DNA from: Rhizobium rhizogenes
Lineage (GTDB): Bacteria; Pseudomonadota; Alphaproteobacteria; Rhizobiales; Rhizobiaceae
Assembly (NCBI RefSeq): GCF_002005205.3
Contig: NZ_CP019702.2
Location: 1,616,001-1,680,000, forward strand
Direction of reading: 5' to 3'
DNA: 64,000 nt
Shown here piece by piece: positions 1-64,000 of the stretch. A program made the position numbers and the translations under genes. The stretch's first letter is position 1; every line of letters begins with the position of its first letter. Below the pieces are notes generated by a model. It saw only the letters and a list, made by a program, of their open reading frames with translations, did no database searches and was not told the DNA's origin.

Positions 1-130
1 CGGCCTCGATGCCTTCCTTGGAAAGATCGTAGATATGGACCTTGTAGCCTGCGACAGCCGAGACATGCGCAATGCCGCAACCCATCTGACCGGCTCCGAT
101 GACACCGATGTTTTTAAAGGGCGCGGTCAT
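1..130 (-). CDS. hbdA: 3-hydroxybutyryl-CoA dehydrogenase, N-terminal part (cut by window edge)
   Basis: Only the first 43 codons are inside the window. They read MTAPFKNIGVIGAGQMGCGI and continue with a Rossmann fold: the GxGxMGxGIA dinucleotide-binding loop at residues 11-21 is typical of the 3-hydroxyacyl-CoA dehydrogenase family, which oxidises 3-hydroxybutyryl-CoA with NAD(P). The ATG is preceded by a clear GAGGAGA ribosome site. It lies downstream of etfBA on the same strand, a common rhizobial arrangement linking acyl-CoA oxidation to electron transfer flavoprotein. The family is clear; the exact substrate rests on similarity of the N-terminus and on context. Confidence 0.85.
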   Translation of the reverse strand, partial: MTAPFKNIGVIGAGQMGCGIAHVSAVAGYKVHIYDLSKEGIEA

Positions 131-201
131 AGGCTGGTCTCCTCTCAGGGATTTGTCTGCGTCATTGTCGGCGATGTTACGCATATCGCCGGAAAAGAGA
201 A

Positions 202-228
202 GGCGGCGCGTTCAAAAAACGCGCCGCC
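202..228 (-). terminator. Hairpin downstream of etfA
   Basis: Arms GGCGGCGCGTT and AACGCGCCGCC pair perfectly over 11 bp around a CAAAA loop, just after the etfA stop on the minus strand. The following minus-strand sequence is only moderately T-rich (CTCTTTTCC). It probably ends or attenuates the etfBA transcript before hbdA. Confidence 0.6.
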
Positions 229-245
229 GCTGATATCGGCTTAAA

Positions 246-1175
246 TCACAGTGCCTTCTGCAGTTCGGGCAGAGCCTCGAACAGATCGGCGACGAGGCCG
301 TAATCGGCAACCTGGAAGATCGGCGCTTCTTCATCCTTGTTGATCGCGACGATGACCTTCGAGTCCTTCATGCCGGCCAGATGCTGGATGGCGCCCGAAA
401 TGCCGGCGGCGATGTAAAGCTGCGGCGCCACCACCTTGCCGGTCTGGCCCACCTGCCAGTCGTTCGGCGCATAACCGGCATCGACTGCGGCGCGGCTTGC
501 ACCGACGGCTGCCCCCAGCTTGTCGGCAACGGGAAGGATGACTTCCTTGAACTTCTCCGAGGAACCGAGCGCGCGGCCACCCGAGATGATGATCTTCGCG
601 GATGTCAGTTCCGGACGGTCGGACGACGCCAGCGCATCGGAAACGAAGCTGGAGAGGCCCGGGTTTTCGGCCGCGCCGATGGTTTCAACCGCTGCCGAAC
701 CGCCTTCCGCTGCTGCCGCAAAAGCGGTCGGGCGCACGGTGATGACCTTCCTGGCGTCGGTTGCCTGCACGGTCTGGATGGCGTTGCCGGCATAGATCGG
801 ACGCTTGAAGGTATCCGGGCTGACGACCTCGATGATTTCCGAAACCTGCGCGACGTCGAGAAGCGCTGCCACACGCGGCAGCACGTTCTTGGCAGATGCG
901 GTGGCTGGCGCAATGATGACATCATAGGAAGGGGCGAGCGAGACGATCAGCGCCGCCAGCGGTTCTGCCAGCGAATTGGCATAGGATGCGTCGTCGGCGA
1001 GCAGCACCTTGGAGACGCCGGACAGTTTCGCAGCCGCATCGGCAGCGCTCTTTGCGCCGGAGCCGGCGACCAGTACGTGGACATCGCCGCCGATCTGGGT
1101 TGCCGCCGTCAGCGTCTTGCCCGTCAGGTCGGAAAGGGTTGCGTTGTCGTGTTCTGCCAGAAGAAGAATGGCCAT
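246..1175 (-). CDS. etfA: Electron transfer flavoprotein alpha subunit
   Basis: This 309-residue protein begins [20 protein letters not shown] and has the two-domain ETF-alpha layout. The C-terminal FAD-binding part contains [12 protein letters not shown] and, later, [23 protein letters not shown], the signature of the family. It pairs with EtfB to carry electrons from acyl-CoA dehydrogenases to ETF-ubiquinone oxidoreductase. I chose the start at MAILLL because a GGGAGATA ribosome site precedes it; the frame stays open upstream but without support. It lies 25 bases after the etfB stop, so the two are co-transcribed as etfBA. Confidence 0.95.
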
Positions 1176-1200
1176 GAGAATATCTCCCTTTTCCGAAACC

Positions 1201-1947
1201 TTAGAGGACGCCGTCGGCTTTGAGCTTTTCGACCAGCTCGGCAACCGAGCCGACCTTGATGCCGGCCTTGCGGCCTGCCGGCTCCTCGGTCTTCAGCACC
1301 TTGAGGCGCGGCGAAACGTCGACGCCGAAATCGGCCGGAGCCTTTTTGTCGAGCGGCTTCTTCTTGGCTTTCATGATGTTCGGCAGCGAAGCATAACGCG
1401 GCTCGTTCAGGCGCAGATCGGTGGTGACGACGGCAGGAAGCTTCAGCTCCACCGTCTGCAGGCCGCCATCGACTTCACGCGTCACTGCAACCTTGCCATC
1501 GGAAGGCTCGACCTTCGAGGCGAAGGTGCCCTGGCCCCAGCCGAGAAGGGCTGCCAGCATCTGGCCGGTCTGGTTCGAATCGTCATCGATCGCCTGTTTG
1601 CCGACAATGACGAGACCGGGCTGTTCGGCTTCCGCCACGCCCTTCAGGAGCTTGGCGACGGCCAGCGGCTCGACCGTTTCGTCGGTCTCGATCAGGATGG
1701 CGCGATCCGCACCCATGGCGAGTGCCGTGCGCAGTGTTTCTTCCGCCTTGGCCGGGCCGATGGAGACGACCACAACCTCTTCGGCCTTGCCCGCCTCTTT
1801 CAGACGAAGCGCCTCTTCCACCGAGATTTCGTCGAACGGGTTCATCGACATCTTCACATTGGCAAGCTCGACACCCGAACCATCCGATTTCACACGGATT
1901 TTCACGTTGTAATCGACGACTCGCTTAACGGGGACAAGGATTTTCAT
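1201..1947 (-). CDS. etfB: Electron transfer flavoprotein beta subunit
   Basis: The 248-residue protein starts [20 protein letters not shown] and keeps the ETF-beta features: [16 protein letters not shown], an AMP-binding region with [22 protein letters not shown], and [21 protein letters not shown]. That last segment contains the recognition loop, including the conserved Leu of the [18 protein letters not shown] motif that docks acyl-CoA dehydrogenases. It is first in the etfBA operon. The upstream region (1948-2130) holds a palindromic operator candidate. Confidence 0.96.
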
Positions 1948-2091
1948 CGGCGGCTTTCCTCAAACTCCTGTCCGCTTGGTGAATAGACCGCGCGGACCTC
2001 CAAAAACAGGTTGGCGACATGGATAAGCATTTTTCCCGCAAATACAACGGAGCAATGTTCATTATCACATGCACGTAAGGCATATCTTACG

Positions 2092-2106
2092 TTGACGTTA
2101 ACGTAA
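2092..2106 (-). promoter_or_regulatory. Palindromic operator candidate upstream of etfB
   Basis: TTGACGTTAACGTAA has a perfect ACGTTAACGT core (2095-2104). A partial extra copy (TTACGTTGACGT) overlaps its left side. It lies about 145 bases upstream of etfB. The shape resembles sites reported for MerR-family LiuR regulators of branched-chain amino acid and acyl-CoA catabolism in proteobacteria. That assignment is from memory of the motif and is inference. Confidence 0.4.
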
Positions 2107-2130
2107 ATACTCTATCTCTTGCGCGCGGGC

Positions 2131-2904
2131 TCATCTGCCCCCGTCATAGCCCCGTTCGATTTGCGACAACCCCGCCGTTTGCGACGGATTCTTGAACTGT
2201 GCCGCCCTTGGCGGAACTATGGTGCGGTCAAACAGCGGAACACCCGGCCTGCGCATGAAAAGCACCATGACGGCGCCTGCCAATATGCCGCCCACATGCG
2301 CCCCCCACGAGACGTTTTCTTCCAGCCCGAGCGCCAGCATCAGGAATTGCTGGCCGATCCACAGCGCCAGCGGAATGAAGGCCGGAAGGGGCAGCGGAAT
2401 ACGCATGAAGACCAGCACCCAGACACGCACTTTGGGATGCAGCAGAAAATAGGCCGCGACGACGCCGGAAACCGCGCCGGATGCACCGATCAGCGGTCCC
2501 TCCGAGGTGGGCGCGACGAAACCGTGCAGCAATGCCCCGGCAATGGCGCAGGCAAGATAGAAGATCAGGAACCGGAAGTGGCCGAGCGCGTCCTCGACAT
2601 TGTCACCGAAGACCCAGAGAAACAGCATGTTGCCGGCCAGATGCCAGAAATCGAGGTGGAGGAAGGCATAGGTAATGACGGTGAGGTCATCGGGCACCAC
2701 CTGCAGGGCGGGCTCCAGATAGGCGTAATCGAACACGACGGCGGGAATGAAGCCGAGGCCGAGCGCTGCCGCATTCGCCTGCGTGTCGCTGGCGATCACG
2801 CCGGTAAACAGCCAGACCAGCACATTGACCGCGATCAGGCCGATCGTGACATATTGCAACCGGATATGTTTGAGGGAATTCGCGTCGTGCAGCGGTATGA
2901 ACAT
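2131..2904 (-). CDS. Rhomboid family intramembrane serine protease
   Basis: A 257-residue polytopic membrane protein. The rhomboid catalytic dyad is visible: Ser142 in GASGAVSG and His203 in GAHVGG, with the supporting HLAGNMLFLWVFG segment (residues 88-100). Several hydrophobic helices are evident, from about residue 15 to residue 215. The chosen start, MFIPLHDANS, is the usual beginning for the alphaproteobacterial family; the frame stays open upstream. It lies 35 bases downstream of the adenosyltransferase gene on the same strand. Natural substrates cannot be inferred. Confidence 0.9.
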   Translation of the reverse strand: MFIPLHDANSLKHIRLQYVTIGLIAVNVLVWLFTGVIASDTQANAAALGLGFIPAVVFDYAYLEPALQVVPDDLTVITYAFLHLDFWHLAGNMLFLWVFGDNVEDALGHFRFLIFYLACAIAGALLHGFVAPTSEGPLIGASGAVSGVVAAYFLLHPKVRVWVLVFMRIPLPLPAFIPLALWIGQQFLMLALGLEENVSWGAHVGGILAGAVMVLFMRRPGVPLFDRTIVPPRAAQFKNPSQTAGLSQIERGYDGGR

Positions 2905-2939
2905 CGAATGCCCTTTGTCTGAACGGTTATCACGCTCTG

Positions 2940-3533
2940 TCAGCGGTTCTTGCCGGGGACCCATGAAATATCGGCCTTGCCCGTGTCATTGGCAAAACGG
3001 GCGGCCACGAACAGGAAGTCGGACAGGCGGTTGGCATATTTGATCGCCGCCGGGCTGACAATCTCGTTTTCGGTGACCGAAAGCGCCACCATCAATCGTT
3101 CCGCGCGGCGGCAGATCGTGCGGGCCATGTGCAGAGCGGCCGCGGCCGCGGTGCCGCCCGGCAGCACGAAAGAGGTCAGCGGTTCAAGCGTCGCGTTGAG
3201 TTCGTCGATTTCGTTTTCGAGCCGGGTAACCTGGCTTTCGACGATGCGCAGCGGCTCATAGGACAGCGGTTCACCGCCGTCAGGCGTGGCGAGATCGGCG
3301 CCGAGGTCGAAAAGATCGTTCTGGATGCGGAAGAGCATGGCATCCAGCTTTTCCATACCGGCACTTTCACGCCCGCCCGTATGAAGCCGCGCCATGCCGA
3401 TTGCCGAATTGGTCTCGTCCACCGTGCCATAGGCCTCGACGCGAAGATCGTGCTTCAGGCGGCGCGGGCCGGAAACCAGCGCCGTCGTGCCCTTGTCTCC
3501 GGTGCGGGTGTAGATCTTGTTCAGTTTCACCAT
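2940..3533 (-). CDS. Cob(I)yrinic acid a,c-diamide / cob(I)alamin adenosyltransferase, PduO type
   Basis: The 197-residue protein has the N-terminal ATP-binding motif YTRTGDKGTTAL (residues 8-19) and the conserved C-terminal CRRAERLMVALS and YANRLSDFLFVAARFAN of PduO/MMAB-type adenosyltransferases. It transfers the 5'-deoxyadenosyl group from ATP to cob(I)alamin, making coenzyme B12. That cofactor is required by methylmalonyl-CoA mutase, encoded at 15-17 kb in this window, so the two functions fit one pathway. It sits in a tight minus-strand run (HIG1 gene 1 base upstream). Confidence 0.93.
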   Translation of the reverse strand: MVKLNKIYTRTGDKGTTALVSGPRRLKHDLRVEAYGTVDETNSAIGMARLHTGGRESAGMEKLDAMLFRIQNDLFDLGADLATPDGGEPLSYEPLRIVESQVTRLENEIDELNATLEPLTSFVLPGGTAAAAALHMARTICRRAERLMVALSVTENEIVSPAAIKYANRLSDFLFVAARFANDTGKADISWVPGKNR

Positions 3534-3534
3534 C

Positions 3535-3732
3535 TCAGCGGCCGCCGCCGGTGAGCCAGAGGGTGAGCATGATCAGCACGATGGCGATGGCCTGCAGGAG
3601 AAGGCGAAGCTGCATCAGCTTGTTGGACCGGTTGGCGTCCTGTCCCTTCAGCATGTTGAAGAGGCCGCGTATCAGTACGATGACGACAAGGCCCATGACA
3701 ATAAGGGCCAGTACACTGGTGAAGCCGGACAT
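3535..3732 (-). CDS. Small twin-transmembrane HIG1-domain protein
   Basis: A 65-residue protein made almost entirely of two hydrophobic helices (about 5-25 and 45-62) joined by the polar loop GQDANRSNKLMQLRLLLQ, characteristic of HIG1_N domains. In mitochondria this family assists respiratory complexes; its function in alphaproteobacteria is not established. It sits between the SDR gene and the adenosyltransferase gene, all on the minus strand with almost no spacing, so co-transcription is likely. Confidence 0.85.
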   Translation of the reverse strand: MSGFTSVLALIVMGLVVIVLIRGLFNMLKGQDANRSNKLMQLRLLLQAIAIVLIMLTLWLTGGGR

Positions 3733-3749
3733 TTAGGGGTTACTCCTCC

Positions 3750-4583
3750 TCAATCGAATCTGCGCAGCAGACGATAGAACAGTCCGGCAGGCAAGAGCCG
3801 TTTCAGCAACAGCCCCTGTTTGGCTGGAACGGTCACCGGATAATGCGGTTTCGGTTTTGCTGCCGTCAGGGCATGTTTCAGCACGGCATAAACGGCATCG
3901 GGGCCAAGCTTGTGGCGGTTGACGGGGCCGGAGCCATCCATGCGCGCCAGCTGGCGTTTATATTCCGCCGCATGGGCCGAATTTTCGAGATCGATGTGTT
4001 CCTTGACATGCGCAAGCGCCGTCGCCGTGAATTTCGAGGTGATCGGCCCCGGCTCGATGAGGCTGACATGGATGCCGCTGCCCTGAAGCTCCATGCGCAG
4101 CGTGACGCCCAGTCCCTCGATCGCGAATTTCGACGCGGTATAGGCGCCGCGATACCGGTAGGGCACAAGGCCGAGAATGGAGGAGCAATGCACGATGCGG
4201 CCCGCGCGCCGGGTGCGCATGAAGGGAATGACCCGCCGCGTCAGATCGTGCCAGCCAAAGACATTGGTTTCGAACTGCGCCCGCAATACGTCGACTGGCA
4301 GATCCTCCACCGCGCCCGGCTGGCCATAGGCGCCGTTGTTGAACAGCGCGTCGATGCGCCCTCCGGTCCGGGCCGCGACGGTGTTCACGAGGGCGGCGAT
4401 GGTTTCAGGCTTGGTGTAGTCCATGATCAGGGTTTCGATGCCCTGGTTTTCAAGCGCCGCCATGTCGGCGATGCGTCGCACGGTGGCGAAGACCCGCCAG
4501 CCGTCCCGGTGAAGCGCGCCGGCGCAATAAGCGCCGATGCCGGATGAACATCCGGTGATGATGATGACGGGCTTTTCAGACAT
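3750..4583 (-). CDS. Short-chain dehydrogenase/reductase (SDR)
   Basis: A 277-residue classical SDR. The cofactor motif is TGCSSGIG (residues 10-17), with NNGAYG in the NNAG position, a catalytic Ser in HCSSILG and the YxxxK motif in YTASK. Arg37-Arg38 after strand beta-2 suggests NADP(H) preference. The substrate is not predictable. It heads a short minus-strand cluster with the HIG1 and adenosyltransferase genes, divergent from the YihY-family gene. Confidence 0.88.
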   Translation of the reverse strand: MSEKPVIIITGCSSGIGAYCAGALHRDGWRVFATVRRIADMAALENQGIETLIMDYTKPETIAALVNTVAARTGGRIDALFNNGAYGQPGAVEDLPVDVLRAQFETNVFGWHDLTRRVIPFMRTRRAGRIVHCSSILGLVPYRYRGAYTASKFAIEGLGVTLRMELQGSGIHVSLIEPGPITSKFTATALAHVKEHIDLENSAHAAEYKRQLARMDGSGPVNRHKLGPDAVYAVLKHALTAAKPKPHYPVTVPAKQGLLLKRLLPAGLFYRLLRRFD

Positions 4584-4762
4584 CTGCCGCTCCGGGAAAC
4601 CGACTGTTGCTCTGGCCCGGTTGACCGGCCCGTGAAAATCGCATTGCGCAAAATCCTTTTCGGCACGGAACCGAAAGCCGCCCTTGCGCGCTGTACAAAG
4701 CGAAGCTGATTTCCCATATTCGGCTCGAAGTTACAAATGAAATGCCGATGAATGGAGGTGAC

Positions 4763-5680
4763 ATGGTTGCCGCAGTGCGCCTGGCAGGCAAGGTTGCCTT
4801 CGATGCCTATTCCCATTTCGCCGAGGATGACGGCTGGGCGATGGCGAGCCATATGGCGCTTTCCATTCTGCTGGCACTGTTTCCCTTCCTGATCTTCGGT
4901 ACGGCTCTCGCCGGTTTTCTGGGCGCTGACCAGTTTTCCGAAACGGCGGTTCACCTGATTTTCGATACCTGGCCGGAGGCGATAGCCGGGCCGCTGGCGG
5001 CGCAGGTGCAGCAGGTGCTGACCATTCCGCGCGGCGGCCTGCTGACGATTTCGGTGCTGGCGGCCGCCTACTTCGCTTCCAACGGCGTCGAGGCGCTGAG
5101 AATCTCACTGAACCGCGCCTATCGTGTCACCGAGACACGCTGGTGGTATGTCACCCGCCTGCTCAGCCTGCTTTATGTGCTGATCGCGGTGGTGGTCTTT
5201 ACCGGCATCAGCATCGTGCTCGTCGCGGTGCCGGTCGCCACGTCCTTTGCCGAGGAGCGGTTTCCGTGGATGACCGACGTGCTGAACACCGTTTCCAGTC
5301 TCGGTCTTTACGGAACCATCGTTGTGCTGACGGCGGGGCTGGTGGCGGCGCATCTGTGGCTTCCCGCCGGCAAGAGGCGCATCTGGGATGTCTGGCCGGG
5401 CATTCTGCTGACGATGATCTTCTGGGTCATCGGTGCGGCGATCTTTGCCTATTACCTCTCCACCTTCGCTAATTATGCCGCCACCTATGCGGGTCTCGCC
5501 TCTGTCATGGTGGTTCTGGTGTTTCTTTATATGGTCGGCGTCATCTTCATGCTGGGTGCCGAGGTCAATGCCGCGCTGATGAAATACAAGGTGCGGCAGA
5601 TCATCCGCCGCAATATCGGCGGCAACGGCGCTCGCCGTGAGCGGGCGCTAGAGGAGGCCGACAAGCCGGCGGATATCTGA
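4763..5680 (+). CDS. YihY/BrkB family inner-membrane protein
   Basis: About 305 residues with the YihY/virulence factor BrkB signature GWAMASHMALSILLALFPFLIFG near the N-terminus and about six membrane helices. It was once named ribonuclease BN, but that activity belongs to another protein; the true function is unknown. A strong GGAGGTGA ribosome site sits immediately before the ATG at 4763; an in-frame ATG at 4742 is possible but has no ribosome site. Its 3' end overlaps the convergent gluQ by 33 bases. Confidence 0.87.
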   Translation: MVAAVRLAGKVAFDAYSHFAEDDGWAMASHMALSILLALFPFLIFGTALAGFLGADQFSETAVHLIFDTWPEAIAGPLAAQVQQVLTIPRGGLLTISVLAAAYFASNGVEALRISLNRAYRVTETRWWYVTRLLSLLYVLIAVVVFTGISIVLVAVPVATSFAEERFPWMTDVLNTVSSLGLYGTIVVLTAGLVAAHLWLPAGKRRIWDVWPGILLTMIFWVIGAAIFAYYLSTFANYAATYAGLASVMVVLVFLYMVGVIFMLGAEVNAALMKYKVRQIIRRNIGGNGARRERALEEADKPADI

Positions 5681-6547
5681 GGGCGTCGCCCCTTCGGCGC
5701 GAAGGGCGGAAAGCCCGGTGCTGCCTTCACTTTTCGAAAGCTTGCGCCCGTCCGCGCCCAGGATCAGCCGGTGATGGTGATAGACGGGTTGCGGCAGGTC
5801 CAGCAGGCGCTGCAGCAGCCGGTGGATGGCGGTTGCGTGGTAGAGATCCATGCCGCGCACCACATGGGTTATGCCCTGCAGCGCATCATCCACCACGACG
5901 GAAAGATGATAGCTCGAAGGCGCGTCGGAACGCGACAGCACCACATCGCCCCAGCGCGCTGGCAGGGCCTCGATTTGTCCCGTCTCGCCATCGCCGCTCT
6001 CCTGCCAGAACAGGGGGCTGCCGGCGGCGCGGATCGCCTTTTCCATGTCGAGCCGCCAGGCGTGCGGACGGCCGGAGGTGAGCAGCACATCCCGCTCCGC
6101 CCTTGGCCTTTCCCGGTCTATGGCCGGGTAAAGCGGCGCGTCATCGGGATCGCGGGGCCACAACCCTCCCTCCGCCTCGAAAGTACGAACGATTGCCTTG
6201 GTTTCTCCACGGCTCAGAAAAGCCGGGTAAGCAAGTCCTGCCTTGATCAAACTTTCCAGCGCAACACGGTACGCATCGAAATGCTCCGATTGCCGCCGCA
6301 CCGGTTTCTCCCAGTCGAGACCCAGCCAGCCAAGATCGTCGTAGATTGCCTGTTCCAGCTCCGGGGTGCAGCGTGTCTGGTCGATATCCTCGATGCGCAG
6401 CAGAAAGCGGCCGTCATTGTCTCGCGCCATATCGTGGTTCAGGAAAGCGGAAAGCGCGTGGCCGAGATGCAGCAGGCCATTGGGGCTTGGCGCAAAACGG
6501 TAAACCGGTTTTTGACGGAGAGGCGAAGGCATGGTTTCTTCTGCCAT
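5648..6547 (-). CDS. gluQ: Glutamyl-Q tRNA(Asp) synthetase
   Basis: The 299-residue protein resembles a glutamyl-tRNA synthetase catalytic core without an anticodon-binding domain. RFAPSPNGLLHLGHALSAF contains the HIGH-equivalent HLGH, and KLSKSEG is the KMSKS motif. GluQ-RS glutamylates queuosine in tRNA-Asp. Oddity: the segment that binds zinc in the E. coli enzyme through a CxC pair reads YPAFLSR here, without cysteines, so the zinc site is absent. An alternative start six codons later (MPSPLRQ) is equally plausible. Confidence 0.92.
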   Translation of the reverse strand: MAEETMPSPLRQKPVYRFAPSPNGLLHLGHALSAFLNHDMARDNDGRFLLRIEDIDQTRCTPELEQAIYDDLGWLGLDWEKPVRRQSEHFDAYRVALESLIKAGLAYPAFLSRGETKAIVRTFEAEGGLWPRDPDDAPLYPAIDRERPRAERDVLLTSGRPHAWRLDMEKAIRAAGSPLFWQESGDGETGQIEALPARWGDVVLSRSDAPSSYHLSVVVDDALQGITHVVRGMDLYHATAIHRLLQRLLDLPQPVYHHHRLILGADGRKLSKSEGSTGLSALRAEGATPSDIRRLVGLL

Positions 6548-6586
6548 GTTTTAAACCGCCCCACCAGCCGGCTGGCGGCATATGGA

Positions 6587-7243
6587 ATGATGGACATGAA
6601 AATCATTACCGGGATGGCTGACATCAGCGAAGGGCTGGAGCATCTCGCCCGCCTCGATCCTGCGCTCAGCCTCGTCATCGAAAAAGCCGGCCCGCTGGAA
6701 CTGCGCATTCATGAGCCCGGCTTTGCCGGCCTTGCCCATATCATCGTCTCGCAGATGGTGTCGCGCGCCAGCGCCAATGCCATCTGGGCGCGAATCCTTG
6801 CCGGCACCGATGGTGTGGTTACGGCGGAAAATTATCTCGCCGCACCGGAGGAGCGTCGCGCCACCTTTGGCCTTTCCCGTGCCAAGGCAACGACGCTGGA
6901 AGGGCTGGCGCGTGCCGTCACGGAAGGGCAGGTCGATCTGGACGGCGTAGTGCGCAAGGAGCCGGGAACTGCTCTTTCCGAGCTGGTCGCGCTTCGTGGT
7001 GTCGGCCCATGGACGGCGGAGGTCTATCTGATGTTCTGCGGCGGGCATCCGGATATTTTTCCGGTGGGGGATGTGGCGCTGAGATCGGCAGTGGCGCATG
7101 CGCTTGATCTGGAAGTGAGGCCGGAAGCGAAATGGCTGGCGGAGCGCGCGGCACTCTGGTCGCCATGGCGCTCCGTGGCCGCCCGGCTTTTCTGGGGTTA
7201 TTATGCCAATATCATGCGGCGCGCCATGGTGCCTCTGCCCTGA
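6587..7243 (+). CDS. DNA-3-methyladenine glycosylase II (AlkA-like, HhH-GPD)
   Basis: A 218-residue helix-hairpin-helix glycosylase. The HhH reads LRGVGPWTAEVYLMF (residues 136-150), followed by the GPD loop and catalytic Asp162 in FPVGDVALRS. It excises alkylated purines in base-excision repair. It is shorter than E. coli AlkA because the N-terminal TBP-like domain is missing, as is normal in this subfamily. ATGs at 6587, 6590 and 6596 are all possible starts. Its stop abuts that of the convergent ScfR regulator. Confidence 0.9.
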   Translation: MMDMKIITGMADISEGLEHLARLDPALSLVIEKAGPLELRIHEPGFAGLAHIIVSQMVSRASANAIWARILAGTDGVVTAENYLAAPEERRATFGLSRAKATTLEGLARAVTEGQVDLDGVVRKEPGTALSELVALRGVGPWTAEVYLMFCGGHPDIFPVGDVALRSAVAHALDLEVRPEAKWLAERAALWSPWRSVAARLFWGYYANIMRRAMVPLP

Positions 7244-8662
7244 TTAAAAATCGGCGATACTGTAGGGCAGGGCTCCGCGCGAAAGATGATCGAAATGCAG
7301 CTTGCGTTTCAGCGGCGGCACGGCGCGCTGCACGCAATCCACCCTTTCGCAGACCCGACAGGAAATGCCGATCGGTTTAAAGGAGGCTGAATTGCCGAGA
7401 TCGAGCGTATCGGCATAAACGAAATTCTGCGCATGGGAAATTTCGCAGCCAAGCGCGATGGCATAACGCGGTCTTTCCGTATTGAAACCGGCGCCGGCCT
7501 TTTCGATCTGGGTGGCGATGGAAAGATAGCGCACACCGTCAGGCGTTTCCGCCAGCTGCCGCACGATCCTGTCGGAACTCTCGAAAGCCTGATGGATATT
7601 CCACAGCGGACAGGCCGCGCCGAAACGGGCAAATTGCAGCCGTGTGGCGCTGTGGCGTTTGGTGATGTTGCCGGCGCGGTCGATCTTGGCAAAAAAGATC
7701 GGCACGCCCTTCAAGCCCGGCCGTTGCAGCGTGCTCAGCCTATGCGCCACCTGTTCAAGGCTCGCGCCGAAACGCACTGCCAGAAGCTCGAGATCATGGC
7801 GCAGCTCCTGCGCCGCCCGGTGAAATTGCCCATAGGGCAGGATGAGGGCTGCGGCGAAATAATTGTGCAGCCCGATACGACAGATTTCGGCGGCTTCGGC
7901 ATTGCGGAAACCGGCGCCGGCCAGCAGCCTGTCTACCGAAGCGCCGGCGTGAAGCTGGGCGATCTGTAATGCCAGCTGAAAGCTGCGGGTCGGTGCTGCC
8001 ATGTAGGAGCTGAGCGCGAGCGTTTTGCCGGCGGGGTCGAAATGCCGGATCAGCCCACCCGCCGCCTCGGTTCGGGTGATATGAATGCCGTAACGGTTGC
8101 GCAGATGCGCCGCCAGAATGCCGTAGGTCTCGCCGCCTTCTATCTCCAGTTCTTCCGCCAGCTCCTCGGCTAGAAGATCGATCTCGGCGACGTAATTGTC
8201 GACGAAGTGGAAGAAGTCACGCACCTCCTCATAGGGGGTTCTTTCCACCTGCGCGGTGCCGCGGCCCAGCCGGTCATCCAGCTGCACCAGCTGCTCGCTG
8301 TTCTGGCGATAGGCCTGATGGGCGCGCAGCAGGGCATGGGCAAAACCCGGCGCGTTCTGGGCAATCAGCTTCAACTCCTGAAGCCCCGGTTCGTAATTCA
8401 GGAACAGCGGGTCTTTCAGCGCCTCGCGCACGGCGGAAACCAGCCGGTCGTTTTCGCCGGTCGCCAGTTCCGCCATGTCGAGCTGAAATTTTTCCACCAG
8501 CGTCACCAGAACACTGGCCGAAACCGGACGCTGGTTATTCTCGATCTGGTTCAGGTAACTTGCGGAGATGCCCAGCCGTTCGGCAAATTGCGCCTGCGTG
8601 GCGCGGGCATTTTCGCGAAGGCCGCGAACCTTGCGGCCGATGAAGAGTTTTTCCGTCGCCAT
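7244..8662 (-). CDS. pccR: Short-chain fatty acyl-CoA regulator (ScfR family, PccR-like)
   Basis: A 472-residue regulator with an XRE-type helix-turn-helix at about residues 8-65 ([26 protein letters not shown]), then an ImmA/IrrE-like DUF955 region and a C-terminal cysteine-containing DUF2083 domain (CRVCERVDC near residue 445). This is the architecture of RamB, PrpR and PccR. Family members sense short acyl-CoAs and control propionate or acetate assimilation. It is divergent from pccB across a 119-base gap holding three TTGCAA cores, so it probably activates pccB and regulates itself. The start MATEKLF matches the family. Confidence 0.92.
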
Positions 8663-8693
8663 GTTGCAACTTTGCAAAATTTAATATTGCAAA
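8663..8693. promoter_or_regulatory. Triple TTGCAA operator between the ScfR regulator and pccB
   Basis: GTTGCAAC (8663-8670), TTTGCAAA (8671-8678) and ATTGCAAA (8686-8693) lie in the divergent promoter. PccR of Rhodobacter sphaeroides is reported to recognise paired TTTGCAAA elements, so this is very likely the binding site of the adjacent regulator. The first copy touches the regulator start codon, which suggests autoregulation. Confidence 0.75.
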
Positions 8694-8781
8694 TATTTAT
8701 GGCACGCATACGCGCACGATCAAGGCTTCTGGGCGACTATTTTCTGGGCTATGGATCGTAATGACAACGCATGGAGGAAAC

Positions 8782-10314
8782 ATGCCCGGCATTCTGGAGC
8801 AGTTGGAAACGCGGCGGGAAGAGGCCAGGCTCGGCGGTGGCGTCAAGCGCATCGAGGCGCAGCATGCCAAGGGCAAGCTGACGGCGCGCGAGCGCATCGA
8901 CGTGCTTTTGGATGAAGGTTCCTTCGAAGAATACGACATGTATGTCACCCACCGCGCGGTGGATTTCGGCATGGCGGGCCAGAAGATCGCCGGCGATGGC
9001 GTCGTTACCGGCTGGGGCACCATCAATGGCCGGCAGGTCTATGTGTTTTCCCAGGATTTCACCGTGCTCGGCGGTTCGCTCTCGGAAACCCACGCCCAGA
9101 AGATCTGCAAGATCATGGATATGGCGGTGCGCAACGGCGCACCGGTGATCGGTCTCAACGACAGCGGTGGCGCGCGCATTCAGGAGGGTGTCGCCTCGCT
9201 TGGCGGTTATGCTGACGTCTTCAAGCGCAATGTCGTCGCCTCCGGCGTCGTGCCGCAGATTTCCGTCATCATGGGCCCTTGTGCGGGCGGCGCGGTTTAT
9301 TCACCGGCCATGACCGATTTCATCTTCATGGTGCGCGACACCTCTTACATGTTCGTCACCGGGCCGGATGTGGTGAAGACGGTGACGAACGAAATCGTCA
9401 CGGCCGAAGAACTTGGCGGGGCCTCCACCCATACCAAAAAATCCTCTGTCGCCGATGGCGCTTACGAAAACGACATCGAAACGCTGGAACATGTGCGGCT
9501 GCTGTTCGATTTCCTGCCGCTCAACAATCGCGAAAAGCCGCCGGTGCGCCCGTTCCATGATGACCCGGCGCGGCTGGAGGCACTGCTGGATACGCTGATC
9601 CCCGACAGTTCCAACAAGCCCTACGACATGAAGGAACTGATCCACGCGCTGGCCGACGAGGGCGATTTCTTTGAGTTGCAGGAGGCCTTTGCCCGCAACA
9701 TCATCACCGGCTTCATCCGTCTCGAAGGCCAGACGGTGGGGGTTGTGGCCAACCAGCCGATGGTGCTGGCCGGCTGCCTCGATATCGACAGTTCGCGCAA
9801 GGCCGCCCGTTTCGTGCGCTTCTGCGATGCCTTCAACATTCCGCTGCTAACGCTGGTGGATGTGCCGGGCTTCCTGCCGGGCACGGCGCAGGAATATGGC
9901 GGCGTCATCAAGCACGGTGCAAAACTTCTCTTCGCCTATTCGGAGGCGACGGTGCCAATGGTGACGCTGATCACCCGCAAGGCCTATGGCGGCGCTTATG
10001 ACGTGATGGCCTCGAAACATATCGGCGCGGATGTGAACTACGCCTGGCCAACGGCGGAAATCGCCGTCATGGGCGCAAAGGGTGCTGCGGAAATTCTCTA
10101 TCGTTCCGAGCTTTCCGATCTGGAAAAGATCGCCGCGCGCACGAAGGAATATGAGGAGCGTTTCGCCAATCCGTTCGTGGCGGCGGAACGCGGTTTCATT
10201 GATGAGGTGATCATGCCGCATTCCTCGCGCCGCCGCATCGCCCGTGCGTTTGCCTCGCTGCGTAACAAGAGCGTGGAAACCCGCTGGAAGAAACACGATA
10301 CCATTCCGCTCTGA
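8782..10314 (+). CDS. pccB: Propionyl-CoA carboxylase, carboxyltransferase (beta) subunit
   Basis: The 510-residue protein has the biotin-dependent carboxyltransferase signature: [12 protein letters not shown], then [12 protein letters not shown] forming the first oxyanion hole, and [18 protein letters not shown] with [10 protein letters not shown] forming the second. It transfers carboxyl from biotin to propionyl-CoA, giving methylmalonyl-Co[10 protein letters not shown] is chosen as the start because ATGGAGGAAAC, a strong ribosome site, precedes it. Its partner pccA is 2.5 kb downstream, separated by four genes. The ScfR regulator and its operator lie directly upstream. Confidence 0.96.
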
Positions 10315-10416
10315 TCCGCTGCGGGGCTGGAAAAATGCTTCGGCCACCTTACTATAATGATGTTCAGGCGCCCGGATGTCCGGATGTCCTCCCGAAACGC
10401 ACAAGGACAGAGTTTT

Positions 10417-11313
10417 ATGGCCGAAAATTCCTCCGCAGATAATTTCCCCGCCGGATATGAAGTGCCCAGGGTCTGGACCTGGGACAAGGGCAATGGCGGC
10501 CAGTTCGCCAATATCAATCGCCCGATTGCCGGTCCCACCCATGAAAAGGAACTGCCGGTCGGCAAACATCCGCTGCAGCTTTATTCGCTGGCGACGCCGA
10601 ATGGCCAGAAGGTCACCATCATGCTGGAAGAATTGCTGGCCGCCGGCCACAAGGGCGCCGACTATGATGCCTGGCTGATCAGGATCGGCGAAGGCGACCA
10701 GTTCGGTTCCGGCTTCGTTGGCGTCAATCCGAATTCCAAGATCCCGGCGCTGATGGACCACTCGACGCCTGAGCCGACACGCGTTTTCGAAAGCGGCTCG
10801 ATCCTCGTTTATCTCGCAGAAAAATTCGGCGCCTTCCTGCCGAAAGAGGGCAATGCCCGCACGCAGGCGCTGAACTGGCTGTTCTGGCAGATGGGCTCCG
10901 CCCCTTTCCTCGGCGGCGGTTTCGGCCATTTTTATGCCTATGCGCCGGTGAAGATCAAATACGCCATCGACCGTTACGCCATGGAAGTCAAACGCCAGCT
11001 TGACGTGCTGGACCGGCATCTGGCTGAGAACCGCTATCTCGCCGGTTCGGAATATACCATCGCCGACATGGCCGTCTGGCCGTGGTATGGAAAGATCGCG
11101 CTCGGTCAGGCCTATGGCGATGCCGGTGTTTTCCTTGAAGCCGACGGCTACAGACACGTCATGCGCTGGACGCTCGAAATCGGCGAACGGCCGGCGGTCA
11201 AGCGCGGCGTGATCGTCAACAAGACCTCGGGCGATCCGTCCGAACAATTGCATGAACGCCACGATGCCTCCGACTTCGAGACGAAGACGCAGGATAAGAT
11301 CGGCAGGGCATAA
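10417..11313 (+). CDS. yghU: Glutathione S-transferase, YghU type (disulfide-bond reductase)
   Basis: A 298-residue protein with a thioredoxin-like N-terminal domain (LQLYSLATPNGQKVTIMLEELLAAG) and an all-helical C-terminal domain (YLAGSEYTIADMAVWPWYG). The long N-terminal extension, GYEVPRVWTWDKGNGGQFANINRP, marks the Nu/YghU class, which binds two glutathiones and reduces organic hydroperoxides and disulfides. The start MAENSS has an AAGGACAG ribosome site. It lies between pccB and pccA without an obvious metabolic link. Confidence 0.92.
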   Translation: MAENSSADNFPAGYEVPRVWTWDKGNGGQFANINRPIAGPTHEKELPVGKHPLQLYSLATPNGQKVTIMLEELLAAGHKGADYDAWLIRIGEGDQFGSGFVGVNPNSKIPALMDHSTPEPTRVFESGSILVYLAEKFGAFLPKEGNARTQALNWLFWQMGSAPFLGGGFGHFYAYAPVKIKYAIDRYAMEVKRQLDVLDRHLAENRYLAGSEYTIADMAVWPWYGKIALGQAYGDAGVFLEADGYRHVMRWTLEIGERPAVKRGVIVNKTSGDPSEQLHERHDASDFETKTQDKIGRA

Positions 11314-11320
11314 GCAAAGA

Positions 11321-11405
11321 TTAGAGCGCCAAAAGCGCTCTAACTATTTGAATTGACGCATTTCCGGACGTAAAAGCAAGGCAGCTTTTACTGGAAATGT
11401 TCTGG
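11321..11405. repeat. RIME-like intergenic palindromic repeat with terminal hairpin
   Basis: TTAGAGCGC-CAAAA-GCGCTCTAA (11321-11343) forms a perfect 9-bp hairpin right after the yghU stop. A second imperfect palindrome follows: CATTTCC and GTAAAAGC, mirrored by GCTTTTAC and GGAAATG. The two-palindrome layout and the GCATTTCC/GGAAATG words match the copies at 17555 and 21939. It may also act as a terminator for yghU. Confidence 0.6.
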
Positions 11406-11416
11406 AAGGACTAGAG

Positions 11417-11794
11417 ATGGCGAACCTGCCCGAAATGACCAAACACAAGGGATTCCCCTCCGGCATGCCGAGCACGGGCGTCCAGTTCACCATCCGCCGC
11501 GCCAACCCCAAAGGGGTAACACCTATCAAGATGATACCCCGCCGGGCGCGCAACGACACCAAGGAGCATCGCATCGATGCCGCCTTCCTGCACTCGCTCT
11601 GGCACCATTTCGGTGCCGAGCCTTTCGAGCGCGGCAATCTCGACGCCGCCCGCCTCAACCTGCTGTTCGGCCGCGAGGTGGTGCCGGCGGAGAAGAATTT
11701 CGATCCGCTTTCCTATCAGGCGATGCTGGTGATTGACGAGCGCGTCGCGCGGCAGAACTTCCCGGAATCCTTCGAGAATTTTTTCGAGATTTGA
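11417..11794 (+). CDS. Hypothetical protein, 125 residues
   Basis: Starts MANLPEMTKHKGFPSGMPST and ends FPESFENFFEI. It has no signal peptide, membrane segment or recognisable motif. It is basic in the middle (IRRANPKGV, MIPRRARNDTKEHR) and acidic/aromatic at the end. The frame is supported by base composition like its neighbours, an upstream GGAAGGACTAGAG ribosome site and position in a same-strand series. Function unknown. Confidence 0.65.
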   Translation: MANLPEMTKHKGFPSGMPSTGVQFTIRRANPKGVTPIKMIPRRARNDTKEHRIDAAFLHSLWHHFGAEPFERGNLDAARLNLLFGREVVPAEKNFDPLSYQAMLVIDERVARQNFPESFENFFEI

Positions 11795-11829
11795 GTGTGC
11801 TGTCATCCGCCAACGGGGAATGAAATTCG

Positions 11830-12390
11830 ATGTCGACAGCGACCAGCAAATTTCTGAGCTACGTTCTGCGCCATGCGCCTGAAAGTATCGGCCTGACCCT
11901 GGATGCTCAGGGTTGGGCGGATGTCGCAGATCTGTTGGCAAAAGCGAATGCGAGCGGCACGCCGCTCGATGAGGCAGGCCTTTTTTCGGTCGTCGCAGAA
12001 AGCGACAAGAAGCGCTTCACGCTGTCGGAAGACGGCCGCCGCATCCGGGCGGCGCAGGGGCATTCCGTGAAGGTCGATCTTGGCCAGCCGCCGGTCGAGC
12101 CGCCGCCACAATTGTATCACGGTACGGCGACCCGTTTCCTTGAACCCATCCTGCGGGAAGGCTTGCGCCCGGGGGAAAGGCAACAGGTTCATCTTTCGGC
12201 TGACCGGAAGACTGCGATTGCCGTCGGACAGCGGCATGGAAAGCCCGTGGTCCTGATTGTCGATGCCGGCCGGATGTTTGCGGATGGTTACAGTTTCTAC
12301 CGAGCCGATAACGGTGTTTGGCTGACGGACGCCGTGCCCTTTTCCTATCTGGCTGAGTTCGAGGACTCCTCAGCGGAGAGCGATGGGTGA
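11830..12390 (+). CDS. kptA: RNA 2'-phosphotransferase (Tpt1/KptA family)
   Basis: The 186-residue protein has [16 protein letters not shown] (residues 7-22) with the conserved Arg14-His15 pair, [18 protein letters not shown], and [23 protein letters not shown]. These carry the Arg-His-Arg-Arg set used for NAD-dependent removal of an RNA 2'-phosphate through an ADP-ribosylated intermediate. Bacteria do not make 2'-phosphate tRNA splice junctions, so the natural substrate is unclear. It lies between pccB and pccA in a run of plus-strand genes. Confidence 0.93.
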
Positions 12391-12425
12391 CGGGCTGACG
12401 TTTGGGAATGGAGGAGGGAGGCAAA

Positions 12426-12827
12426 ATGGGTGTCGGCATATTTCAGATCGATATGGATTGGCTGCATCGCTGGCTAGGGCAGCGGCGTAGCGGCGGCACC
12501 CGTAAAGCGCCCGGCACCCGCAACCTCAAACCCAGGATGACGCCGGAGGCTGCACGGCACGATCACCGCCAGATGCTGCGATTCATGGCGCTCAATGCGG
12601 CAATCGGTGTTTTGATCGGCATCTGTGTCGGTGCGGGACTGATCCTTCTCGATATCGGTGGCCTTGGCGCGCGCATCGGCCGCGCCGCAAATCCGCTCGT
12701 GCCCGTGCTGCTGGTCGTCATGCCCATCGCATCCCTGTTCGGCGCCGCCGCCACCGCCTCGGCAATCCTGATGATGCCCTATGAAAAGAAATTCCGCGAC
12801 GATGATGACGATGCGAGGGGAGAATAA
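12426..12827 (+). CDS. Hypothetical membrane protein
   Basis: A 133-residue protein: a basic N-terminal half (RRSGGTRKAPGTRNLKPRM), two hydrophobic helices (about 56-80 and 90-118) and a very acidic tail (RDDDDDARGE). GGAGGAGGGAGG upstream makes 12426 the better start than the in-frame ATG at 12402. It ends 4 bases before pccA and probably shares its transcript. No known family recognised. Confidence 0.7.
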   Translation: MGVGIFQIDMDWLHRWLGQRRSGGTRKAPGTRNLKPRMTPEAARHDHRQMLRFMALNAAIGVLIGICVGAGLILLDIGGLGARIGRAANPLVPVLLVVMPIASLFGAAATASAILMMPYEKKFRDDDDDARGE

Positions 12828-12831
12828 CCGC

Positions 12832-14835
<2,004 letters not shown>

Positions 14836-14968
14836 CGGCCGCTGCCGTTTTTCCGGAACGCATGTGGGCCGGAGCGGTTTACGGGGTCGGACCTGCGGGC
14901 GGATCGTTCGATTTTCGTCACGATCACCGGCCACAGTGCTAAAATGAAATGCAGAAGGGGAGAGATGC

Positions 14969-17110
14969 ATGTCGGGTGAAAAAACGGTGCGGGATTGGCT
15001 GCAGCTTGCCGAAAAAGAGCTGAAGCGTTCACCGGAAACGCTCGTCTGGCACACGCCCGAAGGTATCGAGGTCAAGCCGCTCTATACCGCTGACGATCTT
15101 CAGAAGATTTCCCATCTCGACAGCCTGCCGGGCTTTGCGCCTTTCACGCGCGGCCCGCGTGCCACCATGTATGCCGGGCGGCCCTGGACCATCCGCCAAT
15201 ATGCCGGTTTTTCCACGGCCGAAGCCTCCAACGCCTTTTACCGCAAGGCGCTGGCCGCCGGTCAGCAGGGTGTTTCGGTTGCCTTCGATCTCGCCACCCA
15301 TCGCGGTTATGACAGCGATCATCCGCGTGTGGAGGGCGATGTCGGCAAGGCGGGCGTGGCGATCGACAGCGTCGAGGACATGAAAATCCTGTTCGACGGC
15401 ATCCCGCTCGAAAAAGTCTCGGTGTCCATGACCATGAATGGCGCGGTCATTCCCGTGCTCGCCAGTTTCATCGTTGCGGGGGAAGAGCAGGGCGTGTCCC
15501 GCGCCGCCCTTTCCGGCACCATCCAGAACGATATCCTCAAGGAGTTCATGGTCCGCAACACCTATATCTATCCGCCGGAACCTTCGATGCGGATCATTGC
15601 CGACATCATCGAATATACGGCGAAGGAGATGCCGAAATTCAACTCCATCTCCATATCCGGCTATCACATGCAGGAAGCGGGCGCGACGCTGGTGCAGGAA
15701 CTGGCCTTCACGCTGGCGGATGGCCGCGAATATGTGCGGGCGGCGCTGGCCAAGGGGCTGAATGTCGATGACTTCGCCGGCCGCCTGTCGTTCTTTTTCG
15801 CCATAGGCATGAATTTCTTCATGGAGGCGGCAAAGCTGCGCGCCGCGCGCCTGCTCTGGTCGCGCATCATGGAGGAGTTCAAGCCGCAAAAGGCGTCGTC
15901 GCTGATGCTGCGCACCCATTGCCAGACGTCCGGCGTCTCGCTTCAGGAGCAGGACCCCTATAACAATATCGTCCGCACCGCCTTTGAAGCCATGTCCGCC
16001 GTGCTGGGTGGCACGCAGTCGCTGCACACCAATTCCTTCGATGAGGCGATTGCCCTACCGACGGAGTTTTCCGCCCGCATCGCCCGCAATACCCAGCTCA
16101 TCCTTCAGCATGAAACCGGCGTTACGAAGGTCGTCGATCCGCTGGCTGGCTCCTATTATGTCGAAAGCCTGACCGATGAGCTGGCTGAGAAGGCGTGGGC
16201 GCTGATCGAGGAGGTGGAGGCGCTGGGCGGCATGACAAAAGCCGTGGCCGAAGGCCTGCCGAAACGTTTGATCGAGGAGGCGGCGACACGCCGGCAGGCG
16301 GCGGTGGACAAGGGCGAGGAGGTCATTGTCGGCGTCAACCGTTATCGTCTCGAAAACGAGGAGGATATCGATGTTCTCGATATCGACAACGCCGCCGTGC
16401 GCGCCGCGCAAATCCGCCGCATCGAAGAGACACGCCGCCGCCGCGATGGCAAGGACGTGACCGCCGCTTTGGCAGCACTTTCCGAAGTCGCCCGCAGCGG
16501 CAAGGGCAATATTCTCGAAGCCGCCGTTGTCGCCGCCCGCGCCCGCGCCACGGTGGGAGAGATCTCCGATGCGCTGCGTGCGGCCTTCGGCGATCATGCC
16601 GCCGTGCCGGAGGTGGTGAGCGATATCTATGGCGAGGCCTATAAGGACGAGCCGGAACTTGCCACGCTCGCCGCCCGGCTTTCCGGTGTTGCTGAGAGGA
16701 TCGGCACCAAGCCGCGCATCATGGTCGCCAAGCTCGGGCAGGATGGGCATGATCGCGGCGCGAAGGTCATTGCGTCTGCCTTCGGTGATATCGGTTTCGA
16801 TGTGCTGGCCGGCCCGCTGTTTCAGACACCGGCGGAAGCGGCCGATCTCGCTGTTCAGAACAGGGTGCATGTGGTCGGCATGTCGTCGCTCGCCGCGGGT
16901 CACAAGACGCTGGCGCCGCAGCTAGTCGAGGCGCTGAAACAGAAGGGCGCGGAAGACATCATCGTCGTGGTCGGCGGCGTCATTCCGCGGCAGGATTATC
17001 AGTTCCTGCTCGACCACGGTGTCTCGGCGATTTTCGGCCCCGGCACCAATGTCATGGATGCGGCCAACAAGGTGCTCGACCTGCTGGAAGGCGTCAGGCG
17101 GAACGCGTGA
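14969..17110 (+). CDS. bhbA: Methylmalonyl-CoA mutase (single-chain)
   Basis: This 713-residue protein joins the substrate-binding TIM barrel ([51 protein letters not shown]) to a C-terminal cobalamin-binding domain with the DxHxxG motif at residues 592-597 ([10 protein letters not shown]), where His594 ligates cobalt. It isomerises (R)-methylmalonyl-CoA to succinyl-CoA using adenosylcobalamin. An AGGGGAGAG ribosome site precedes the start. The epimerase gene follows by 13 bases. The 133-base gap after pccA shows no strong terminator, so it may be co-expressed with pccA. Confidence 0.96.
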
Positions 17111-17123
17111 GGGAAAGACGGCC

Positions 17124-17540
17124 ATGTTTGGAAGACTAAATCACGTCGCCATCGCGGTGCCCGATCTCGATGCCGCCGTTGCCCGTTACAGGGCGTTGGG
17201 CGCAAATGTCTCGGAACCGCAATCGCTACCCGACCACGGCGTGACGGTTGTGTTCATTCAGGCTGACAACACCAAGATCGAGCTTCTTTATCCGCTCGGC
17301 GAAAATTCGCCGATAGCCGCGTTTCTCGAGAGAAATCCGGGCGGCGGCACGCACCATCTCTGCTTCGAAGTGCCTGACATTGTCGCGGCGCGCGACGATC
17401 TCGTCAAAAAGGGCGTTCGTATTCTGGGCGATGGCGAGCCGAAGATCGGCGCGCATGGCAATCCCGTTCTTTTCCTGCATCCGAAGGATATGGGCGGCGT
17501 GCTCTATGAGCTTGAGCAGGTTTCTCAGACATATGGCTGA
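17124..17540 (+). CDS. mce: Methylmalonyl-CoA epimerase
   Basis: A 138-residue vicinal oxygen chelate protein. It starts MFGRLNHVAIAVPDLDAAVARY, with His in the first metal motif, then GGGTHHLCFEVPDI and HPKDMGGVLYELEQV carrying further metal ligands and the catalytic glutamate. It interconverts (S)- and (R)-methylmalonyl-CoA between PCC and the mutase. It directly follows the mutase gene and is the last gene of the pathway here; a RIME-like repeat follows. Confidence 0.95.
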   Translation: MFGRLNHVAIAVPDLDAAVARYRALGANVSEPQSLPDHGVTVVFIQADNTKIELLYPLGENSPIAAFLERNPGGGTHHLCFEVPDIVAARDDLVKKGVRILGDGEPKIGAHGNPVLFLHPKDMGGVLYELEQVSQTYG

Positions 17541-17554
17541 AACATAAATCTCCT

Positions 17555-17655
17555 AGAGCATTTCCAGGAAAAGTGGACCCCGGTTTTCCGTTCGGAAATG
17601 CGGCAAACAAGGAGTTGGAGCGTTTTCGCGATTCACAGAAAAGCGAAAATGCTCT
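17555..17655. repeat. RIME-like palindromic repeat
   Basis: Begins AGAGCATTTCCAGGAAAAG and ends AGCGAAAATGCTCT. The internal GGTTTTCCGTTCGGAAATGC answers the opening GCATTTCC, and GAGCGTTTTCGC with GCGAAAATGCTC makes the second palindrome. It is nearly identical to the copies at 21939-22102, so it is a dispersed element. It sits between the epimerase gene and glpD and may act as an mRNA 3' structure. Confidence 0.8.
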
Positions 17656-17714
17656 TGGGAGGATGACGTTGTGAAGCACCGCCCACGGCGGTGCTTTCAT
17701 TTGCGCTTCCGTGG

Positions 17715-17762
17715 TTCGTTTGTTTTCTTTTGACATTCGTTTTGTTTTCGTTTTTATATAAT
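17715..17762 (+). promoter_or_regulatory. glpD promoter with three TTCGTTT repeats
   Basis: TTCGTTT occurs at 17715, 17736 and 17747. A TTGACA (-35) at 17730 is followed 17 bases later by TTTATA (-10, 17753-17758). Direct repeats of this kind are typical of DeoR-family GlpR operators upstream of glycerol-3-phosphate genes. No glpR gene is in the window, so the regulator assignment is inference. Confidence 0.5.
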
Positions 17763-17808
17763 TGTCTTTCCATAAGGGGGTTCTCCCCTGCATTGTCGCG
17801 GAGGCTTC

Positions 17809-19347
17809 ATGTCCGGCGAAAACATTTTCGATCTTTTTGTCATCGGCGGCGGCATCAATGGCTGCGGCATTGCCCGCGATGCGGTGGGCAGGGGCTATTC
17901 CGTGGCGCTTGCGGAAAAGGGCGATTTCGCTTCGGGCACCTCTTCCGCCGCCACCAAGCTCATCCATGGCGGCCTGCGGTATCTCGAACATTACGAATTC
18001 CGCCTCGTGCGCGAAGCGCTGATGGAGCGGGAAATCCTCTGGGCCATGGCGCCGCATGTCATCTGGCCCATGCGTTTCGTTCTGCCCATCCAGAAAGGCG
18101 GCGTGCGCCCGGCCTGGATGGTCCGGCTCGGCCTGTTTCTTTATGACAATCTCGGCGGCCGCAAGCTTCTGCCGGCGACCCGCACGCTCGATCTTCGCAA
18201 GGACCCGGCGGGCAAGCCGCTGAAGCCGGCTTTTGCCAGGGCTTTCGAATATTCCGATGGCTGGGTGGATGATGCCCGTTTCGTGGTCCTCAACGCGCGC
18301 GACGCGGCCAATCGTGGCGCGACGATCATGAACCGCACACGCGTCGTTTCGGCGCGGCGCGAAGGCGGGCTGTGGCTCATCGAGACGCTGGACGAAAAAA
18401 CCGGACGGGCGGCCACGCACAAGGCGCGCATGCTGGTGAATGCCGCCGGCCCTTGGGTGGATACCGTGCTTTCAGGCGTTTTCGGCCGCAAGGATGTTCA
18501 TAATGTCCGGCTCGTACAGGGCAGCCATATCATCGTGCGCAAGAAGTTTTCCGACCCGCGTGCCTATTTCTTCCAGAACCCGGACAACCGCATCATCTTC
18601 GCCATTCCCTATGAGCGGGATTTCACGCTGATCGGTACAACGGATCGCGATTACAAGGGTGATCCGGCCAAGGTTCGCATTTCCGGGGAAGAGATTTCCT
18701 ATCTCTGCAACGCGGCAAGCGACTATTTCAGCGAGCCGGTCCGGCCGGAAGATATCGTCTGGACCTATTCCGGCGTGCGGCCGCTTTTTGATGACGGCGC
18801 TTCGAAAGCGCAGGAAGCCACACGCGATTATGTGCTGAAGATTGAAGAGGGAGAGGCTCCACTCCTCAATATTTTCGGCGGCAAGCTCACCACCTATCGA
18901 CGGCTCGCCGAACATGCGCTGGAAAAGATCGGTGCGGCGATCGGCGAAAAGGGCAAGCCGTGGACGGCGGGTTCCCACCTGCCGGGCGGCGATTTCGGCG
19001 CTGAGAGATATGAGACGCAGGTGCGGGGACTTGTCTCCCGTTATCCCTTCCTTGATGGACGCCATGCCGAGCGACTTGTCAGAAACTACGGCACCAAGGC
19101 GGCGGAACTGTTGGGCAGCGCCACCGATGCCTCCGGCCTCGGCCGGCATTTCGGCGGCACGCTTTATGAATGCGAGGTGCGCTGGCTGGTTGAGCATGAA
19201 TGGGCCTGCGCGGCCGAGGATATTCTCTGGCGGCGCACGAAACAGGGCCTGCGCTTGAGCAAGGACGAGGCTGCCGGTCTCGATGCCTTCGTGGCTATGC
19301 TGACGGGTGGCGGGCAAGAGGCCGAAGCCGTGGCGGAGCGGGCCTGA
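17809..19347 (+). CDS. glpD: Aerobic glycerol-3-phosphate dehydrogenase
   Basis: The 512-residue flavoprotein has an N-terminal FAD-binding fold (FDLFVIGGGINGCGIARDAVGRG, residues 6-28), the family motif SSAATKLIHGGLRYLEHYEF and the C-terminal SGVRPLFDDG and GGKLTTYRRLAEHAL. It oxidises glycerol-3-phosphate to dihydroxyacetone phosphate and feeds electrons to quinone at the membrane. It follows a promoter with TTCGTTT repeats and ends 19 bases from the convergent ROK regulator, so it appears monocistronic. Confidence 0.96.
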   Translation: MSGENIFDLFVIGGGINGCGIARDAVGRGYSVALAEKGDFASGTSSAATKLIHGGLRYLEHYEFRLVREALMEREILWAMAPHVIWPMRFVLPIQKGGVRPAWMVRLGLFLYDNLGGRKLLPATRTLDLRKDPAGKPLKPAFARAFEYSDGWVDDARFVVLNARDAANRGATIMNRTRVVSARREGGLWLIETLDEKTGRAATHKARMLVNAAGPWVDTVLSGVFGRKDVHNVRLVQGSHIIVRKKFSDPRAYFFQNPDNRIIFAIPYERDFTLIGTTDRDYKGDPAKVRISGEEISYLCNAASDYFSEPVRPEDIVWTYSGVRPLFDDGASKAQEATRDYVLKIEEGEAPLLNIFGGKLTTYRRLAEHALEKIGAAIGEKGKPWTAGSHLPGGDFGAERYETQVRGLVSRYPFLDGRHAERLVRNYGTKAAELLGSATDASGLGRHFGGTLYECEVRWLVEHEWACAAEDILWRRTKQGLRLSKDEAAGLDAFVAMLTGGGQEAEAVAERA

Positions 19348-19366
19348 AAATCCGCTGGTTGCCCCG

Positions 19367-20611
19367 TCAGCTCCCGGAACTCTTTGCCGGTCTCTCCGGA
19401 CCGTCGGCGCTCAGGATATAGTCGTCGGCGGCTGAAAGGGCGTGTTCCATATGCCCTTCGAACACCAGTTCCGGCTCGTTGGGCGCTATGGCGATTTTCG
19501 GCATGCCGCCGAAACGCACCGCCTGCGATTGCGCCAGACCGTCGCGCAGGCCGCTTTCCAGAAGATCGAAATAGCGGGTGCCGGGGCCGGTGATGAAGAC
19601 CGGCATATGGCCATGCAGGCTGAAGAGGCGTGAAAGGCCGTTGCCGAGCGCAAGGCCGGCGGTGCGAAAGGCGAACCGTGCCATGCGGGCGCCGGTGCGG
19701 GCCGAGGCGGCGATCTTGTCCACTTCGGCGATCGGCACGAATTTCGCCGGTTCCGCCTGCGGCGGGGCTTCGAAAGCGGAACGCAGGATGGCGTAAAACC
19801 CGGAATAGGCCTCGATGCAGCCTTTGGTGCCGCAACGGCACAGCGCGCCATCTGCCAGATGCAGCATATGGCCGAAATTGGGGGCGCTGACCTCGATTGC
19901 GCCGCCCGTCGAGCGGGCGATGCCAAGACCGATACTGTGGCCGAGCGACAGGGTGACGAGGGCCTCCGGAACCGGGTTTTCCCGTGCCTGCTCCCGCATC
20001 CAGATGGCTTTTGCGGCCAGCAGTGTTTCGTTGTTCAGCGTCACGCGAATGCGGCCGTCCCCGGAAACCAGCTGCTGGAAATCGATCCTCTCGTCACCGA
20101 GAACCGGCGACCAGACAAGCGTTGCCGCAGCCGCATCCACCAGCCCCTTGCTGCTGATCGAGACCTGGAGAATATCGTGCCGGTCGATGCGCGAGCGATC
20201 GGCAAGTCTTGCGAGGCCGGCGAGGATTGCGCCGCCGAATGTGCCTTTTTCAGCCGTGATCCTCTGTTCGGTGAAGCGGTCCACCAGCTTGCCGGCATAA
20301 TCGACCAGCGAATATTGCACGCTGTCGGATGAGATGATGACGATGGCGACGTGGCAGAAAGCGCCGCGCGGGCCGAAGAGAATGCGTGGCCGGCCACGGC
20401 CGGCGGTGGCGAGCTGCTCTTTCCGCAGAATGAGCCCGGCCCGCTCAAGCTCGGTGGTGATGGCGGAGACGGTTGCGGAGGCAAGCCCGGTGAAAGACGA
20501 CATGTCGGTATGGGAAAGGCTGCCGTGCAGACGCAGGGCCGCCATCACCGACAGGCTGTTTTTCTGGCGCACCAGTTCCGTACTTGCAATGGCGGACATG
20601 GGCTGGGGCAT
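19367..20611 (-). CDS. xylR: ROK family transcriptional regulator, likely xylose repressor
   Basis: A 414-residue protein with an N-terminal winged helix (SVMAALRLHGSLSHTDMSSFTGLASATVSAITTELERAG) and a C-terminal ROK sugar-kinase-like domain including the zinc motif CRCGTKGCIEAY. It starts at MPQPMSA, after an AGGGAG ribosome site. It is divergent from xylF across a gap holding a 25-bp perfect palindrome. Repression of xylFHG with relief by xylose is the likely role, inferred from position. The zinc motif is intact, unlike that of the ROK protein at 34715. Confidence 0.88.
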   Translation of the reverse strand: MPQPMSAIASTELVRQKNSLSVMAALRLHGSLSHTDMSSFTGLASATVSAITTELERAGLILRKEQLATAGRGRPRILFGPRGAFCHVAIVIISSDSVQYSLVDYAGKLVDRFTEQRITAEKGTFGGAILAGLARLADRSRIDRHDILQVSISSKGLVDAAAATLVWSPVLGDERIDFQQLVSGDGRIRVTLNNETLLAAKAIWMREQARENPVPEALVTLSLGHSIGLGIARSTGGAIEVSAPNFGHMLHLADGALCRCGTKGCIEAYSGFYAILRSAFEAPPQAEPAKFVPIAEVDKIAASARTGARMARFAFRTAGLALGNGLSRLFSLHGHMPVFITGPGTRYFDLLESGLRDGLAQSQAVRFGGMPKIAIAPNEPELVFEGHMEHALSAADDYILSADGPERPAKSSGS

Positions 20612-20734
20612 GCTCCCTGAACGGCCTTTTTCCTGTCGTGCTGATCCACTCTGATGGCGCATGCCAGAGCGAAGATCAAGGCACCCGGATGCTGCCCGCA
20701 GCCGTTGTTGACAGCATGGGGAATCTCTGACATT

Positions 20735-20759
20735 AATTTTCTCGACTGTCGAGAAAATT
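20735..20759. promoter_or_regulatory. 25-bp palindromic operator for xylFHG
   Basis: Arms AATTTTCTCGAC and GTCGAGAAAATT are perfect inverted repeats around a single T. The site lies in the ROK regulator/xylF divergent region, 85 bases upstream of xylF. It is the obvious candidate operator for the adjacent repressor. Confidence 0.75.
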
Positions 20760-20843
20760 GTGAAACCACAGAGACCGTCAGCTTTTTTCCGGGCGTTTTC
20801 CCTGCATGGAGGTGTGGGGCTTCGCCCTTACCGGGAGGACATC

Positions 20844-21884
20844 ATGAATTCTTTTGCCAAGCTTTTGGCGGGTACAGCCGTACTCGTTTCCCTGCACACC
20901 GCGGCTATCGCGGCCGATCTCGTCGTCGGCGTTTCCTGGTCGAACTTCCAGGAAGAGCGCTGGAAAACGGATGAGGCAGCCATCAAGGCAGCGCTCGACA
21001 AGGCTGGTGCGAAATACATCTCCGCCGATGCGCAATCATCCGCCGCAAAGCAGCTGACCGACGTGGAATCGCTGATCTCGCAGGGCGCCAACGCGCTGAT
21101 CATTCTGGCGCAGGATAGCGACGCGATTGGCCCGGCTGTTGAAAAGGCCGTTGCCGAGGGCATTCCGGTCGTGGGTTACGACCGCCTGATCGAAAACCAG
21201 AACGCTTTCTACATCACCTTCGACAACAAGGAAGTCGGCCGTCTGCAGGCTGCCGAAGTCTTCAAGGTGAAGCCGGAAGGCAATTACGTCTTCATCAAGG
21301 GCTCTTCTTCCGATCCGAATGCGGACTTCCTGTTCGCCGGTCAGCAGGAAGTGCTGAAGGCGGCCATTGACGGCGGCAAGATCAAGAATGTCGGCGAAGC
21401 CTATACCGATGGCTGGAAGCCGGAAAATGCCCAGAAGAACATGGAACAGTTCCTGACCAAGAATAATAACAAGGTCGATGCCGTCGTCGCCTCGAATGAC
21501 GGCACGGCCGGCGGTGCAATCGCCGCTCTTGCCGCGCAGGGCATGGCCGGTTCGGTTCCCGTTTCCGGTCAGGATGCCGACTTCGCCGCGCTCAACCGCG
21601 TAGCACTCGGCACGCAGACGGTATCGGTCTGGAAAGACAGTCGCGAACTCGGCAAGGAAGCAGCCGGTATCGCACTGGAACTGGCCGGCGGCAAGAAGAT
21701 GACGGAAATCAAGGGCGTGACCACCTTTGATGGCGGTCCGAAGAAAGTGGCGATGCAATCGGTCTTCCTCAAGCCGATCGCCATCACCAGAGACAATCTG
21801 AACGTCGTCATCGACGCCGGCTGGATCAAGAAGGAAACGGCCTGCCAGGGTGTGAAGGCCGGAACCGTCAAAGCCTGCGATTGA
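20844..21884 (+). CDS. xylF: D-xylose ABC transporter, periplasmic binding protein
   Basis: The 346-residue precursor has a Sec signal peptide ([20 protein letters not shown], cleavage after AIAA) and a periplasmic-binding-protein type 1 fold. [30 protein letters not shown] and [11 protein letters not shown] match XylF. A GGGAGG ribosome site precedes the start. It is first in xylFHG, with 243 bases containing tandem RIME-like repeats before xylH. That intercistronic structure could favour high expression of the binding protein. Confidence 0.93.
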
Positions 21885-21938
21885 TCGAATAGGTCGCGGT
21901 TCGGGCGCTGCGCCATGGTTCATGGCGCGGCGCCTTTT

Positions 21939-22102
21939 AGAGCATTTCCAGGGAAAGTGGGCCCCGGTTTTCCGTTCGGAAATGCGCAAAACAAAGAGTT
22001 AGAGCATTTCCAGGAAAAGTGGAGCCCGGTTTTCCGTCCGGAAATGTGCCAGAACAAAGCGTTGGAGCGTTTTCGCGATTCAGGGAAAAGCGAAAGCGCT
22101 CC
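21939..22102. repeat. Tandem RIME-like repeats between xylF and xylH
   Basis: Two near-identical units of about 62 bases (21939-22000 and 22001-22063) both begin AGAGCATTTCCAGG and contain CCCGGTTTTCCG followed by GGAAATG. A second palindrome follows, GGAGCG...CGCTCC (22064-22102). The single-unit copy at 17555 shows that the first module was duplicated here. The frame of xylH runs open through the repeats, but nothing supports its translation. Confidence 0.82.
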
Positions 22103-22127
22103 AAGATGTGAGGAGCACCGGCAGTAC

Positions 22128-23441
22128 ATGGCCGATATGACCCAATCCAATTCCACAGCGTCGCAAAAGACGGAAAAGACAGGCTCGATAACGCGCTTCA
22201 TCAGTGCCACCGAGCTGGATACCAGACTGCTCGGCATGGTCGGCGCGCTTCTTCTGATCTGGATCGGATTTCATATCCTGTCCGGCGGCCTGTTCCTGAC
22301 GCCGCGAAACCTCTGGAACCTCTCGGTGCAGACCGCCTCCGTCGCTGTCATGGCAACCGGCATGGTGCTTGTTATCGTCACCCGCAATATCGATCTGTCG
22401 GTCGGGTCGATCCTCGGTTTTTCCGGCATGATCATGGGTGTCATGCAGGCGGAAATCCTGCCGCAGATACTCGGTTTCGAACATTGGGCGACATGGATCG
22501 TCACGCTTCTCACCGGCATTCTCGTTGGCGGCGCGATCGGCATGTTGCAGGGCTCCATCGTCGCCTTCCTCAACGTGCCGTCCTTCATCGTCACGCTTGG
22601 TGGCCTGCTGGTCTGGCGCGGCGGCACGTGGTTCATCACCAGCGGCCGCACCGTGGCGCCGATGGATTCCACCTTCCGCCTGATGGGCGGCGGCACCAGC
22701 GGTTCGATCGGCGCGACATGGAGCTGGATCGCAGCCGTCGTCGCCTGTGTCGCCATTGTGGCGGCCATCCTCAATTCCCGCCACCAGCGCCGCCGTTTCG
22801 GCTTTCCATTGCGGCCGGTCTGGGCGGAATATTTTCTGGTGGCGCTCGGCTGCCTCGTCGTTATCGGCTTCGTAACCGTGGTTAACAGCTACCCATGGCC
22901 GGTGAACATCGCCCGCAACTATGCCGATGCCAATGGTATCGCCTGGCCTGAAGGCGGTCTGTTCATTTCGCACGGTATCGCCATTCCGGTGCTGATGGCG
23001 CTTGCCGTCGGTGCGGTCATGACCTTCATCGCCACACGGCTGCGTTTCGGCCGTTATGTCTTCGCCATCGGCGGTAACCCGGAAGCAGCCGAACTCGCCG
23101 GCATCAAGACCCGCTGGGTGACGGTAAAGATCTTCACGCTGATGGGCGTTCTGTGCGCCATCGCCGCGGCGATTTCGACCGCCCGCCTCAACGCGGCCAC
23201 CAATGCCCAGGGCGAACTGGATGAGCTTTACACCATCGCGGCGGCCGTCATCGGCGGCACCTCGCTTGCCGGCGGTGTCGGCACCATAGCGGGCGCGATG
23301 CTCGGCGCGCTCGTCATGCAATCGCTGCAATCCGGCATGGTGCTGGTGGGCATCGATACGCCCTTCCAGCGCATCGTCGTCGGTGTGGTCCTGGTCGTCG
23401 CCGTCTGGCTCGACACCATCTACCGCGCCCGCGCCAAGTAA
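22128..23441 (+). CDS. xylH: D-xylose ABC transporter, permease
   Basis: A 437-residue BPD_transp_2 permease with about ten membrane helices. MVLVIVTRNIDLSVGSILGFSGMIMG and NPEAAELAGIKTRWVTVKIF are the ribose/xylose-type permease signatures. I set the start at MADMTQSNS because GAGGAG precedes it; the longer frame upstream is only the translated RIME repeat. It imports xylose with XylF and XylG; xylG follows after 18 bases. Confidence 0.93.
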   Translation: MADMTQSNSTASQKTEKTGSITRFISATELDTRLLGMVGALLLIWIGFHILSGGLFLTPRNLWNLSVQTASVAVMATGMVLVIVTRNIDLSVGSILGFSGMIMGVMQAEILPQILGFEHWATWIVTLLTGILVGGAIGMLQGSIVAFLNVPSFIVTLGGLLVWRGGTWFITSGRTVAPMDSTFRLMGGGTSGSIGATWSWIAAVVACVAIVAAILNSRHQRRRFGFPLRPVWAEYFLVALGCLVVIGFVTVVNSYPWPVNIARNYADANGIAWPEGGLFISHGIAIPVLMALAVGAVMTFIATRLRFGRYVFAIGGNPEAAELAGIKTRWVTVKIFTLMGVLCAIAAAISTARLNAATNAQGELDELYTIAAAVIGGTSLAGGVGTIAGAMLGALVMQSLQSGMVLVGIDTPFQRIVVGVVLVVAVWLDTIYRARAK

Positions 23442-23459
23442 GAACCGAGGAGAACTCCT

Positions 23460-24242
23460 ATGACGGACCAAGTCACGCCCCTCGTGGAAATGCGCAATAT
23501 TTCCATTTCCTTCGGCGGCATCCATGCGGTGGAAAACGCCTCTGTCGATCTTTTCCCCGGTGAGGTGGTCGCCCTTCTCGGCCACAACGGCGCGGGCAAA
23601 TCGACCCTTATCAAAATCCTCTCCGGCGCCTATCGGCGCGATGGCGGCGATATCCTCATCAATGGCGAGGATGCCGATATCCGCAATCCCCGCGACGCCA
23701 AGAAATACGGTATCGAGACCATCTACCAGACGCTGGCCGTGGCCGACAATGTCGATGCGGCCGCCAATCTTTATCTCGGCCGCGAGCTGAAGACGAAATG
23801 GGGCACGCTTGACGATGTCGCCATGGAGGCTTCCGCCCGCGAGGTGATGGGGCGTCTCAACCCGAATTTCCGGCGGTTCAAGGAACCGGTGAAGGCACTG
23901 TCCGGCGGCCAGCGGCAATCCGTCGCCATTGCCCGCGCCATTCTTTTCGATGCCCGCATCCTCATCATGGACGAGCCGACCGCCGCACTCGGGCCGCAGG
24001 AAACGGCGCAGGTGGGCGATCTGGTCAAGGAGCTGAAACGGCAGGGCATCGGCATCTTCCTCATCAGCCACGATATTCACGACGTTTTCGATCTGGCCGA
24101 CAGGGTCTTCGTGATGAAGAACGGCAAGGTGGTGGGCCATGCCCGCACGCAGGATGTCACCAAGGACGAGGTGCTTGGCATGATCATTCTGGGCAAGGTG
24201 CCGGCGGGTGCTGTGCCGGGCCCCGGTGCGGTCGTATCCTGA
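23460..24242 (+). CDS. xylG: D-xylose ABC transporter, ATP-binding protein (single domain)
   Basis: A 260-residue ATPase with Walker [10 protein letters not shown] (41-49), signature LSGGQRQ and Walker [13 protein letters not shown]. coli XylG has two fused ATPase domains (about 510 residues); this one has a single domain and presumably works as a homodimer, as in other rhizobial xylose systems. GGAGAACTCCT gives the ribosome site. It is the last gene of xylFHG. Confidence 0.92.
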
Positions 24243-24252
24243 ATTCAGTGAA

Positions 24253-24276
24253 ATAAAGATATAAAGATTTCTTTAT
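24253..24276 (+). promoter_or_regulatory. ATAAAGA palindrome upstream of the metE riboswitch
   Basis: Two tandem ATAAAGAT copies (24253-24260, 24261-24268) end in the perfect inverted repeat ATAAAGA-TT-TCTTTAT (24261-24276). A TTGACA follows at 24282. Such palindromes upstream of methionine-cycle genes resemble sites of ArsR-family SahR/SamR regulators; that identity is inference. It implies transcriptional control in addition to the riboswitch. Confidence 0.5.
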
Positions 24277-24315
24277 GTCTATTGACATTGTGACGCCCGT
24301 GGTGAGAAATGCGGG

Positions 24316-24504
24316 TGTCATGGTTCTCCGGGCTTGTTTGTTCGATTCCGGAGCTAAGAGGGAATCCGGTGCGCCGACGATTGGCAAGACCGGAGCTGCC
24401 CCCGCAACTGTAAGCGGCGAGCCTTTGTCCAACACGTCACTGGGATAAACCCCGGGAAGACGGGCAAAGGCGACGACCCGTAAGCCAGGAGACCTGCCAG
24501 GACA
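24316..24504 (+). promoter_or_regulatory. Cobalamin (AdoCbl) riboswitch controlling metE
   Basis: The core motifs are all present: GAGGGAATCCGGTG, then GGAGCTGCCCCCGCAACTG with TAAGCGG, and the B12 box GCCAGGAGACCTGCC (24484-24498). A closing P1 pairs TGTCATGG (24316-24323) with CCAGGACA (24497-24504) with one mismatch. It lies 112 bases before metE, the cobalamin-independent methionine synthase. When B12 is plentiful it should shut metE off in favour of the B12-dependent enzyme. Confidence 0.95.
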
Positions 24505-24590
24505 AAATAACGTCCACGGGCGGGGTGTCCCGGTGGTTGCTGCAATGGTCCGGCACAGGCCGGGCCTGCACGCGTCCGCTTTACCCATGC

Positions 24591-24608
24591 CCCCACAACC
24601 AAATGGGG
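24591..24608 (+). promoter_or_regulatory. Hairpin masking the metE ribosome binding site
   Basis: CCCCA (24591-24595) pairs with TGGGG (24604-24608), the only Shine-Dalgarno-like sequence before metE. This is a plausible expression platform acting on translation initiation. Which state exposes the site cannot be decided by eye. Confidence 0.45.
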
Positions 24609-24615
24609 TATGACA

Positions 24616-26964
24616 ATGCCAGACAAGACCATTCCAGTCGCATCGCTCGGTTTTCCGAGGATCGGACGCCATCGTGAACTGAAGTTCGCGCTTGAAGGCT
24701 TCTGGTCCGGCAAGATTTCCGAGACGGAACTGCTCGAAACAGCTGCCCGGCTGCGCGCCGAAAACTGGGCGCTTCAGCAGCAAAAGGGGATTACCCATAT
24801 CCCTTCCAATGATTTCTCCCTCTACGACCATGTTCTTGATACGGCCGTGATGGTGGGTGCCATTCCCTCGGTTTACGAATGGACGGGTGGAGATGTCTCC
24901 CTGTCGACCTATTTCGCCATGGCGCGCGGCAGCCAGAGCGAAGCCCATGCGGATTGCGGCCACGCTCACGGGCAAAATGCCCGTCACGGTCAGGGCGTTC
25001 CGGCGCTGGAAATGACCAAGTGGTTCGATACGAATTATCATTACATGGTGCCGGAGGTTTCCGGGGATCAGCATTTCGTGCTCACCTCGCAAAAGCCCGT
25101 CGAGCATTTCCTTGAGGCGAAGGCGCTTGGCATTCACACTCGTCCCGTTATCCTCGGACCGGTCACCTTCCTGAAGCTCGCCAAGGCGCGGGAGGCCGCG
25201 TTCAAGCCGCTCGATCTGCTGGCGAAGCTGCTGCCGGTTTATGCAGAATTGCTGCGCCGCCTGCAGGCCGCCGGTGCCGACTGGGTGCAGATTGACGAAC
25301 CGGTTGCGGTGCTGGATCTTTCCGAAGGTGAGCGCCATGCGCTTGCCGTCGCCTATCAGGCCCTGTCGAAAGCCGCGCCGGACCTGAAAATCATGCTCGC
25401 CACCTATTTCGGTGGGCTCGAGGACAATCTCGAAGCTGTCACGGCGCTGCCGGTTGCGGGCCTTCATGTCGATCTGGTGCGAGCACCCGGCGCATTCGAG
25501 GCGGTGCTGAAGGCGTTGCCCGCCGGCCGGGTCCTCTCCCTCGGCGTTATTGATGGTCGCAACATCTGGCGTGCCGATCTTGCCGCAATCGTCACGCGGC
25601 TGGAGGTGGCCATTGCCGCGCGGGGTCTGGAAGCGTTTCAAATCGCGCCTTCCTGCTCGCTGCTGCATGTTCCGGTCGATCTCGAACTGGAAACCGGCCT
25701 CGACGCCGATCTGAAAAGCTGGCTTTCCTTCGCCACCCAGAAGCTCGATGAGCTTGCCACGCTTGGCAAGGCTCTAGGTGAGGGCAAGGCCACTGTTGCG
25801 GCGGAACTGGAGGCTGCCTCGAAAGCGGTTGCCGCACGCGCATCCTCACCAAAGGTGACGGATGCCACCGTACAAAAGCGTATCGCAACGATTGGCGAGG
25901 CCGACAGGAAACGGGTGAGCCCGTTTGCCGAGCGCCAGAAGGTGCAGTCACAGGCCATTGCGCTGCCGCTTTTCCCGACGACGACCATCGGTTCCTTCCC
26001 GCAGACGCCAGAGGTGCGCAAGGCCCGCTCCGCACATTCGAAGGGCGCCCTGACCGATGCGCAATACGAAGGCTTCCTGCAGAAGGAAACCGAAGCAACC
26101 ATTCGCTGGCAGGAGGAAATCGGCCTTGATGTTCTCGTCCACGGTGAGTTCGAGCGCAACGACATGGTGCAATATTTCGGCGAACAGCTTTCCGGCTTCG
26201 CCTTCACCCGGCATGCATGGGTGCAGAGTTACGGCTCGCGTTACGTCCGCCCGCCTATCATCTTCGGTGATGTGGCGCGGCCGAAACCCATGACGGTTCG
26301 CTGGTGGGAATATTCGCAGTCACTCACTGATAAGCCCGTCAAGGGCATGTTGACCGGCCCGGTGACGATCCTCAACTGGTCTTTCGTGCGCGATGATATC
26401 GCAAGAAGCCTGACGTGCCGGCAGATCGCGCTCGCCATTCGCGATGAGGTCAATGATCTCGAGGCTGCCGGTGCGCAGATGATCCAGATCGACGAGGCAG
26501 CTCTTCGTGAAGGTTTGCCGCTGCGCCACCGGGACTGGCAGGATTATCTTGGCTGGGCCGTGGAGTGCTTCCGCATTTGCTCGAGCGGTGTGGACGACCG
26601 GACGCAGGTGCACACCCATATGTGCTATTCCGAATTCAACCAGATCATCGACGCGATCGCGGCGATGGACGCCGACGTGATCTCCATCGAGACGTCACGC
26701 TCGAAGATGGAACTGCTGGATGCCTTCCGGACCTACAAATATCCGAACCAGATCGGTCCCGGCGTTTACGACATCCATTCGCCGCGCGTGCCGGCCGTGG
26801 GCGAGATGGTCGATCTTCTGGCGCTGGCGCGGCAACGGCTTGACGACCGGCAACTCTGGATCAATCCCGATTGCGGCCTGAAAACCCGTAAATGGGAGGA
26901 GGTCAGGCCGGCGCTCGTCAACATGGTTGCGGCCGCCGTGGAACTTCGGCGAACGGTATCCTGA
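24616..26964 (+). CDS. metE: 5-methyltetrahydropteroyltriglutamate-homocysteine methyltransferase (B12-independent)
   Basis: The 782-residue enzyme has both MetE barrels. LGFPRIGRHRELKFALE lies near the N-terminus; in the C-terminal half are FPTTTIGSFPQT and the zinc ligands in HTHMCYSEFN and NPDCGLKTR. It transfers methyl from 5-methyl-THF-Glu3 to homocysteine. The start at 24616 has TGGGG seven bases upstream; ATG 24610 has no spacing. Oddity: a His-rich insert (about residues 105-127, with AHADCGHAHGQNARHGQG) separates MARG from VPALEMTKWFDTNYHY, which are nearly adjacent in typical MetE proteins. Confidence 0.95.
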   Translation: MPDKTIPVASLGFPRIGRHRELKFALEGFWSGKISETELLETAARLRAENWALQQQKGITHIPSNDFSLYDHVLDTAVMVGAIPSVYEWTGGDVSLSTYFAMARGSQSEAHADCGHAHGQNARHGQGVPALEMTKWFDTNYHYMVPEVSGDQHFVLTSQKPVEHFLEAKALGIHTRPVILGPVTFLKLAKAREAAFKPLDLLAKLLPVYAELLRRLQAAGADWVQIDEPVAVLDLSEGERHALAVAYQALSKAAPDLKIMLATYFGGLEDNLEAVTALPVAGLHVDLVRAPGAFEAVLKALPAGRVLSLGVIDGRNIWRADLAAIVTRLEVAIAARGLEAFQIAPSCSLLHVPVDLELETGLDADLKSWLSFATQKLDELATLGKALGEGKATVAAELEAASKAVAARASSPKVTDATVQKRIATIGEADRKRVSPFAERQKVQSQAIALPLFPTTTIGSFPQTPEVRKARSAHSKGALTDAQYEGFLQKETEATIRWQEEIGLDVLVHGEFERNDMVQYFGEQLSGFAFTRHAWVQSYGSRYVRPPIIFGDVARPKPMTVRWWEYSQSLTDKPVKGMLTGPVTILNWSFVRDDIARSLTCRQIALAIRDEVNDLEAAGAQMIQIDEAALREGLPLRHRDWQDYLGWAVECFRICSSGVDDRTQVHTHMCYSEFNQIIDAIAAMDADVISIETSRSKMELLDAFRTYKYPNQIGPGVYDIHSPRVPAVGEMVDLLALARQRLDDRQLWINPDCGLKTRKWEEVRPALVNMVAAAVELRRTVS

Positions 26965-26971
26965 TAATGGA

Positions 26972-26998
26972 CGAGGCCCGGCGAAAGACCGGGCCTCG
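26972..26998 (+). terminator. metE terminator hairpin
   Basis: CGAGGCCCGG and CCGGGCCTCG form a perfect 10-bp stem with loop CGAAAGA directly after the metE stop. The trailing sequence ATCATCATTTGC is only weakly T-rich. Confidence 0.65.
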
Positions 26999-27148
26999 AT
27001 CATCATTTGCGATGAAATCCCTTGGGAGGGGTTATGCGAATATCCGCAGACGCAGGATGCGCCGATTAACCTTGGATGGCCCCGGCTGGAGGACGGTGCG
27101 GGGTACACCCTGTCTCGCGCATCGATGCGGCTGTGGACATGAAATTGC

Positions 27149-27382
27149 TCAATGCAGATCGGCCTGGGCGAAAGCACCGGCATTCAGCTCTACGGCTGCG
27201 GGCGGCAGGCCGTGCTGATTGATATCCTGGGCCAGCGACAACAGCGCCATTTCCAGGAAATAGGTCGACATGCCCAGTTCCATGGATTTCGAGCGCTGGC
27301 AAAGATAGGAAACCATCCTTCCAAGCGCCAGAATCTCGTCTGCATTGTCCTGTTCAAGTATTACTGTGGTAGACGCCGCCAT
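27149..27382 (-). CDS. Small hypothetical protein, 77 residues
   Basis: Starts MAASTTVILEQDNADEILAL after an AGAGGGAAG ribosome site; the frame stays open 18 codons upstream without a better start. Predicted largely helical (ILALGRMVSYLCQRSKSMELGMSTYFLEMALLSLAQDI), with an acidic N-terminus and no membrane segment. No family recognised. It lies alone between metE and the XRE regulator. Coding status is supported by the ribosome site and amphipathic helical character only. Confidence 0.6.
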   Translation of the reverse strand: MAASTTVILEQDNADEILALGRMVSYLCQRSKSMELGMSTYFLEMALLSLAQDINQHGLPPAAVELNAGAFAQADLH

Positions 27383-27476
27383 GCTTCCCTCTCGACAATC
27401 GACAGTATGAAAACGCGCTGATGCCGCGTTATTCATTTTCGACCATATCGAGCGTCACGCGAGCGTCACACCTGCG

Positions 27477-27929
27477 TTACTCGTCGTTTTTCTTTTCCGG
27501 CGCGGATGTGTTTTCCGCCGTTTCGGTTGCGGCGAGCGACGTCACGAGGGCGACGATGCTGCGGCGAACGCTTGCGCTCTTGATTCGCGAAAAGGCCTGA
27601 TTGAGCGAAAATCCTTCATTCGAAGCGACAAAGGACTGCATGGCGTTTATCGAGCCGATGGCCGGATTGTCGTTTCCGACATCGGGCGTGGCATTGGCGA
27701 AAAGCGAGCTGACGTCGACACCGAGAACCGATGCAATGGCCTGCAGACGCGATGCACCAACGCGATTGGCGCCTTTTTCGTATTTCTGGACCTGCTGAAA
27801 GGTAATGCCGAGCCGGCCGGCCAGAGCGCTCTGGCTCATGCCGAGCGACTTGCGTCGCATTCTGATCTGGGTTCCCACATGCACGTCGATCGGGCTGGGA
27901 AGTTTGGGCTGCATAATAAATTCCTCCAT
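27477..27929 (-). CDS. XRE-family transcriptional regulator
   Basis: A 150-residue protein with a Cro/C1-type helix-turn-helix at about residues 17-75 (GTQIRMRRKSLGMSQSALAG, then GITFQQVQKYEKGANRVGAS). Its C-terminal half contains FSLNQAFSRIKSASVRRSIVALVTSLAA. This type is multi-copy in Rhizobiales, and target genes are generally unknown. The inverted repeat GTTGAA/TTCAAC at 27969-27988 lies 40 bases upstream. It may start at MEEFIM or at MQPKLP five codons later. It is the next gene downstream of the PAD-like gene on the same strand, 108 bases away. Confidence 0.85.
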   Translation of the reverse strand: MEEFIMQPKLPSPIDVHVGTQIRMRRKSLGMSQSALAGRLGITFQQVQKYEKGANRVGASRLQAIASVLGVDVSSLFANATPDVGNDNPAIGSINAMQSFVASNEGFSLNQAFSRIKSASVRRSIVALVTSLAATETAENTSAPEKKNDE

Positions 27930-28037
27930 GGGTGAGGGTCTTAAATCGGATAATTATCAATTAATATTGTTGAAGGTAGACATTCAACACAATTTCCACG
28001 GGTAATATGAACCTTTGTTGACAAGATAACGCGGTTT

Positions 28038-29192
28038 TTACAGTGGCGGGACACGCGCCGGAGCCCGGCGCATAACCTTTGTAGCGCAACGCAACGCCCC
28101 GTTGCGGCTTGCAAGATGGCTCCATCCGGCTACGCCAATGGGATCAAAACCGAGCCCTTTCCAGATTTTCCGGTTCTCTTCATCGAACCATTCAAGCGTC
28201 TCCCTGTCGCCGAAATGGGGCAGCCAGACGAATGGCTGTATTTGACCCGGGCGTACGACATTTTCAAGAATGACATTGTTGTAAAGTCGCGGGATGCATT
28301 TGTTGCTGTCGATGGCCGGTGAAACGGGAATGGGATTTCGCGCTATCGCGAACCCTTGCCGGACGAGCGAAAGCACCGAAGCATCGAGTTTTTGTTTGAG
28401 ATCGCTGACTACACGGGCGCTGCATCCCCCATGCGCCATGGGGTCGGCGACCAGAAGCAGCGGGCGGCCGTCCCGCCTGAGACCGGTGACGGAAACGAAC
28501 TGGTCAACATGGAAGCCGCATTGGTGCATTTTCCCGTCGGGCATGGTCGAAGGGGGTGATTTTACAGGGGAAAGGCCGGCTGGGGCGGCAGAGGCGCCCA
28601 GATCTTCCGGCCGATATCCGAAACTGTATAGCGTCCTGCCATCGAGAGCCTGTATCCTTTGTTGCTGTTGCAAATGCCCGGCGGGGCGACCACCGGTCCC
28701 GCCGCCCTGCAGGCTTGAGTGACCCACCAGTCGAAAATCCGGACCGACCAGCTGGTTGCCACCATCCAGAAGGATGTCCGAAGCGGCGGTCGCGAGCCCG
28801 AAACGATTGGCGAGTGCGTCGGCACAGGGGTTTCCCCTCGCTGAAACCAGTTCAGTCGTAGCGCCATCGCTCCCGGCCCGGACATGGAATACATCCTGTA
28901 TCCACGGATGCGCGATGTTGCCGTTTGCATCGAGGGCAAGCAGCTCAGTGGTGCAGGTGATCGCAAGCCCGCCAAGCCAGTGCCGCGCGGATGGAATGCA
29001 GGCCCGGTCGATGACGATGACGGCTATTATCTCGCGGGGCAGGGCCGAAAGCAGGTTTCCGAGGGGAATGAGCGGTGAAACGTCTTCTCTGTCGTTGCCA
29101 TCTGTAAAAAAAGCTGTCGGGAGCGCGAATGCGATTGTGTGGATCAGTGCGCCACAATCGGGAACGAGGGACGGGAACCGGGCAGCCGTCAC
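28038..29192 (-). CDS. Protein-arginine-deiminase-like pentein (predicted peptidyl-Arg to citrulline enzyme)
   Basis: I place the start at the GTG at 29192, whose GTGA overlaps the TGA stop of the tfuA gene; this gives 384 residues. Motifs match the catalytic core of PAD enzymes: WIQD (Asp100), LVGPDF (148-153), FHVDQFVSV (His228, Asp230) and RCATKVMRRAP (Cys369). They correspond to Asp350, His471, Asp473 and Cys645 of human PAD4. All four catalytic positions are kept, so an active guanidine-modifying hydrolase is likely. Small-molecule deimination is possible, but position in a YcaO-TfuA operon favours a peptide or protein substrate. No signal peptide is seen. Confidence 0.8.
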   Translation of the reverse strand: MTAARFPSLVPDCGALIHTIAFALPTAFFTDGNDREDVSPLIPLGNLLSALPREIIAVIVIDRACIPSARHWLGGLAITCTTELLALDANGNIAHPWIQDVFHVRAGSDGATTELVSARGNPCADALANRFGLATAASDILLDGGNQLVGPDFRLVGHSSLQGGGTGGRPAGHLQQQQRIQALDGRTLYSFGYRPEDLGASAAPAGLSPVKSPPSTMPDGKMHQCGFHVDQFVSVTGLRRDGRPLLLVADPMAHGGCSARVVSDLKQKLDASVLSLVRQGFAIARNPIPVSPAIDSNKCIPRLYNNVILENVVRPGQIQPFVWLPHFGDRETLEWFDEENRKIWKGLGFDPIGVAGWSHLASRNGALRCATKVMRRAPARVPPL

Positions 29193-29902
29193 GGCGTATT
29201 TTCCCCCGCCATGCGCCGCGCTGCCAATTGCTGAAAAAACACGGTGTTCTGGAATTTCCACGATGTCGGTGGCGGGCTCGGCAGGTCTCCCGTATCGAGC
29301 ATCGCCAGCAGTCTGGCTGCGTCGTTTCTTTTTAAGGAAACCGCCTCTTTCGCCAGCATATTCGCGAATTCCAAGCCAAGCCGTGCTTCGGCGGCGATGG
29401 TGCGCCATGTTCTGCGGGTGAAATGCAGCTGTCGGGCGGCGCGCAGCAGGGTGCCGTGTTCTTCCGGCGTGACTTTATCGTGGCATGCCTGCAGCGTGGC
29501 TTCGGTATCGACCAGTGCGATCGTCAGCGGGCGATAACCGAGTTCAGCCGGCGCATGGCTCACCGCCACATCCGCATCGGAAAAACGCTGCCCGTCGCGA
29601 TAGGACTCGAAGATGTCGCCGATACCGATCATGCCGAAGGCGGCGCATTCCGCCGCCCTCAGGGCGCCCATGCTGGCGGCGCCGAGAATGGTGACGCCGG
29701 ATGACAGGGCATGCAGGATTTCCTTGTGCCAGACGGCGGCGCAATCGCCATAAAGGCCGTCAATCAGGCCGATTGTTCGGGCACCCTGCTGCACCGCATC
29801 GAAAATATCGCCGCAGGCAGCCGGCCCGCGCAGATCGACTTCCGGGATTTCTTCGCCTGCGATGCCGTGGATGGAAGGACCTGCAAAAACCACGGTCGTC
29901 AT
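29189..29902 (-). CDS. tfuA: TfuA-domain protein, YcaO partner
   Basis: A 237-residue protein with the TfuA core at about residues 43-86: IGLIDGLYGDCAAVWHKEIL, then GVTILGAASMGALRAAE. TfuA proteins work beside YcaO enzymes in peptide thioamidation, where they are thought to deliver or hydrolyse the sulfur donor; the name comes from the trifolitoxin system. The start ATGA overlaps the ycaO stop by 4 bases and its own stop overlaps the PAD-like start by 4 bases, so the three proteins are translationally coupled. No Tfx-like genes other than ycaO are nearby. Confidence 0.9.
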   Translation of the reverse strand: MTTVVFAGPSIHGIAGEEIPEVDLRGPAACGDIFDAVQQGARTIGLIDGLYGDCAAVWHKEILHALSSGVTILGAASMGALRAAECAAFGMIGIGDIFESYRDGQRFSDADVAVSHAPAELGYRPLTIALVDTEATLQACHDKVTPEEHGTLLRAARQLHFTRRTWRTIAAEARLGLEFANMLAKEAVSLKRNDAARLLAMLDTGDLPSPPPTSWKFQNTVFFQQLAARRMAGENTP

Positions 29903-31203
29903 CGAAGGTCTCCGGCACTGAGGAAATGATCGAGCGTTCGTGGCGAAATATTCTGCAGGCCACCGCTGGTCGGGGTGAGGCCGCTTGCCAGAACCCGCAC
30001 GACATGGAGGCCTTCAACACCCGTTTCCAGCGTAAAGACATGAATATCGTCGATCCCCGCGTCGAAAAGGCGTTGTGCAAGCAGGCGCCAGGGCGGCAGA
30101 GTTTGATCGCCCTGTGCAAGATCAAGCCGCACCGGGGTCCGTTCCACCGGTTGCCGGCCGGACGCGGGCGCGATCAACATCTCCCGCTGGTAACGCAGCG
30201 GAGAGAGATCGTCCCTGGCGCCGCTGATATCCGTCAGCCGCGACTGGATCGCTTCGAGCAGCGCCGCAACGGCGGCGTCATAGGTTCCGGGCCGGCAGGC
30301 AGCACCCGCCGCGCTGCGGGTTGCGGGCCCGTCCTGCGCGTTGACGGAGCGGGGAAGGCTTGCGATCACCACCGGCACGCCAAGTGCATTCGTCATGTCG
30401 AAGAAGGACGGCGTCAGATCAATGTGCGAAAGCCGTTGGACAAGGCTGTCGAAGGATGCATCGACACCGGCCGGAAACGCGACCGGCTCCGGCACGATCG
30501 TTCGGGTTTCGAAGGTGTCGACGAGAAAACAGGCGTCGTTTTCGATGAGTTCGAGCAGGGCGTGGAAAACCGCATGGTCATGGTCAAACCCCGCCGCGAG
30601 ACCTTGCGAACTCATCAGGAAGGCGTGCCGGTCCCAGGGGAAATCCGTGCGGAAATCCATGCCGATAAGTTCGTAGGGCGCGAATACGTCACGCTGCTGG
30701 CGAACGGATATTCCTTTCACCCAGGCACGCTCGCGCCGCACATCGAGCCGGTCGGGATCGACACGGCCGATGGTCTCGAACGGGACGAGGGGAATGCCTT
30801 TTTCCCGCAGGTCCTGAAGGGAGCCAAAGGTGGAGAGATGTTTGCGGGTATCTTCGGCGACCGCGCCTTCTATCGCTTCCATGATCGCCGAGAGCCGGGC
30901 CTGTTCCGCAACAAGTCCCTTGCCCTGCGAAACCGAAAGCCCGCGTGAATTGGGGCGCACCGCAAACCAGACGGGTATGCCGATAATGTCGAGATCGGTC
31001 ACATCGCCGACACGGGTAATCCCGAACCGCCGCAGCAGTTCGGGATCGAAGAACGAAGCGTCTGCATGTCCTGAGGCCGCTGTCACTGATATGGGAGCGC
31101 CGCCAGCGGTCAAGGCTGCGTAACCGCGATCAGGGTGCAGTGTTGGCGTCGTCGGCAAGGATGGCGTCGAACAGTTCGCCGGTGACGGAGCCTGCCGGTC
31201 CAA
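29899..31203 (-). CDS. ycaO: YcaO-domain ATP-dependent cyclodehydratase/thioamidation enzyme
   Basis: Up to 434 residues. GITRVGDVTDLDIIGIPVWF (61-80) opens the YcaO domain. ATP/Mg-binding residues are visible: SAIMEAIE (Ser105, Glu109, Glu112), ELIEND (Glu218, Glu221) and EAIQSR (Glu317, Gln320). YcaO enzymes phosphorylate backbone amides; with TfuA they typically install thioamides. No PxPxP C-terminus of the azoline type is present. The start is uncertain: TTG at 31203 overlaps the upstream gene by 74 bases, while TTG at 31113 lies just after its stop. The core domain is complete either way. Confidence 0.9.
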   Translation of the reverse strand: MDRQAPSPANCSTPSLPTTPTLHPDRGYAALTAGGAPISVTAASGHADASFFDPELLRRFGITRVGDVTDLDIIGIPVWFAVRPNSRGLSVSQGKGLVAEQARLSAIMEAIEGAVAEDTRKHLSTFGSLQDLREKGIPLVPFETIGRVDPDRLDVRRERAWVKGISVRQQRDVFAPYELIGMDFRTDFPWDRHAFLMSSQGLAAGFDHDHAVFHALLELIENDACFLVDTFETRTIVPEPVAFPAGVDASFDSLVQRLSHIDLTPSFFDMTNALGVPVVIASLPRSVNAQDGPATRSAAGAACRPGTYDAAVAALLEAIQSRLTDISGARDDLSPLRYQREMLIAPASGRQPVERTPVRLDLAQGDQTLPPWRLLAQRLFDAGIDDIHVFTLETGVEGLHVVRVLASGLTPTSGGLQNISPRTLDHFLSAGDLR

Positions 31204-31558
31204 CCGCCTTCAGCGCCGCGCCGATCGGTGCCTGCACCATGCGGTTGAAGTCCCAGCCGGCGTCACTCACTTCGCCGATGAAGGCGAAATCGGCTTCGGA
31301 AACCACCGCTCCGCCGGAGACGAGGGCTTCGATGCCCTGGATCTGGACCTGGTCCAGCTCGGCCTCGGGCTTGCCATCCTGGCGAACGAGCATGGCTTTT
31401 GCCGCAGCCGCGACGCGTGCATAGCCATCCACGCCCGGGTGGCTGGCTTCATAGGCCGCAATCGTTTCATGCGATACGGATGCGACCCGGAGCGGCGCCG
31501 TGCGAATGAAAAGAACGCCGAAGCCCTTTTTTCCGACAATGAAGAAATGTGAGGACAT
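31130..31558 (-). CDS. Unknown 142-residue protein, candidate substrate of the YcaO/TfuA/PAD-like enzymes
   Basis: Starts MSSHFFIVGKKGFGVLFIRT, with an AGGAGA ribosome site overlapping the stop of the regulator gene. It contains no cysteine, five arginines (19, 24, 48, 59, 106), a Gly/Lys-rich N-terminus (GKKGFG), an Ala-rich helix (YARVAAAAKAML) and an acidic C-terminus (DAILADDANTAP). I recognise no family. Its place directly before ycaO is where precursor or substrate genes often lie, so it may be the modified protein or a docking factor. That role is inference; cyclisation of Cys is ruled out by composition. Confidence 0.8.
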   Translation of the reverse strand: MSSHFFIVGKKGFGVLFIRTAPLRVASVSHETIAAYEASHPGVDGYARVAAAAKAMLVRQDGKPEAELDQVQIQGIEALVSGGAVVSEADFAFIGEVSDAGWDFNRMVQAPIGAALKAVGPAGSVTGELFDAILADDANTAP

Positions 31559-31566
31559 ATTATCTC

Positions 31567-33495
31567 CTATTTGATCCCAGCTAATCGAAGTGCGTGATAG
31601 AATTTTTCATTCGCTATCGGGTCACGGTCTGGAGACAGGCTGCTGATCTCCCTCGCCGTCATACCCGGATAGTTTTCCTGAAGCCTGCCGCCGGCTTCCC
31701 GGGCGGCGGTCAAATCACCATGGAGCGCGTGGCTTGCGGTCAGCACCCGCAGGGCCGGCTCGTCATTTTCCATTCGCCCGCACAATTCCACCGCCGCGCC
31801 GTAATCCTCACGCTTGAAGGCGATGCTGGCGCCCGCCCACCAGTAGATATCGGGTGCGAGCGGATTGAGATCGATCGCCTGCTGGAACTTTCCCCAGGCG
31901 GTTTCGGCATCGCCGAAATGGGCAAGCGCATCGGCATGCTGGAGCAGGAGGTCGGCCGAGTTGGGGGCGAGCGCCTCCGCCTCGAAGAATTTTTCGGCGG
32001 ATATGTCGAAATCCCGCTGGTAAAGCGCCACCACCGCGCACATCCAGTGGCCGACGCCGAGGGCGGGGTCGATCTCCACGGAGGCGTCCGCTTCCGCCTT
32101 GGCGCGGTGCAGCAGGTGCGGATCGTTGCCGCCCAGCATCAGCCATTCCAGCTGCAGGCTCTGGGCCACCCGGGCACGGGCGACGGCCATGCTGTGATCG
32201 AGGTCGACGGCCTTGCGGAACATCGAACGGGCCCTGCGCAGGAGCGGCAGGTCGCATTTGCCGCGCAAAAGCTGCTGGCCTTCCAGCAATTGCCGGTAGG
32301 CCTCGCCGCTGTGGTTGCGGTCTGGTTCCACCTGAAGCCGCTCGATCTCGCGGGCAAGCGCCGCCGCCACCTGCTTGGAGAGCAGGCGGAAGGCGGCGTG
32401 GATGTGCCGCTCGGTGAGGATCACTTCCAGCGACCAGACGATCTCGCCGGTCTCTTCCTCTATCAGCGCCACCGACATGCGGGCGTCGTCGAAGACCGAC
32501 GACATGATCCGGTAATCGGCCCGCAGCATGGCGTAACCATCGTCTGTCCGGCTGCTGGAAAGGGCGAAGGTGCTGTGCGGCGAAAGAACGGTGAAGGTGC
32601 GGTAACGCACCAGGCTGTTGGCGACATCCTCGACAAAGGCGTGCATGACGGGTGATGCCGGCAGCCCGTCCACCCGCGCCGGAAGACCGAAGGCGACACG
32701 CGGTTTTGCCGTGGTTTTTCGCCGGCTGCCTTCGTCCGGCTCGGCGGGGGTGGTTATCGTCGAGGCGAGGCTCTGTATCCGCCGCCTCAGCGCCACGGTC
32801 TCCGGCTCCGGTGAGCCTGCTTCCTGGCGGAGCTGCTCCAGCAAAAGCTGGAACATGCCCTCGCTGGCGCTGATATTACCGACGCGCGCATAGGCGGCCA
32901 TGGCGGCGCGGTAGGTTTCCTCGCGCTCCGGCTCGATCTTGCGCGCGCATTCGGCAAGTCTTGCAATATCGTTGGAGCTGGCGCGGCCGAAACGTGTGAG
33001 TTCCTCCAGAAGCTGCGTGTAGCTTGAGAAGAACAGGTCCTTGAGGCGCCGCCGTTCAGACAGCAGCCAGAGGTAGAGGTGATCCTGCCCGGCATCCAGC
33101 CCGTCCAGCAGGTCGCCGCCGAATTCGAGCAGCGCCTGCAGCCGCCGCATCGGGTCTTCGGCTCTTGCGCCGGCAAGGAAGATCGCAAGGTCGGTCCGCT
33201 GCGCCAGCTTTCCGGCCTTGAGGTCGTTTCCTTCGGTCAGAAGAATGGCTTCGTCTTCATTGGGCAATTTCTGGAGACGCAGGATCAGCTGGCGCAAATT
33301 GCCGAGCGCCCGTTTCTGCTCGACATTTTCCCACAGGAGCGAAGCGGCGTTCTGGCGGGAAAGCGACTGGTTGGGGGCGAGAATGAGGGCGGCTATCAGG
33401 GCAAAGCCCTTTGACGGGAAAAACGCTTCCCGCACCGCGTCACAACGCGGGGTGCCAAAAAGCCGGATCGGTATCAGTTCAGCGTTCCCAGCCAC
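31567..33495 (-). CDS. SARP/BTAD-type transcriptional activator with TPR domain
   Basis: A 642-residue regulator from the GTG at 33495, which has GAGGGG six bases upstream; in-frame ATGs at 33519 and 33516 lack a ribosome site. Residues about 8-95 form an OmpR-like winged helix (IPIRLFGTPRC, then LSRQNAASLLWENVEQKRALGN). A bacterial transcriptional activator domain follows (to about 250). Helical TPR-like repeats occupy about 380-600 (AKAEADASVEIDPALGVGHW, AWGKFQQAIDLNPLAPDIYW). It is first in the operon with ycaO-tfuA-PAD and probably controls it. A phased direct repeat in the divergent promoter fits SARP binding. Confidence 0.87.
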   Translation of the reverse strand: MAGNAELIPIRLFGTPRCDAVREAFFPSKGFALIAALILAPNQSLSRQNAASLLWENVEQKRALGNLRQLILRLQKLPNEDEAILLTEGNDLKAGKLAQRTDLAIFLAGARAEDPMRRLQALLEFGGDLLDGLDAGQDHLYLWLLSERRRLKDLFFSSYTQLLEELTRFGRASSNDIARLAECARKIEPEREETYRAAMAAYARVGNISASEGMFQLLLEQLRQEAGSPEPETVALRRRIQSLASTITTPAEPDEGSRRKTTAKPRVAFGLPARVDGLPASPVMHAFVEDVANSLVRYRTFTVLSPHSTFALSSSRTDDGYAMLRADYRIMSSVFDDARMSVALIEEETGEIVWSLEVILTERHIHAAFRLLSKQVAAALAREIERLQVEPDRNHSGEAYRQLLEGQQLLRGKCDLPLLRRARSMFRKAVDLDHSMAVARARVAQSLQLEWLMLGGNDPHLLHRAKAEADASVEIDPALGVGHWMCAVVALYQRDFDISAEKFFEAEALAPNSADLLLQHADALAHFGDAETAWGKFQQAIDLNPLAPDIYWWAGASIAFKREDYGAAVELCGRMENDEPALRVLTASHALHGDLTAAREAGGRLQENYPGMTAREISSLSPDRDPIANEKFYHALRLAGIK

Positions 33496-33547
33496 TTTCG
33501 TCCCCTCATGAATCATCATCTAGCACGTGTCCGGGAAATTGAAAGTC

Positions 33548-33594
33548 ATCATAGCCTTCCATTTGACGCTGGTGTGACGCGGCATGCCTATTGT
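33548..33594. promoter_or_regulatory. Divergent promoter with 11-bp-phased direct repeat (SARP-type operator candidate)
   Basis: TGACGC occurs at 33564-33569 and 33575-33580, exactly 11 bases apart. Rightward, eight bases separate the second copy from a -10-like TATTGT (33589-33594). Leftward, the minus-strand -10-like TATGAT lies at 33553-33548. Streptomyces SARPs bind heptamer repeats 11 bp apart, about 8 bp from the -10 box, so the layout fits the adjacent BTAD regulator. Confidence 0.5.
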
Positions 33595-33690
33595 CGCAGA
33601 CAGAAGCATGAAGGGCGGGTGGAAAACAGCGGACATGCAGCGCGCAGGCATCGGGAATTTTCGAAAGTGATAGCGTTCAACGGAAGCTAC

Positions 33691-34182
33691 ATGGCGTTCG
33701 AGCCACGTATCGAACCTTACCAGCGTGCCGACGATGTCGGATATGCGGTCAGCGAGTTCATGTGGTTCAAGGGGCGTCCGTTCTATCCGATCTCGGCGCT
33801 GGTTCATGCGAAGGTTGCCCATGCCAGGTTGTCGGCGGAAAAGTGTGATGACCAGGACGAGGACAATCTGGATATTCTCTTCCGCATGCCGGTGGTGGCG
33901 GGCGGGCATTTTTTCGAAATCGTCCTGCGCTCGAACGAGGGCACCTCTTACGGTGGCTGGCTGTGGGGAGAGGAACTGGAAATCCTGAACGAATTCGTCA
34001 ACGGCTATCGCGTTCTGGCGGGTAAATTCGAGGGCAGGCTGATCCGGTTCGAATATTCCAGACGGTTTCAGCGCTACCGGACCATGGAGCCGCTTCCCGT
34101 CGAGAAATCGGTTTTCCTGATTCAGCGGGAGGCCAAGCCCTACGCTGTCAGGCGTGATTTGCCGGCAGGTCCGGCTCGGTGA
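33691..34182 (+). CDS. Hypothetical protein, divergent from the SARP-type regulator
   Basis: About 163 residues from MAFEPRIEPYQRADDVGYAV, with GGAAG four bases upstream; the GTG at 33667 is an alternative. Mixed alpha/beta and globular, rich in aromatic residues (FMWFKGRPFYPISALVHAKV; GGWLWGEELEIL), with no signal peptide or membrane helix. The frame is open from 33508 but that part overlaps the divergent promoter. No family recognised. It is the first plus-strand gene after the phased repeat, so it may belong to the same regulon. Confidence 0.65.
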   Translation: MAFEPRIEPYQRADDVGYAVSEFMWFKGRPFYPISALVHAKVAHARLSAEKCDDQDEDNLDILFRMPVVAGGHFFEIVLRSNEGTSYGGWLWGEELEILNEFVNGYRVLAGKFEGRLIRFEYSRRFQRYRTMEPLPVEKSVFLIQREAKPYAVRRDLPAGPAR

Positions 34183-34366
34183 TTGCATAGGGTGCTTTTG
34201 CGTTCACGGGGGACGCGGGGGCACGGGGGAATACCTGGTCGATCGGTGCGGCGTGACCGGGCACGTATCGGCGGCATGCCCGGGCAAGCCACGGCTTTGT
34301 CCGGTGTCACTGGTGAATATTTTTATTTTTATTATGTGGAAAATTATGATGCCCAATCGAGGTAAC

Positions 34367-34687
34367 ATGCGTAACAGGCGGGCGTCATCACAGCTTCTGG
34401 CGGTGAATGGCGTCTCCGGCGACGATGCGCTTTCCCCTGCGGAAAGCGTCGACGCCGAACCGCGTGCATCGATCCGCAGCGACAGGATTTATGTCGTCAG
34501 CGAGCCGGATTCCACGGTGTCGTCGCCATCCCTGGTACGGGATGGCGGGGGCAGGGAAGAGCCACCGGGCAGGACCGAGATCAGCAGGGTCGTTGACGCC
34601 GATATCAGGGTCGCGAAATGGGCCTGGGCGGCGCTGGCGGTCGCACATTGCTGGCTGATCTATTTCATGGTGAACAATCTCGGCTGA
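34367..34687 (+). CDS. Small tail-anchored-like hypothetical protein
   Basis: A 106-residue protein from MRNRRASSQLLAVNGVSGDD, with GAGGTAAC as ribosome site; the frame is open upstream. A long polar, Ser/Asp/Arg-rich and probably disordered region ends in one hydrophobic segment, WAWAALAVAHCWLIYFMVNN, at the very C-terminus. This suggests a membrane-anchored cytoplasmic protein. No homology recognised. It follows the 33691 gene on the same strand after 184 bases in which I see no further gene. Confidence 0.55.
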   Translation: MRNRRASSQLLAVNGVSGDDALSPAESVDAEPRASIRSDRIYVVSEPDSTVSSPSLVRDGGGREEPPGRTEISRVVDADIRVAKWAWAALAVAHCWLIYFMVNNLG

Positions 34688-34714
34688 GGCCTTGCCGGCC
34701 AAATGCTTCCACCG

Positions 34715-35854
34715 TCAGCCCAGCTCGCTGATGCCGTGCAGGATCATCGCTGCCGCACCGAAGGCCACGGGGTCCGTGGCAACGACTTCCGGCAGCAGGA
34801 CCTGCGGCTGAATGACCTGTGAGCCGTTGAACGGGTCCGACCATTCGTAATCCAGCCATTGCACCAGTTTCTCGCGAACGATTTTCGGCAGGGTGCCGCC
34901 GACATAAATGGCGGTGGGCGCGAGCACGGCGCTGACGGCGAAACCAAGGCGAGCAACCTGCGGCCCGGCCCGGCCCAGCCATGCATCGAGCACTTCGGCA
35001 TTGTGTGACAGATACTCCGTCCAGACATCGGGTGCCCGCCCGGAGGGTTTTTCGCCCACATGTTCAAGGCACCAGGCCGCCAGATCTTCGAAGGAGGGAC
35101 GGGAGCCTCCACGGCCGCGCAGGGCGCCGATCTCGCCGGCATTGCCGAGATAACCGCGGTAGAGTTCGTTCCTGATGATGATGCCGCCACCGATGCCTTC
35201 GGACAGGTAGAGATAGGCGAAGTTCGCGTGTCCCGCCTTGTTGCCGAGTGTGAGTTCGCCCATCGCGGCCGCATTGGCGTCGTTCTCGATGATCACCGGG
35301 CAGCGAAGCGCGTCGCGCAGCATGGTTGAAAGATCGGAACCCGCCCAGGAAATCACCTCCTCGGCAAGGTCGAGCGACATTGCCTGCTTGCGAAAGCGGG
35401 TGGGCATGGCAATCGCGGCGCCGATCAGGTCACCCCGGTCGATGGCATTTTTCGAAAGCAGTGCCTCGGAACCGTCCTGAAGCGCGCGCTGGACGTAGGA
35501 AAAGGCGTCGTAGGAACCGCGCATCTGCAACTCGCCGACGATTTCCCCGCCGAAGTTCAGCAGGGTCAGCATCACCGAATAGCGATTGGCATGGGCGCCG
35601 AGCGCGTAGCCGACAGTTTTCCTGAGCGTGAGATCAATATGCGGTGCGCCGCGGCCTTCCTGCCGGCGCGCGCCTTCCTCGATAATGCCGCGTTCAAGCA
35701 GGTTGCGCGTCATCATGCTGACGGCGGCCGGCGTTACGCTGCAATGTTCGGCAAGTTCGACCCGCGAGGCCGAGCCCTTGCGCCGGATATAGCCAAGGAG
35801 CGCACCCTGTGTCGCGCCGATACCCGAAAGCCCGCCGTTTCTTTTCTCAGCCAA
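34715..35854 (-). CDS. ROK family transcriptional regulator of the adjacent ABC operon
   Basis: A 379-residue protein with an N-terminal winged helix (GALLGYIRRKGSASRVELAEHCSVTPAAVSMMTRNLLERG) and a ROK domain (IENDANAAAMGEL; YLYLSEGIGGGIII). The zinc motif CxCGxxGC of canonical ROK proteins is absent: the equivalent stretch reads GEIGALRGRGGSRPSFEDL. It is divergent from the sugar ABC operon, with a 17-bp palindrome between them. It probably represses that operon; the inducer is unknown. Confidence 0.86.
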   Translation of the reverse strand: MAEKRNGGLSGIGATQGALLGYIRRKGSASRVELAEHCSVTPAAVSMMTRNLLERGIIEEGARRQEGRGAPHIDLTLRKTVGYALGAHANRYSVMLTLLNFGGEIVGELQMRGSYDAFSYVQRALQDGSEALLSKNAIDRGDLIGAAIAMPTRFRKQAMSLDLAEEVISWAGSDLSTMLRDALRCPVIIENDANAAAMGELTLGNKAGHANFAYLYLSEGIGGGIIIRNELYRGYLGNAGEIGALRGRGGSRPSFEDLAAWCLEHVGEKPSGRAPDVWTEYLSHNAEVLDAWLGRAGPQVARLGFAVSAVLAPTAIYVGGTLPKIVREKLVQWLDYEWSDPFNGSQVIQPQVLLPEVVATDPVAFGAAAMILHGISELG

Positions 35855-35900
35855 AGTTCAACTCTCCCCGCTTTGACATCGGGAATGTCATAAAGCTGTA

Positions 35901-35917
35901 AATTAAGCAACTTAATT
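35901..35917. promoter_or_regulatory. Palindromic operator candidate, ROK regulator/ABC operon
   Basis: AATTAAG-CAA-CTTAATT is a perfect inverted repeat in the 93-base divergent region, 31 bases before the binding-protein start. It is the likely binding site of the ROK regulator. Confidence 0.65.
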
Positions 35918-35947
35918 AAATAATCAGTTTCAACGGGAATGGATCAC

Positions 35948-37321
35948 ATGTTCAAGTCTCTCTCCTTGGCGGCCACGGTGGCGCTCGGTGCGCTTTTGCC
36001 GGCCGTTGCCTTTGCCGAAGACATCAACATCAAGCTCTGGACGCTGGCCGACAAGAATGCGCCTGCCCGCATCACCAATATCGAGGCGGCCGCCGGCATC
36101 ATGAACGCGCAGTTCAAGGCCGCCGGTGTCGACAAGCGTATCGTCATCGATACGAACAACAGCAGCGTGCAGGGCTGGGATGGCTTTGCGCTCGATACGC
36201 TGAAGGCGTTTTCGGTAGGGCAGGGGCCGGATATCTACATTCTGCCGCATGAATGGATCGGCCAGTTCGCGCAGGACGGTTATGCGATGGCGATGGAAGA
36301 CAGGATCGCCGCCGCTCCCTGGGTCTATGGCGATATCCTGCCGGTCCTGTGGGAATCGGCCAAGGCCACCGACGGCAAGATTTATGGCATCCCACAGGAC
36401 GCCGAAATCCGCATGTTCTTTTACAACAAGGACATGCTGCGCAAGATCGGCAAGGACGAGGCTTTCATCGAGAGCCTGCCGGCCAGGGTCGACGCCGGAG
36501 AATTCACGCTCGACGATCTGACCGCGCTGTCGAAGGAAGTGGTCGACGGCAAGGCGGCGCAATATGGCATGCTGCATCGTCCGAATGTCGGTATCGACTA
36601 TCTGATGGTGTTCCAGTCCTATGGCGTGAAGTTCATGGACGAAAAGACCGGCAAACTGGTTTTCCCCAAGGCGGAGATGGTCAAGGCCCTCGGCTGGTAT
36701 GAGCGCAACGCCAAGCAGGGCGTTACTCCGGTCGACAATACCGCCATGAGCTGGGAGGCGATCCAGACTGCCTTCAAGCAGGAAAAGGCTTTCATCTTCC
36801 ATCAGGGTGTGTGGGCAGTTGCCTGGCAGGTGGGCGACAAGAACGGCGCCACCTGGCCAACCGATGGTGCGGGATATTTCAACAAGATCGGCTGGATTTC
36901 CGCGCCGGCAGCCGAAAAGGGTGGCAAACCGGCCAACCTGTCACATCCGCTGCTCTACACGCTCAACCCGAAGAGCGCCAACGCCGACCTCGCCGCCGAT
37001 CTCGTGGCGCTGGCGACATTGCCCTATTTCAACAATGAGCATGCCGTCACCTCCTATCACACGGCCATCAGCAACGCGCAGACCGCCATGCCGAAATACC
37101 GGGACAACTGGGTTCTTTCCGCCGCTTCGCCGATGATGAAGGACGCGCAGTTCGTGCCGAACCACACCAAGTTCGGCAGCTACAACAAGGTGCTGTTCAG
37201 TGGCTTGCAGGCGGTCGAGACCGGCAAGATGACGGCCGAACAGGCGGTTGATTTCATTGCCGATGAACTCGAGCTGCAATTTGGTGCGGAAATCGAAATC
37301 CGCGACGCCGCAAGCAACTGA
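35948..37321 (+). CDS. ABC transporter extracellular solute-binding protein (family 1)
   Basis: A 457-residue precursor with Sec signal MFKSLSLAATVALGALLPAV, cleaved after AFA, and a type-1 solute-binding fold (INIKLWTLADKNAPARITNI; GPDIYILPHEWIGQFAQDG; IYGIPQDAEIRMFFYNKDML). The start at 35948 has GGGA nine bases upstream. It is first in an operon of two permeases, an ATPase, a glycerophosphodiesterase and a TIM-barrel enzyme. The substrate is unknown; the enzymes suggest a phosphodiester-linked or glycosylated polyol. A stable hairpin follows the stop. Confidence 0.9.
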   Translation: MFKSLSLAATVALGALLPAVAFAEDINIKLWTLADKNAPARITNIEAAAGIMNAQFKAAGVDKRIVIDTNNSSVQGWDGFALDTLKAFSVGQGPDIYILPHEWIGQFAQDGYAMAMEDRIAAAPWVYGDILPVLWESAKATDGKIYGIPQDAEIRMFFYNKDMLRKIGKDEAFIESLPARVDAGEFTLDDLTALSKEVVDGKAAQYGMLHRPNVGIDYLMVFQSYGVKFMDEKTGKLVFPKAEMVKALGWYERNAKQGVTPVDNTAMSWEAIQTAFKQEKAFIFHQGVWAVAWQVGDKNGATWPTDGAGYFNKIGWISAPAAEKGGKPANLSHPLLYTLNPKSANADLAADLVALATLPYFNNEHAVTSYHTAISNAQTAMPKYRDNWVLSAASPMMKDAQFVPNHTKFGSYNKVLFSGLQAVETGKMTAEQAVDFIADELELQFGAEIEIRDAASN

Positions 37322-37337
37322 GTTTGCCTGAAACCAT

Positions 37338-37360
37338 GCCGCCCGGTTCCGCCGGGCGGC
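37338..37360 (+). terminator. Intercistronic hairpin after the solute-binding protein gene
   Basis: GCCGCCCGG and CCGGGCGGC form a perfect 9-bp stem around TTCCG, followed by TTTCC. As in many ABC operons, it probably gives partial termination or protects the binding-protein mRNA, raising its level over the permeases. Confidence 0.65.
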
Positions 37361-37388
37361 TTTCCTGCGTTCCCACGGATATGTCGTG

Positions 37389-38300
37389 ATGTCTCAATTC
37401 CAGCTCAGGGCGCGCCGCCCGGCCCGGCCGATCTTTTACCTCGCGCCGGCTCTCGCTTTGCTCGGCGTGTTTTTTCTCGCGCCCATCGTCGTCAATCTGG
37501 TGATCGCCTTTACCGATATGGGCGCAAATCTGAAGGTCGGCAAATTCACGGTCGAGAATTTCCAGCGCATGGTGCAGCGTGACGTGCGCCTGCCAGTCGT
37601 GCTCCTGACGACCTTCATCTATGTTGGCGCGACGCTGTTTTTCTTCAATATCGGCCTCGGTGCGTTGCTGGCCGTCACGACGACGGCGATCCCGGACCGG
37701 ATCGGCAATTTCTTCCGTGGCCTGTGGCTTTTGCCGCGCATGAGCCCGGCCGTGCTTTACGGCGTGCTCTGGATCTGGATCGCCGATCCCACCTCCTCGG
37801 GTCTGCTCAACCAGTTCCTCGGTGCGCTTGGTGCACCGGCATTGAACCTGCGCAATGATTTTCCGCTGTTTCTGGTGGTGGTGGCGAATGGTGTCGTCGG
37901 CGCATCCTTTGCCATGGTCATCCTGACATCATCGATCCGCTCGATACCCTCGCATCTCGCCAATGCCGCACGCGTTGACGGCGCCAGCGAATGGGGCGTG
38001 CTGCGCCACGTCGTCGCCCCGGCGCTTTCCGCTCCGATCCGCTTCATTACGCTCTACCAGGCGCTGTCGCTGATGACGACCTATGAATATATTCTGCTGA
38101 TCACCGGCGGCGGCCCGGTTTATGATTCAACCACCTATGCGCTCTATATCTACCGGCGTGCCTTCGAAAACGGCGCTTACGCCTATGGCGCAGCACTTGC
38201 GCTCGGCCTCATGGCCATCGGCGTTGCCGTCACCCTCGTTCAATGGCGCCTCAGCAACATGCGCTCCACATTTGCTCCCGCCAAGATCGAGGTGCTGTGA
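37389..38300 (+). CDS. Sugar ABC transporter permease (MalF type)
   Basis: A 303-residue inner-membrane protein with six hydrophobic helices (for example FYLAPALALLGVFFLAPIVV) and the EAA loop NAARVDGASEWGVLRHVVAPAL that contacts the ATPase. The ITGGGPVYDSTTYALYIYRRAF segment is typical of carbohydrate uptake (CUT1) permeases. The start may also be GTG 37386. It overlaps the next permease gene by one base (TGATG), so the two are translationally coupled. Confidence 0.92.
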   Translation: MSQFQLRARRPARPIFYLAPALALLGVFFLAPIVVNLVIAFTDMGANLKVGKFTVENFQRMVQRDVRLPVVLLTTFIYVGATLFFFNIGLGALLAVTTTAIPDRIGNFFRGLWLLPRMSPAVLYGVLWIWIADPTSSGLLNQFLGALGAPALNLRNDFPLFLVVVANGVVGASFAMVILTSSIRSIPSHLANAARVDGASEWGVLRHVVAPALSAPIRFITLYQALSLMTTYEYILLITGGGPVYDSTTYALYIYRRAFENGAYAYGAALALGLMAIGVAVTLVQWRLSNMRSTFAPAKIEVL

Positions 38301-39376
38301 TGACGCTTGTGCAAACTTACACCCGGCGTGCCTCGGATACGAAACCGGACTGGGCGCGTCTTGAAAGCCGCAGCCGCGCCCATCGCGCCGGCTTTCTTCC
38401 CATCATTCTCGTGTTCCTGACGGTCGTTTCCGTTCCGGTTCTTCTGCCCTATCTCTGGCTGCTGGTGAAATCGCTGACGACATCCGACGACAATCTCAGC
38501 CGACTGGTTCTCTGGCGCAGTGGCGCGATCGCCGCCCTTGCCTATTGCGGGGCGATTGCGATTGCGTTGTTCTCAGCGCGCCTGCGCAACCCCGTGCTGC
38601 TCTGGCTGGCGCTTGCTGCTGTTGTCGCGGCGCTGGTTTTCGTGCTGGTGCTGCCGCATTTGACCATTGAGAACTATAGCTTCCTGTGGAGCCGCGATAT
38701 CGAAAAGACCGGCACCACCCGCATGGCGCTGATGCCGTCCGTCTGGACCGCCATGCAGAGCTCGCTGCTGTTTGCCGCTTCCCAGACGCTGATCGTGGCG
38801 CTGGTCGCCACGCCTGCGGCCTATGCGCTGTCGCGTTTTGCCTTTGCCGGGCGTGAAAACATCCTGCGCGGGCTGCTGTTGCTGCATGCCTTTCCGGCGC
38901 TGGCGCTTACCGTCGCGATCTTCGTGCAGCTGCACTACATGGGCCTGCTCAACAACCTTTTCGGCGTCGTGCTGGTCATGAGCGCATTGGAATTGCCCTT
39001 TGCGATCTTCGTTCTCAAGGGCTTTTTCGACAATGTTCCCTGGGACATCGAGATGAGCGCCGTCACCGATGGGGCGACCCGCTTCCAGGCTTTCCGCATG
39101 GTGGTTCTGCCGCAGGTCAGAAGCGGGCTGATTGCGGTTGCCACCTTCACCTTTCTGCGGGGCTGGGAGGAGTATGTCTTCGTCCAGACCCTGCTCATCG
39201 AAAAAAGCCAGATGACGATGAGCCTCTATCTCTTCTTCGTGGCACAGGACAGCGTGGGCGTGAATTACGGCATGATCGCCGCTGTCGGCATCATTTATCT
39301 GCTGCCTGTGCTGATCATCTACATCTTCACGCAGAAATACATCACCCAGATGAGTTTCGGCGGGATCAAAGGATAA
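38300..39376 (+). CDS. Sugar ABC transporter permease (MalG type)
   Basis: A 358-residue MalG-like permease with the EAA loop EMSAVTDGATRFQAFRMVVLPQV and a conserved C-terminal end. It is longer than usual MalG proteins (about 280). The extra part lies after the first helix: two more hydrophobic stretches (about 72-92 and 97-118) precede the typical transmembrane core starting near LMPSVWTAMQSSLLFAAS. The topology may therefore have eight helices. It pairs with the upstream permease. Confidence 0.92.
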   Translation: MTLVQTYTRRASDTKPDWARLESRSRAHRAGFLPIILVFLTVVSVPVLLPYLWLLVKSLTTSDDNLSRLVLWRSGAIAALAYCGAIAIALFSARLRNPVLLWLALAAVVAALVFVLVLPHLTIENYSFLWSRDIEKTGTTRMALMPSVWTAMQSSLLFAASQTLIVALVATPAAYALSRFAFAGRENILRGLLLLHAFPALALTVAIFVQLHYMGLLNNLFGVVLVMSALELPFAIFVLKGFFDNVPWDIEMSAVTDGATRFQAFRMVVLPQVRSGLIAVATFTFLRGWEEYVFVQTLLIEKSQMTMSLYLFFVAQDSVGVNYGMIAAVGIIYLLPVLIIYIFTQKYITQMSFGGIKG

Positions 39377-39381
39377 TTGCC

Positions 39382-40494
39382 ATGGCCAGGATCACCCTTA
39401 ACAAAGTCACCAAAAGCTGGGGCGACACCCGGGTTCTGCAACCGATGACACTGTCCATCGAAGACGGCGAATTTGTCGCCGTTCTCGGCCCGTCCGGATG
39501 CGGAAAATCGACCACGCTTTTCCTGCTGGCCGGGCTTTATGCCCCGACCGGTGGAGAGATCGCCTTTGACGGTCACAACGTCAATCGCATCGACGCGCGC
39601 GACCGCAATGTCGGCATCGTTTTCCAGTCCTATGCGCTTTATCCCAATCTGACGGTGCGGGAGAACATCGCCTTTCCGCTGCGCTTCAAGAATGTTCCGC
39701 GTGATGAGGCCGCGCGGCGGGTGGAAGAGGCGGCGGGCCTCGTGCAGATCACCGCGCTGCTTGACCGGCGGCCGTCGCAGCTTTCCGGCGGCCAGCAGCA
39801 ACGCGTGGCGCTGGCCCGGGCGCTGGTCAAGGAGCCGAATATCCTTTTGCTGGACGAGCCGCTCTCCAACCTCGATGCGACGCTGCGCATCACCATGCGG
39901 GCCGAGCTGAAAAGCCTGCAGAAGCGGCTGAAGATCACGACGCTGATCGTCACCCATGACCAGATCGAAGCGATCACCATGGCTGACAGGATCATCTGCA
40001 TGAACAATGGTGCGATTGCCCAGATCGGTACGCCTGATGATCTCTATCGCCGGCCGGACAATCTGTTCGTCACCGGTTTCATCGGCACGCCGCCGATGAA
40101 CCTTCTGAAGGGGCGGGCCGAGCGCGAGGAATTGCGGATCGGCGACGCTCGGCTCGGCCTCAACGCCCGTTATGATGGCGAGATCACCTTCGGATTGCGT
40201 CCCGAGGATATTGCGCTCGTCAAACCCGCCGAAGCACGGCTTGGGGGCGAGATCGTCGCCGTCGAGCCGATGGGGCGCGAGGTTTTCTATACGGTCGATA
40301 CGCCCGCCGGCATCATCCACGCGCTGGAATATGGCGAGACGATAAGACACGCACCGGGTGAACGGGTCGGCCTTGCCTGCGCATCCGGCCTGACGCTGGT
40401 TTTCGACGCCGCCGGCAATCGCATTGCCGGACTGCACGTTGACCTTTCGCATCCTTCGACCATTCCGGCGCGCGCGCCGGAGCCCGTAAACTGA
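39382..40494 (+). CDS. Sugar ABC transporter ATP-binding protein (MsmK/UgpC type)
   Basis: A 370-residue CUT1 ATPase with Walker A GPSGCGKST (36-44), signature LSGGQQQR, Walker B ILLLDEPLSNLD and the H-loop TLIVTHDQ. The C-terminal TOBE regulatory domain (about 240-360) contains FGLRPEDIALV. It energises the two permeases upstream. It lies 5 bases after the MalG-type gene and 11 bases before the GDPD gene. Confidence 0.94.
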   Translation: MARITLNKVTKSWGDTRVLQPMTLSIEDGEFVAVLGPSGCGKSTTLFLLAGLYAPTGGEIAFDGHNVNRIDARDRNVGIVFQSYALYPNLTVRENIAFPLRFKNVPRDEAARRVEEAAGLVQITALLDRRPSQLSGGQQQRVALARALVKEPNILLLDEPLSNLDATLRITMRAELKSLQKRLKITTLIVTHDQIEAITMADRIICMNNGAIAQIGTPDDLYRRPDNLFVTGFIGTPPMNLLKGRAEREELRIGDARLGLNARYDGEITFGLRPEDIALVKPAEARLGGEIVAVEPMGREVFYTVDTPAGIIHALEYGETIRHAPGERVGLACASGLTLVFDAAGNRIAGLHVDLSHPSTIPARAPEPVN

Positions 40495-40505
40495 CAGGAC
40501 ATTCC

Positions 40506-41231
40506 ATGCCCAAAATCGTCTCCCACCGCGGCGCGAACCGGTTCGCACCCGAAAACACCTTCGCCGCCGCCGACCTCGCCTTGCAGCAGGGTGCTGATTA
40601 CATCGAGCTTGACGTGCGTGAGAGCGCGGATGGTGTGCTCTACGTTTTTCACGACGAAACGCTCGATCGGACCACAAACGGCACGGGACCGATCGGCCAT
40701 GCCCTGTCGAGCGAAATCGATGCGCTGGATGCCGGCGGCTGGTTTGGCGAAAGCTTCAAGGGGGCGGTCGTGCCGCGTCTCGATGCCTATCTGCGTCATC
40801 TGCGCGGCCGCTGCGGCGTTTATATCGAGCTGAAATATTGCGATCCCGTCAAGGTCGCTGCGCTGGTGCGGGATCTCGGCATGGTGCGCGATACGTTTTT
40901 CTTCTCCTTTTCCGAGGATATGCGCCGGGGTCTGGCTGCGGCCGCACCGGAATTTCGCAAGATGATGACGCTCGACATCGCCAAATCGCCCTCGCTGGCG
41001 GCGGCGGTGCACCATGCCTCCATCATAGAGATCACGCCGGCGCAGATGCGCAGGCCCGGTCTTGTCGAGGCATGCCGCAAGGCCGGTCTGGACGTCATGG
41101 TTTATGACGGCGGCGATGACATCGACCTTCATAATGAGATCGCATTGGCCGGAGTAGACTACGTCAATATCGACCGCCCTGACCTGTTCGATACGGCACG
41201 TCGTACCGCACGGCTGCCTGAACTCGCCTAA
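40506..41231 (+). CDS. Glycerophosphodiester phosphodiesterase family protein
   Basis: A 241-residue GDPD barrel. SHRGANRFAPENTFAAA carries His-Arg and the metal Glu; YIELDVRESADG carries the ELD metal ligands; VFHDETLDRTTNGTG has the catalytic His. No signal peptide, so it acts in the cytoplasm on an imported phosphodiester. Members hydrolyse glycerophosphodiesters or related opine-like sugar phosphodiesters. Its place after an ABC importer fits intracellular cleavage of the imported compound, but the exact substrate is not known. Confidence 0.93.
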   Translation: MPKIVSHRGANRFAPENTFAAADLALQQGADYIELDVRESADGVLYVFHDETLDRTTNGTGPIGHALSSEIDALDAGGWFGESFKGAVVPRLDAYLRHLRGRCGVYIELKYCDPVKVAALVRDLGMVRDTFFFSFSEDMRRGLAAAAPEFRKMMTLDIAKSPSLAAAVHHASIIEITPAQMRRPGLVEACRKAGLDVMVYDGGDDIDLHNEIALAGVDYVNIDRPDLFDTARRTARLPELA

Positions 41232-41255
41232 CCCTTATCCCGTGGAGATGAAGAC

Positions 41256-42170
41256 ATGAGCAATCTGATTGGTACCGGTTTCAACGCCGGCTCGGACGAC
41301 GGCGAACTGGCCACCCTTGAAAGCGATCTGCGCGCGCTGGCCGAGATTGGCTGCGACACGGTGGAAATTGCGGCGACCAGCCTCGATATGATCGCCGGTG
41401 GCCGCATCATCGAAGAGCGTGCTGACCGTTTCGTGGCGCTCGCGAAAGAGTTCGACTTCCGCTACACCGTGCATGGTCTGGTTTCGTCCAATTTCATGGA
41501 CCCGGTCACCTGCCGTTACCAGATCGATGCCGCCAAGGCGCTCGCTGTCCTCTGCGACCGTATCGGTGCGGGCATCCTCGTCCAGCATAGTGGCGCGCTG
41601 CGTGCCGACCAGATTGCCGAGCGGGCCGATGCCGATGCCCGTGAGCGCGAAGCGCTGTTCGAACTTGCGGAATTCTGCAAACCCTATGGCGTGCGTATCG
41701 CGCTTGAGAACATCTTCTCCACCGAACCCGGCCAGTATCGTCAGACGCCGGCCGAGGTGGCCGAGACCGTGAAGGCTGTCGGTCACGATAATGTCGTGGC
41801 GCTGATCGATTTCAGCCATGCCTATCTCGAATCCACCTATCGTGGCCTCGACTTCCGCGAACAGCTGCGCGCCATGGCGCCCGTTGCCGGCCACCTGCAT
41901 GTGCACGATTCCTTCGGTCGGCCGCAGGGCTTTTACGAGCCCTATTTCACACAGGAAAATACCGCGCTGGGTATCGGCGACCTGCACATGCCGCTCGGCT
42001 GGGGTGATATCGAGTGGGAAAGCATCTTCTCGGAACTGACTTTCCTGCCGGACACCGTGCTGATGATGGAAATCGGCCGTCGTTACCGCGCCGAGCAGCC
42101 GGCTAGCCTGGAAACGGCGCGGCACCTCATGTCGCTTTATGCCGCACGGACGCAACTTGCGGCCGAGTGA
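41256..42170 (+). CDS. Sugar phosphate isomerase/epimerase family protein (AP2Ec barrel)
   Basis: A 304-residue xylose-isomerase-like TIM barrel. Metal-ligand candidates are Glu in RIALENIF, Asp/His in VALIDFSHAYLES, His in HLHVHDSFG and Glu in LMMEIGRRY. Such proteins isomerise or epimerise sugars or inositol derivatives. It is the last gene of the ABC/GDPD operon and ends before a strong terminator. It probably acts on the sugar released after import, though this is inferred from position only. Confidence 0.87.
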   Translation: MSNLIGTGFNAGSDDGELATLESDLRALAEIGCDTVEIAATSLDMIAGGRIIEERADRFVALAKEFDFRYTVHGLVSSNFMDPVTCRYQIDAAKALAVLCDRIGAGILVQHSGALRADQIAERADADAREREALFELAEFCKPYGVRIALENIFSTEPGQYRQTPAEVAETVKAVGHDNVVALIDFSHAYLESTYRGLDFREQLRAMAPVAGHLHVHDSFGRPQGFYEPYFTQENTALGIGDLHMPLGWGDIEWESIFSELTFLPDTVLMMEIGRRYRAEQPASLETARHLMSLYAARTQLAAE

Positions 42171-42213
42171 GAAGCTCGAACAGGGCACGGCCCCCAAAGG
42201 GCTGACGCCTGAA

Positions 42214-42249
42214 ACGCCGGCAGTTCTGGACGCGACTGCCGGCGTTTTT
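42214..42249 (+). terminator. Rho-independent terminator of the ABC/GDPD operon
   Basis: ACGCCGGCAG and CTGCCGGCGT form a 10-bp stem with a 12-base loop, followed by TTTTTAT. It lies between the convergent ends of the TIM-barrel gene and the GH16 gene. Confidence 0.88.
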
Positions 42250-42250
42250 A

Positions 42251-43648
42251 TCAAGCGGCCCAGTCGGAAAGCGAATAGGCCCTGATATAGTCGATCATCA
42301 TCTGCGAGCCGTCGCTGAAATCATCGGCCGAAGGTGTTCCCGCCATGCCGCCGACGGCGAGATTGACCACCATATACATGGGGTCGTGCATATCGTCAGG
42401 CGTATCCGTCTGGGCAACGGCGACATCATCGAAATACCAGGTGATGTGTTCGGCGTCCCACAGCACGCCGTAGGTGTGAAACCCTTCCGTGCTCGGTACG
42501 CTGACATTGTTGATGACCGATGTCTGCTCACCGGTGGCGTTGGAATGGGTGGACATGATGAGCGTATTGGGATTCTGGCCGCGCATTTCGATGACATCGA
42601 GTTCCGGCGGCCATGATCCGTCCTCCGGCAGAAGCCAGAAGGCCGGCCATGCGCCCCGGTCGGTCGGCATATCGGCTCGGATTTCGAAATAGCCATAGGT
42701 CTGGCTGAAGGAGGAATAGGTGTTCAGCATGCCGGACGTATAGTCGTAACCCTCGACCTCATCGGCGATGGATTGCGGGGTTTCGGCGGCGGTAATGGTC
42801 AGGACGCCGTTTTCGACGCTGAAGGGATTGACCTCGGACGTGCCGGCATAGGAGGGGTTGATATACCATTGCGCCTCGCCATTCGTCGTCAGCGAACTTC
42901 CCTTTTCCGGCGCCCACCAATATTTGGCGTCCCAGGTTCCCTGATCGCCATTGCGCAACGATAACGCATCGAATTCATCGGCAAAGGTCTGGGTCAGGGA
43001 TGAGCGGTCGAGGCTGAGTTCGAACTGGCTGGCCTGAAGATCGTCTACGGTCGTTCCGGCCAGAACGACGGCCTCGCCATTTGAAAAATTCAGCCACAGG
43101 TCATTGCCCTGCTGCGTGGCGTTGCTGACGAGCTGGCCGAAGGATGTGATGTCATAACCGTTGAGCCGGATCGTGTCGTCGGCGCTGAAATCCATGATGA
43201 GGTCGGTGCCGTTGCCCTTGGTGAAAACGAACGTATCCGCACCGCCGCCGCCGATCAGCACATCATTGCCGGCCCCGCCATCGATTGTCTGGCTGCCCGA
43301 CCCGCCGGTGATGATATTGTCGAGCGAATTCCCGAAAGCATAACGGCCGTCGCCTGTTACCCTCAGATTTTCGAAATTGTCGGGCAGGGTATAGCTCATC
43401 CATGTATCGATGGTATCGATGCCTTCCCCGGCATTTTCGACGGCGCGGTTGATGCTGGAATAAAGATAATAAATATCGTCCCCCGTGCCGCCCGCCATCG
43501 TTACATTGACGGAACTGTCGCCCCACATGGAATCATTGCCGGCTGTGCCGGCGAGCAGCGGGCCGGAACCCGTGGCGGAGAAAAATCCGGTGGAACTCCC
43601 GCTATAATAGAGTGTGTCTCCAAGCGCATTCACCACTGTCCGGGCCAT
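42251..43648 (-). CDS. exsH: ExsH-like secreted endo-beta-glycanase (RTX repeats plus GH16)
   Basis: A 465-residue protein. The N-terminal third carries calcium-binding glycine-rich repeats (GGTGDDIYYL; GGAGNDVLIGGGGADTF). The C-terminal GH16 domain has the catalytic ELDVIE at 349-354 (nucleophile Glu349, acid/base Glu354) and the AWPAFWLLP substrate loop. There is no Sec signal, as expected for type I secretion. S. meliloti ExsH, which trims succinoglycan through PrsDE export, is the closest known type. No PrsDE genes are in this window. The target may be the polysaccharide of the adjoining locus. Confidence 0.88.
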   Translation of the reverse strand: MARTVVNALGDTLYYSGSSTGFFSATGSGPLLAGTAGNDSMWGDSSVNVTMAGGTGDDIYYLYSSINRAVENAGEGIDTIDTWMSYTLPDNFENLRVTGDGRYAFGNSLDNIITGGSGSQTIDGGAGNDVLIGGGGADTFVFTKGNGTDLIMDFSADDTIRLNGYDITSFGQLVSNATQQGNDLWLNFSNGEAVVLAGTTVDDLQASQFELSLDRSSLTQTFADEFDALSLRNGDQGTWDAKYWWAPEKGSSLTTNGEAQWYINPSYAGTSEVNPFSVENGVLTITAAETPQSIADEVEGYDYTSGMLNTYSSFSQTYGYFEIRADMPTDRGAWPAFWLLPEDGSWPPELDVIEMRGQNPNTLIMSTHSNATGEQTSVINNVSVPSTEGFHTYGVLWDAEHITWYFDDVAVAQTDTPDDMHDPMYMVVNLAVGGMAGTPSADDFSDGSQMMIDYIRAYSLSDWAA

Positions 43649-44005
43649 TACCGTCTCCTGTCCGTTAGCGTTGGTTTCCTCACTCCTCCTGCGAGACAGC
43701 CTAACAGGGCAAAAAGCGTCCTGTTAGAGCCAGAAATTAGGGGTGCGTCTTCCAGTACGAAAGGTGCAAATTCGATATAGAAATGCACTACTCAGCTGTC
43801 GATCACCCATTTAAGCATCCGTTTTAGGTAAGCGGGCAAGGCTTCGCGTTTGCAGTCAGCGAACAGATTCTGGATCGGATAGGAAAGTAGATATTCAAAG
43901 CAAAAACTTCACGGTATTGAAGGGATTTAACATTATATCCCATGCTCTTGTGCTGTATTTTTTGATGTATATCATATTTCAGTATTTAATTCAGTTTCTA
44001 AATAT
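43649..44005. other. Intergenic region between acyltransferase and exsH-like gene
   Basis: The exsH-proximal part is the minus-strand leader of that gene. The half near 44005 turns strongly AT-rich, marking the edge of the AT-rich genes. A short coding remnant is possible at 43792-43908. No terminator or RNA gene seen. Confidence 0.5.
43792..43908 (-). pseudogene. Possible degenerate gene remnant (38 codons)
   Basis: A minus-strand frame without a start codon ends FADCKREALPAYLKRMLKWV followed by IDS and a stop. It reads like the C-terminal end of a real protein and sits where base composition changes. It is too short to identify. Confidence 0.25.
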
Positions 44006-45094
44006 TTATGCGTTAGCTATGCTTTTATTCATGCTCTTTCCCATCCGAATGAATGGTCGCTCGATGAAATGGTAAGTGATTGCGCTCAGGGCAATCGTGG
44101 AAGTAAATAAAATAGGTATGTACAAACCATTTCTTATCATTATTTGGTCGAAATTGAGAATGGAAAATATTTCCATCAATATAGGGTGGGTGATATATAG
44201 AGAATAACTTATGTATCCCATGTATATAAGAAATGGAGAGTTAAATTTGTCAAACCAAGACAGTGCTCCGATAAAGATAAATATGGCAAGGCAATGAGTG
44301 GCAATGATAGAGTTAAAGTTCTCGAATCTGACGTCATTCCCGTAAACGAAAATTACATAGTGAATATACCCCCTTAGAATTATTCCGATAATGATCGTAG
44401 TTATGACTAAAAATAACCAGATATCGAATATTCTATTAAGGTTTATTTGGTTTTTTCGGATAACAGAACCAAGAAACATAAAGCTTATAAGGATAATTTT
44501 GTCGCCGCCAGCTATCGTTTGGCCGAATATCTGCGCCATTGAAATCGCGATTGATACGCTGGCACAAAATAACGCGCCTTGACGAGCAGTTGCCAAATTA
44601 AGCGGACCGAACAACGCATATATTGCGGCAACGATCGTATAAAATATAATTTCATATGCTAAAGTCCAATAAACATCGAGAATGCGATGAGAAAGAAGTA
44701 AATCAGGTATCATTGTAATGTTTGCAAATATATCATAAATTGATACGTGGTGTCCGGCATAAAATCGTACAATTAGTGCCGCTGTGAGCGATGCCCAAAA
44801 TAATGGATAAAGCCTGAAGAGGCGACTTATTATAAATCCCCGAATCGGATTTCGTGCTGGGAAGCTAAATGGAATTACATACCCACTGATTATAAAGAAT
44901 AAAATAACACCAAAGCGGCCGAAATTAACATATTCACCTACAAGTATATTTTTTAGAAATACTTCTATGTATGAATTGGTGGGAATATTAGAATTATTTA
45001 TGAATGAGTAAGCTGCAAAGTGGGCAAGAACGACTGAAAGAGCGGCAATGCCGCGCAATTGATCTATATTTGCAATTCGTTGTCTTTTATTCAT
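44006..45094 (-). CDS. Acyltransferase 3 family membrane protein (OafA/ExoZ-like)
   Basis: A 362-residue polytopic protein with the family's N-terminal RGIAALSVVLAHF (Arg-x10-His) and IISGYVIPFSFPARN. About ten hydrophobic helices follow. These enzymes O-acetylate or O-acylate surface polysaccharides at the inner membrane. The gene is markedly AT-rich, with A/T-ending codons and many Ile/Asn/Lys, unlike the neighbouring GC-rich genes, which suggests horizontal origin together with the gene at 45244. Confidence 0.92.
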   Translation of the reverse strand: MNKRQRIANIDQLRGIAALSVVLAHFAAYSFINNSNIPTNSYIEVFLKNILVGEYVNFGRFGVILFFIISGYVIPFSFPARNPIRGFIISRLFRLYPLFWASLTAALIVRFYAGHHVSIYDIFANITMIPDLLLSHRILDVYWTLAYEIIFYTIVAAIYALFGPLNLATARQGALFCASVSIAISMAQIFGQTIAGGDKIILISFMFLGSVIRKNQINLNRIFDIWLFLVITTIIIGIILRGYIHYVIFVYGNDVRFENFNSIIATHCLAIFIFIGALSWFDKFNSPFLIYMGYISYSLYITHPILMEIFSILNFDQIMIRNGLYIPILFTSTIALSAITYHFIERPFIRMGKSMNKSIANA

Positions 45095-45243
45095 TTTAAA
45101 TACTCTTGAATTTTTTCTAAATATCTATTTTATTTATTTTGAATGTTAGTTTATAGATTTGTAGTGAATACTATTTATTTTCGATGAATTGTGGTATTAA
45201 TCTAAGTTTTTTTTTCATTTGGTAATCTAGGATTTATAGATTT

Positions 45244-46602
45244 TTAGGGAAATTTATTAAGAATTCCGGTCTTCATGACTGCGTTTTTCAAAAATGCTCT
45301 AAAATCCAGGTCGATAAAGGTATATCCGGCGGCCAGCCCAATGTGCGCCATGAAGACGGGATTGAAATTTAATTCCTCAAACTGATAGCCGATGACGACT
45401 CCAAGGGCTGAATAGGCAAAAAAGCTGATTTTTCGTTTGCGGAAAATTGTATAGAAGAGTGCAAAGGCGCTAATAAGACAGAAGCCTATACCGGATGTAT
45501 AAGCGGTCGCCAAAAAACCGTTATGAGGTGTACCGACTTTCGTCATTTTCGCTAGTTCCTGACTTCTTAAGGAATAGCCGACGCCGAATGGGTGCTCGAA
45601 CATTACCTGAAATCCACTGCTAATGGTCGACCATCGTTCTTGAAGGTTATTGCTGGTATTGCTGTCATCCAGAAAACGTTTCGAAAAAGCCTGCTCGACA
45701 AAATCAAAGGCACCTAACGGCAAAATGGCGGCGATCACGAGAGCTGATAAGACGAAGCCTAAATATGTGCTCAAGAGCATTCTGACCGAAAAGTTTCTGA
45801 CGTAAAAATATAAGCCAATAGCTAGAACAGCAAACACTCCAGATCTGTTAAGCGTTAGCGTGAAGCTTGCCAGATAAATGAGTAGAAACAAGGCGAACAG
45901 CGCGGGACGTCTGCGGGTTTCGGCAAGAAATGCAGCTGCGGCGCCCGCAAGGGCGAAGGCTGGACCAGCCATATTCCCCGCAGACCATATTCCTCCTGCT
46001 TTTTCGATGCGTAGAAGCATCGCGCTCATTTCACCGTTTGCTGCGGCTTCTAGCACAGCAGTCTCGTCGAACATAAAGGACAGGCCCAGAGGCGCTAACT
46101 GATCGTGAATGATTGTGTCTAGGAACAGGAGGGTCGTCACGGCAAGAAAGCCAGCAAAAGTACCCCAACAGAACATTTCGAGGAGGTTTTCTTTAAATAG
46201 AACGTAAGTGAAGAAGAGGAAGTAAATCATATAAAAATAGGTCATTGCGGTTGTGTAAAACTCACCGTCACCCCGGCCGTCGGCAAATAAAGTTGAGAGG
46301 GCAAAAAAGAACGTGAGCGGGGCGAGGTAAATCGCGATGATAAAAGAGGTAAGGCACCGGACGTATAGTACCGTTAGAACCGGTATCGTCATTAACACGA
46401 GCATGTCGGTTATATTGAGGAAGCGTAGCCCAACATTGCTGGTTACGATATTACATTGAATGAAGAATCCGATGAAAAAGACGAATATAGCCAAGAGAAG
46501 CGGCGGAATATTTACTGTTTTTGAGGGGTAGAATGGCATCGCGGCAACGAAACCCGGCAAAGAGGATCCTTGCGATGCCATTGTGTTGGCATTGTTGGTC
46601 AT
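45244..46602 (-). CDS. O-antigen ligase / polysaccharide polymerase-like membrane protein (Wzy type)
   Basis: A 452-residue protein with 10-12 membrane helices. A periplasmic loop near residues 310-370 contains VMFEHPFGVGYSLRSQELAKMTKVGTPHNGF, matching the Wzy_C/O-antigen ligase pattern (FGVG, then a late HNxF). It likely polymerises or ligates the repeat units of the local polysaccharide. The start MTNNANTM is preferred over the frame's upstream ATG at 46662. Composition is less GC-rich than most of the window, like the acyltransferase downstream. Confidence 0.83.
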   Translation of the reverse strand: MTNNANTMASQGSSLPGFVAAMPFYPSKTVNIPPLLLAIFVFFIGFFIQCNIVTSNVGLRFLNITDMLVLMTIPVLTVLYVRCLTSFIIAIYLAPLTFFFALSTLFADGRGDGEFYTTAMTYFYMIYFLFFTYVLFKENLLEMFCWGTFAGFLAVTTLLFLDTIIHDQLAPLGLSFMFDETAVLEAAANGEMSAMLLRIEKAGGIWSAGNMAGPAFALAGAAAAFLAETRRRPALFALFLLIYLASFTLTLNRSGVFAVLAIGLYFYVRNFSVRMLLSTYLGFVLSALVIAAILPLGAFDFVEQAFSKRFLDDSNTSNNLQERWSTISSGFQVMFEHPFGVGYSLRSQELAKMTKVGTPHNGFLATAYTSGIGFCLISAFALFYTIFRKRKISFFAYSALGVVIGYQFEELNFNPVFMAHIGLAAGYTFIDLDFRAFLKNAVMKTGILNKFP

Positions 46603-46716
46603 TTGCTGCCTGTATCTTTCGCTGATAGACCTGCTATCGCGCTGTTGAAAGTGTACCATCACTGCTAGACAGCAGTAGGATGGCGATGGATATTTGTCTT
46701 GCGGACATTACAGTTC

Positions 46717-48063
46717 TCATGGTTCTTCGCTGCTCAAATTGCCTTTTGGTAGGCCACCTTCGACCGAGATGATCCGCTGGATATAAAGCGGTTCGTTGGA
46801 ACTGGGTGGCGTGGTGCCGAAGCCTGGAAGCATCCGCAGGTAAAATGCATAGCCATCCGGGTTGATATCGGGATCGATTGGGATTCCGTTCGCCGTCGCC
46901 CACATCCAGCCACTGTTTGCAGCTGCTACGGTGTTTGAAAATTGCAGGGCCGAGCAACTGATCGTTCGTATCGCTCCGCCGCTTTTTGCAATCAGAGTAA
47001 TATAGGGCGGTCGTTGCTCTGCGTTGTTTTTATAGAGGACCGAAAAGGATATGGTTTTACCGATCATCGCCGCGGCCTCCTTGTTGCGGAAGTAACGAAA
47101 CAGTGCGGCCGACTGGCTGCCATTGGCGCGTAAGGCGAGGCTGTAAGCAAAGGATGGGGAAAAGGTGGTCTCGGTGCTTTTGGTGGCGGTGCCGGGTGCG
47201 CTGAGGTTCCAGCCTGCCGGCGCGGTACCTGACCAATCGGTGAAATCTCCGTTGGCAATGAGATTTGTGGCGGGAAGCTTCGGCCAGCAAGGCGTCTGAA
47301 AGCCTATATCCGCCGCCGAAGCCAGATAGGAACCGAACAGAACCCGGGCGACAAGCTGTGAGCCGGCCTCGTTGGGATGGATGTTGTCCCGGTAAAGCGC
47401 GGCATCCTTACCCTTTGCGACAAATGCCGCATGTGTGTCCGCCAGCGTCAGATTCGGGTGGGATCGTGCCAGGTCGAGGATCGCCTGATAGACCTTGTCG
47501 TAATCCGTACTGTCCCGCCAGGGGTTCTGGGTGGTGATAAGCTGAGGAGCGCCAGGCCATTGCCATTCGGTCATGCCGAGCGGCCCGAGCAGGGCGGATC
47601 TTCCTGAACTCAGGATACCGCCCGGTGCTTCGAAACTCTGCATATTGTGCCCCTGATGCAGGATGCACAGATCGGGGCGTGGAATCCTCAGCGCTGCTGC
47701 ACGCTGTTCTGCAAGCATGTAGCCCGCCATGCCGCCGGGCAGCGCCGCGAGATAGACAGTCAGCGTGGCTCCCGCGCCGGCGCGTAATGTGACCGGATCG
47801 GCATAGGCTTTCGGTCCGGTTGCGGCATTTGTCTGCCATTCCGCCCAGCGGTACAATACGACCTTCGCATCGTGCAGGTCGCCAAGCATTGTGGCGAATT
47901 GCTGGAATGGTCCCGCGTCGGCATAGGCGGTGCTGTCGCCATTCACGAAGATCGTGGCGTCCTGGCCGGCGGTCAGGCGTGCGCGCAAGGGCGAAAGCGC
48001 GTTCAGCGAAGGGACCACGGCACCCGTGTTTCCCGGAATAATGCCAAGCGTCAGGCCGATCAT
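46717..48063 (-). CDS. SGNH/GDSL hydrolase with C-terminal carbohydrate-binding-like domain
   Basis: A 448-residue protein from MIGLTLGIIPGNT (ribosome site GGAAGAGG). The SGNH residues are visible: Ser44 in VNGDSTAYAD, Asn140 in HQGHN, and Asp226/His229 in RDNIHPNEAG. A C-terminal region (from about 260) begins NLIANGDFTDWSGTAPAGW, resembling CBM4/9-type domains. The enzyme probably removes ester groups such as acetyl from polysaccharide. No clear signal peptide is present, so the route to an external substrate is unclear. Confidence 0.82.
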   Translation of the reverse strand: MIGLTLGIIPGNTGAVVPSLNALSPLRARLTAGQDATIFVNGDSTAYADAGPFQQFATMLGDLHDAKVVLYRWAEWQTNAATGPKAYADPVTLRAGAGATLTVYLAALPGGMAGYMLAEQRAAALRIPRPDLCILHQGHNMQSFEAPGGILSSGRSALLGPLGMTEWQWPGAPQLITTQNPWRDSTDYDKVYQAILDLARSHPNLTLADTHAAFVAKGKDAALYRDNIHPNEAGSQLVARVLFGSYLASAADIGFQTPCWPKLPATNLIANGDFTDWSGTAPAGWNLSAPGTATKSTETTFSPSFAYSLALRANGSQSAALFRYFRNKEAAAMIGKTISFSVLYKNNAEQRPPYITLIAKSGGAIRTISCSALQFSNTVAAANSGWMWATANGIPIDPDINPDGYAFYLRMLPGFGTTPPSSNEPLYIQRIISVEGGLPKGNLSSEEP

Positions 48064-48469
48064 GCCGGCACCTCTTCCGTTGCCGGCGTATATGTGCATA
48101 TCTTGGGTTTGAGCGGTGTCATCGTTCGTTCTCCTGGTCTGGCGCTAGGATAGCCCCACCACAAGGTCCGGGGAAAAAGCGTCAGGAGTGGAACGCCGAG
48201 CAGCGGCAAAATTAAACGTCATGAAATTTTCTTCAATTTTTTCTAAAATATTTAAACGAGATATTATTATTTTTATTGCGAGCGGCTAAAATATAAAGCC
48301 GCATAAAGGTTTGAATGTCGTTTTTTCTAATCGCAAGCAGATATTGCCATTCTTATACTAGATCGACGCGGGAAGATATCCCCGCCGTTGCAGCCTGCGC
48401 CGAACTTTTTCGCAGGGCGTCTCATCATGCCCGTCATTCCGGACAAATGCTTCCGCGCGGTATCCGCGC
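48064..48469. other. Divergent intergenic region, SGNH hydrolase / glycosyltransferase
   Basis: The middle (about 48210-48360) is strongly AT-rich (AAATTTTCTTCAATTTTTTC and similar) and probably holds the promoters of both divergent genes. No RNA gene, terminator or ORF of interest seen. Confidence 0.5.
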
Positions 48470-48484
48470 ATGGCGGGTGGCAGC

Positions 48485-49633
48485 ATGACGTCAGCTCTTT
48501 TTGTCAGCCATACCGGAGAAAAGGGCGGAGCCGAGCTTTTCCTTGCCGATCTGATCAAGGCCGGGCCGCATTCCTGGCGCGCCTGTTTTCTCAGTGGCGG
48601 TGGTGCCGCCGAGGACCTGGCGGCGGCCGGCAGACCTCCGGTCCTGCTGTCTGCCGGAGAGAAGATGCTGTCGATCCGGCGTGACTCATCGTTCGGTGCG
48701 ATGGTGCGCGGTGCGGCCGACGTGGCGGCCGTTGCCTGGCAGTTGAGCCGGCAGGCGAGACACTACGATGTTATCTGCGCCAATTCGCAAAAGGCGCTTT
48801 TTGTCTGCGCGCTCGCGGCGAAACTCAGTCGCCGCCCGCTCGTCTGGATTTTGCACGATATCGTCACCGACCCTGCCTTCAGTTCCGCCAATCGCCGCGC
48901 CTCGCTGGCCTTTGCCCGCTTTTTCGCAAGGTTGGTGGCCGTCAATTCCGAGGAAACCGGCCGGGCGTTCGTTGAAGCCGGCGGCGAGGCGGACAAGGTC
49001 CGTATCGTTTACAATGGCTTCGATCCTGCAATGGCCGTGGCACACGGCCCTGACAGAGCCGCACGGCTGCGTGGCGAACTGGGCCTTGGACCGCAGCCGG
49101 TTGTCGGGCTGTTTGGCCGGCTGAGTGAGTGGAAAGGTCAGCATGTTTTCCTGGAAGCCATTGCGGCGATTGATGGCGTGCAGGCCATCATCGTCGGCGG
49201 TGCGCTTTTCGGACAGGAGGCCTATGAGGCGCGGATCCGTGAACAGGCATCCCGTCTTGGACTTGATGGTCGCGTTCGTTTTCTCGGCTTCCGTTCGGAT
49301 GTGCCGGAATTGATGGCGGCTGTGGATGCCGTTGCCCATACCTCGATTGTCGCCGAACCTTTTGGCCGGGTGGTGGTCGAAGCGATGATGTGTGGCAGGC
49401 CGGTTGTCGCCACACATGGCGGCGGGGTGACCGAGATCATCCGGGATGGCGAAACAGGTCTTCTGGTGCCGCCGGGTGATGCTTCGGCGTTGGCCGCAGC
49501 GCTCGGCTGCATCCTGTCGCAACCGGCCTTGGCGGAAAGGCTGGCACAGAATGGACGGGAGGATGTGAACCGTCGGTTTTCGCTGGAGGAGACCTGCCGT
49601 TCGGTCTCTGCCTTGCTGTCGGAAGCGATATAG
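48485..49633 (+). CDS. Glycosyltransferase family 4
   Basis: About 382 residues from MTSALFVSHTGEKGGAELF; an ATG five codons earlier (48470) is also possible. GT-B fold: N-terminal GGAELFLADLI loop, then GLFGRLSEWKGQHVFLEAI and the nucleotide-sugar motif EPFGRVVVEAMMCGRPVVAT (E-x7-E). It is predicted to add a sugar to a lipid-linked polysaccharide repeat at the cytoplasmic face. The next glycosyltransferase follows by 30 bases on the same strand. Confidence 0.92.
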   Translation: MTSALFVSHTGEKGGAELFLADLIKAGPHSWRACFLSGGGAAEDLAAAGRPPVLLSAGEKMLSIRRDSSFGAMVRGAADVAAVAWQLSRQARHYDVICANSQKALFVCALAAKLSRRPLVWILHDIVTDPAFSSANRRASLAFARFFARLVAVNSEETGRAFVEAGGEADKVRIVYNGFDPAMAVAHGPDRAARLRGELGLGPQPVVGLFGRLSEWKGQHVFLEAIAAIDGVQAIIVGGALFGQEAYEARIREQASRLGLDGRVRFLGFRSDVPELMAAVDAVAHTSIVAEPFGRVVVEAMMCGRPVVATHGGGVTEIIRDGETGLLVPPGDASALAAALGCILSQPALAERLAQNGREDVNRRFSLEETCRSVSALLSEAI

Positions 49634-49663
49634 CACCGAGCTGATAATCGACCGGGGTGGACA

Positions 49664-50782
49664 ATGCGGGCAATTGGAAAGAGCAGGATGCGCATTCTCG
49701 TCAACATGCCGAGCCAGCACGGCGGCAAGCCCTCCGGCGTAGCCCGTGTGACCTTCAGCCTGCTGGAGCGGCTGCTGGAGCAGACGCGGGACGACTATAT
49801 CCTGCGCTCCCCCTGGGCACGGGCGCAATTGCCCGAAAACCTGCGTGACAGCCGGTTACAGCTGATTGAGACGCCGCGACCCCGTATTATGGTTTTCGAT
49901 GTGCTGCGCCAGGCGGCGGTGTTGCCGGCACTTTGCCGCCGGCACGGCATCGACGTGCTGTTCAATGCCGATCCCTTCGGAAGTCCGCTCGGCGGCAGAC
50001 GGCGGATTACTCTCGTTCACGACCTTTATTTCAAGACCATCCCCGAACAGATCGGCTGGCGCGCGACGCTGACGACCGATTTCATCTTTCGCTTGATGAT
50101 GGCCGGTTCGGATCAGATCACCTGTGTATCCGAGGCGACGCGCAGGGATCTGGCGCGCTTTTATCCCGTCGCTGCGGGGAAAAGCATGACGATCCATTCC
50201 GACAGTACATTGAAGATCGACCTCGAGGCTCCCGACGGTGCGCGTCCGGTTGCAGGTCCCTATATACTGGCGGTCGGAAATGCGACGTCCAACAAGAATT
50301 TCGCCCTTCTTGGCAAGGCTTTTGCGCGGCTGGGCAGGACAATGCCGGACCTGCATGTCGTGCATGTCGGCCGCGATGATGCCGAGGAAATCGGCAGCAT
50401 GCTGGACGACCCGGAGCTGAAGACGCGGCTGATCCGGCTTTCCGGCATAGACGACCGGCAACTGGCCGCGCTTTACCGCCACGCGGCATGTCTTTGCGTG
50501 CCTTCGACCTATGAGGGGTTCTGCCTGCCGGTGCTGGAGGCGCAGCAACTGGGATGCCCGGTCGTCTGCTCCAACCGTTCCGCCACGCCCGAAATTGCCG
50601 GCAAGGGGGCTCTTACCTTTGATCCCGCTGATCCGGACAGTCTTCTGGCAGCGCTGGAGCGGCTTTTCCGCGAGCCGGCTCTGGCAGACTCTCTTCGTGA
50701 GGCTGGTTATGAAAACCGTGCGTTATATTCATGGCAGAAGGCGGCAGACAGCTATGCGCAGCTTTTTCATGAAAAGGTGTGA
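49664..50782 (+). CDS. Glycosyltransferase family 4
   Basis: A 372-residue GT-B glycosyltransferase. GGKPSGVARVTFSLLERLL lies near the N-terminus, TLVHDLYFKTIPEQIGWRAT in the first half and STYEGFCLPVLEAQQLGCPV carries the E-x7-E nucleotide-sugar motif. The start MRAIGKSRM has a GGGGTGG ribosome site. It forms a two-gene plus-strand unit with the gene at 48485 and is flanked by a convergent acyltransferase. Donor and acceptor are unknown. Confidence 0.92.
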   Translation: MRAIGKSRMRILVNMPSQHGGKPSGVARVTFSLLERLLEQTRDDYILRSPWARAQLPENLRDSRLQLIETPRPRIMVFDVLRQAAVLPALCRRHGIDVLFNADPFGSPLGGRRRITLVHDLYFKTIPEQIGWRATLTTDFIFRLMMAGSDQITCVSEATRRDLARFYPVAAGKSMTIHSDSTLKIDLEAPDGARPVAGPYILAVGNATSNKNFALLGKAFARLGRTMPDLHVVHVGRDDAEEIGSMLDDPELKTRLIRLSGIDDRQLAALYRHAACLCVPSTYEGFCLPVLEAQQLGCPVVCSNRSATPEIAGKGALTFDPADPDSLLAALERLFREPALADSLREAGYENRALYSWQKAADSYAQLFHEKV

Positions 50783-50861
50783 GTAGGCCACGCTTCGTTG
50801 TCGAGGCAAAAGAAAATCGGCTGACTTCCCGGCGTGTCGCCACCATGACTCAGGACATGTG

Positions 50862-51941
50862 TTAGCCAGTTGAGGGACTGGGCTTAGCGAGAAAACGCGT
50901 GAAGGATCCACGCAGTGATTTGTTGAGGGGTGCTTCCACATACCGAAACATGATGAGGCCTGCCGCAATCGACAGGACAAGTGCGCCAATAGTCGTTACC
51001 AACGCAAACGTTAATGGATCGGATGAGAGTATCTTGGCCACCTTGGATGCCCCATGCAGCATCAAGCCGTGAATAAGATAGATCGAATAGCTTGCATTGC
51101 CGATTTCGATGAAGCCAAAGCGCCGCCATATATGTCCCGCTCGTTCCAGAGACACCGCCGACAAGACGATGAAGAAGCTGGCCAAGCCCCATGTGAATGG
51201 GCGGACAAAGGCAGAGAAGTAAGACGACGCTCCTGTTCCGGAGAAAGTGAAGGCCGGGGCAAGAAGGAATACTAAAGACAAGGCGAGAAAAGCAGCGGCA
51301 AAAGGAAGTATCCGATTTGGCTCGCACGTCTTTTCCATCCAAGCGAGGCAATGATAGCAGGCGATGCCGAAACCGAATTCGAGTATGATCGGATTTCCAT
51401 AATACGTCGCGTAAAAATTCTGGAATCCGAAGAATCGCGGTAAAAGTGTAATCAGGATGAGTATTGCCACCGCCGGATGTCGTAGCTGGATCCTTGGAAT
51501 TAAGAGGCAGATCGAAAAAATGAGGTAGAAGAAGATTTCGTAGTTAAGTGTCCAACCAACGGTCACGATCGGCTCAGCGGCACCGCTACGCAAAAAAGGT
51601 ATGAAGAACAAGGATTTTAAGAAATATTCCGGCGTAAGCTCCGTTACGCCCACGGGATTGAAACCCGACAAAAACAGGAAAGTGAAAAACAGCGTGATGA
51701 TCCAGTAGAGCGGAACGACACGAAAAATACGGTGACTGAGAAATGATGAGGCTGTGATATCTCGCGAAGCCGTTGTCGCGGCCATGATGAAGCCACTTAA
51801 AACAAAAAATATATCGACGCCTGCTAGGCCAAGGCCGAAAAACCAAGTTGAAGGAAGAATATCTTTCCAGTAAATTTCACTATGGTAAAAAAATACCATT
51901 ATCGCCGCAAATGCGCGTAAAATCTGAAGATTGTAAATCAT
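50862..51941 (-). CDS. Acyltransferase 3 family membrane protein
   Basis: A 359-residue polytopic protein: LRAFAAIMVFFYHSEIYW (Arg-x10-His) at the N-terminus, GVDIFFVLSGFIM, RIFRVVPLYW and VGWTLNYEIFFY, all typical of exopolysaccharide acyltransferases such as ExoZ. It is predicted to acetylate or acylate the polysaccharide. It is the second of three such proteins in this locus. Upstream (51942-52137) is AT-rich and empty. Confidence 0.93.
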   Translation of the reverse strand: MIYNLQILRAFAAIMVFFYHSEIYWKDILPSTWFFGLGLAGVDIFFVLSGFIMAATTASRDITASSFLSHRIFRVVPLYWIITLFFTFLFLSGFNPVGVTELTPEYFLKSLFFIPFLRSGAAEPIVTVGWTLNYEIFFYLIFSICLLIPRIQLRHPAVAILILITLLPRFFGFQNFYATYYGNPIILEFGFGIACYHCLAWMEKTCEPNRILPFAAAFLALSLVFLLAPAFTFSGTGASSYFSAFVRPFTWGLASFFIVLSAVSLERAGHIWRRFGFIEIGNASYSIYLIHGLMLHGASKVAKILSSDPLTFALVTTIGALVLSIAAGLIMFRYVEAPLNKSLRGSFTRFLAKPSPSTG

Positions 51942-52137
51942 TGCTGGCTCAAAAACTGTAATTGAGAAATTTATTGGAAAGAATATTATTTTTTATATTT
52001 TTGAATGACGGAATATATCTTGAGTAGATAGGCGGGCCTCTGCCAAAATGACATGGCGTGAGAAATCCAGGGCTCACGATAGCATGGTAGAGTTCACGCG
52101 AATATATAAAACAATCAGGCGTGCCCGAAATCTGCTG

Positions 52138-53343
52138 CTACGGTTTGATTTTGTCGCGCAAATCCGAATAAAGCGCTTCATATGCCGCAATCACCCGTTC
52201 GGGTGATACGCCATGGAAAATCCTTTCTCTTGTTTCCGGGGACTCTGCGAGAATGGCGGGGTTGCGCATGGCTGTAGCCATGCGTGCGGCCAGTTCGGTG
52301 GCGTTGCCCGGTGCAAACAGGCGCTCGGGTCTGTCATGGCCAATCTGTTCGGCGACGCCGGCGAGATTGGCGCCGATGACGGGTACGCCGCGCAGAATGG
52401 CTTCGGCAACGGTACGCCCGAAGGCTTCCGGCCATAAAGGTGGTACGATCAGACAATCTATACCGGCAAAAAACGTGTCCGCCTCAACATAGCCGGGAAA
52501 TGCGACCGGAAGACCCCTGGTTTTTTGCTGGTAGGAGCCGATGCCCCCCGGCGCACGACCGGCCATGACCAGCTGCCAGCCCTCCGGCGGCAGGAGCCGC
52601 AGTGCTTCGATCAGCAGATCGGCACCTTTGGGGGCTTCGATACGACCGAGATAGCCGAAAACGAGAGGCTGTCCGGGCGCGCGGGGAGCGCGATTTTCCT
52701 GAGAGGCGGGTGGTGCGATGGCGTTCCAGATCACGGTGCGACGGTCTGCCGGGACATGCGAGAAAAAGCCGGCCTGCACATGCCGTTCGACAATATCGCG
52801 ACCGACGCCGGCTACGGCGTCGACGGCACATTGGCACCGCCGGTGCAGATAGGAAAAGGCGCGGCATTTCCTGTTGTTGCCGTCACAAATATGTCCGTCG
52901 TGAAACAGCGAGCCATTGGTGCACATGCTGGTGAAATCATGCAGGGAATGGACGAGCGGAATGCCCCGTTTGCGGACCATCGGCCAGATCAGTGGGGTCA
53001 ACTCCGACAGCGAATGGGTGTTGACGACGTCCGGGCGAAAATCATCGATGACACGTGCGAGCCGGCGCACGAGGCGAGGGTCGAGCTGTACAGCGATCTT
53101 GTAATATTTTCGCTTCCATCCCGGTTGCTGTTCCCAGTCCCCGATGAAAAATGGCGTCGTATGCCCGAGGCGGTGGATGGTGAAGCCGTCGCGTTGTTCC
53201 CTGGCCTGCTGTTCCCGCGAAATGGCGGCCACGGCAACCTTATGTCCCTTGCCCGCCAGCCCGCGCGCGAGGTCTTCCACGAAGATTTCCGCGCCTCCCA
53301 CCCGGTCCGGAAAAAATAGCGACGTTACCTGCAATATCCGCAT
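52138..53343 (-). CDS. Glycosyltransferase family 4
   Basis: A 401-residue GT-B enzyme from MRILQVTSLFFPDRVGGAEI. RPDVVNTHSLSELTPLIWP, a cysteine-rich stretch (CTNGSLFHDGHICDGNNRKC), GYLGRIEAPKGADLLIEAL and the motif EAFGRTVAEAILRGVPVIGA are visible. It is clearly paralogous to the gene at 62197 (RPDVLNTHSL, GIPIVH and Cys-rich middle in equivalent places). It lies 80 bases downstream of the polymerase-like gene on the same strand. Confidence 0.92.
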   Translation of the reverse strand: MRILQVTSLFFPDRVGGAEIFVEDLARGLAGKGHKVAVAAISREQQAREQRDGFTIHRLGHTTPFFIGDWEQQPGWKRKYYKIAVQLDPRLVRRLARVIDDFRPDVVNTHSLSELTPLIWPMVRKRGIPLVHSLHDFTSMCTNGSLFHDGHICDGNNRKCRAFSYLHRRCQCAVDAVAGVGRDIVERHVQAGFFSHVPADRRTVIWNAIAPPASQENRAPRAPGQPLVFGYLGRIEAPKGADLLIEALRLLPPEGWQLVMAGRAPGGIGSYQQKTRGLPVAFPGYVEADTFFAGIDCLIVPPLWPEAFGRTVAEAILRGVPVIGANLAGVAEQIGHDRPERLFAPGNATELAARMATAMRNPAILAESPETRERIFHGVSPERVIAAYEALYSDLRDKIKP

Positions 53344-53423
53344 GCCGAAATTTCCGCTTCTATATTCAACTCTGCAATCGTCACCCGGTTCGGTATCCAT
53401 GACAGGAACGCGGCGGCCGGGTG

Positions 53424-54983
53424 TTAGGGGTGTTGAAATGCCTGTTCATCGAGCCGCGCATGGCCGGCGGTTGAAGGCTCGCCGGAAGCCTGCCTGTGCC
53501 GCCGGCGTCCATCCCGCTCTGTTCCGGGTGGATTGAGGCAAAGCGTGACGACGGGAGCAAGGAAGATGGCATAGGCCATGGCGAAGCCGGGAATCTGCAA
53601 GGAAAAATCAAGGGTTGAATGCAGGGCGACAAGTGCCAGACCGGCAAGGCCGAGATGCGCGGCATAACGATAACTTTTGCGCCTGCGCATCCCGATCGCG
53701 AAAATGATCAATTGGGCAAGCACAAAAAAGGCGGCGTAAAACGGAAAGGCGGCGCCCAGCGTCAGCAGGCCTTCGGCATAGACATTATGGGCATGGGTGA
53801 CGACGGCGTTCACCCCGCATTGCGCCGCATGATAAGGCGCATAGGTTTCCGCAAAACTTGCAAGTCCCGATCCCCAGGGCCAGCTGTCGCTGATGGCGCG
53901 CGAGATGCCCGGCATGTAGCAAAAGCGCATGTCGTCTTCCAGCCGCGTCTCCATGCGAAGCGCCACACGATTGGCAAAGAGCGAGAACAGGCCGACGGCG
54001 ATGGCGAGCATGATTGCCGCCCGGCGTTTGAACCCGCGCCGCCTTCGCCGGGGAGCCGCGCTGCGGCTCGTTCTCGAGGGTGAGTTGAAAACGGTGAGGA
54101 GAATAAGGAAAAGCAGCGCCGCAAAGCTCGACATGATCCCGGCGCGCGAACCGGTCAGCATCAGTGCGATGAAGCAGAGGGCAGCAAGCACGCCGATGAA
54201 GGCAGCCCTGCGGATGAGGCGCTTCTGTTCGGCCGGCACCGTCAGGCGATTGGCCACAAGCGCCCTTACCATGTGCCAGTCCGGAGCCTGCAACCTCTTG
54301 TGAAACAACGAGAAGAGCGCAAGCAGGATGAGGCCGAAGAAGGTTGCGGCGGTGTTGCGATTGACAAAAAGGCCGGTCAGGCTGCCGAGATAGAAGCGTT
54401 TCTGAATGAAGCCCAGCATTTCCGGAAACAGCAGGAATTGCACGATCGACCCCAGCGCGAGCCAGCCGCCGCCTATCGCGAACCACCGCAACATTTTTGC
54501 AGCGCGCTCGTCAGTATCGAAAATCACGAGACCGGCCATGAAGGCGCCGAAGGGCAGGGCGGCACTGAGCAGGCCGAGCCGGTCATCCGCCGGGGTGAGC
54601 GAGATGGTTGCCGCCGGTGCGATTTGTGTGAACATGGTGGCGGCGGACCATGCCGGATTGGGCGAAGCGATGCGCGGCAGGGATGATGCCTGCAGCAGCA
54701 TCTGGATGATGAGCGCCGCAAGCAGAAAACAGGCGGCCGCGAGCGCCTTGCCGGTGCCGCCGCGGGGTGGCCCGAAGACAAGAATGGCGGGCACCAGCAG
54801 GAGATACATCGCCAGCGTGACGACGATGCGGCTCTCTATCTCGGTTGCGCCGCGATTGAGGAGCGCCAGCAGGAAAATCGCCCAGAACGCCCCTGTGGCG
54901 ATCACCCGGAAATAATCGCGAAATACCACCGGTCGCGACGGCGAGGAGGAGAGTATTCCGGATCGGGTAAGGGTGGGTATCAT
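53424..54983 (-). CDS. O-antigen ligase / polysaccharide polymerase family protein
   Basis: A 519-residue protein with about 11 helices. The central GLFVNRNTAATFFGLILLALF and TGSRAGIMSSFAALLFL, and the periplasmic loop with GSGLASFAETYAPYH and VVTHAHNVYAEGLLTLG, match the Wzy_C/O-antigen ligase family (conserved NR, GSRAG and HNxY). The C-terminal tail is polar (RDGRRRHRQASGEPSTAGHA). It is downstream of the Wzc-like kinase gene in the same direction and is a good candidate for the polymerase of the locus. Confidence 0.87.
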   Translation of the reverse strand: MIPTLTRSGILSSSPSRPVVFRDYFRVIATGAFWAIFLLALLNRGATEIESRIVVTLAMYLLLVPAILVFGPPRGGTGKALAAACFLLAALIIQMLLQASSLPRIASPNPAWSAATMFTQIAPAATISLTPADDRLGLLSAALPFGAFMAGLVIFDTDERAAKMLRWFAIGGGWLALGSIVQFLLFPEMLGFIQKRFYLGSLTGLFVNRNTAATFFGLILLALFSLFHKRLQAPDWHMVRALVANRLTVPAEQKRLIRRAAFIGVLAALCFIALMLTGSRAGIMSSFAALLFLILLTVFNSPSRTSRSAAPRRRRRGFKRRAAIMLAIAVGLFSLFANRVALRMETRLEDDMRFCYMPGISRAISDSWPWGSGLASFAETYAPYHAAQCGVNAVVTHAHNVYAEGLLTLGAAFPFYAAFFVLAQLIIFAIGMRRRKSYRYAAHLGLAGLALVALHSTLDFSLQIPGFAMAYAIFLAPVVTLCLNPPGTERDGRRRHRQASGEPSTAGHARLDEQAFQHP

Positions 54984-55052
54984 CGGCTCCGGCTTTGCAA
55001 GACCTGGTTGCGGTGGTGATATGCGAGACGGCGTGCCGCCGCGCGCTCGGCT

Positions 55053-55730
55053 TTATTGCTTCGGCTTGTTGCGATTGATTTCGCCTGGCTGCTCCTGTTG
55101 GCAGACATCGCGCAGGGTCCAGCGCAGGATTTCCCCTTCCTTGCCGCAGACGACCGCTATATCCGCATCTCGGGCCGCTTCGGCCTGCGGCAGCGTCCCT
55201 CTTGGAAATTGCTGCCACATGACAAAGCGCCCGCGTATCAGATTGGCGTCCGCCGGCCCGTAAAGCTGGGAAAAATTCATCAATACGGCTGTCTCCAGCG
55301 GCGAGGCGTTGCGCAGCGAACGAACCATGGCAAGGCGCAGCCACACATCGCCATTGGCGGGAAAACAGGAGAGCGCATGCCGAATATAGGTTTCGGCAAA
55401 GCCAAGACGCGCTGCGGTGGTCTCGGTTGCCGCATCCTCGATATTCGCATCGAGATCAGCCAGAACCAGTCGCAACCCCGCCTTGACGATATCTGCCCGA
55501 CAGATTTTCTCTGCGATGACGGGCTGGAGCTGGCTGACGGTTTTCGCAAGGAGATCGGGTGCCAGACCGGCTTTGTCGTCGGCAATTCTCGCCATCGCAA
55601 CGATGTCGGAAAAACGCCGGGTTTCGGAAAATGCCTGCGCCGCGATGGATAAAACAAATGCGGAAATGACGAGAACCGGCAGGGCCGCGAGGACTTTGTG
55701 CAGCAGCGTCACATCGCCCCGGCTAGTCAT
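55053..55730 (-). CDS. Hypothetical membrane-anchored protein of the polysaccharide locus
   Basis: A 225-residue protein with one N-terminal membrane segment (VLAALPVLVISAFVLSIAAQ), then a helical, probably periplasmic domain with a TPR-like character (AARLGFAETYIRHALSCFPANGDVW). It contains Cys residues in KICRAD, SCFP, VVCGK and DVCQQ. The start overlaps the end of the Wzc-like gene by 8 bases, so it is co-translated with it. It may assist polymerisation or export; no family recognised. Confidence 0.8.
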   Translation of the reverse strand: MTSRGDVTLLHKVLAALPVLVISAFVLSIAAQAFSETRRFSDIVAMARIADDKAGLAPDLLAKTVSQLQPVIAEKICRADIVKAGLRLVLADLDANIEDAATETTAARLGFAETYIRHALSCFPANGDVWLRLAMVRSLRNASPLETAVLMNFSQLYGPADANLIRGRFVMWQQFPRGTLPQAEAARDADIAVVCGKEGEILRWTLRDVCQQEQPGEINRNKPKQ

Positions 55731-58005
55731 GATAATAGCGCGTGTAACGTGAATAATAATATTCGCTCGAGCCGTAGGCCCGGTAAAGTTTCAGCTTTTC
55801 CGTATCCACCTTGTTGAGAATGACGCCAAGGCATTTTTTGCGGATATGGACTTCATTTTCGATGGTGTTGCGGACCGCCCTGCGGGCGGTTTTACCCCAC
55901 TCGGTCACAAAAACGAAACCGTCGATCCGGCTTGCCATCGCCCGGGCATCGACCACCGGGCCGAGCGGTGGCAGGTCGACAATTATATAATCGAAGACGC
56001 CGCTCGCCTCGGCCAGCAACTTGTGCATCTGTGGCGATGTCAGGAGCTCGGAGGAATGCGGCACACGCTGCTTGACGACGGTGGGCAGGAAAGCGAGCCC
56101 TGTCTTTTCATCGTGCAGGAGGACATCCCGCACATTGCGGCCTTCGAGCAGCACTTCGAGCAGACCCTCTCCGGCATGACGACCCAAGGCGCGCGTGGCG
56201 CCCGGATTGCGGATATCCGCATCCAGCAACAAAACCCGTGCGCCCTGTCCGGCCAGAAGCTGTGCCAGATTGATGGAAATGGTGGATTTTCCCTCACTTG
56301 GCAAGGCCGATACCACACCCACCACCCGCGCGCCGCTTTTTGCGGGAATGCCGAGATCGAGCGCAAGCCTTGTGCTGCGCAGCGTTTCGGCAAAGGAGGA
56401 CAACGGGTGATCGACGGCGTAGCGGGCAACGCTGGACGGGCAGGTAGCCGCCGGACCGCTTTCCTGTGCCTTGGGGAGAATTTCCTCGACCGGTTTGTTT
56501 GGAATGAGCGGGGTATTGCCGAGAAACTCCAGTCCGAGCACATCGCGAACCTGTTCTCCGGTACGGAAGAAACGGTCACGGAACTCGCGGAACATGGCGA
56601 TGCCACCGCCGGCTGCCGCGCCCATGATCATGAAAAGCGCCAGAAGCATCGGTTTGTTCGGCTTGCTGGGGATTTTTGGCGGAATCGCCTTGGAAATCAC
56701 GCGTGCTTCCGTCACGGGGAAGGATTGCTGCTGCATCGCTTCCTGATAACGCTGCAGGAAGGTTTGATACATGTTCTTGTAGGTTTCCGCCTCGCGCTGC
56801 AATTCACGAAGCTGCACCTGTGTCTGGCTGGCCGAATTGCTGACAGTGGTGGCCTTGGCGACGCTTGCCTCGAGCGTTCTTTCCCGCGCCTCGGCGACCT
56901 CCAGATCGCTTTTGTAACTTTGCGCGATGCGGCTGACTTCCTGGAACATCAACCGGCGATATTCCTGCATTTCATTGCGCAGCCGCACGGCCTGGACGTG
57001 GTTCTTGCCAAGCCGGCCGGTGATCTCGGCCTCGATCTTGGAGGATTCGAGGTATTTCTTGCGCAGGTCATTTGCGACGGAACTGTCGAGAATATCGGTC
57101 ACCACCGCATCAACATCGTCGGTGGCGAGGATGTGTTCGATACGCTGCACGCGCGCGCGCGCTCTGGCGGTCTCGGATTGCGCCAGGATCTGCGCACTGT
57201 TGAGTTCCGCCAGCTGCTGGTCGGAAAGCAGACCGTTATTGCCGGTCTCGATCAGATTATGTTCGGCGCGAAATTTCTGCACGGCCAGATCGGTATCGAG
57301 CGCCCTTTGCCGCAGTTCGGCGATGCGATCGGATAGCCAGTCGCTGGCGCGTTTTGTCGCCTCGTATTTGGAGTTCAGCTTGTCGACCAGATAGGCGGCC
57401 GCCACGGCGTTGACGATCTGGGCGGCGAGAGCAGGCGAGGTGGAATTATAGGTCAGCTCCAGCGCGTAGGTGCGGCCGATGCGCTTGACGGAGAGGCCCT
57501 GCAACAGGCGGTCCGACAGCGCTCTCTTCAGCGTCCCGTCATCGACAACGGCTTCCTTTGCGGGCGAAAACCATTGCGAGACATTGACCAGCGAGCGGAC
57601 CGTGCCCAGCATCGAACTTAGAAGCGATGCGCGTGTGGCCCTGAATTCCTGATTTTCCGTCAGGTTGAGATTGTCGACGACGGCAAGCCCGATGGTTTCC
57701 GATTGCAGGACCTCGACCTGGCTGAGAATGGACGCTTCATCTTCTATGACACCGCCAATCGTCGAAAGCTGCTCGACGACCTGGCTGTTGTTGCGGTCGA
57801 TCAGCAGGGTCGCCGTGGCCGAATAGATGGGAACAGCGGTCGCGGCATAGGCGAGCCCGATTGTCCCGGCGATGGCGATGGTTGCAAGGACGATACGCCA
57901 TTGCCGGCGGATCGTCGCAAGAGCGGCGTCGATATCGATAAAATCGGCCGCGAAGGCGTTTTTATCGATATCGGCCATCGTCAGGGGATCGTGTCTTTGC
58001 AACAA
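55723..58005 (-). CDS. Wzc/ExoP-like polysaccharide co-polymerase with tyrosine autokinase domain
   Basis: A 760-residue fused protein: N-terminal Wzz domain with a helix near 45-65, a long coiled-coil periplasmic part, a Pro-rich second helix region (PPKIPSKPNKPMLLALFMIM) and a cytoplasmic BY-kinase. Walker A is SALPSEGKST (566-575), A' LLLDADIRNP, B YIIVDLPPL. The C-terminal tail carries eight tyrosines between 741 and 758, the usual autophosphorylation cluster. It controls chain length and export. Start uncertain: TTG 58005 has a GAGG site; ATG 57978 lacks one. No Wza-type outer-membrane exporter is in the window. Confidence 0.93.
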   Translation of the reverse strand: MLQRHDPLTMADIDKNAFAADFIDIDAALATIRRQWRIVLATIAIAGTIGLAYAATAVPIYSATATLLIDRNNSQVVEQLSTIGGVIEDEASILSQVEVLQSETIGLAVVDNLNLTENQEFRATRASLLSSMLGTVRSLVNVSQWFSPAKEAVVDDGTLKRALSDRLLQGLSVKRIGRTYALELTYNSTSPALAAQIVNAVAAAYLVDKLNSKYEATKRASDWLSDRIAELRQRALDTDLAVQKFRAEHNLIETGNNGLLSDQQLAELNSAQILAQSETARARARVQRIEHILATDDVDAVVTDILDSSVANDLRKKYLESSKIEAEITGRLGKNHVQAVRLRNEMQEYRRLMFQEVSRIAQSYKSDLEVAEARERTLEASVAKATTVSNSASQTQVQLRELQREAETYKNMYQTFLQRYQEAMQQQSFPVTEARVISKAIPPKIPSKPNKPMLLALFMIMGAAAGGGIAMFREFRDRFFRTGEQVRDVLGLEFLGNTPLIPNKPVEEILPKAQESGPAATCPSSVARYAVDHPLSSFAETLRSTRLALDLGIPAKSGARVVGVVSALPSEGKSTISINLAQLLAGQGARVLLLDADIRNPGATRALGRHAGEGLLEVLLEGRNVRDVLLHDEKTGLAFLPTVVKQRVPHSSELLTSPQMHKLLAEASGVFDYIIVDLPPLGPVVDARAMASRIDGFVFVTEWGKTARRAVRNTIENEVHIRKKCLGVILNKVDTEKLKLYRAYGSSEYYYSRYTRYYHD

Positions 58006-58109
58006 CTGTCAGCCTCGCTCTTTTCGGCGTGCAAAGAGCCCGCCAAGTCTCGGTTGCATTGTAAGACAAGTGATCGCCGTTCCTGTGTGGAAGGGCGATG
58101 ACATCAGGT

Positions 58110-58955
58110 TCAAACGGGGCTTGTGCTTGTCACGGTGCTGGTGCTGCCGGTTGAAAGCGATCTGCCACGGCCAGCCGGGGCGCCAGAACCACCTGCTTGT
58201 ACCGTACCGCCATCCGCCAGGCCGCCTGTCCCCGAGCCGCCGATGCTGTTTGCGCTGGCCGGTGTGGACCCTGCGCCGCCGATCGGCGATGCGGCGGCGG
58301 CCGCAGCCGCAGGAGCCGCCGGACCAGCCGCCGTTCCCTCGATGTTTTCGCTGAAGGCGATAAGAAGGTCGGAAGGGACGCCCGTGCCCTTGGTCTGCAG
58401 CTGAATGGCGGCTGCCAATATCGTATTGCCCCTCTGCATCGCCGTGGAATAGGCAAGCGCCAGACCTTCGCCGACAACTTCGGAGAAGTCCTTGTTCGCG
58501 ACCTTTTGAGCGAGCGCGACGATGGCGGGCAGCTGGCTGGAATCACTCAGAACCAGTGCGGAAAGCTGTTCGGAAAATTGCGCCGCACTGGTGGAAACGG
58601 CGATGACCGGAAAACCGTTCGTCACCTTCGCGGTGAGATCGGCGGCGGCCGCATCGGTGCTGGATGCGATGGTGATCAGATCGCCAACCGTTCCCTGCGT
58701 TGGCGACTGCTTGAACAGTTCCGCGGCGGAAAGCGTCACCATATCGGGATTGGTGCCGTGGACGCGGGCGAGAAATGCGGCGGTGGTTTCATCCGCAGCC
58801 TTCACGGGCGCACTTGCAGCTGTACTCTCTGCCGCTGGCGCCTGGGCCGGCGCTGTTTCAACATTCTGGGCATTGGCCGCTGCGGAAAAAAGAACCACAC
58901 TGGTCATCAAGATTGCACCAGTGAGCGTCGAGCCATTACGAAGGCGGGACATCAC
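58110..58955 (-). CDS. Secreted Ala/Gly-rich hypothetical protein
   Basis: A 281-residue protein with a Sec signal peptide (LTGAILMTSVVLFSAAANA) and low-complexity Ala/Pro/Thr segments at both ends. A central helical domain (about 55-200) includes KQSPTQGTVGDLITIASSTD and SALVLSDSSQLPAIVALAQK. The tail is Gly/Ser/Thr-rich. It lies upstream of the Wzc-like gene in the same direction, separated by 104 bases, so it may be an envelope component of the export machinery. No family recognised. Confidence 0.75.
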   Translation of the reverse strand: MMSRLRNGSTLTGAILMTSVVLFSAAANAQNVETAPAQAPAAESTAASAPVKAADETTAAFLARVHGTNPDMVTLSAAELFKQSPTQGTVGDLITIASSTDAAAADLTAKVTNGFPVIAVSTSAAQFSEQLSALVLSDSSQLPAIVALAQKVANKDFSEVVGEGLALAYSTAMQRGNTILAAAIQLQTKGTGVPSDLLIAFSENIEGTAAGPAAPAAAAAAASPIGGAGSTPASANSIGGSGTGGLADGGTVQAGGSGAPAGRGRSLSTGSTSTVTSTSPV

Positions 58956-59135
58956 AACTCTCCAAATTTTTAAAATACGAATTTAAGTACAATTGATGTC
59001 GAACATGGTTATCCAACATCTTAAAATTTTCTTTTAAATCGCACAGCCCAAGCAAAGGTTCAAGTGTTAAAATAGGCTGCGGATTTGAACTTCTCCCTAT
59101 CCTTAACGGCCAGCGCCCGGATTTTTGCCCTGGCG

Positions 59136-60254
59136 TCAGGACGTCACGACTTTTCGCCGGGGTGTTATCAGGCGGTCACGAAGCCATGCGTTTGCAGGCA
59201 TTTCGATAAAAATGTGAAATGCATGCGCTATGGCAACGGTGCTGGCGACGACGACGAGAAAGGCGAGATTGCTCCAGCCCTGCGGGAGCGTGAAGCCGGC
59301 CAAGACAGCCTTGAAGCCCAGAAAAATGAAGGGATGCAGCAGGTAGAGCGCGTAGGAGGAATCCCCGAGCGCCGCAAGCGGTTGCGCGAAACGGGGCAGG
59401 GCGATGCCCCGTGTCAGGGTGGCGGCGGCCATGAGAAGAATGGCGCCACCGCCAAAAACGACCAGTCGGGGAAAGGAATAACAGCCCGGACCGCAGGGTG
59501 CCCCGAACATGTAGAGTTCCAGAAACGTCCAGACGGCGAGGCCGCAAAGAGCCATTCCAGCGCCGATCAGCGGGGAGATGCGCACACCACGCAAAAAGAG
59601 AACAGCGAGCACCATTCCGGCAACGAATTCCAGAATGATCGGCTGAAGCCAGAAGCTGAACGGCAGGGGAAGATTGAAGACCGGGCCTGACAGGACGGCA
59701 ACGAACAGCACACTTGCCGTCGCCAGAACGGCGCGTTCGAGCGGCAGAAAGATGAAAGCCGCGAAGACGGCATAAAAAAACATCTCGTAGTTCAGTGTCC
59801 AGCCGAGATCGACAATGGGAAACGGATAGGCGTCGCCATATCCCATGGCGTCATAGGGAATGAAAAGATAGGACGTCAGGATTGCCTGGAGTGGCGGAAA
59901 TGCCTTTACGCCGAGAAAAGCGGCCCCGGCCAGCGCAATAACCCGCAGCGTCAGCACGAACCAGTAGAGAGGAACAATGCGCAGAAGCCGGCGCAAGAGA
60001 AACGCCGAGCGTCCGCCGCGGGCCGCGAAATACGGCCGGGAAGCATAAACGATGACGAAACCGGAAATGACAAAAAACAGGTCCACGCCGGCGCCGAGCC
60101 TCAGCGCGTGAAGCGGGAAGAATGTGAATTCCCAGTTGATATTGGCGTGCAAGGCAACGACCATGGCTGCCGCCACGGCACGCATCACCTGAATAATATC
60201 GAGGCGTTGTGCCCTAACGCCGGGCTCATTCGTAATTTTTTGCATCGTTATCAT
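59136..60254 (-). CDS. Acyltransferase 3 family membrane protein (ExoZ-like)
   Basis: A 372-residue polytopic protein: MRAVAAAMVVALHANINW (Arg-x10-His), GVDLFFVISGFVIVYASRP, LLRIVPLYWF and VDLGWTLNYEMFFYAVFAAF. This is close to the ExoZ pattern of exopolysaccharide O-acetyltransferases. It starts at MITMQKITN or at the second Met. It is the third acyltransferase of the locus; composition is GC-rich like the core genes, unlike the gene at 44006. Confidence 0.93.
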   Translation of the reverse strand: MITMQKITNEPGVRAQRLDIIQVMRAVAAAMVVALHANINWEFTFFPLHALRLGAGVDLFFVISGFVIVYASRPYFAARGGRSAFLLRRLLRIVPLYWFVLTLRVIALAGAAFLGVKAFPPLQAILTSYLFIPYDAMGYGDAYPFPIVDLGWTLNYEMFFYAVFAAFIFLPLERAVLATASVLFVAVLSGPVFNLPLPFSFWLQPIILEFVAGMVLAVLFLRGVRISPLIGAGMALCGLAVWTFLELYMFGAPCGPGCYSFPRLVVFGGGAILLMAAATLTRGIALPRFAQPLAALGDSSYALYLLHPFIFLGFKAVLAGFTLPQGWSNLAFLVVVASTVAIAHAFHIFIEMPANAWLRDRLITPRRKVVTS

Positions 60255-60382
60255 CTATAAAAAAGAAATACACTATGTTTTCGTCCGATTTCGCGAAAAT
60301 ATATCGCTTATTGGAATAATATATTACGAATTATACTGTTGATATATGTAGATTTTCGAGGGCAAAATTTGCCGTTTCTTCA

Positions 60383-61711
60383 TCAGAATATCTCCAGAAC
60401 CGTGAGCTGGTCGCTGACGGAAAGCCGGTATTGGTCATCTTGCCGGGGGATCACCTGCTGGCTCACGGGACCGTCGTCACCGAAGCGGTGTGCAATGATG
60501 TTGGTATGAGGCCCGGTTACTGCAAAAGCTGCCAGCCGTTCGACTGGCGGATTTTCGATCCGCGCCGGCCATTGCCAGCCCCGGATACCAAGCCAAACCG
60601 GTACAAGCAGCGCGCCGTCCGGTCTTTTCAGCTGCAACGTCACCCGTTCGGAATCGCTCCCGGAAAAATCGAGGCGCCGTTCCGCCGGGCCGCCTGGCCG
60701 CGTTGCCTTGCAAAGCGAAAGAAGGGCGCGCACCGCCTCGAAAGCGGGAGTACGGCTCAGATCGTGGCGCAGCAGTCCAAAGGACGATTCCGGGTTCGTA
60801 TTGTCCTGTGCGAAGCTCGAAACCATTTCGTAAATATAGGCCCGGCGGATGCCGCTGATGAAACACCACAAAAGCGCACGGGGCATGTAGCGCGCCTTGA
60901 TGCCCTCGGTAACGGGGAAATGGAAGGTCTTCGGTTCCATCGAGGTATGATAGCCGATTTCCGTGGCAAGCACCGGCCGTCCGGCTGCTATATGCGCCGA
61001 GGCGGCGACGGATCTGGAAAGGGCCCCCGGTCCGGTTGTTTCGGGATGCTCCATTCCGGCATAGGGGTGAATATTGCCGTAGTCGCTGATGGCTTGCAGA
61101 TCAGGCGCCAGCTCCCTGTTCGTCAGGACATAACTCGGTGCGGCAAGCGGGATGGCGCTCAGCTCGGGGGTCGAGCGGATCATCTCGTGCAGTGCCGTTT
61201 GATGCCGTGCAGAAATACCCGGCGCATTGGCGGGATCCTTCGTCAGCGTCGGTTCATTGCTGCCTTCCAGGACAACGATGCCGTCGTCGCACCAGCTGTG
61301 GAAATCGGCGATCCTGTCGAGCGGAGTGGAGACATAGGGATTGAGGTCGTCATAACAGATGATGGTGAGGCGAAGGCCGGCTGCCACAATCCGGCGCAGG
61401 CGGCGAAAGGCGGGGCTGTCGCGGTTGTCTCTCGCGGTGATCAGCCCCTCATCGCGCAGATGGCGCACGCCCAGTGCCTCAAGTTCCGGCAGTATGCGTT
61501 CGAAGGCTTCGGGATAAATTCCCGTGGGGCGGGCGAAATGGCCGCACACGCCGACACTGTCCAGAAAGGTTTCGGTATCGGCGGAAAAAACGGACTGGGC
61601 TCGCCCGGATACAGGATAAAGGCCGCCGGCGGCAGCCAATGCGAAAGGCGCGGCCGAAAGCAGGCTGCGGCGCGTCAGGCGGCCCATGGTGACCGGTCGT
61701 TTTCCGTTCAT
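60383..61711 (-). CDS. Tat-exported glycoside hydrolase-like protein (clan GH-A)
   Basis: A 442-residue protein with a twin-arginine signal (LTRRSLLSAAPFALAAAGG, residues 12-30). A TIM-barrel glycosidase layout is seen: acid/base candidate Glu153 in VLEGSNEPTL and nucleophile candidate Glu251 in VLATEIGYHT, with HPYAGM between. The C-terminal part (about 330-442) resembles the beta-sandwich found in such enzymes. It probably cleaves polysaccharide in the periplasm, either as a quality-control or a remodelling enzyme. The exact GH family is not resolved. Confidence 0.82.
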   Translation of the reverse strand: MNGKRPVTMGRLTRRSLLSAAPFALAAAGGLYPVSGRAQSVFSADTETFLDSVGVCGHFARPTGIYPEAFERILPELEALGVRHLRDEGLITARDNRDSPAFRRLRRIVAAGLRLTIICYDDLNPYVSTPLDRIADFHSWCDDGIVVLEGSNEPTLTKDPANAPGISARHQTALHEMIRSTPELSAIPLAAPSYVLTNRELAPDLQAISDYGNIHPYAGMEHPETTGPGALSRSVAASAHIAAGRPVLATEIGYHTSMEPKTFHFPVTEGIKARYMPRALLWCFISGIRRAYIYEMVSSFAQDNTNPESSFGLLRHDLSRTPAFEAVRALLSLCKATRPGGPAERRLDFSGSDSERVTLQLKRPDGALLVPVWLGIRGWQWPARIENPPVERLAAFAVTGPHTNIIAHRFGDDGPVSQQVIPRQDDQYRLSVSDQLTVLEIF

Positions 61712-62196
61712 CTGCGTCTCCTGATAATCATGACGAAAGTGCGGGGCGCCGGCATGATCTGGAGGGAGCCGGTCAAATACCGGCGACGCCTCTCAATATC
61801 GAATGATCACAATGTCCCGGGAGCTTCGCGGTATTTCGCACGCCTTCAAATCAATGTTTCCGAAATAAAAAATATAACGCAATGGTGCTGACCCGCGCCG
61901 GATAAATGGCCGCATCGGTCAGGGTATTTCATATGTGTGGAAGCCTAACACGGGACCGGTTCTTTTCGCAACACGGAATGGCTTTTGTCGCGCCGCGAAA
62001 AAAATCACTTGAAATGCCATCAATTCCAGTGCTTTTTGAAAGCGGATTTTTGGTTATTCATATTTTCAAATGTTAGTTCCGCCCCGGCTTTTGTATTTTT
62101 TTGCAAATGCCTCACTTTCTCCCGGCAGTTCGGGAGAGCGGCATGGCCAGAGCGGAAGTCATAAATTTTCGATTAAGGAAAATAGAGCGTATCCGC
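61712..62196. other. Divergent intergenic region, glycosidase / glycosyltransferase
   Basis: About 485 bases without a convincing gene. An AT-rich stretch at 61990-62110 probably holds the promoter of the 62197 glycosyltransferase. The frame of that gene stays open back to 62101 but without a good ribosome site. No RNA gene or repeat found. Confidence 0.5.
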
Positions 62197-63432
62197 ATGC
62201 GAATTCTCCATTTGAGCAGTCTTTATCCGCCGCATATTGTCGGAGGATGTGAACGGTCGGTCGAGCATCTTGCCGAGGAACTCGTTTCCATGGGGCATAC
62301 GGTCGGCGCCGCCTGCATTGAACGGCAGGCGGAGCAGAAGACGGTGCGCAATGGCGTCAGCGTTTACCGCATGTTCCACAATAATGACTTCTGGCTTGAG
62401 GACTGGCCGCAATATACGCCGCAGCAACGACGCATGCAGAAGATCAGGCAGCAATGGAATTTCAACGTCGAGAAGCAGTTCGAAGCCGTTCTTGATGATT
62501 TCAGGCCGGATGTTCTCAACACCCATTCACTGCTGGACGTGACCACGCTGGTCTGGCGGGCGGCGCACAGGCGCGGCATTCCGATCGTCCATACGATCTG
62601 CGAATATGATCTCCTGTGCGGCAACGCCGCCATGTTCAAGGGCGGCAAGCCCTGTGAGCATATCCATCTCGGCTGTCAGGTGGTGAATTTCACCAAGAAG
62701 TTCACCCAGCGTTATATTGGTGCGGTCGCAAGCGTCGGAACGGAAATCCTCAGGACGCATGTCAATCACGGGCTCTTCCATCATATTCCGGAAAGCCTGC
62801 GCCGCGTCATCTTTTATTCCTGCACCGTTCCGGATGGCGATCCGGTCGCCCGCGGGCGGATCGACCGGAGCGGGCGGCCACTGACCTTCGGTTATATCGG
62901 CCGCATCAATACGGAAAAGGGCGTTGGCAACATGGTCGACGCCTTCAGGCAAATCGGCCATGGCAACTGGCGCTGTCTGGTCGCCGGCCAGGCGATGGAC
63001 GATTCCATCGAACGCTTCAAGGCACAGGCGGGCGATCTGCCGATCGAGTTCATCGGCTGGGCGAAGCCGAAGGAGTTTTTCGAGGAGATCGACGTTCTGA
63101 TCGTGCCCTCTTTCTGGGCCGAACCTTCGCCACGTACGATCTATGAGGCCTATGCGATGGGTGTTCCGGTCATCGGCGCGGCCTCGGGCGGCATTCCCGA
63201 ACTGATCGGCGAGACCAATTACGACTGGCTGTTCGAACCGGGCAACGCCACCGATCTCGCCGCCCGCATCCGCCGGGTGCTGACATTGTCGCGTGAGCAA
63301 TTGCCGACGGAGGCCGATTTCGGAAACATCGTCGAGGAATCCACCTCCCGGCGGGTCGGCGAAAATTATGTGAAGCTCTACGAAGACGTGCTGGCGAAAG
63401 GCGCCCAGAACCGGACCTTACGTGCATCCTAG
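62197..63432 (+). CDS. Glycosyltransferase family 4
   Basis: A 411-residue GT-B enzyme from MRILHLSSLYPPHIVGGCER, the same opening as its paralogue at 52138. The Cys-containing middle (CEYDLLCGNAAMFKGGKPC), GYIGRINTEKGVGNMVDAF and EPSPRTIYEAYAMGVPVIGA (modified E-x7-E) are present. It probably adds a sugar to the lipid-linked repeat unit. The flippase gene follows by 48 bases on the same strand. Confidence 0.92.
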   Translation: MRILHLSSLYPPHIVGGCERSVEHLAEELVSMGHTVGAACIERQAEQKTVRNGVSVYRMFHNNDFWLEDWPQYTPQQRRMQKIRQQWNFNVEKQFEAVLDDFRPDVLNTHSLLDVTTLVWRAAHRRGIPIVHTICEYDLLCGNAAMFKGGKPCEHIHLGCQVVNFTKKFTQRYIGAVASVGTEILRTHVNHGLFHHIPESLRRVIFYSCTVPDGDPVARGRIDRSGRPLTFGYIGRINTEKGVGNMVDAFRQIGHGNWRCLVAGQAMDDSIERFKAQAGDLPIEFIGWAKPKEFFEEIDVLIVPSFWAEPSPRTIYEAYAMGVPVIGAASGGIPELIGETNYDWLFEPGNATDLAARIRRVLTLSREQLPTEADFGNIVEESTSRRVGENYVKLYEDVLAKGAQNRTLRAS

Positions 63433-63480
63433 TCGCGAAATTAATCTGCTGTGGCAAGTTTTCTTCGAAGGGAAAAGCTT

Positions 63481-64000
63481 ATGGTGGAAAGCCATATCGG
63501 ACGGATGGCAGAGACAAATTCAATAGGCTCCGCAGCCGTGAGAGGCGTGTTCTGGTCCATCATCCAGAACTGGGGAGGGAAGCTTTTCACCTCCGTTCTC
63601 TTCATCGTTCTCGCCCGTTTCCTCAGCCCTACCGATTACGGCATGGTCGCCGCGGCCGGACTGGTCCTGATGCTGATCCAGATGCTGTCGGAATTCGGAT
63701 TTGCGGATGCGATTGTCCAGAAGCGCAATCTGGAGCCGAGCGACATCAATCTGCCATTTTATGTTTCGGTGGCGGTTGCGACCCTTCTGGCCACTGCCGT
63801 TTGCGTGTTTTCGTCCGAGCTGGAAAGCTGGTTCGAGGTTGATGGGCTGGCGCCGATCATCGTGGCGATATGCATCCTGCTGCCGTTGAATACCGCGTCG
63901 CTTTTTCAGGAGGTGAATTATCGGCGCGCACTCGCCTTCAAGCCGCTGGCCATCAGAACCTTCATTTCGAATATCATCGGCGGTGGTGTGGCGATCGCTT
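63481..64000 (+). CDS. Polysaccharide flippase (MOP superfamily, Wzx/ExoT-like), N-terminal part
   Basis: The first 173 codons are inside the window; the gene runs past its end. RGVFWSIIQNWGGKLFTSVL, ARFLSPTDYGMVAAAGLVLM and FGFADAIVQKRNLEPSDINL are typical of the N-terminal half of polysaccharide flippases, and NTASLFQEVNYRRALAFKPL follows the third/fourth helix. It would flip the lipid-linked repeat made by the nearby glycosyltransferases. The ribosome site is GGGAAAAG. Confidence 0.9.
   Translation, partial: MVESHIGRMAETNSIGSAAVRGVFWSIIQNWGGKLFTSVLFIVLARFLSPTDYGMVAAAGLVLMLIQMLSEFGFADAIVQKRNLEPSDINLPFYVSVAVATLLATAVCVFSSELESWFEVDGLAPIIVAICILLPLNTASLFQEVNYRRALAFKPLAIRTFISNIIGGGVAIA

Follow-up and report, generated by a model that had tools for sequence, protein, structure and literature searches.

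A conserved five-gene operon on the reverse strand

We analysed a window of 64,000 nucleotides of Rhizobium rhizogenes DNA (contig NZ_CP019702.2, positions 1,616,001 to 1,680,000; all coordinates are those of the window). Five genes follow one another on the reverse (-) strand: a SARP/BTAD-TPR transcriptional regulator of 650 aa, the first gene of the operon (31567..33519), a protein of 142 aa (31130..31558), a YcaO-type enzyme of 434 aa (29899..31203), a TfuA protein of 237 aa that is the predicted sulfur-delivery partner (29189..29902), and a deiminase-like enzyme of 384 aa (28038..29192). The first-pass annotation had described five tightly packed same-strand genes, and we confirmed their coordinates and spacing: an 8-bp gap separates the regulator gene from the gene for the 142-aa protein, the YcaO and TfuA genes overlap by 4 bp (ATGA), and the TfuA and deiminase-like genes overlap by 4 bp (GTGA), with GTG as the start codon of the latter. 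The YcaO gene begins with TTG inside the 3' end of the gene for the 142-aa protein, its start codon being uncertain. The first ATG of the regulator is at 33519; position 33495, given earlier, is a later in-frame start.

Using a profile of the deiminase-like enzyme, we identified 31 loci in relatives of Agrobacterium from soil and plants, and the other four genes are present in the same order at all 31, indicating that the grouping did not arise by chance. Co-conservation of the enzymes in other genomes, which the first-pass annotation had named as the check on its proposal, is thus observed at every locus found in this way. An XRE-type HTH regulator (27477..27929, -; PF01381, E 5.8e-14), found at 26 of the 31 loci, probably belongs to the unit, and a small 95-aa protein at the unit's end (27149..27436, -) is found at 23. 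A relative of the 95-aa protein comes after TfuA in one cluster that lacks the deiminase (L058). On the other side, a divergent gene with an uncertain start adjoins the regulator (33508..34182, +); it has no Pfam family, and has tblastn matches at 27 of the 31 loci (L022-L048, with none at L049-L052).

A precursor-like protein with an invariant core arginine

The 142-aa protein matched no known family in searches of Pfam and curated profiles, and gave weak, unrelated matches only when compared with solved structures and Pfam. Within its family, we observed the conserved leader and the multiplied or variable core expected of a RiPP precursor, the copy in the window having a single core. We divide this copy into a leader (residues 1-100; 31259..31558, -), a predicted core, GWDFNR (residues 101-106; 31241..31258, -; Arg codon at 31241-31243), and a follower (residues 112-142, with the stop codon; 31130..31225, -). 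Of the five Arg positions, R106 alone is invariant in all 36 aligned proteins, and it is kept even in cores in which W is replaced by Y, or N by S, K, C, Y, T or I. This alignment does not include two copies with tandem cores, a diverged protein (L056, from G034), genome copies of counted contigs (L093, L094, L095, L097 and L098), and the remaining Agrobacterium-genus loci carrying the operon. The diverged L056 protein has an Arg in VRIEPVDRF; its profile match holds by construction, since L056 was a row of that profile's alignment (A3).

Precursor paralogues with tandem cores carry 2 to 5 units, and GWDxNR is present in all 20 tandem units (15 distinct, from five proteins that are close kin), whether units are counted by the core or by the DIA pattern. 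Of two closely related Rhizobium loci, one has 4 units and the other 5. Tandem Repeats Finder reported no array for L046, so we read the units there from the protein; for the Labrys gene L079 it reported arrays with an 18-bp period. Labrys loci have the same SARP-precursor-YcaO-TfuA order and retain both leader and follower, but AGVQSQ-type or QQ-rich repeats take the place of the core, and the follower comes after them at the C-terminus. None of the three Labrys genomes has a deiminase match. The 142-aa protein is therefore likely to be the shared substrate of YcaO-TfuA and the deiminase, a role missed by the first-pass annotation, which had called it an unknown protein.

YcaO, TfuA and a deiminase-like enzyme

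The regulator and the thioamidation pair were named correctly at first pass. The BTAD domain of the regulator matched PF03704 (E 2.7e-18). The YcaO protein, the only YcaO match in this genome, scored above the cut-offs of PF02624 (E 3.4e-48) and TIGR00702, and below that of TIGR03266, the equivalog for thioamidation of the McrA glycine (124 of 365 bits). TfuA matched PF07812 (E 6.2e-41); its match to NF033432 (E 1.4e-49), likewise a McrA-glycine thioamidation equivalog, was below the cut-off (168 of 235 bits).

The fifth protein had been called PAD-like. We found no significant Pfam support for that name, the protein reaching the gathering scores of neither PF03068 nor PF04371, but a deiminase is supported by a guanidino-modifying (GME) fold and by candidate catalytic Asp-His-Asp-Cys residues D100, H228, D230 and C369, as read from sequence and model. 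One of 20 aligned members of the family, not the window protein, matched PF04371 (E 0.0084). Comparison of the family profile with solved structures gave only two irrelevant matches (E above 1), and no relatives were found in a phage collection. Relatives on Paenibacillus plasmids are 23% identical, and no YcaO or TfuA is annotated around the one of the two whose surrounding stretch was read.

The fold resembles those of peptidyl-arginine deiminases and of agmatine deiminases to about the same degree. It is pertinent to weigh the alternative that YcaO-TfuA thioamidates the precursor while the deiminase-like enzyme uses agmatine, free arginine or another peptide, with R106 serving as a YcaO recognition residue. 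We consider this unlikely. The same genome encodes a separate enzyme of PF04371 (L101), the family of agmatine deiminase and Porphyromonas PAD, with the motif WCRDSGP, whereas the operon enzyme has WIQD and lacks the RDxGP motif of agmatine deiminases; comparison of the deiminase profile with L101 alone was not significant (E 0.46), with His-x-Asp and Cys in register. The translational overlap of the TfuA and deiminase genes and their co-occurrence at 31/31 loci also argue against a separate substrate. So do YcaO-TfuA loci without the deiminase: of the 13 compared, which are related to each other and do not include G040 (L059), a partial cluster in which no precursor was found, 12 have no Arg in the putative core. 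The deiminase profile had no match in any of the 10 Agrobacterium-genus genomes with deiminase-less clusters.

We also asked whether the short precursors of these Agrobacterium-genus clusters are homologous to the 142-aa precursor. Using 6 of the 10 short proteins, the hhalign value of 13.7 was not significant relative to 60 column shuffles (mean 12.3, maximum 20.5); hence, the short precursors are positional equivalents only.

Predicted fold and conservation of the precursor

As modelled by AlphaFold2 (mean pLDDT 82, pTM 0.81), the 142-aa protein is folded along most of its length, with the leader predicted to form a domain of strands (residues 3-10, 14-20, 23-29 and 91-97) and helices (residues 30-38, 45-58 and 70-82). 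The leader's strand-strand-strand-helix-helix-helix order is suggestive of the winged-helix fold of a RiPP recognition element, but the model had no significant structural match. Within the Agrobacterium group, median dN/dS is 0.06 for the 142-aa protein, about as low as for the regulator, versus about 0.2 for the three enzymes, and the follower is also conserved. Among the genes of the operon we recognised none for a protease or an exporter (Pfam on the operon proteins; annotated Neorhizobium unit).

The extensive fold, the low dN/dS, the conserved follower and the operon without a recognised protease or exporter are consistent with a 142-aa protein that is modified by YcaO-TfuA, and perhaps by the deiminase, but never cut, and that works as an intact modified protein like McrA or ribosomal protein uL16. 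However, thiovarsolin is likewise described, in the available text of its paper, without a specific cluster protease (PMC6511847). Moreover, a peptide precursor accounts better for the multiplied core units and for the unrelated repeats that stand in for the core in Labrys, and we judge an intact product to be quite improbable. We regard as very unlikely a scenario in which the 142-aa protein has an accessory or recognition role and some other gene encodes the true precursor: the order of strands and helices in the leader resembles that of RiPP recognition domains, but the GWDxNR tandem repeats and the swapped repeats of homologues argue against this, and no further ORF fits between operon genes that abut or overlap.

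A predicted doubly modified peptide

We conclude, with a probability of about two in three, that the product of the operon is a ribosomal peptide carrying two modifications, a thioamide and a citrulline, in GWDFNR. This conclusion is based on the conserved five-gene order, on the layout of the precursors and the multiplication and swapping of their cores, as they appear in the sequences, on the invariance of R106, on the lack of a core Arg in nearly all deiminase-less loci, on the fold and catalytic residues of the deiminase, and on the precedents of thiovarsolin and std described below. The coupling of thioamidation with a deiminase suggested at first pass is supported by co-conservation; that suggestion did not recognise the likely shared substrate.

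We infer the role of the regulator, both modifications, and their sites and order, as follows. The SARP regulator would turn on the unit, leading to production of a precursor with a folded N-terminal leader, the core GWDFNR and a C-terminal follower. YcaO would activate a backbone carbonyl in the core in an ATP-dependent manner and TfuA would deliver sulfur, such that one core backbone oxygen is replaced by sulfur; analogy points to N105, which precedes the Arg, as the most likely position. The deiminase-like enzyme would convert R106 to citrulline. More tentatively, the operon may represent a new alphaproteobacterial peptide class, with adjacent thioAsn-Cit in GWDFNR, a folded-leader precursor that swaps and multiplies cores while its SARP-YcaO-TfuA machinery stays the same, and a deiminase that serves for tailoring in particular lineages.

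Comparison with known systems

We found no description of YcaO-TfuA thioamidation paired with arginine deimination in the literature searched; if correct, the pairing proposed here would be the first within that literature. With its probable substrate, probable modification site and additional enzyme, the operon yields a concrete prediction of two mass shifts. Citrulassin is, to our knowledge, a lasso peptide made without YcaO or TfuA. As in citrulassin, where the available text describes a bacterial PAD that makes citrulline in a RiPP (PMC12971885), citrulline is predicted here.

A 2021 global survey, in the text available (PMC8120280), counted YcaO-TfuA clusters in Rhizobium (more than 500 TfuA-related clusters) and in Agrobacterium, which was among the dominant groups; the thioamidated RiPPs then known from the YcaO-TfuA pair were all actinobacterial, and the words "arginine" and "deiminase" do not occur in that main text.

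The thiovarsolin cluster of Streptomyces varsoviensis, as described in the available text (PMC6511847), resembles the operon in having YcaO and TfuA, a thioamide that adjoins Arg (Pro-Arg in thiovarsolin; predicted here), and a repeated precursor, whose family ranges from non-repeating to five repeats. By contrast, the thiovarsolin core is APR rather than GWDxNR, and its cluster has heme-oxygenase-like, ATP-grasp, amidinotransferase and MFS genes, the first three of which are absent here (Pfam on the operon proteins; annotated Neorhizobium unit). Neither "SARP" nor "deiminase" occurs in that text.

A parallel to the predicted product is that of the std cluster of Streptomyces thermodiastaticus, described in a preprint (PMC13174530). 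According to its available text, YcaO-TfuA thioamidates the Asn of SNKEWQE, and the Lys next after it in the SNK motif becomes a homocitrulline, with a ureido side chain, through a carbamoyltransferase that acts on Lys before an MNIO enzyme hydroxylates. Unlike the operon described here, std is reported in that text to lack a peptidylarginine deiminase; thioAsn-Cit would thus parallel the thioAsn-homocitrulline of std, but would be reached via different enzymes.

A five-gene operon encodes a likely precursor, YcaO, TfuA and a deiminase-like protein

The first-pass annotation described a five-gene operon on a single strand, and this was borne out: the genes lie on the minus strand, with neighbours abutting or overlapping. 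They encode a SARP/BTAD-TPR regulator (31567-33519), a 142-aa protein (31130-31558), YcaO (29899-31203), TfuA (29189-29902) and a deiminase-like protein with a GTG start (28038-29192). The regulator, YcaO and TfuA each match Pfam; neither the 142-aa protein nor the deiminase-like protein matched anything in Pfam. The window's genome has one YcaO match and one TfuA match.

On the Neorhizobium plasmid pNCHU2750b, relatives (tblastn) of the divergent gene, the five operon genes, an XRE regulator gene and a small-protein gene form one row between annotated acetyl-CoA carboxylase and D-psicose 3-epimerase genes, which suggests an eight-gene cassette. Of the 31 loci described below, 26 have the XRE regulator and 23 have the small protein. 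Separately, window positions 44001-46000 have low GC (0.387 versus about 0.60) and, judged by eye, encode an acyltransferase-like and a multi-pass membrane protein close to a glycosidase-looking protein; these are possibly polysaccharide genes.

Co-conservation of the operon genes

A genome_contigs scan of one genome per species (84,980 species) with a deiminase alignment yielded 31 distinct loci, all of which keep the order SARP, 142-aa protein, YcaO, TfuA, deiminase. The co-conservation check attached to the earlier proposal that thioamidation is coupled with citrullination thus found YcaO, TfuA and the deiminase together in 31/31 loci, a count that represents co-occurrence given the deiminase, since the deiminase was the search key. 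At two Rhizobium loci (L045 and L046), an extra precursor copy sits between the first copy and YcaO. Deiminase identity is only 33-38% at L049-L052 (Hyphomicrobiales, Dongia and an unassigned proteobacterial MAG), and gene-by-gene reading of three of these loci revealed flanking genes unlike the window's.

For the reverse test, we used 25 Agrobacterium-genus genomes, the window's among them. The deiminase adjoins TfuA in 13, a different YcaO-TfuA cluster is present in 10, and a TfuA match is absent in 2. Whole-genome searches of the 12 genomes without the deiminase-TfuA pair gave no deiminase match, and the same query matches elsewhere. The operon's deiminase finds no match in the ten genomes with the other cluster (L053, L055, L057, L058 and L102-L107), so none of the 25 genomes was seen to have both cluster types. 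The other cluster is preceded by SARP and mostly XRE, with a ~74-aa ORF between SARP and YcaO that has IHEG-like C-terminal motifs in most loci.

Precursor-profile searches matched 5/297 genomes of the order (the window's, G271 and three Labrys), 6/297 of the family and 4/385 of the class, the window's included each time; these counts are lower bounds, with limited candidates scored per genome. The deiminase is present in all family and class genomes having a precursor-profile match; the three Labrys genomes, so named from near-identical proteins, gave no deiminase match. Searching the order with the deiminase also matched 5/297 genomes: the window's; G271, with the full operon; G034, whose operon has a diverged protein where the precursor would be; G191, whose fetched 16 kb contain no operon genes; and G050, with a partial match at a contig end, neighbouring a C39-peptidase ABC transporter and an HlyD protein.

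The G050 region (L082, 666-7109) also contains a second ABC protein near the deiminase-like fragment, and is possibly an exported peptide system with a deiminase. In G005 (L060, 5520-7446), YcaO and TfuA are interrupted and SARP, precursor, deiminase and XRE remain open, apparently a decaying operon unless the assembly is in error. On Paenibacillus polymyxa plasmid pPPM1a (L110, 8746-10062), a distant deiminase relative (23% identity) adjoins a gene for a DNA/RNA non-specific endonuclease, and neither YcaO nor TfuA is annotated nearby.

The 142-aa protein is likely a precursor with an invariant core arginine

The 142-aa protein is likely the precursor. In its structure model (pLDDT 82), residues 1-100 are folded, with the final strand (91-97) immediately before the predicted core GWDFNR (101-106). 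D99, W102, R106 and P111 are unvarying in 33 proteins (31 loci plus the window). In a 36-sequence set, from which two tandem copies were removed and to which four deiminase-linked proteins were added (G271, two from G460, and G864), seven columns are invariant (G9, G14, P22, Y36, F91, R106 and P111); of the five Arg positions in the window precursor, R106 alone is among them.

In L045 (Rhizobium sp. CSW-27) and L046 (R. straminoryzae), DIAMVGG....GWDxNR....P-type units occur four and five times, respectively, in the second precursor copy. Together with P0147, P0153 and P0154, there are five tandem-unit proteins (2, 4, 4, 5 and 5 units). GWDxNR occurs in 20/20 units (15 distinct), counted by the DIA pattern with the core itself unused, although the proteins are close kin and their units not independent. 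The L045 and L046 precursor pairs are one core unit apart and differ in unit sequence, in surroundings that look nearly identical; core number seems to change quickly between these loci. In the three Labrys genomes, leader and follower (112-142 in the window protein) are kept with other repeats between them (AGVQSQ in two, QQAQQG-type in one), within an unchanged SARP-precursor-YcaO-TfuA order.

Median dN/dS in the Agrobacterium group (12 loci per gene) was lower for the precursor (0.062) and the regulator (0.074) than for YcaO (0.206), TfuA (0.211) and the deiminase (0.232). This contrast may arise in part from recombination, because dS was also highest in the deiminase (1.06 versus 0.51-0.73). 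The contrast was smaller in comparisons with 11 more distant Rhizobiaceae loci (precursor 0.145; regulator and enzymes 0.21).

Deiminase presence tends to accompany the core arginine

Deiminase-linked precursors have the core Arg in 36/36 aligned proteins. By contrast, where TfuA is present and the deiminase absent, 12/13 loci (Agrobacterium-genus short precursors, 10/10; Labrys, 2/3) lack Arg within ≤24 residues past the DFA-type motif. Arg is present in 3/4 of the Labrys clusters that themselves lack both TfuA and deiminase; three of these four clusters have a neighbouring cluster's TfuA within about 5 kb. These sequence comparisons support, without proving, an association of the deiminase with a core Arg, the loci being non-independent and homology of the short precursors to the 142-aa precursor not established.

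An additional SARP-precursor-YcaO cluster lies at Labrys loci L078-L080; it lacks a TfuA of its own and has an extra protein between precursor and YcaO (FMN_bind_2, PF04299, in L078). The C-terminal residue of this precursor is Cys, and it may carry another modification.

Comparison with known YcaO-TfuA systems

Searches for TfuA with YcaO and a deiminase, and for YcaO with a deiminase, yielded only PMC13174530 in the searchable literature, which excludes subscription papers, most preprints and supplements. TfuA with "citrullin" returned that paper and two genome-mining reviews, and broader searches gave no YcaO-TfuA/deiminase pairing in the titles and abstract openings among the matches listed. 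TfuA clusters of Rhizobium and Agrobacterium were among those counted in a global survey (PMC8120280), in whose main text the words deiminase and arginine do not occur. We file the operon as a YcaO-TfuA peptide system having its own precursor type plus a deiminase.

YcaO activates a backbone carbonyl in an ATP-dependent manner and TfuA is held to deliver sulfur (PMC13174530, PMC8120280). Thiovarsolins A and B have a repeated APR core with a thioamide between Pro and Arg (PMC6511847). In the Streptomyces thermodiastaticus (std) cluster, which is stated to encode no peptidylarginine deiminase, an Asn is thioamidated and the following Lys in SNKEWQE becomes homocitrulline (PMC13174530). The residue before the core Arg varies in the precursors (N, S, K and C in the 33-protein set; Y, T and I in the 36-protein set), and backbone modification could tolerate this variation. 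By analogy with the thiovarsolin and std modifications, the thioamide would be placed at N105 of the precursor core and R106 would be converted to citrulline.
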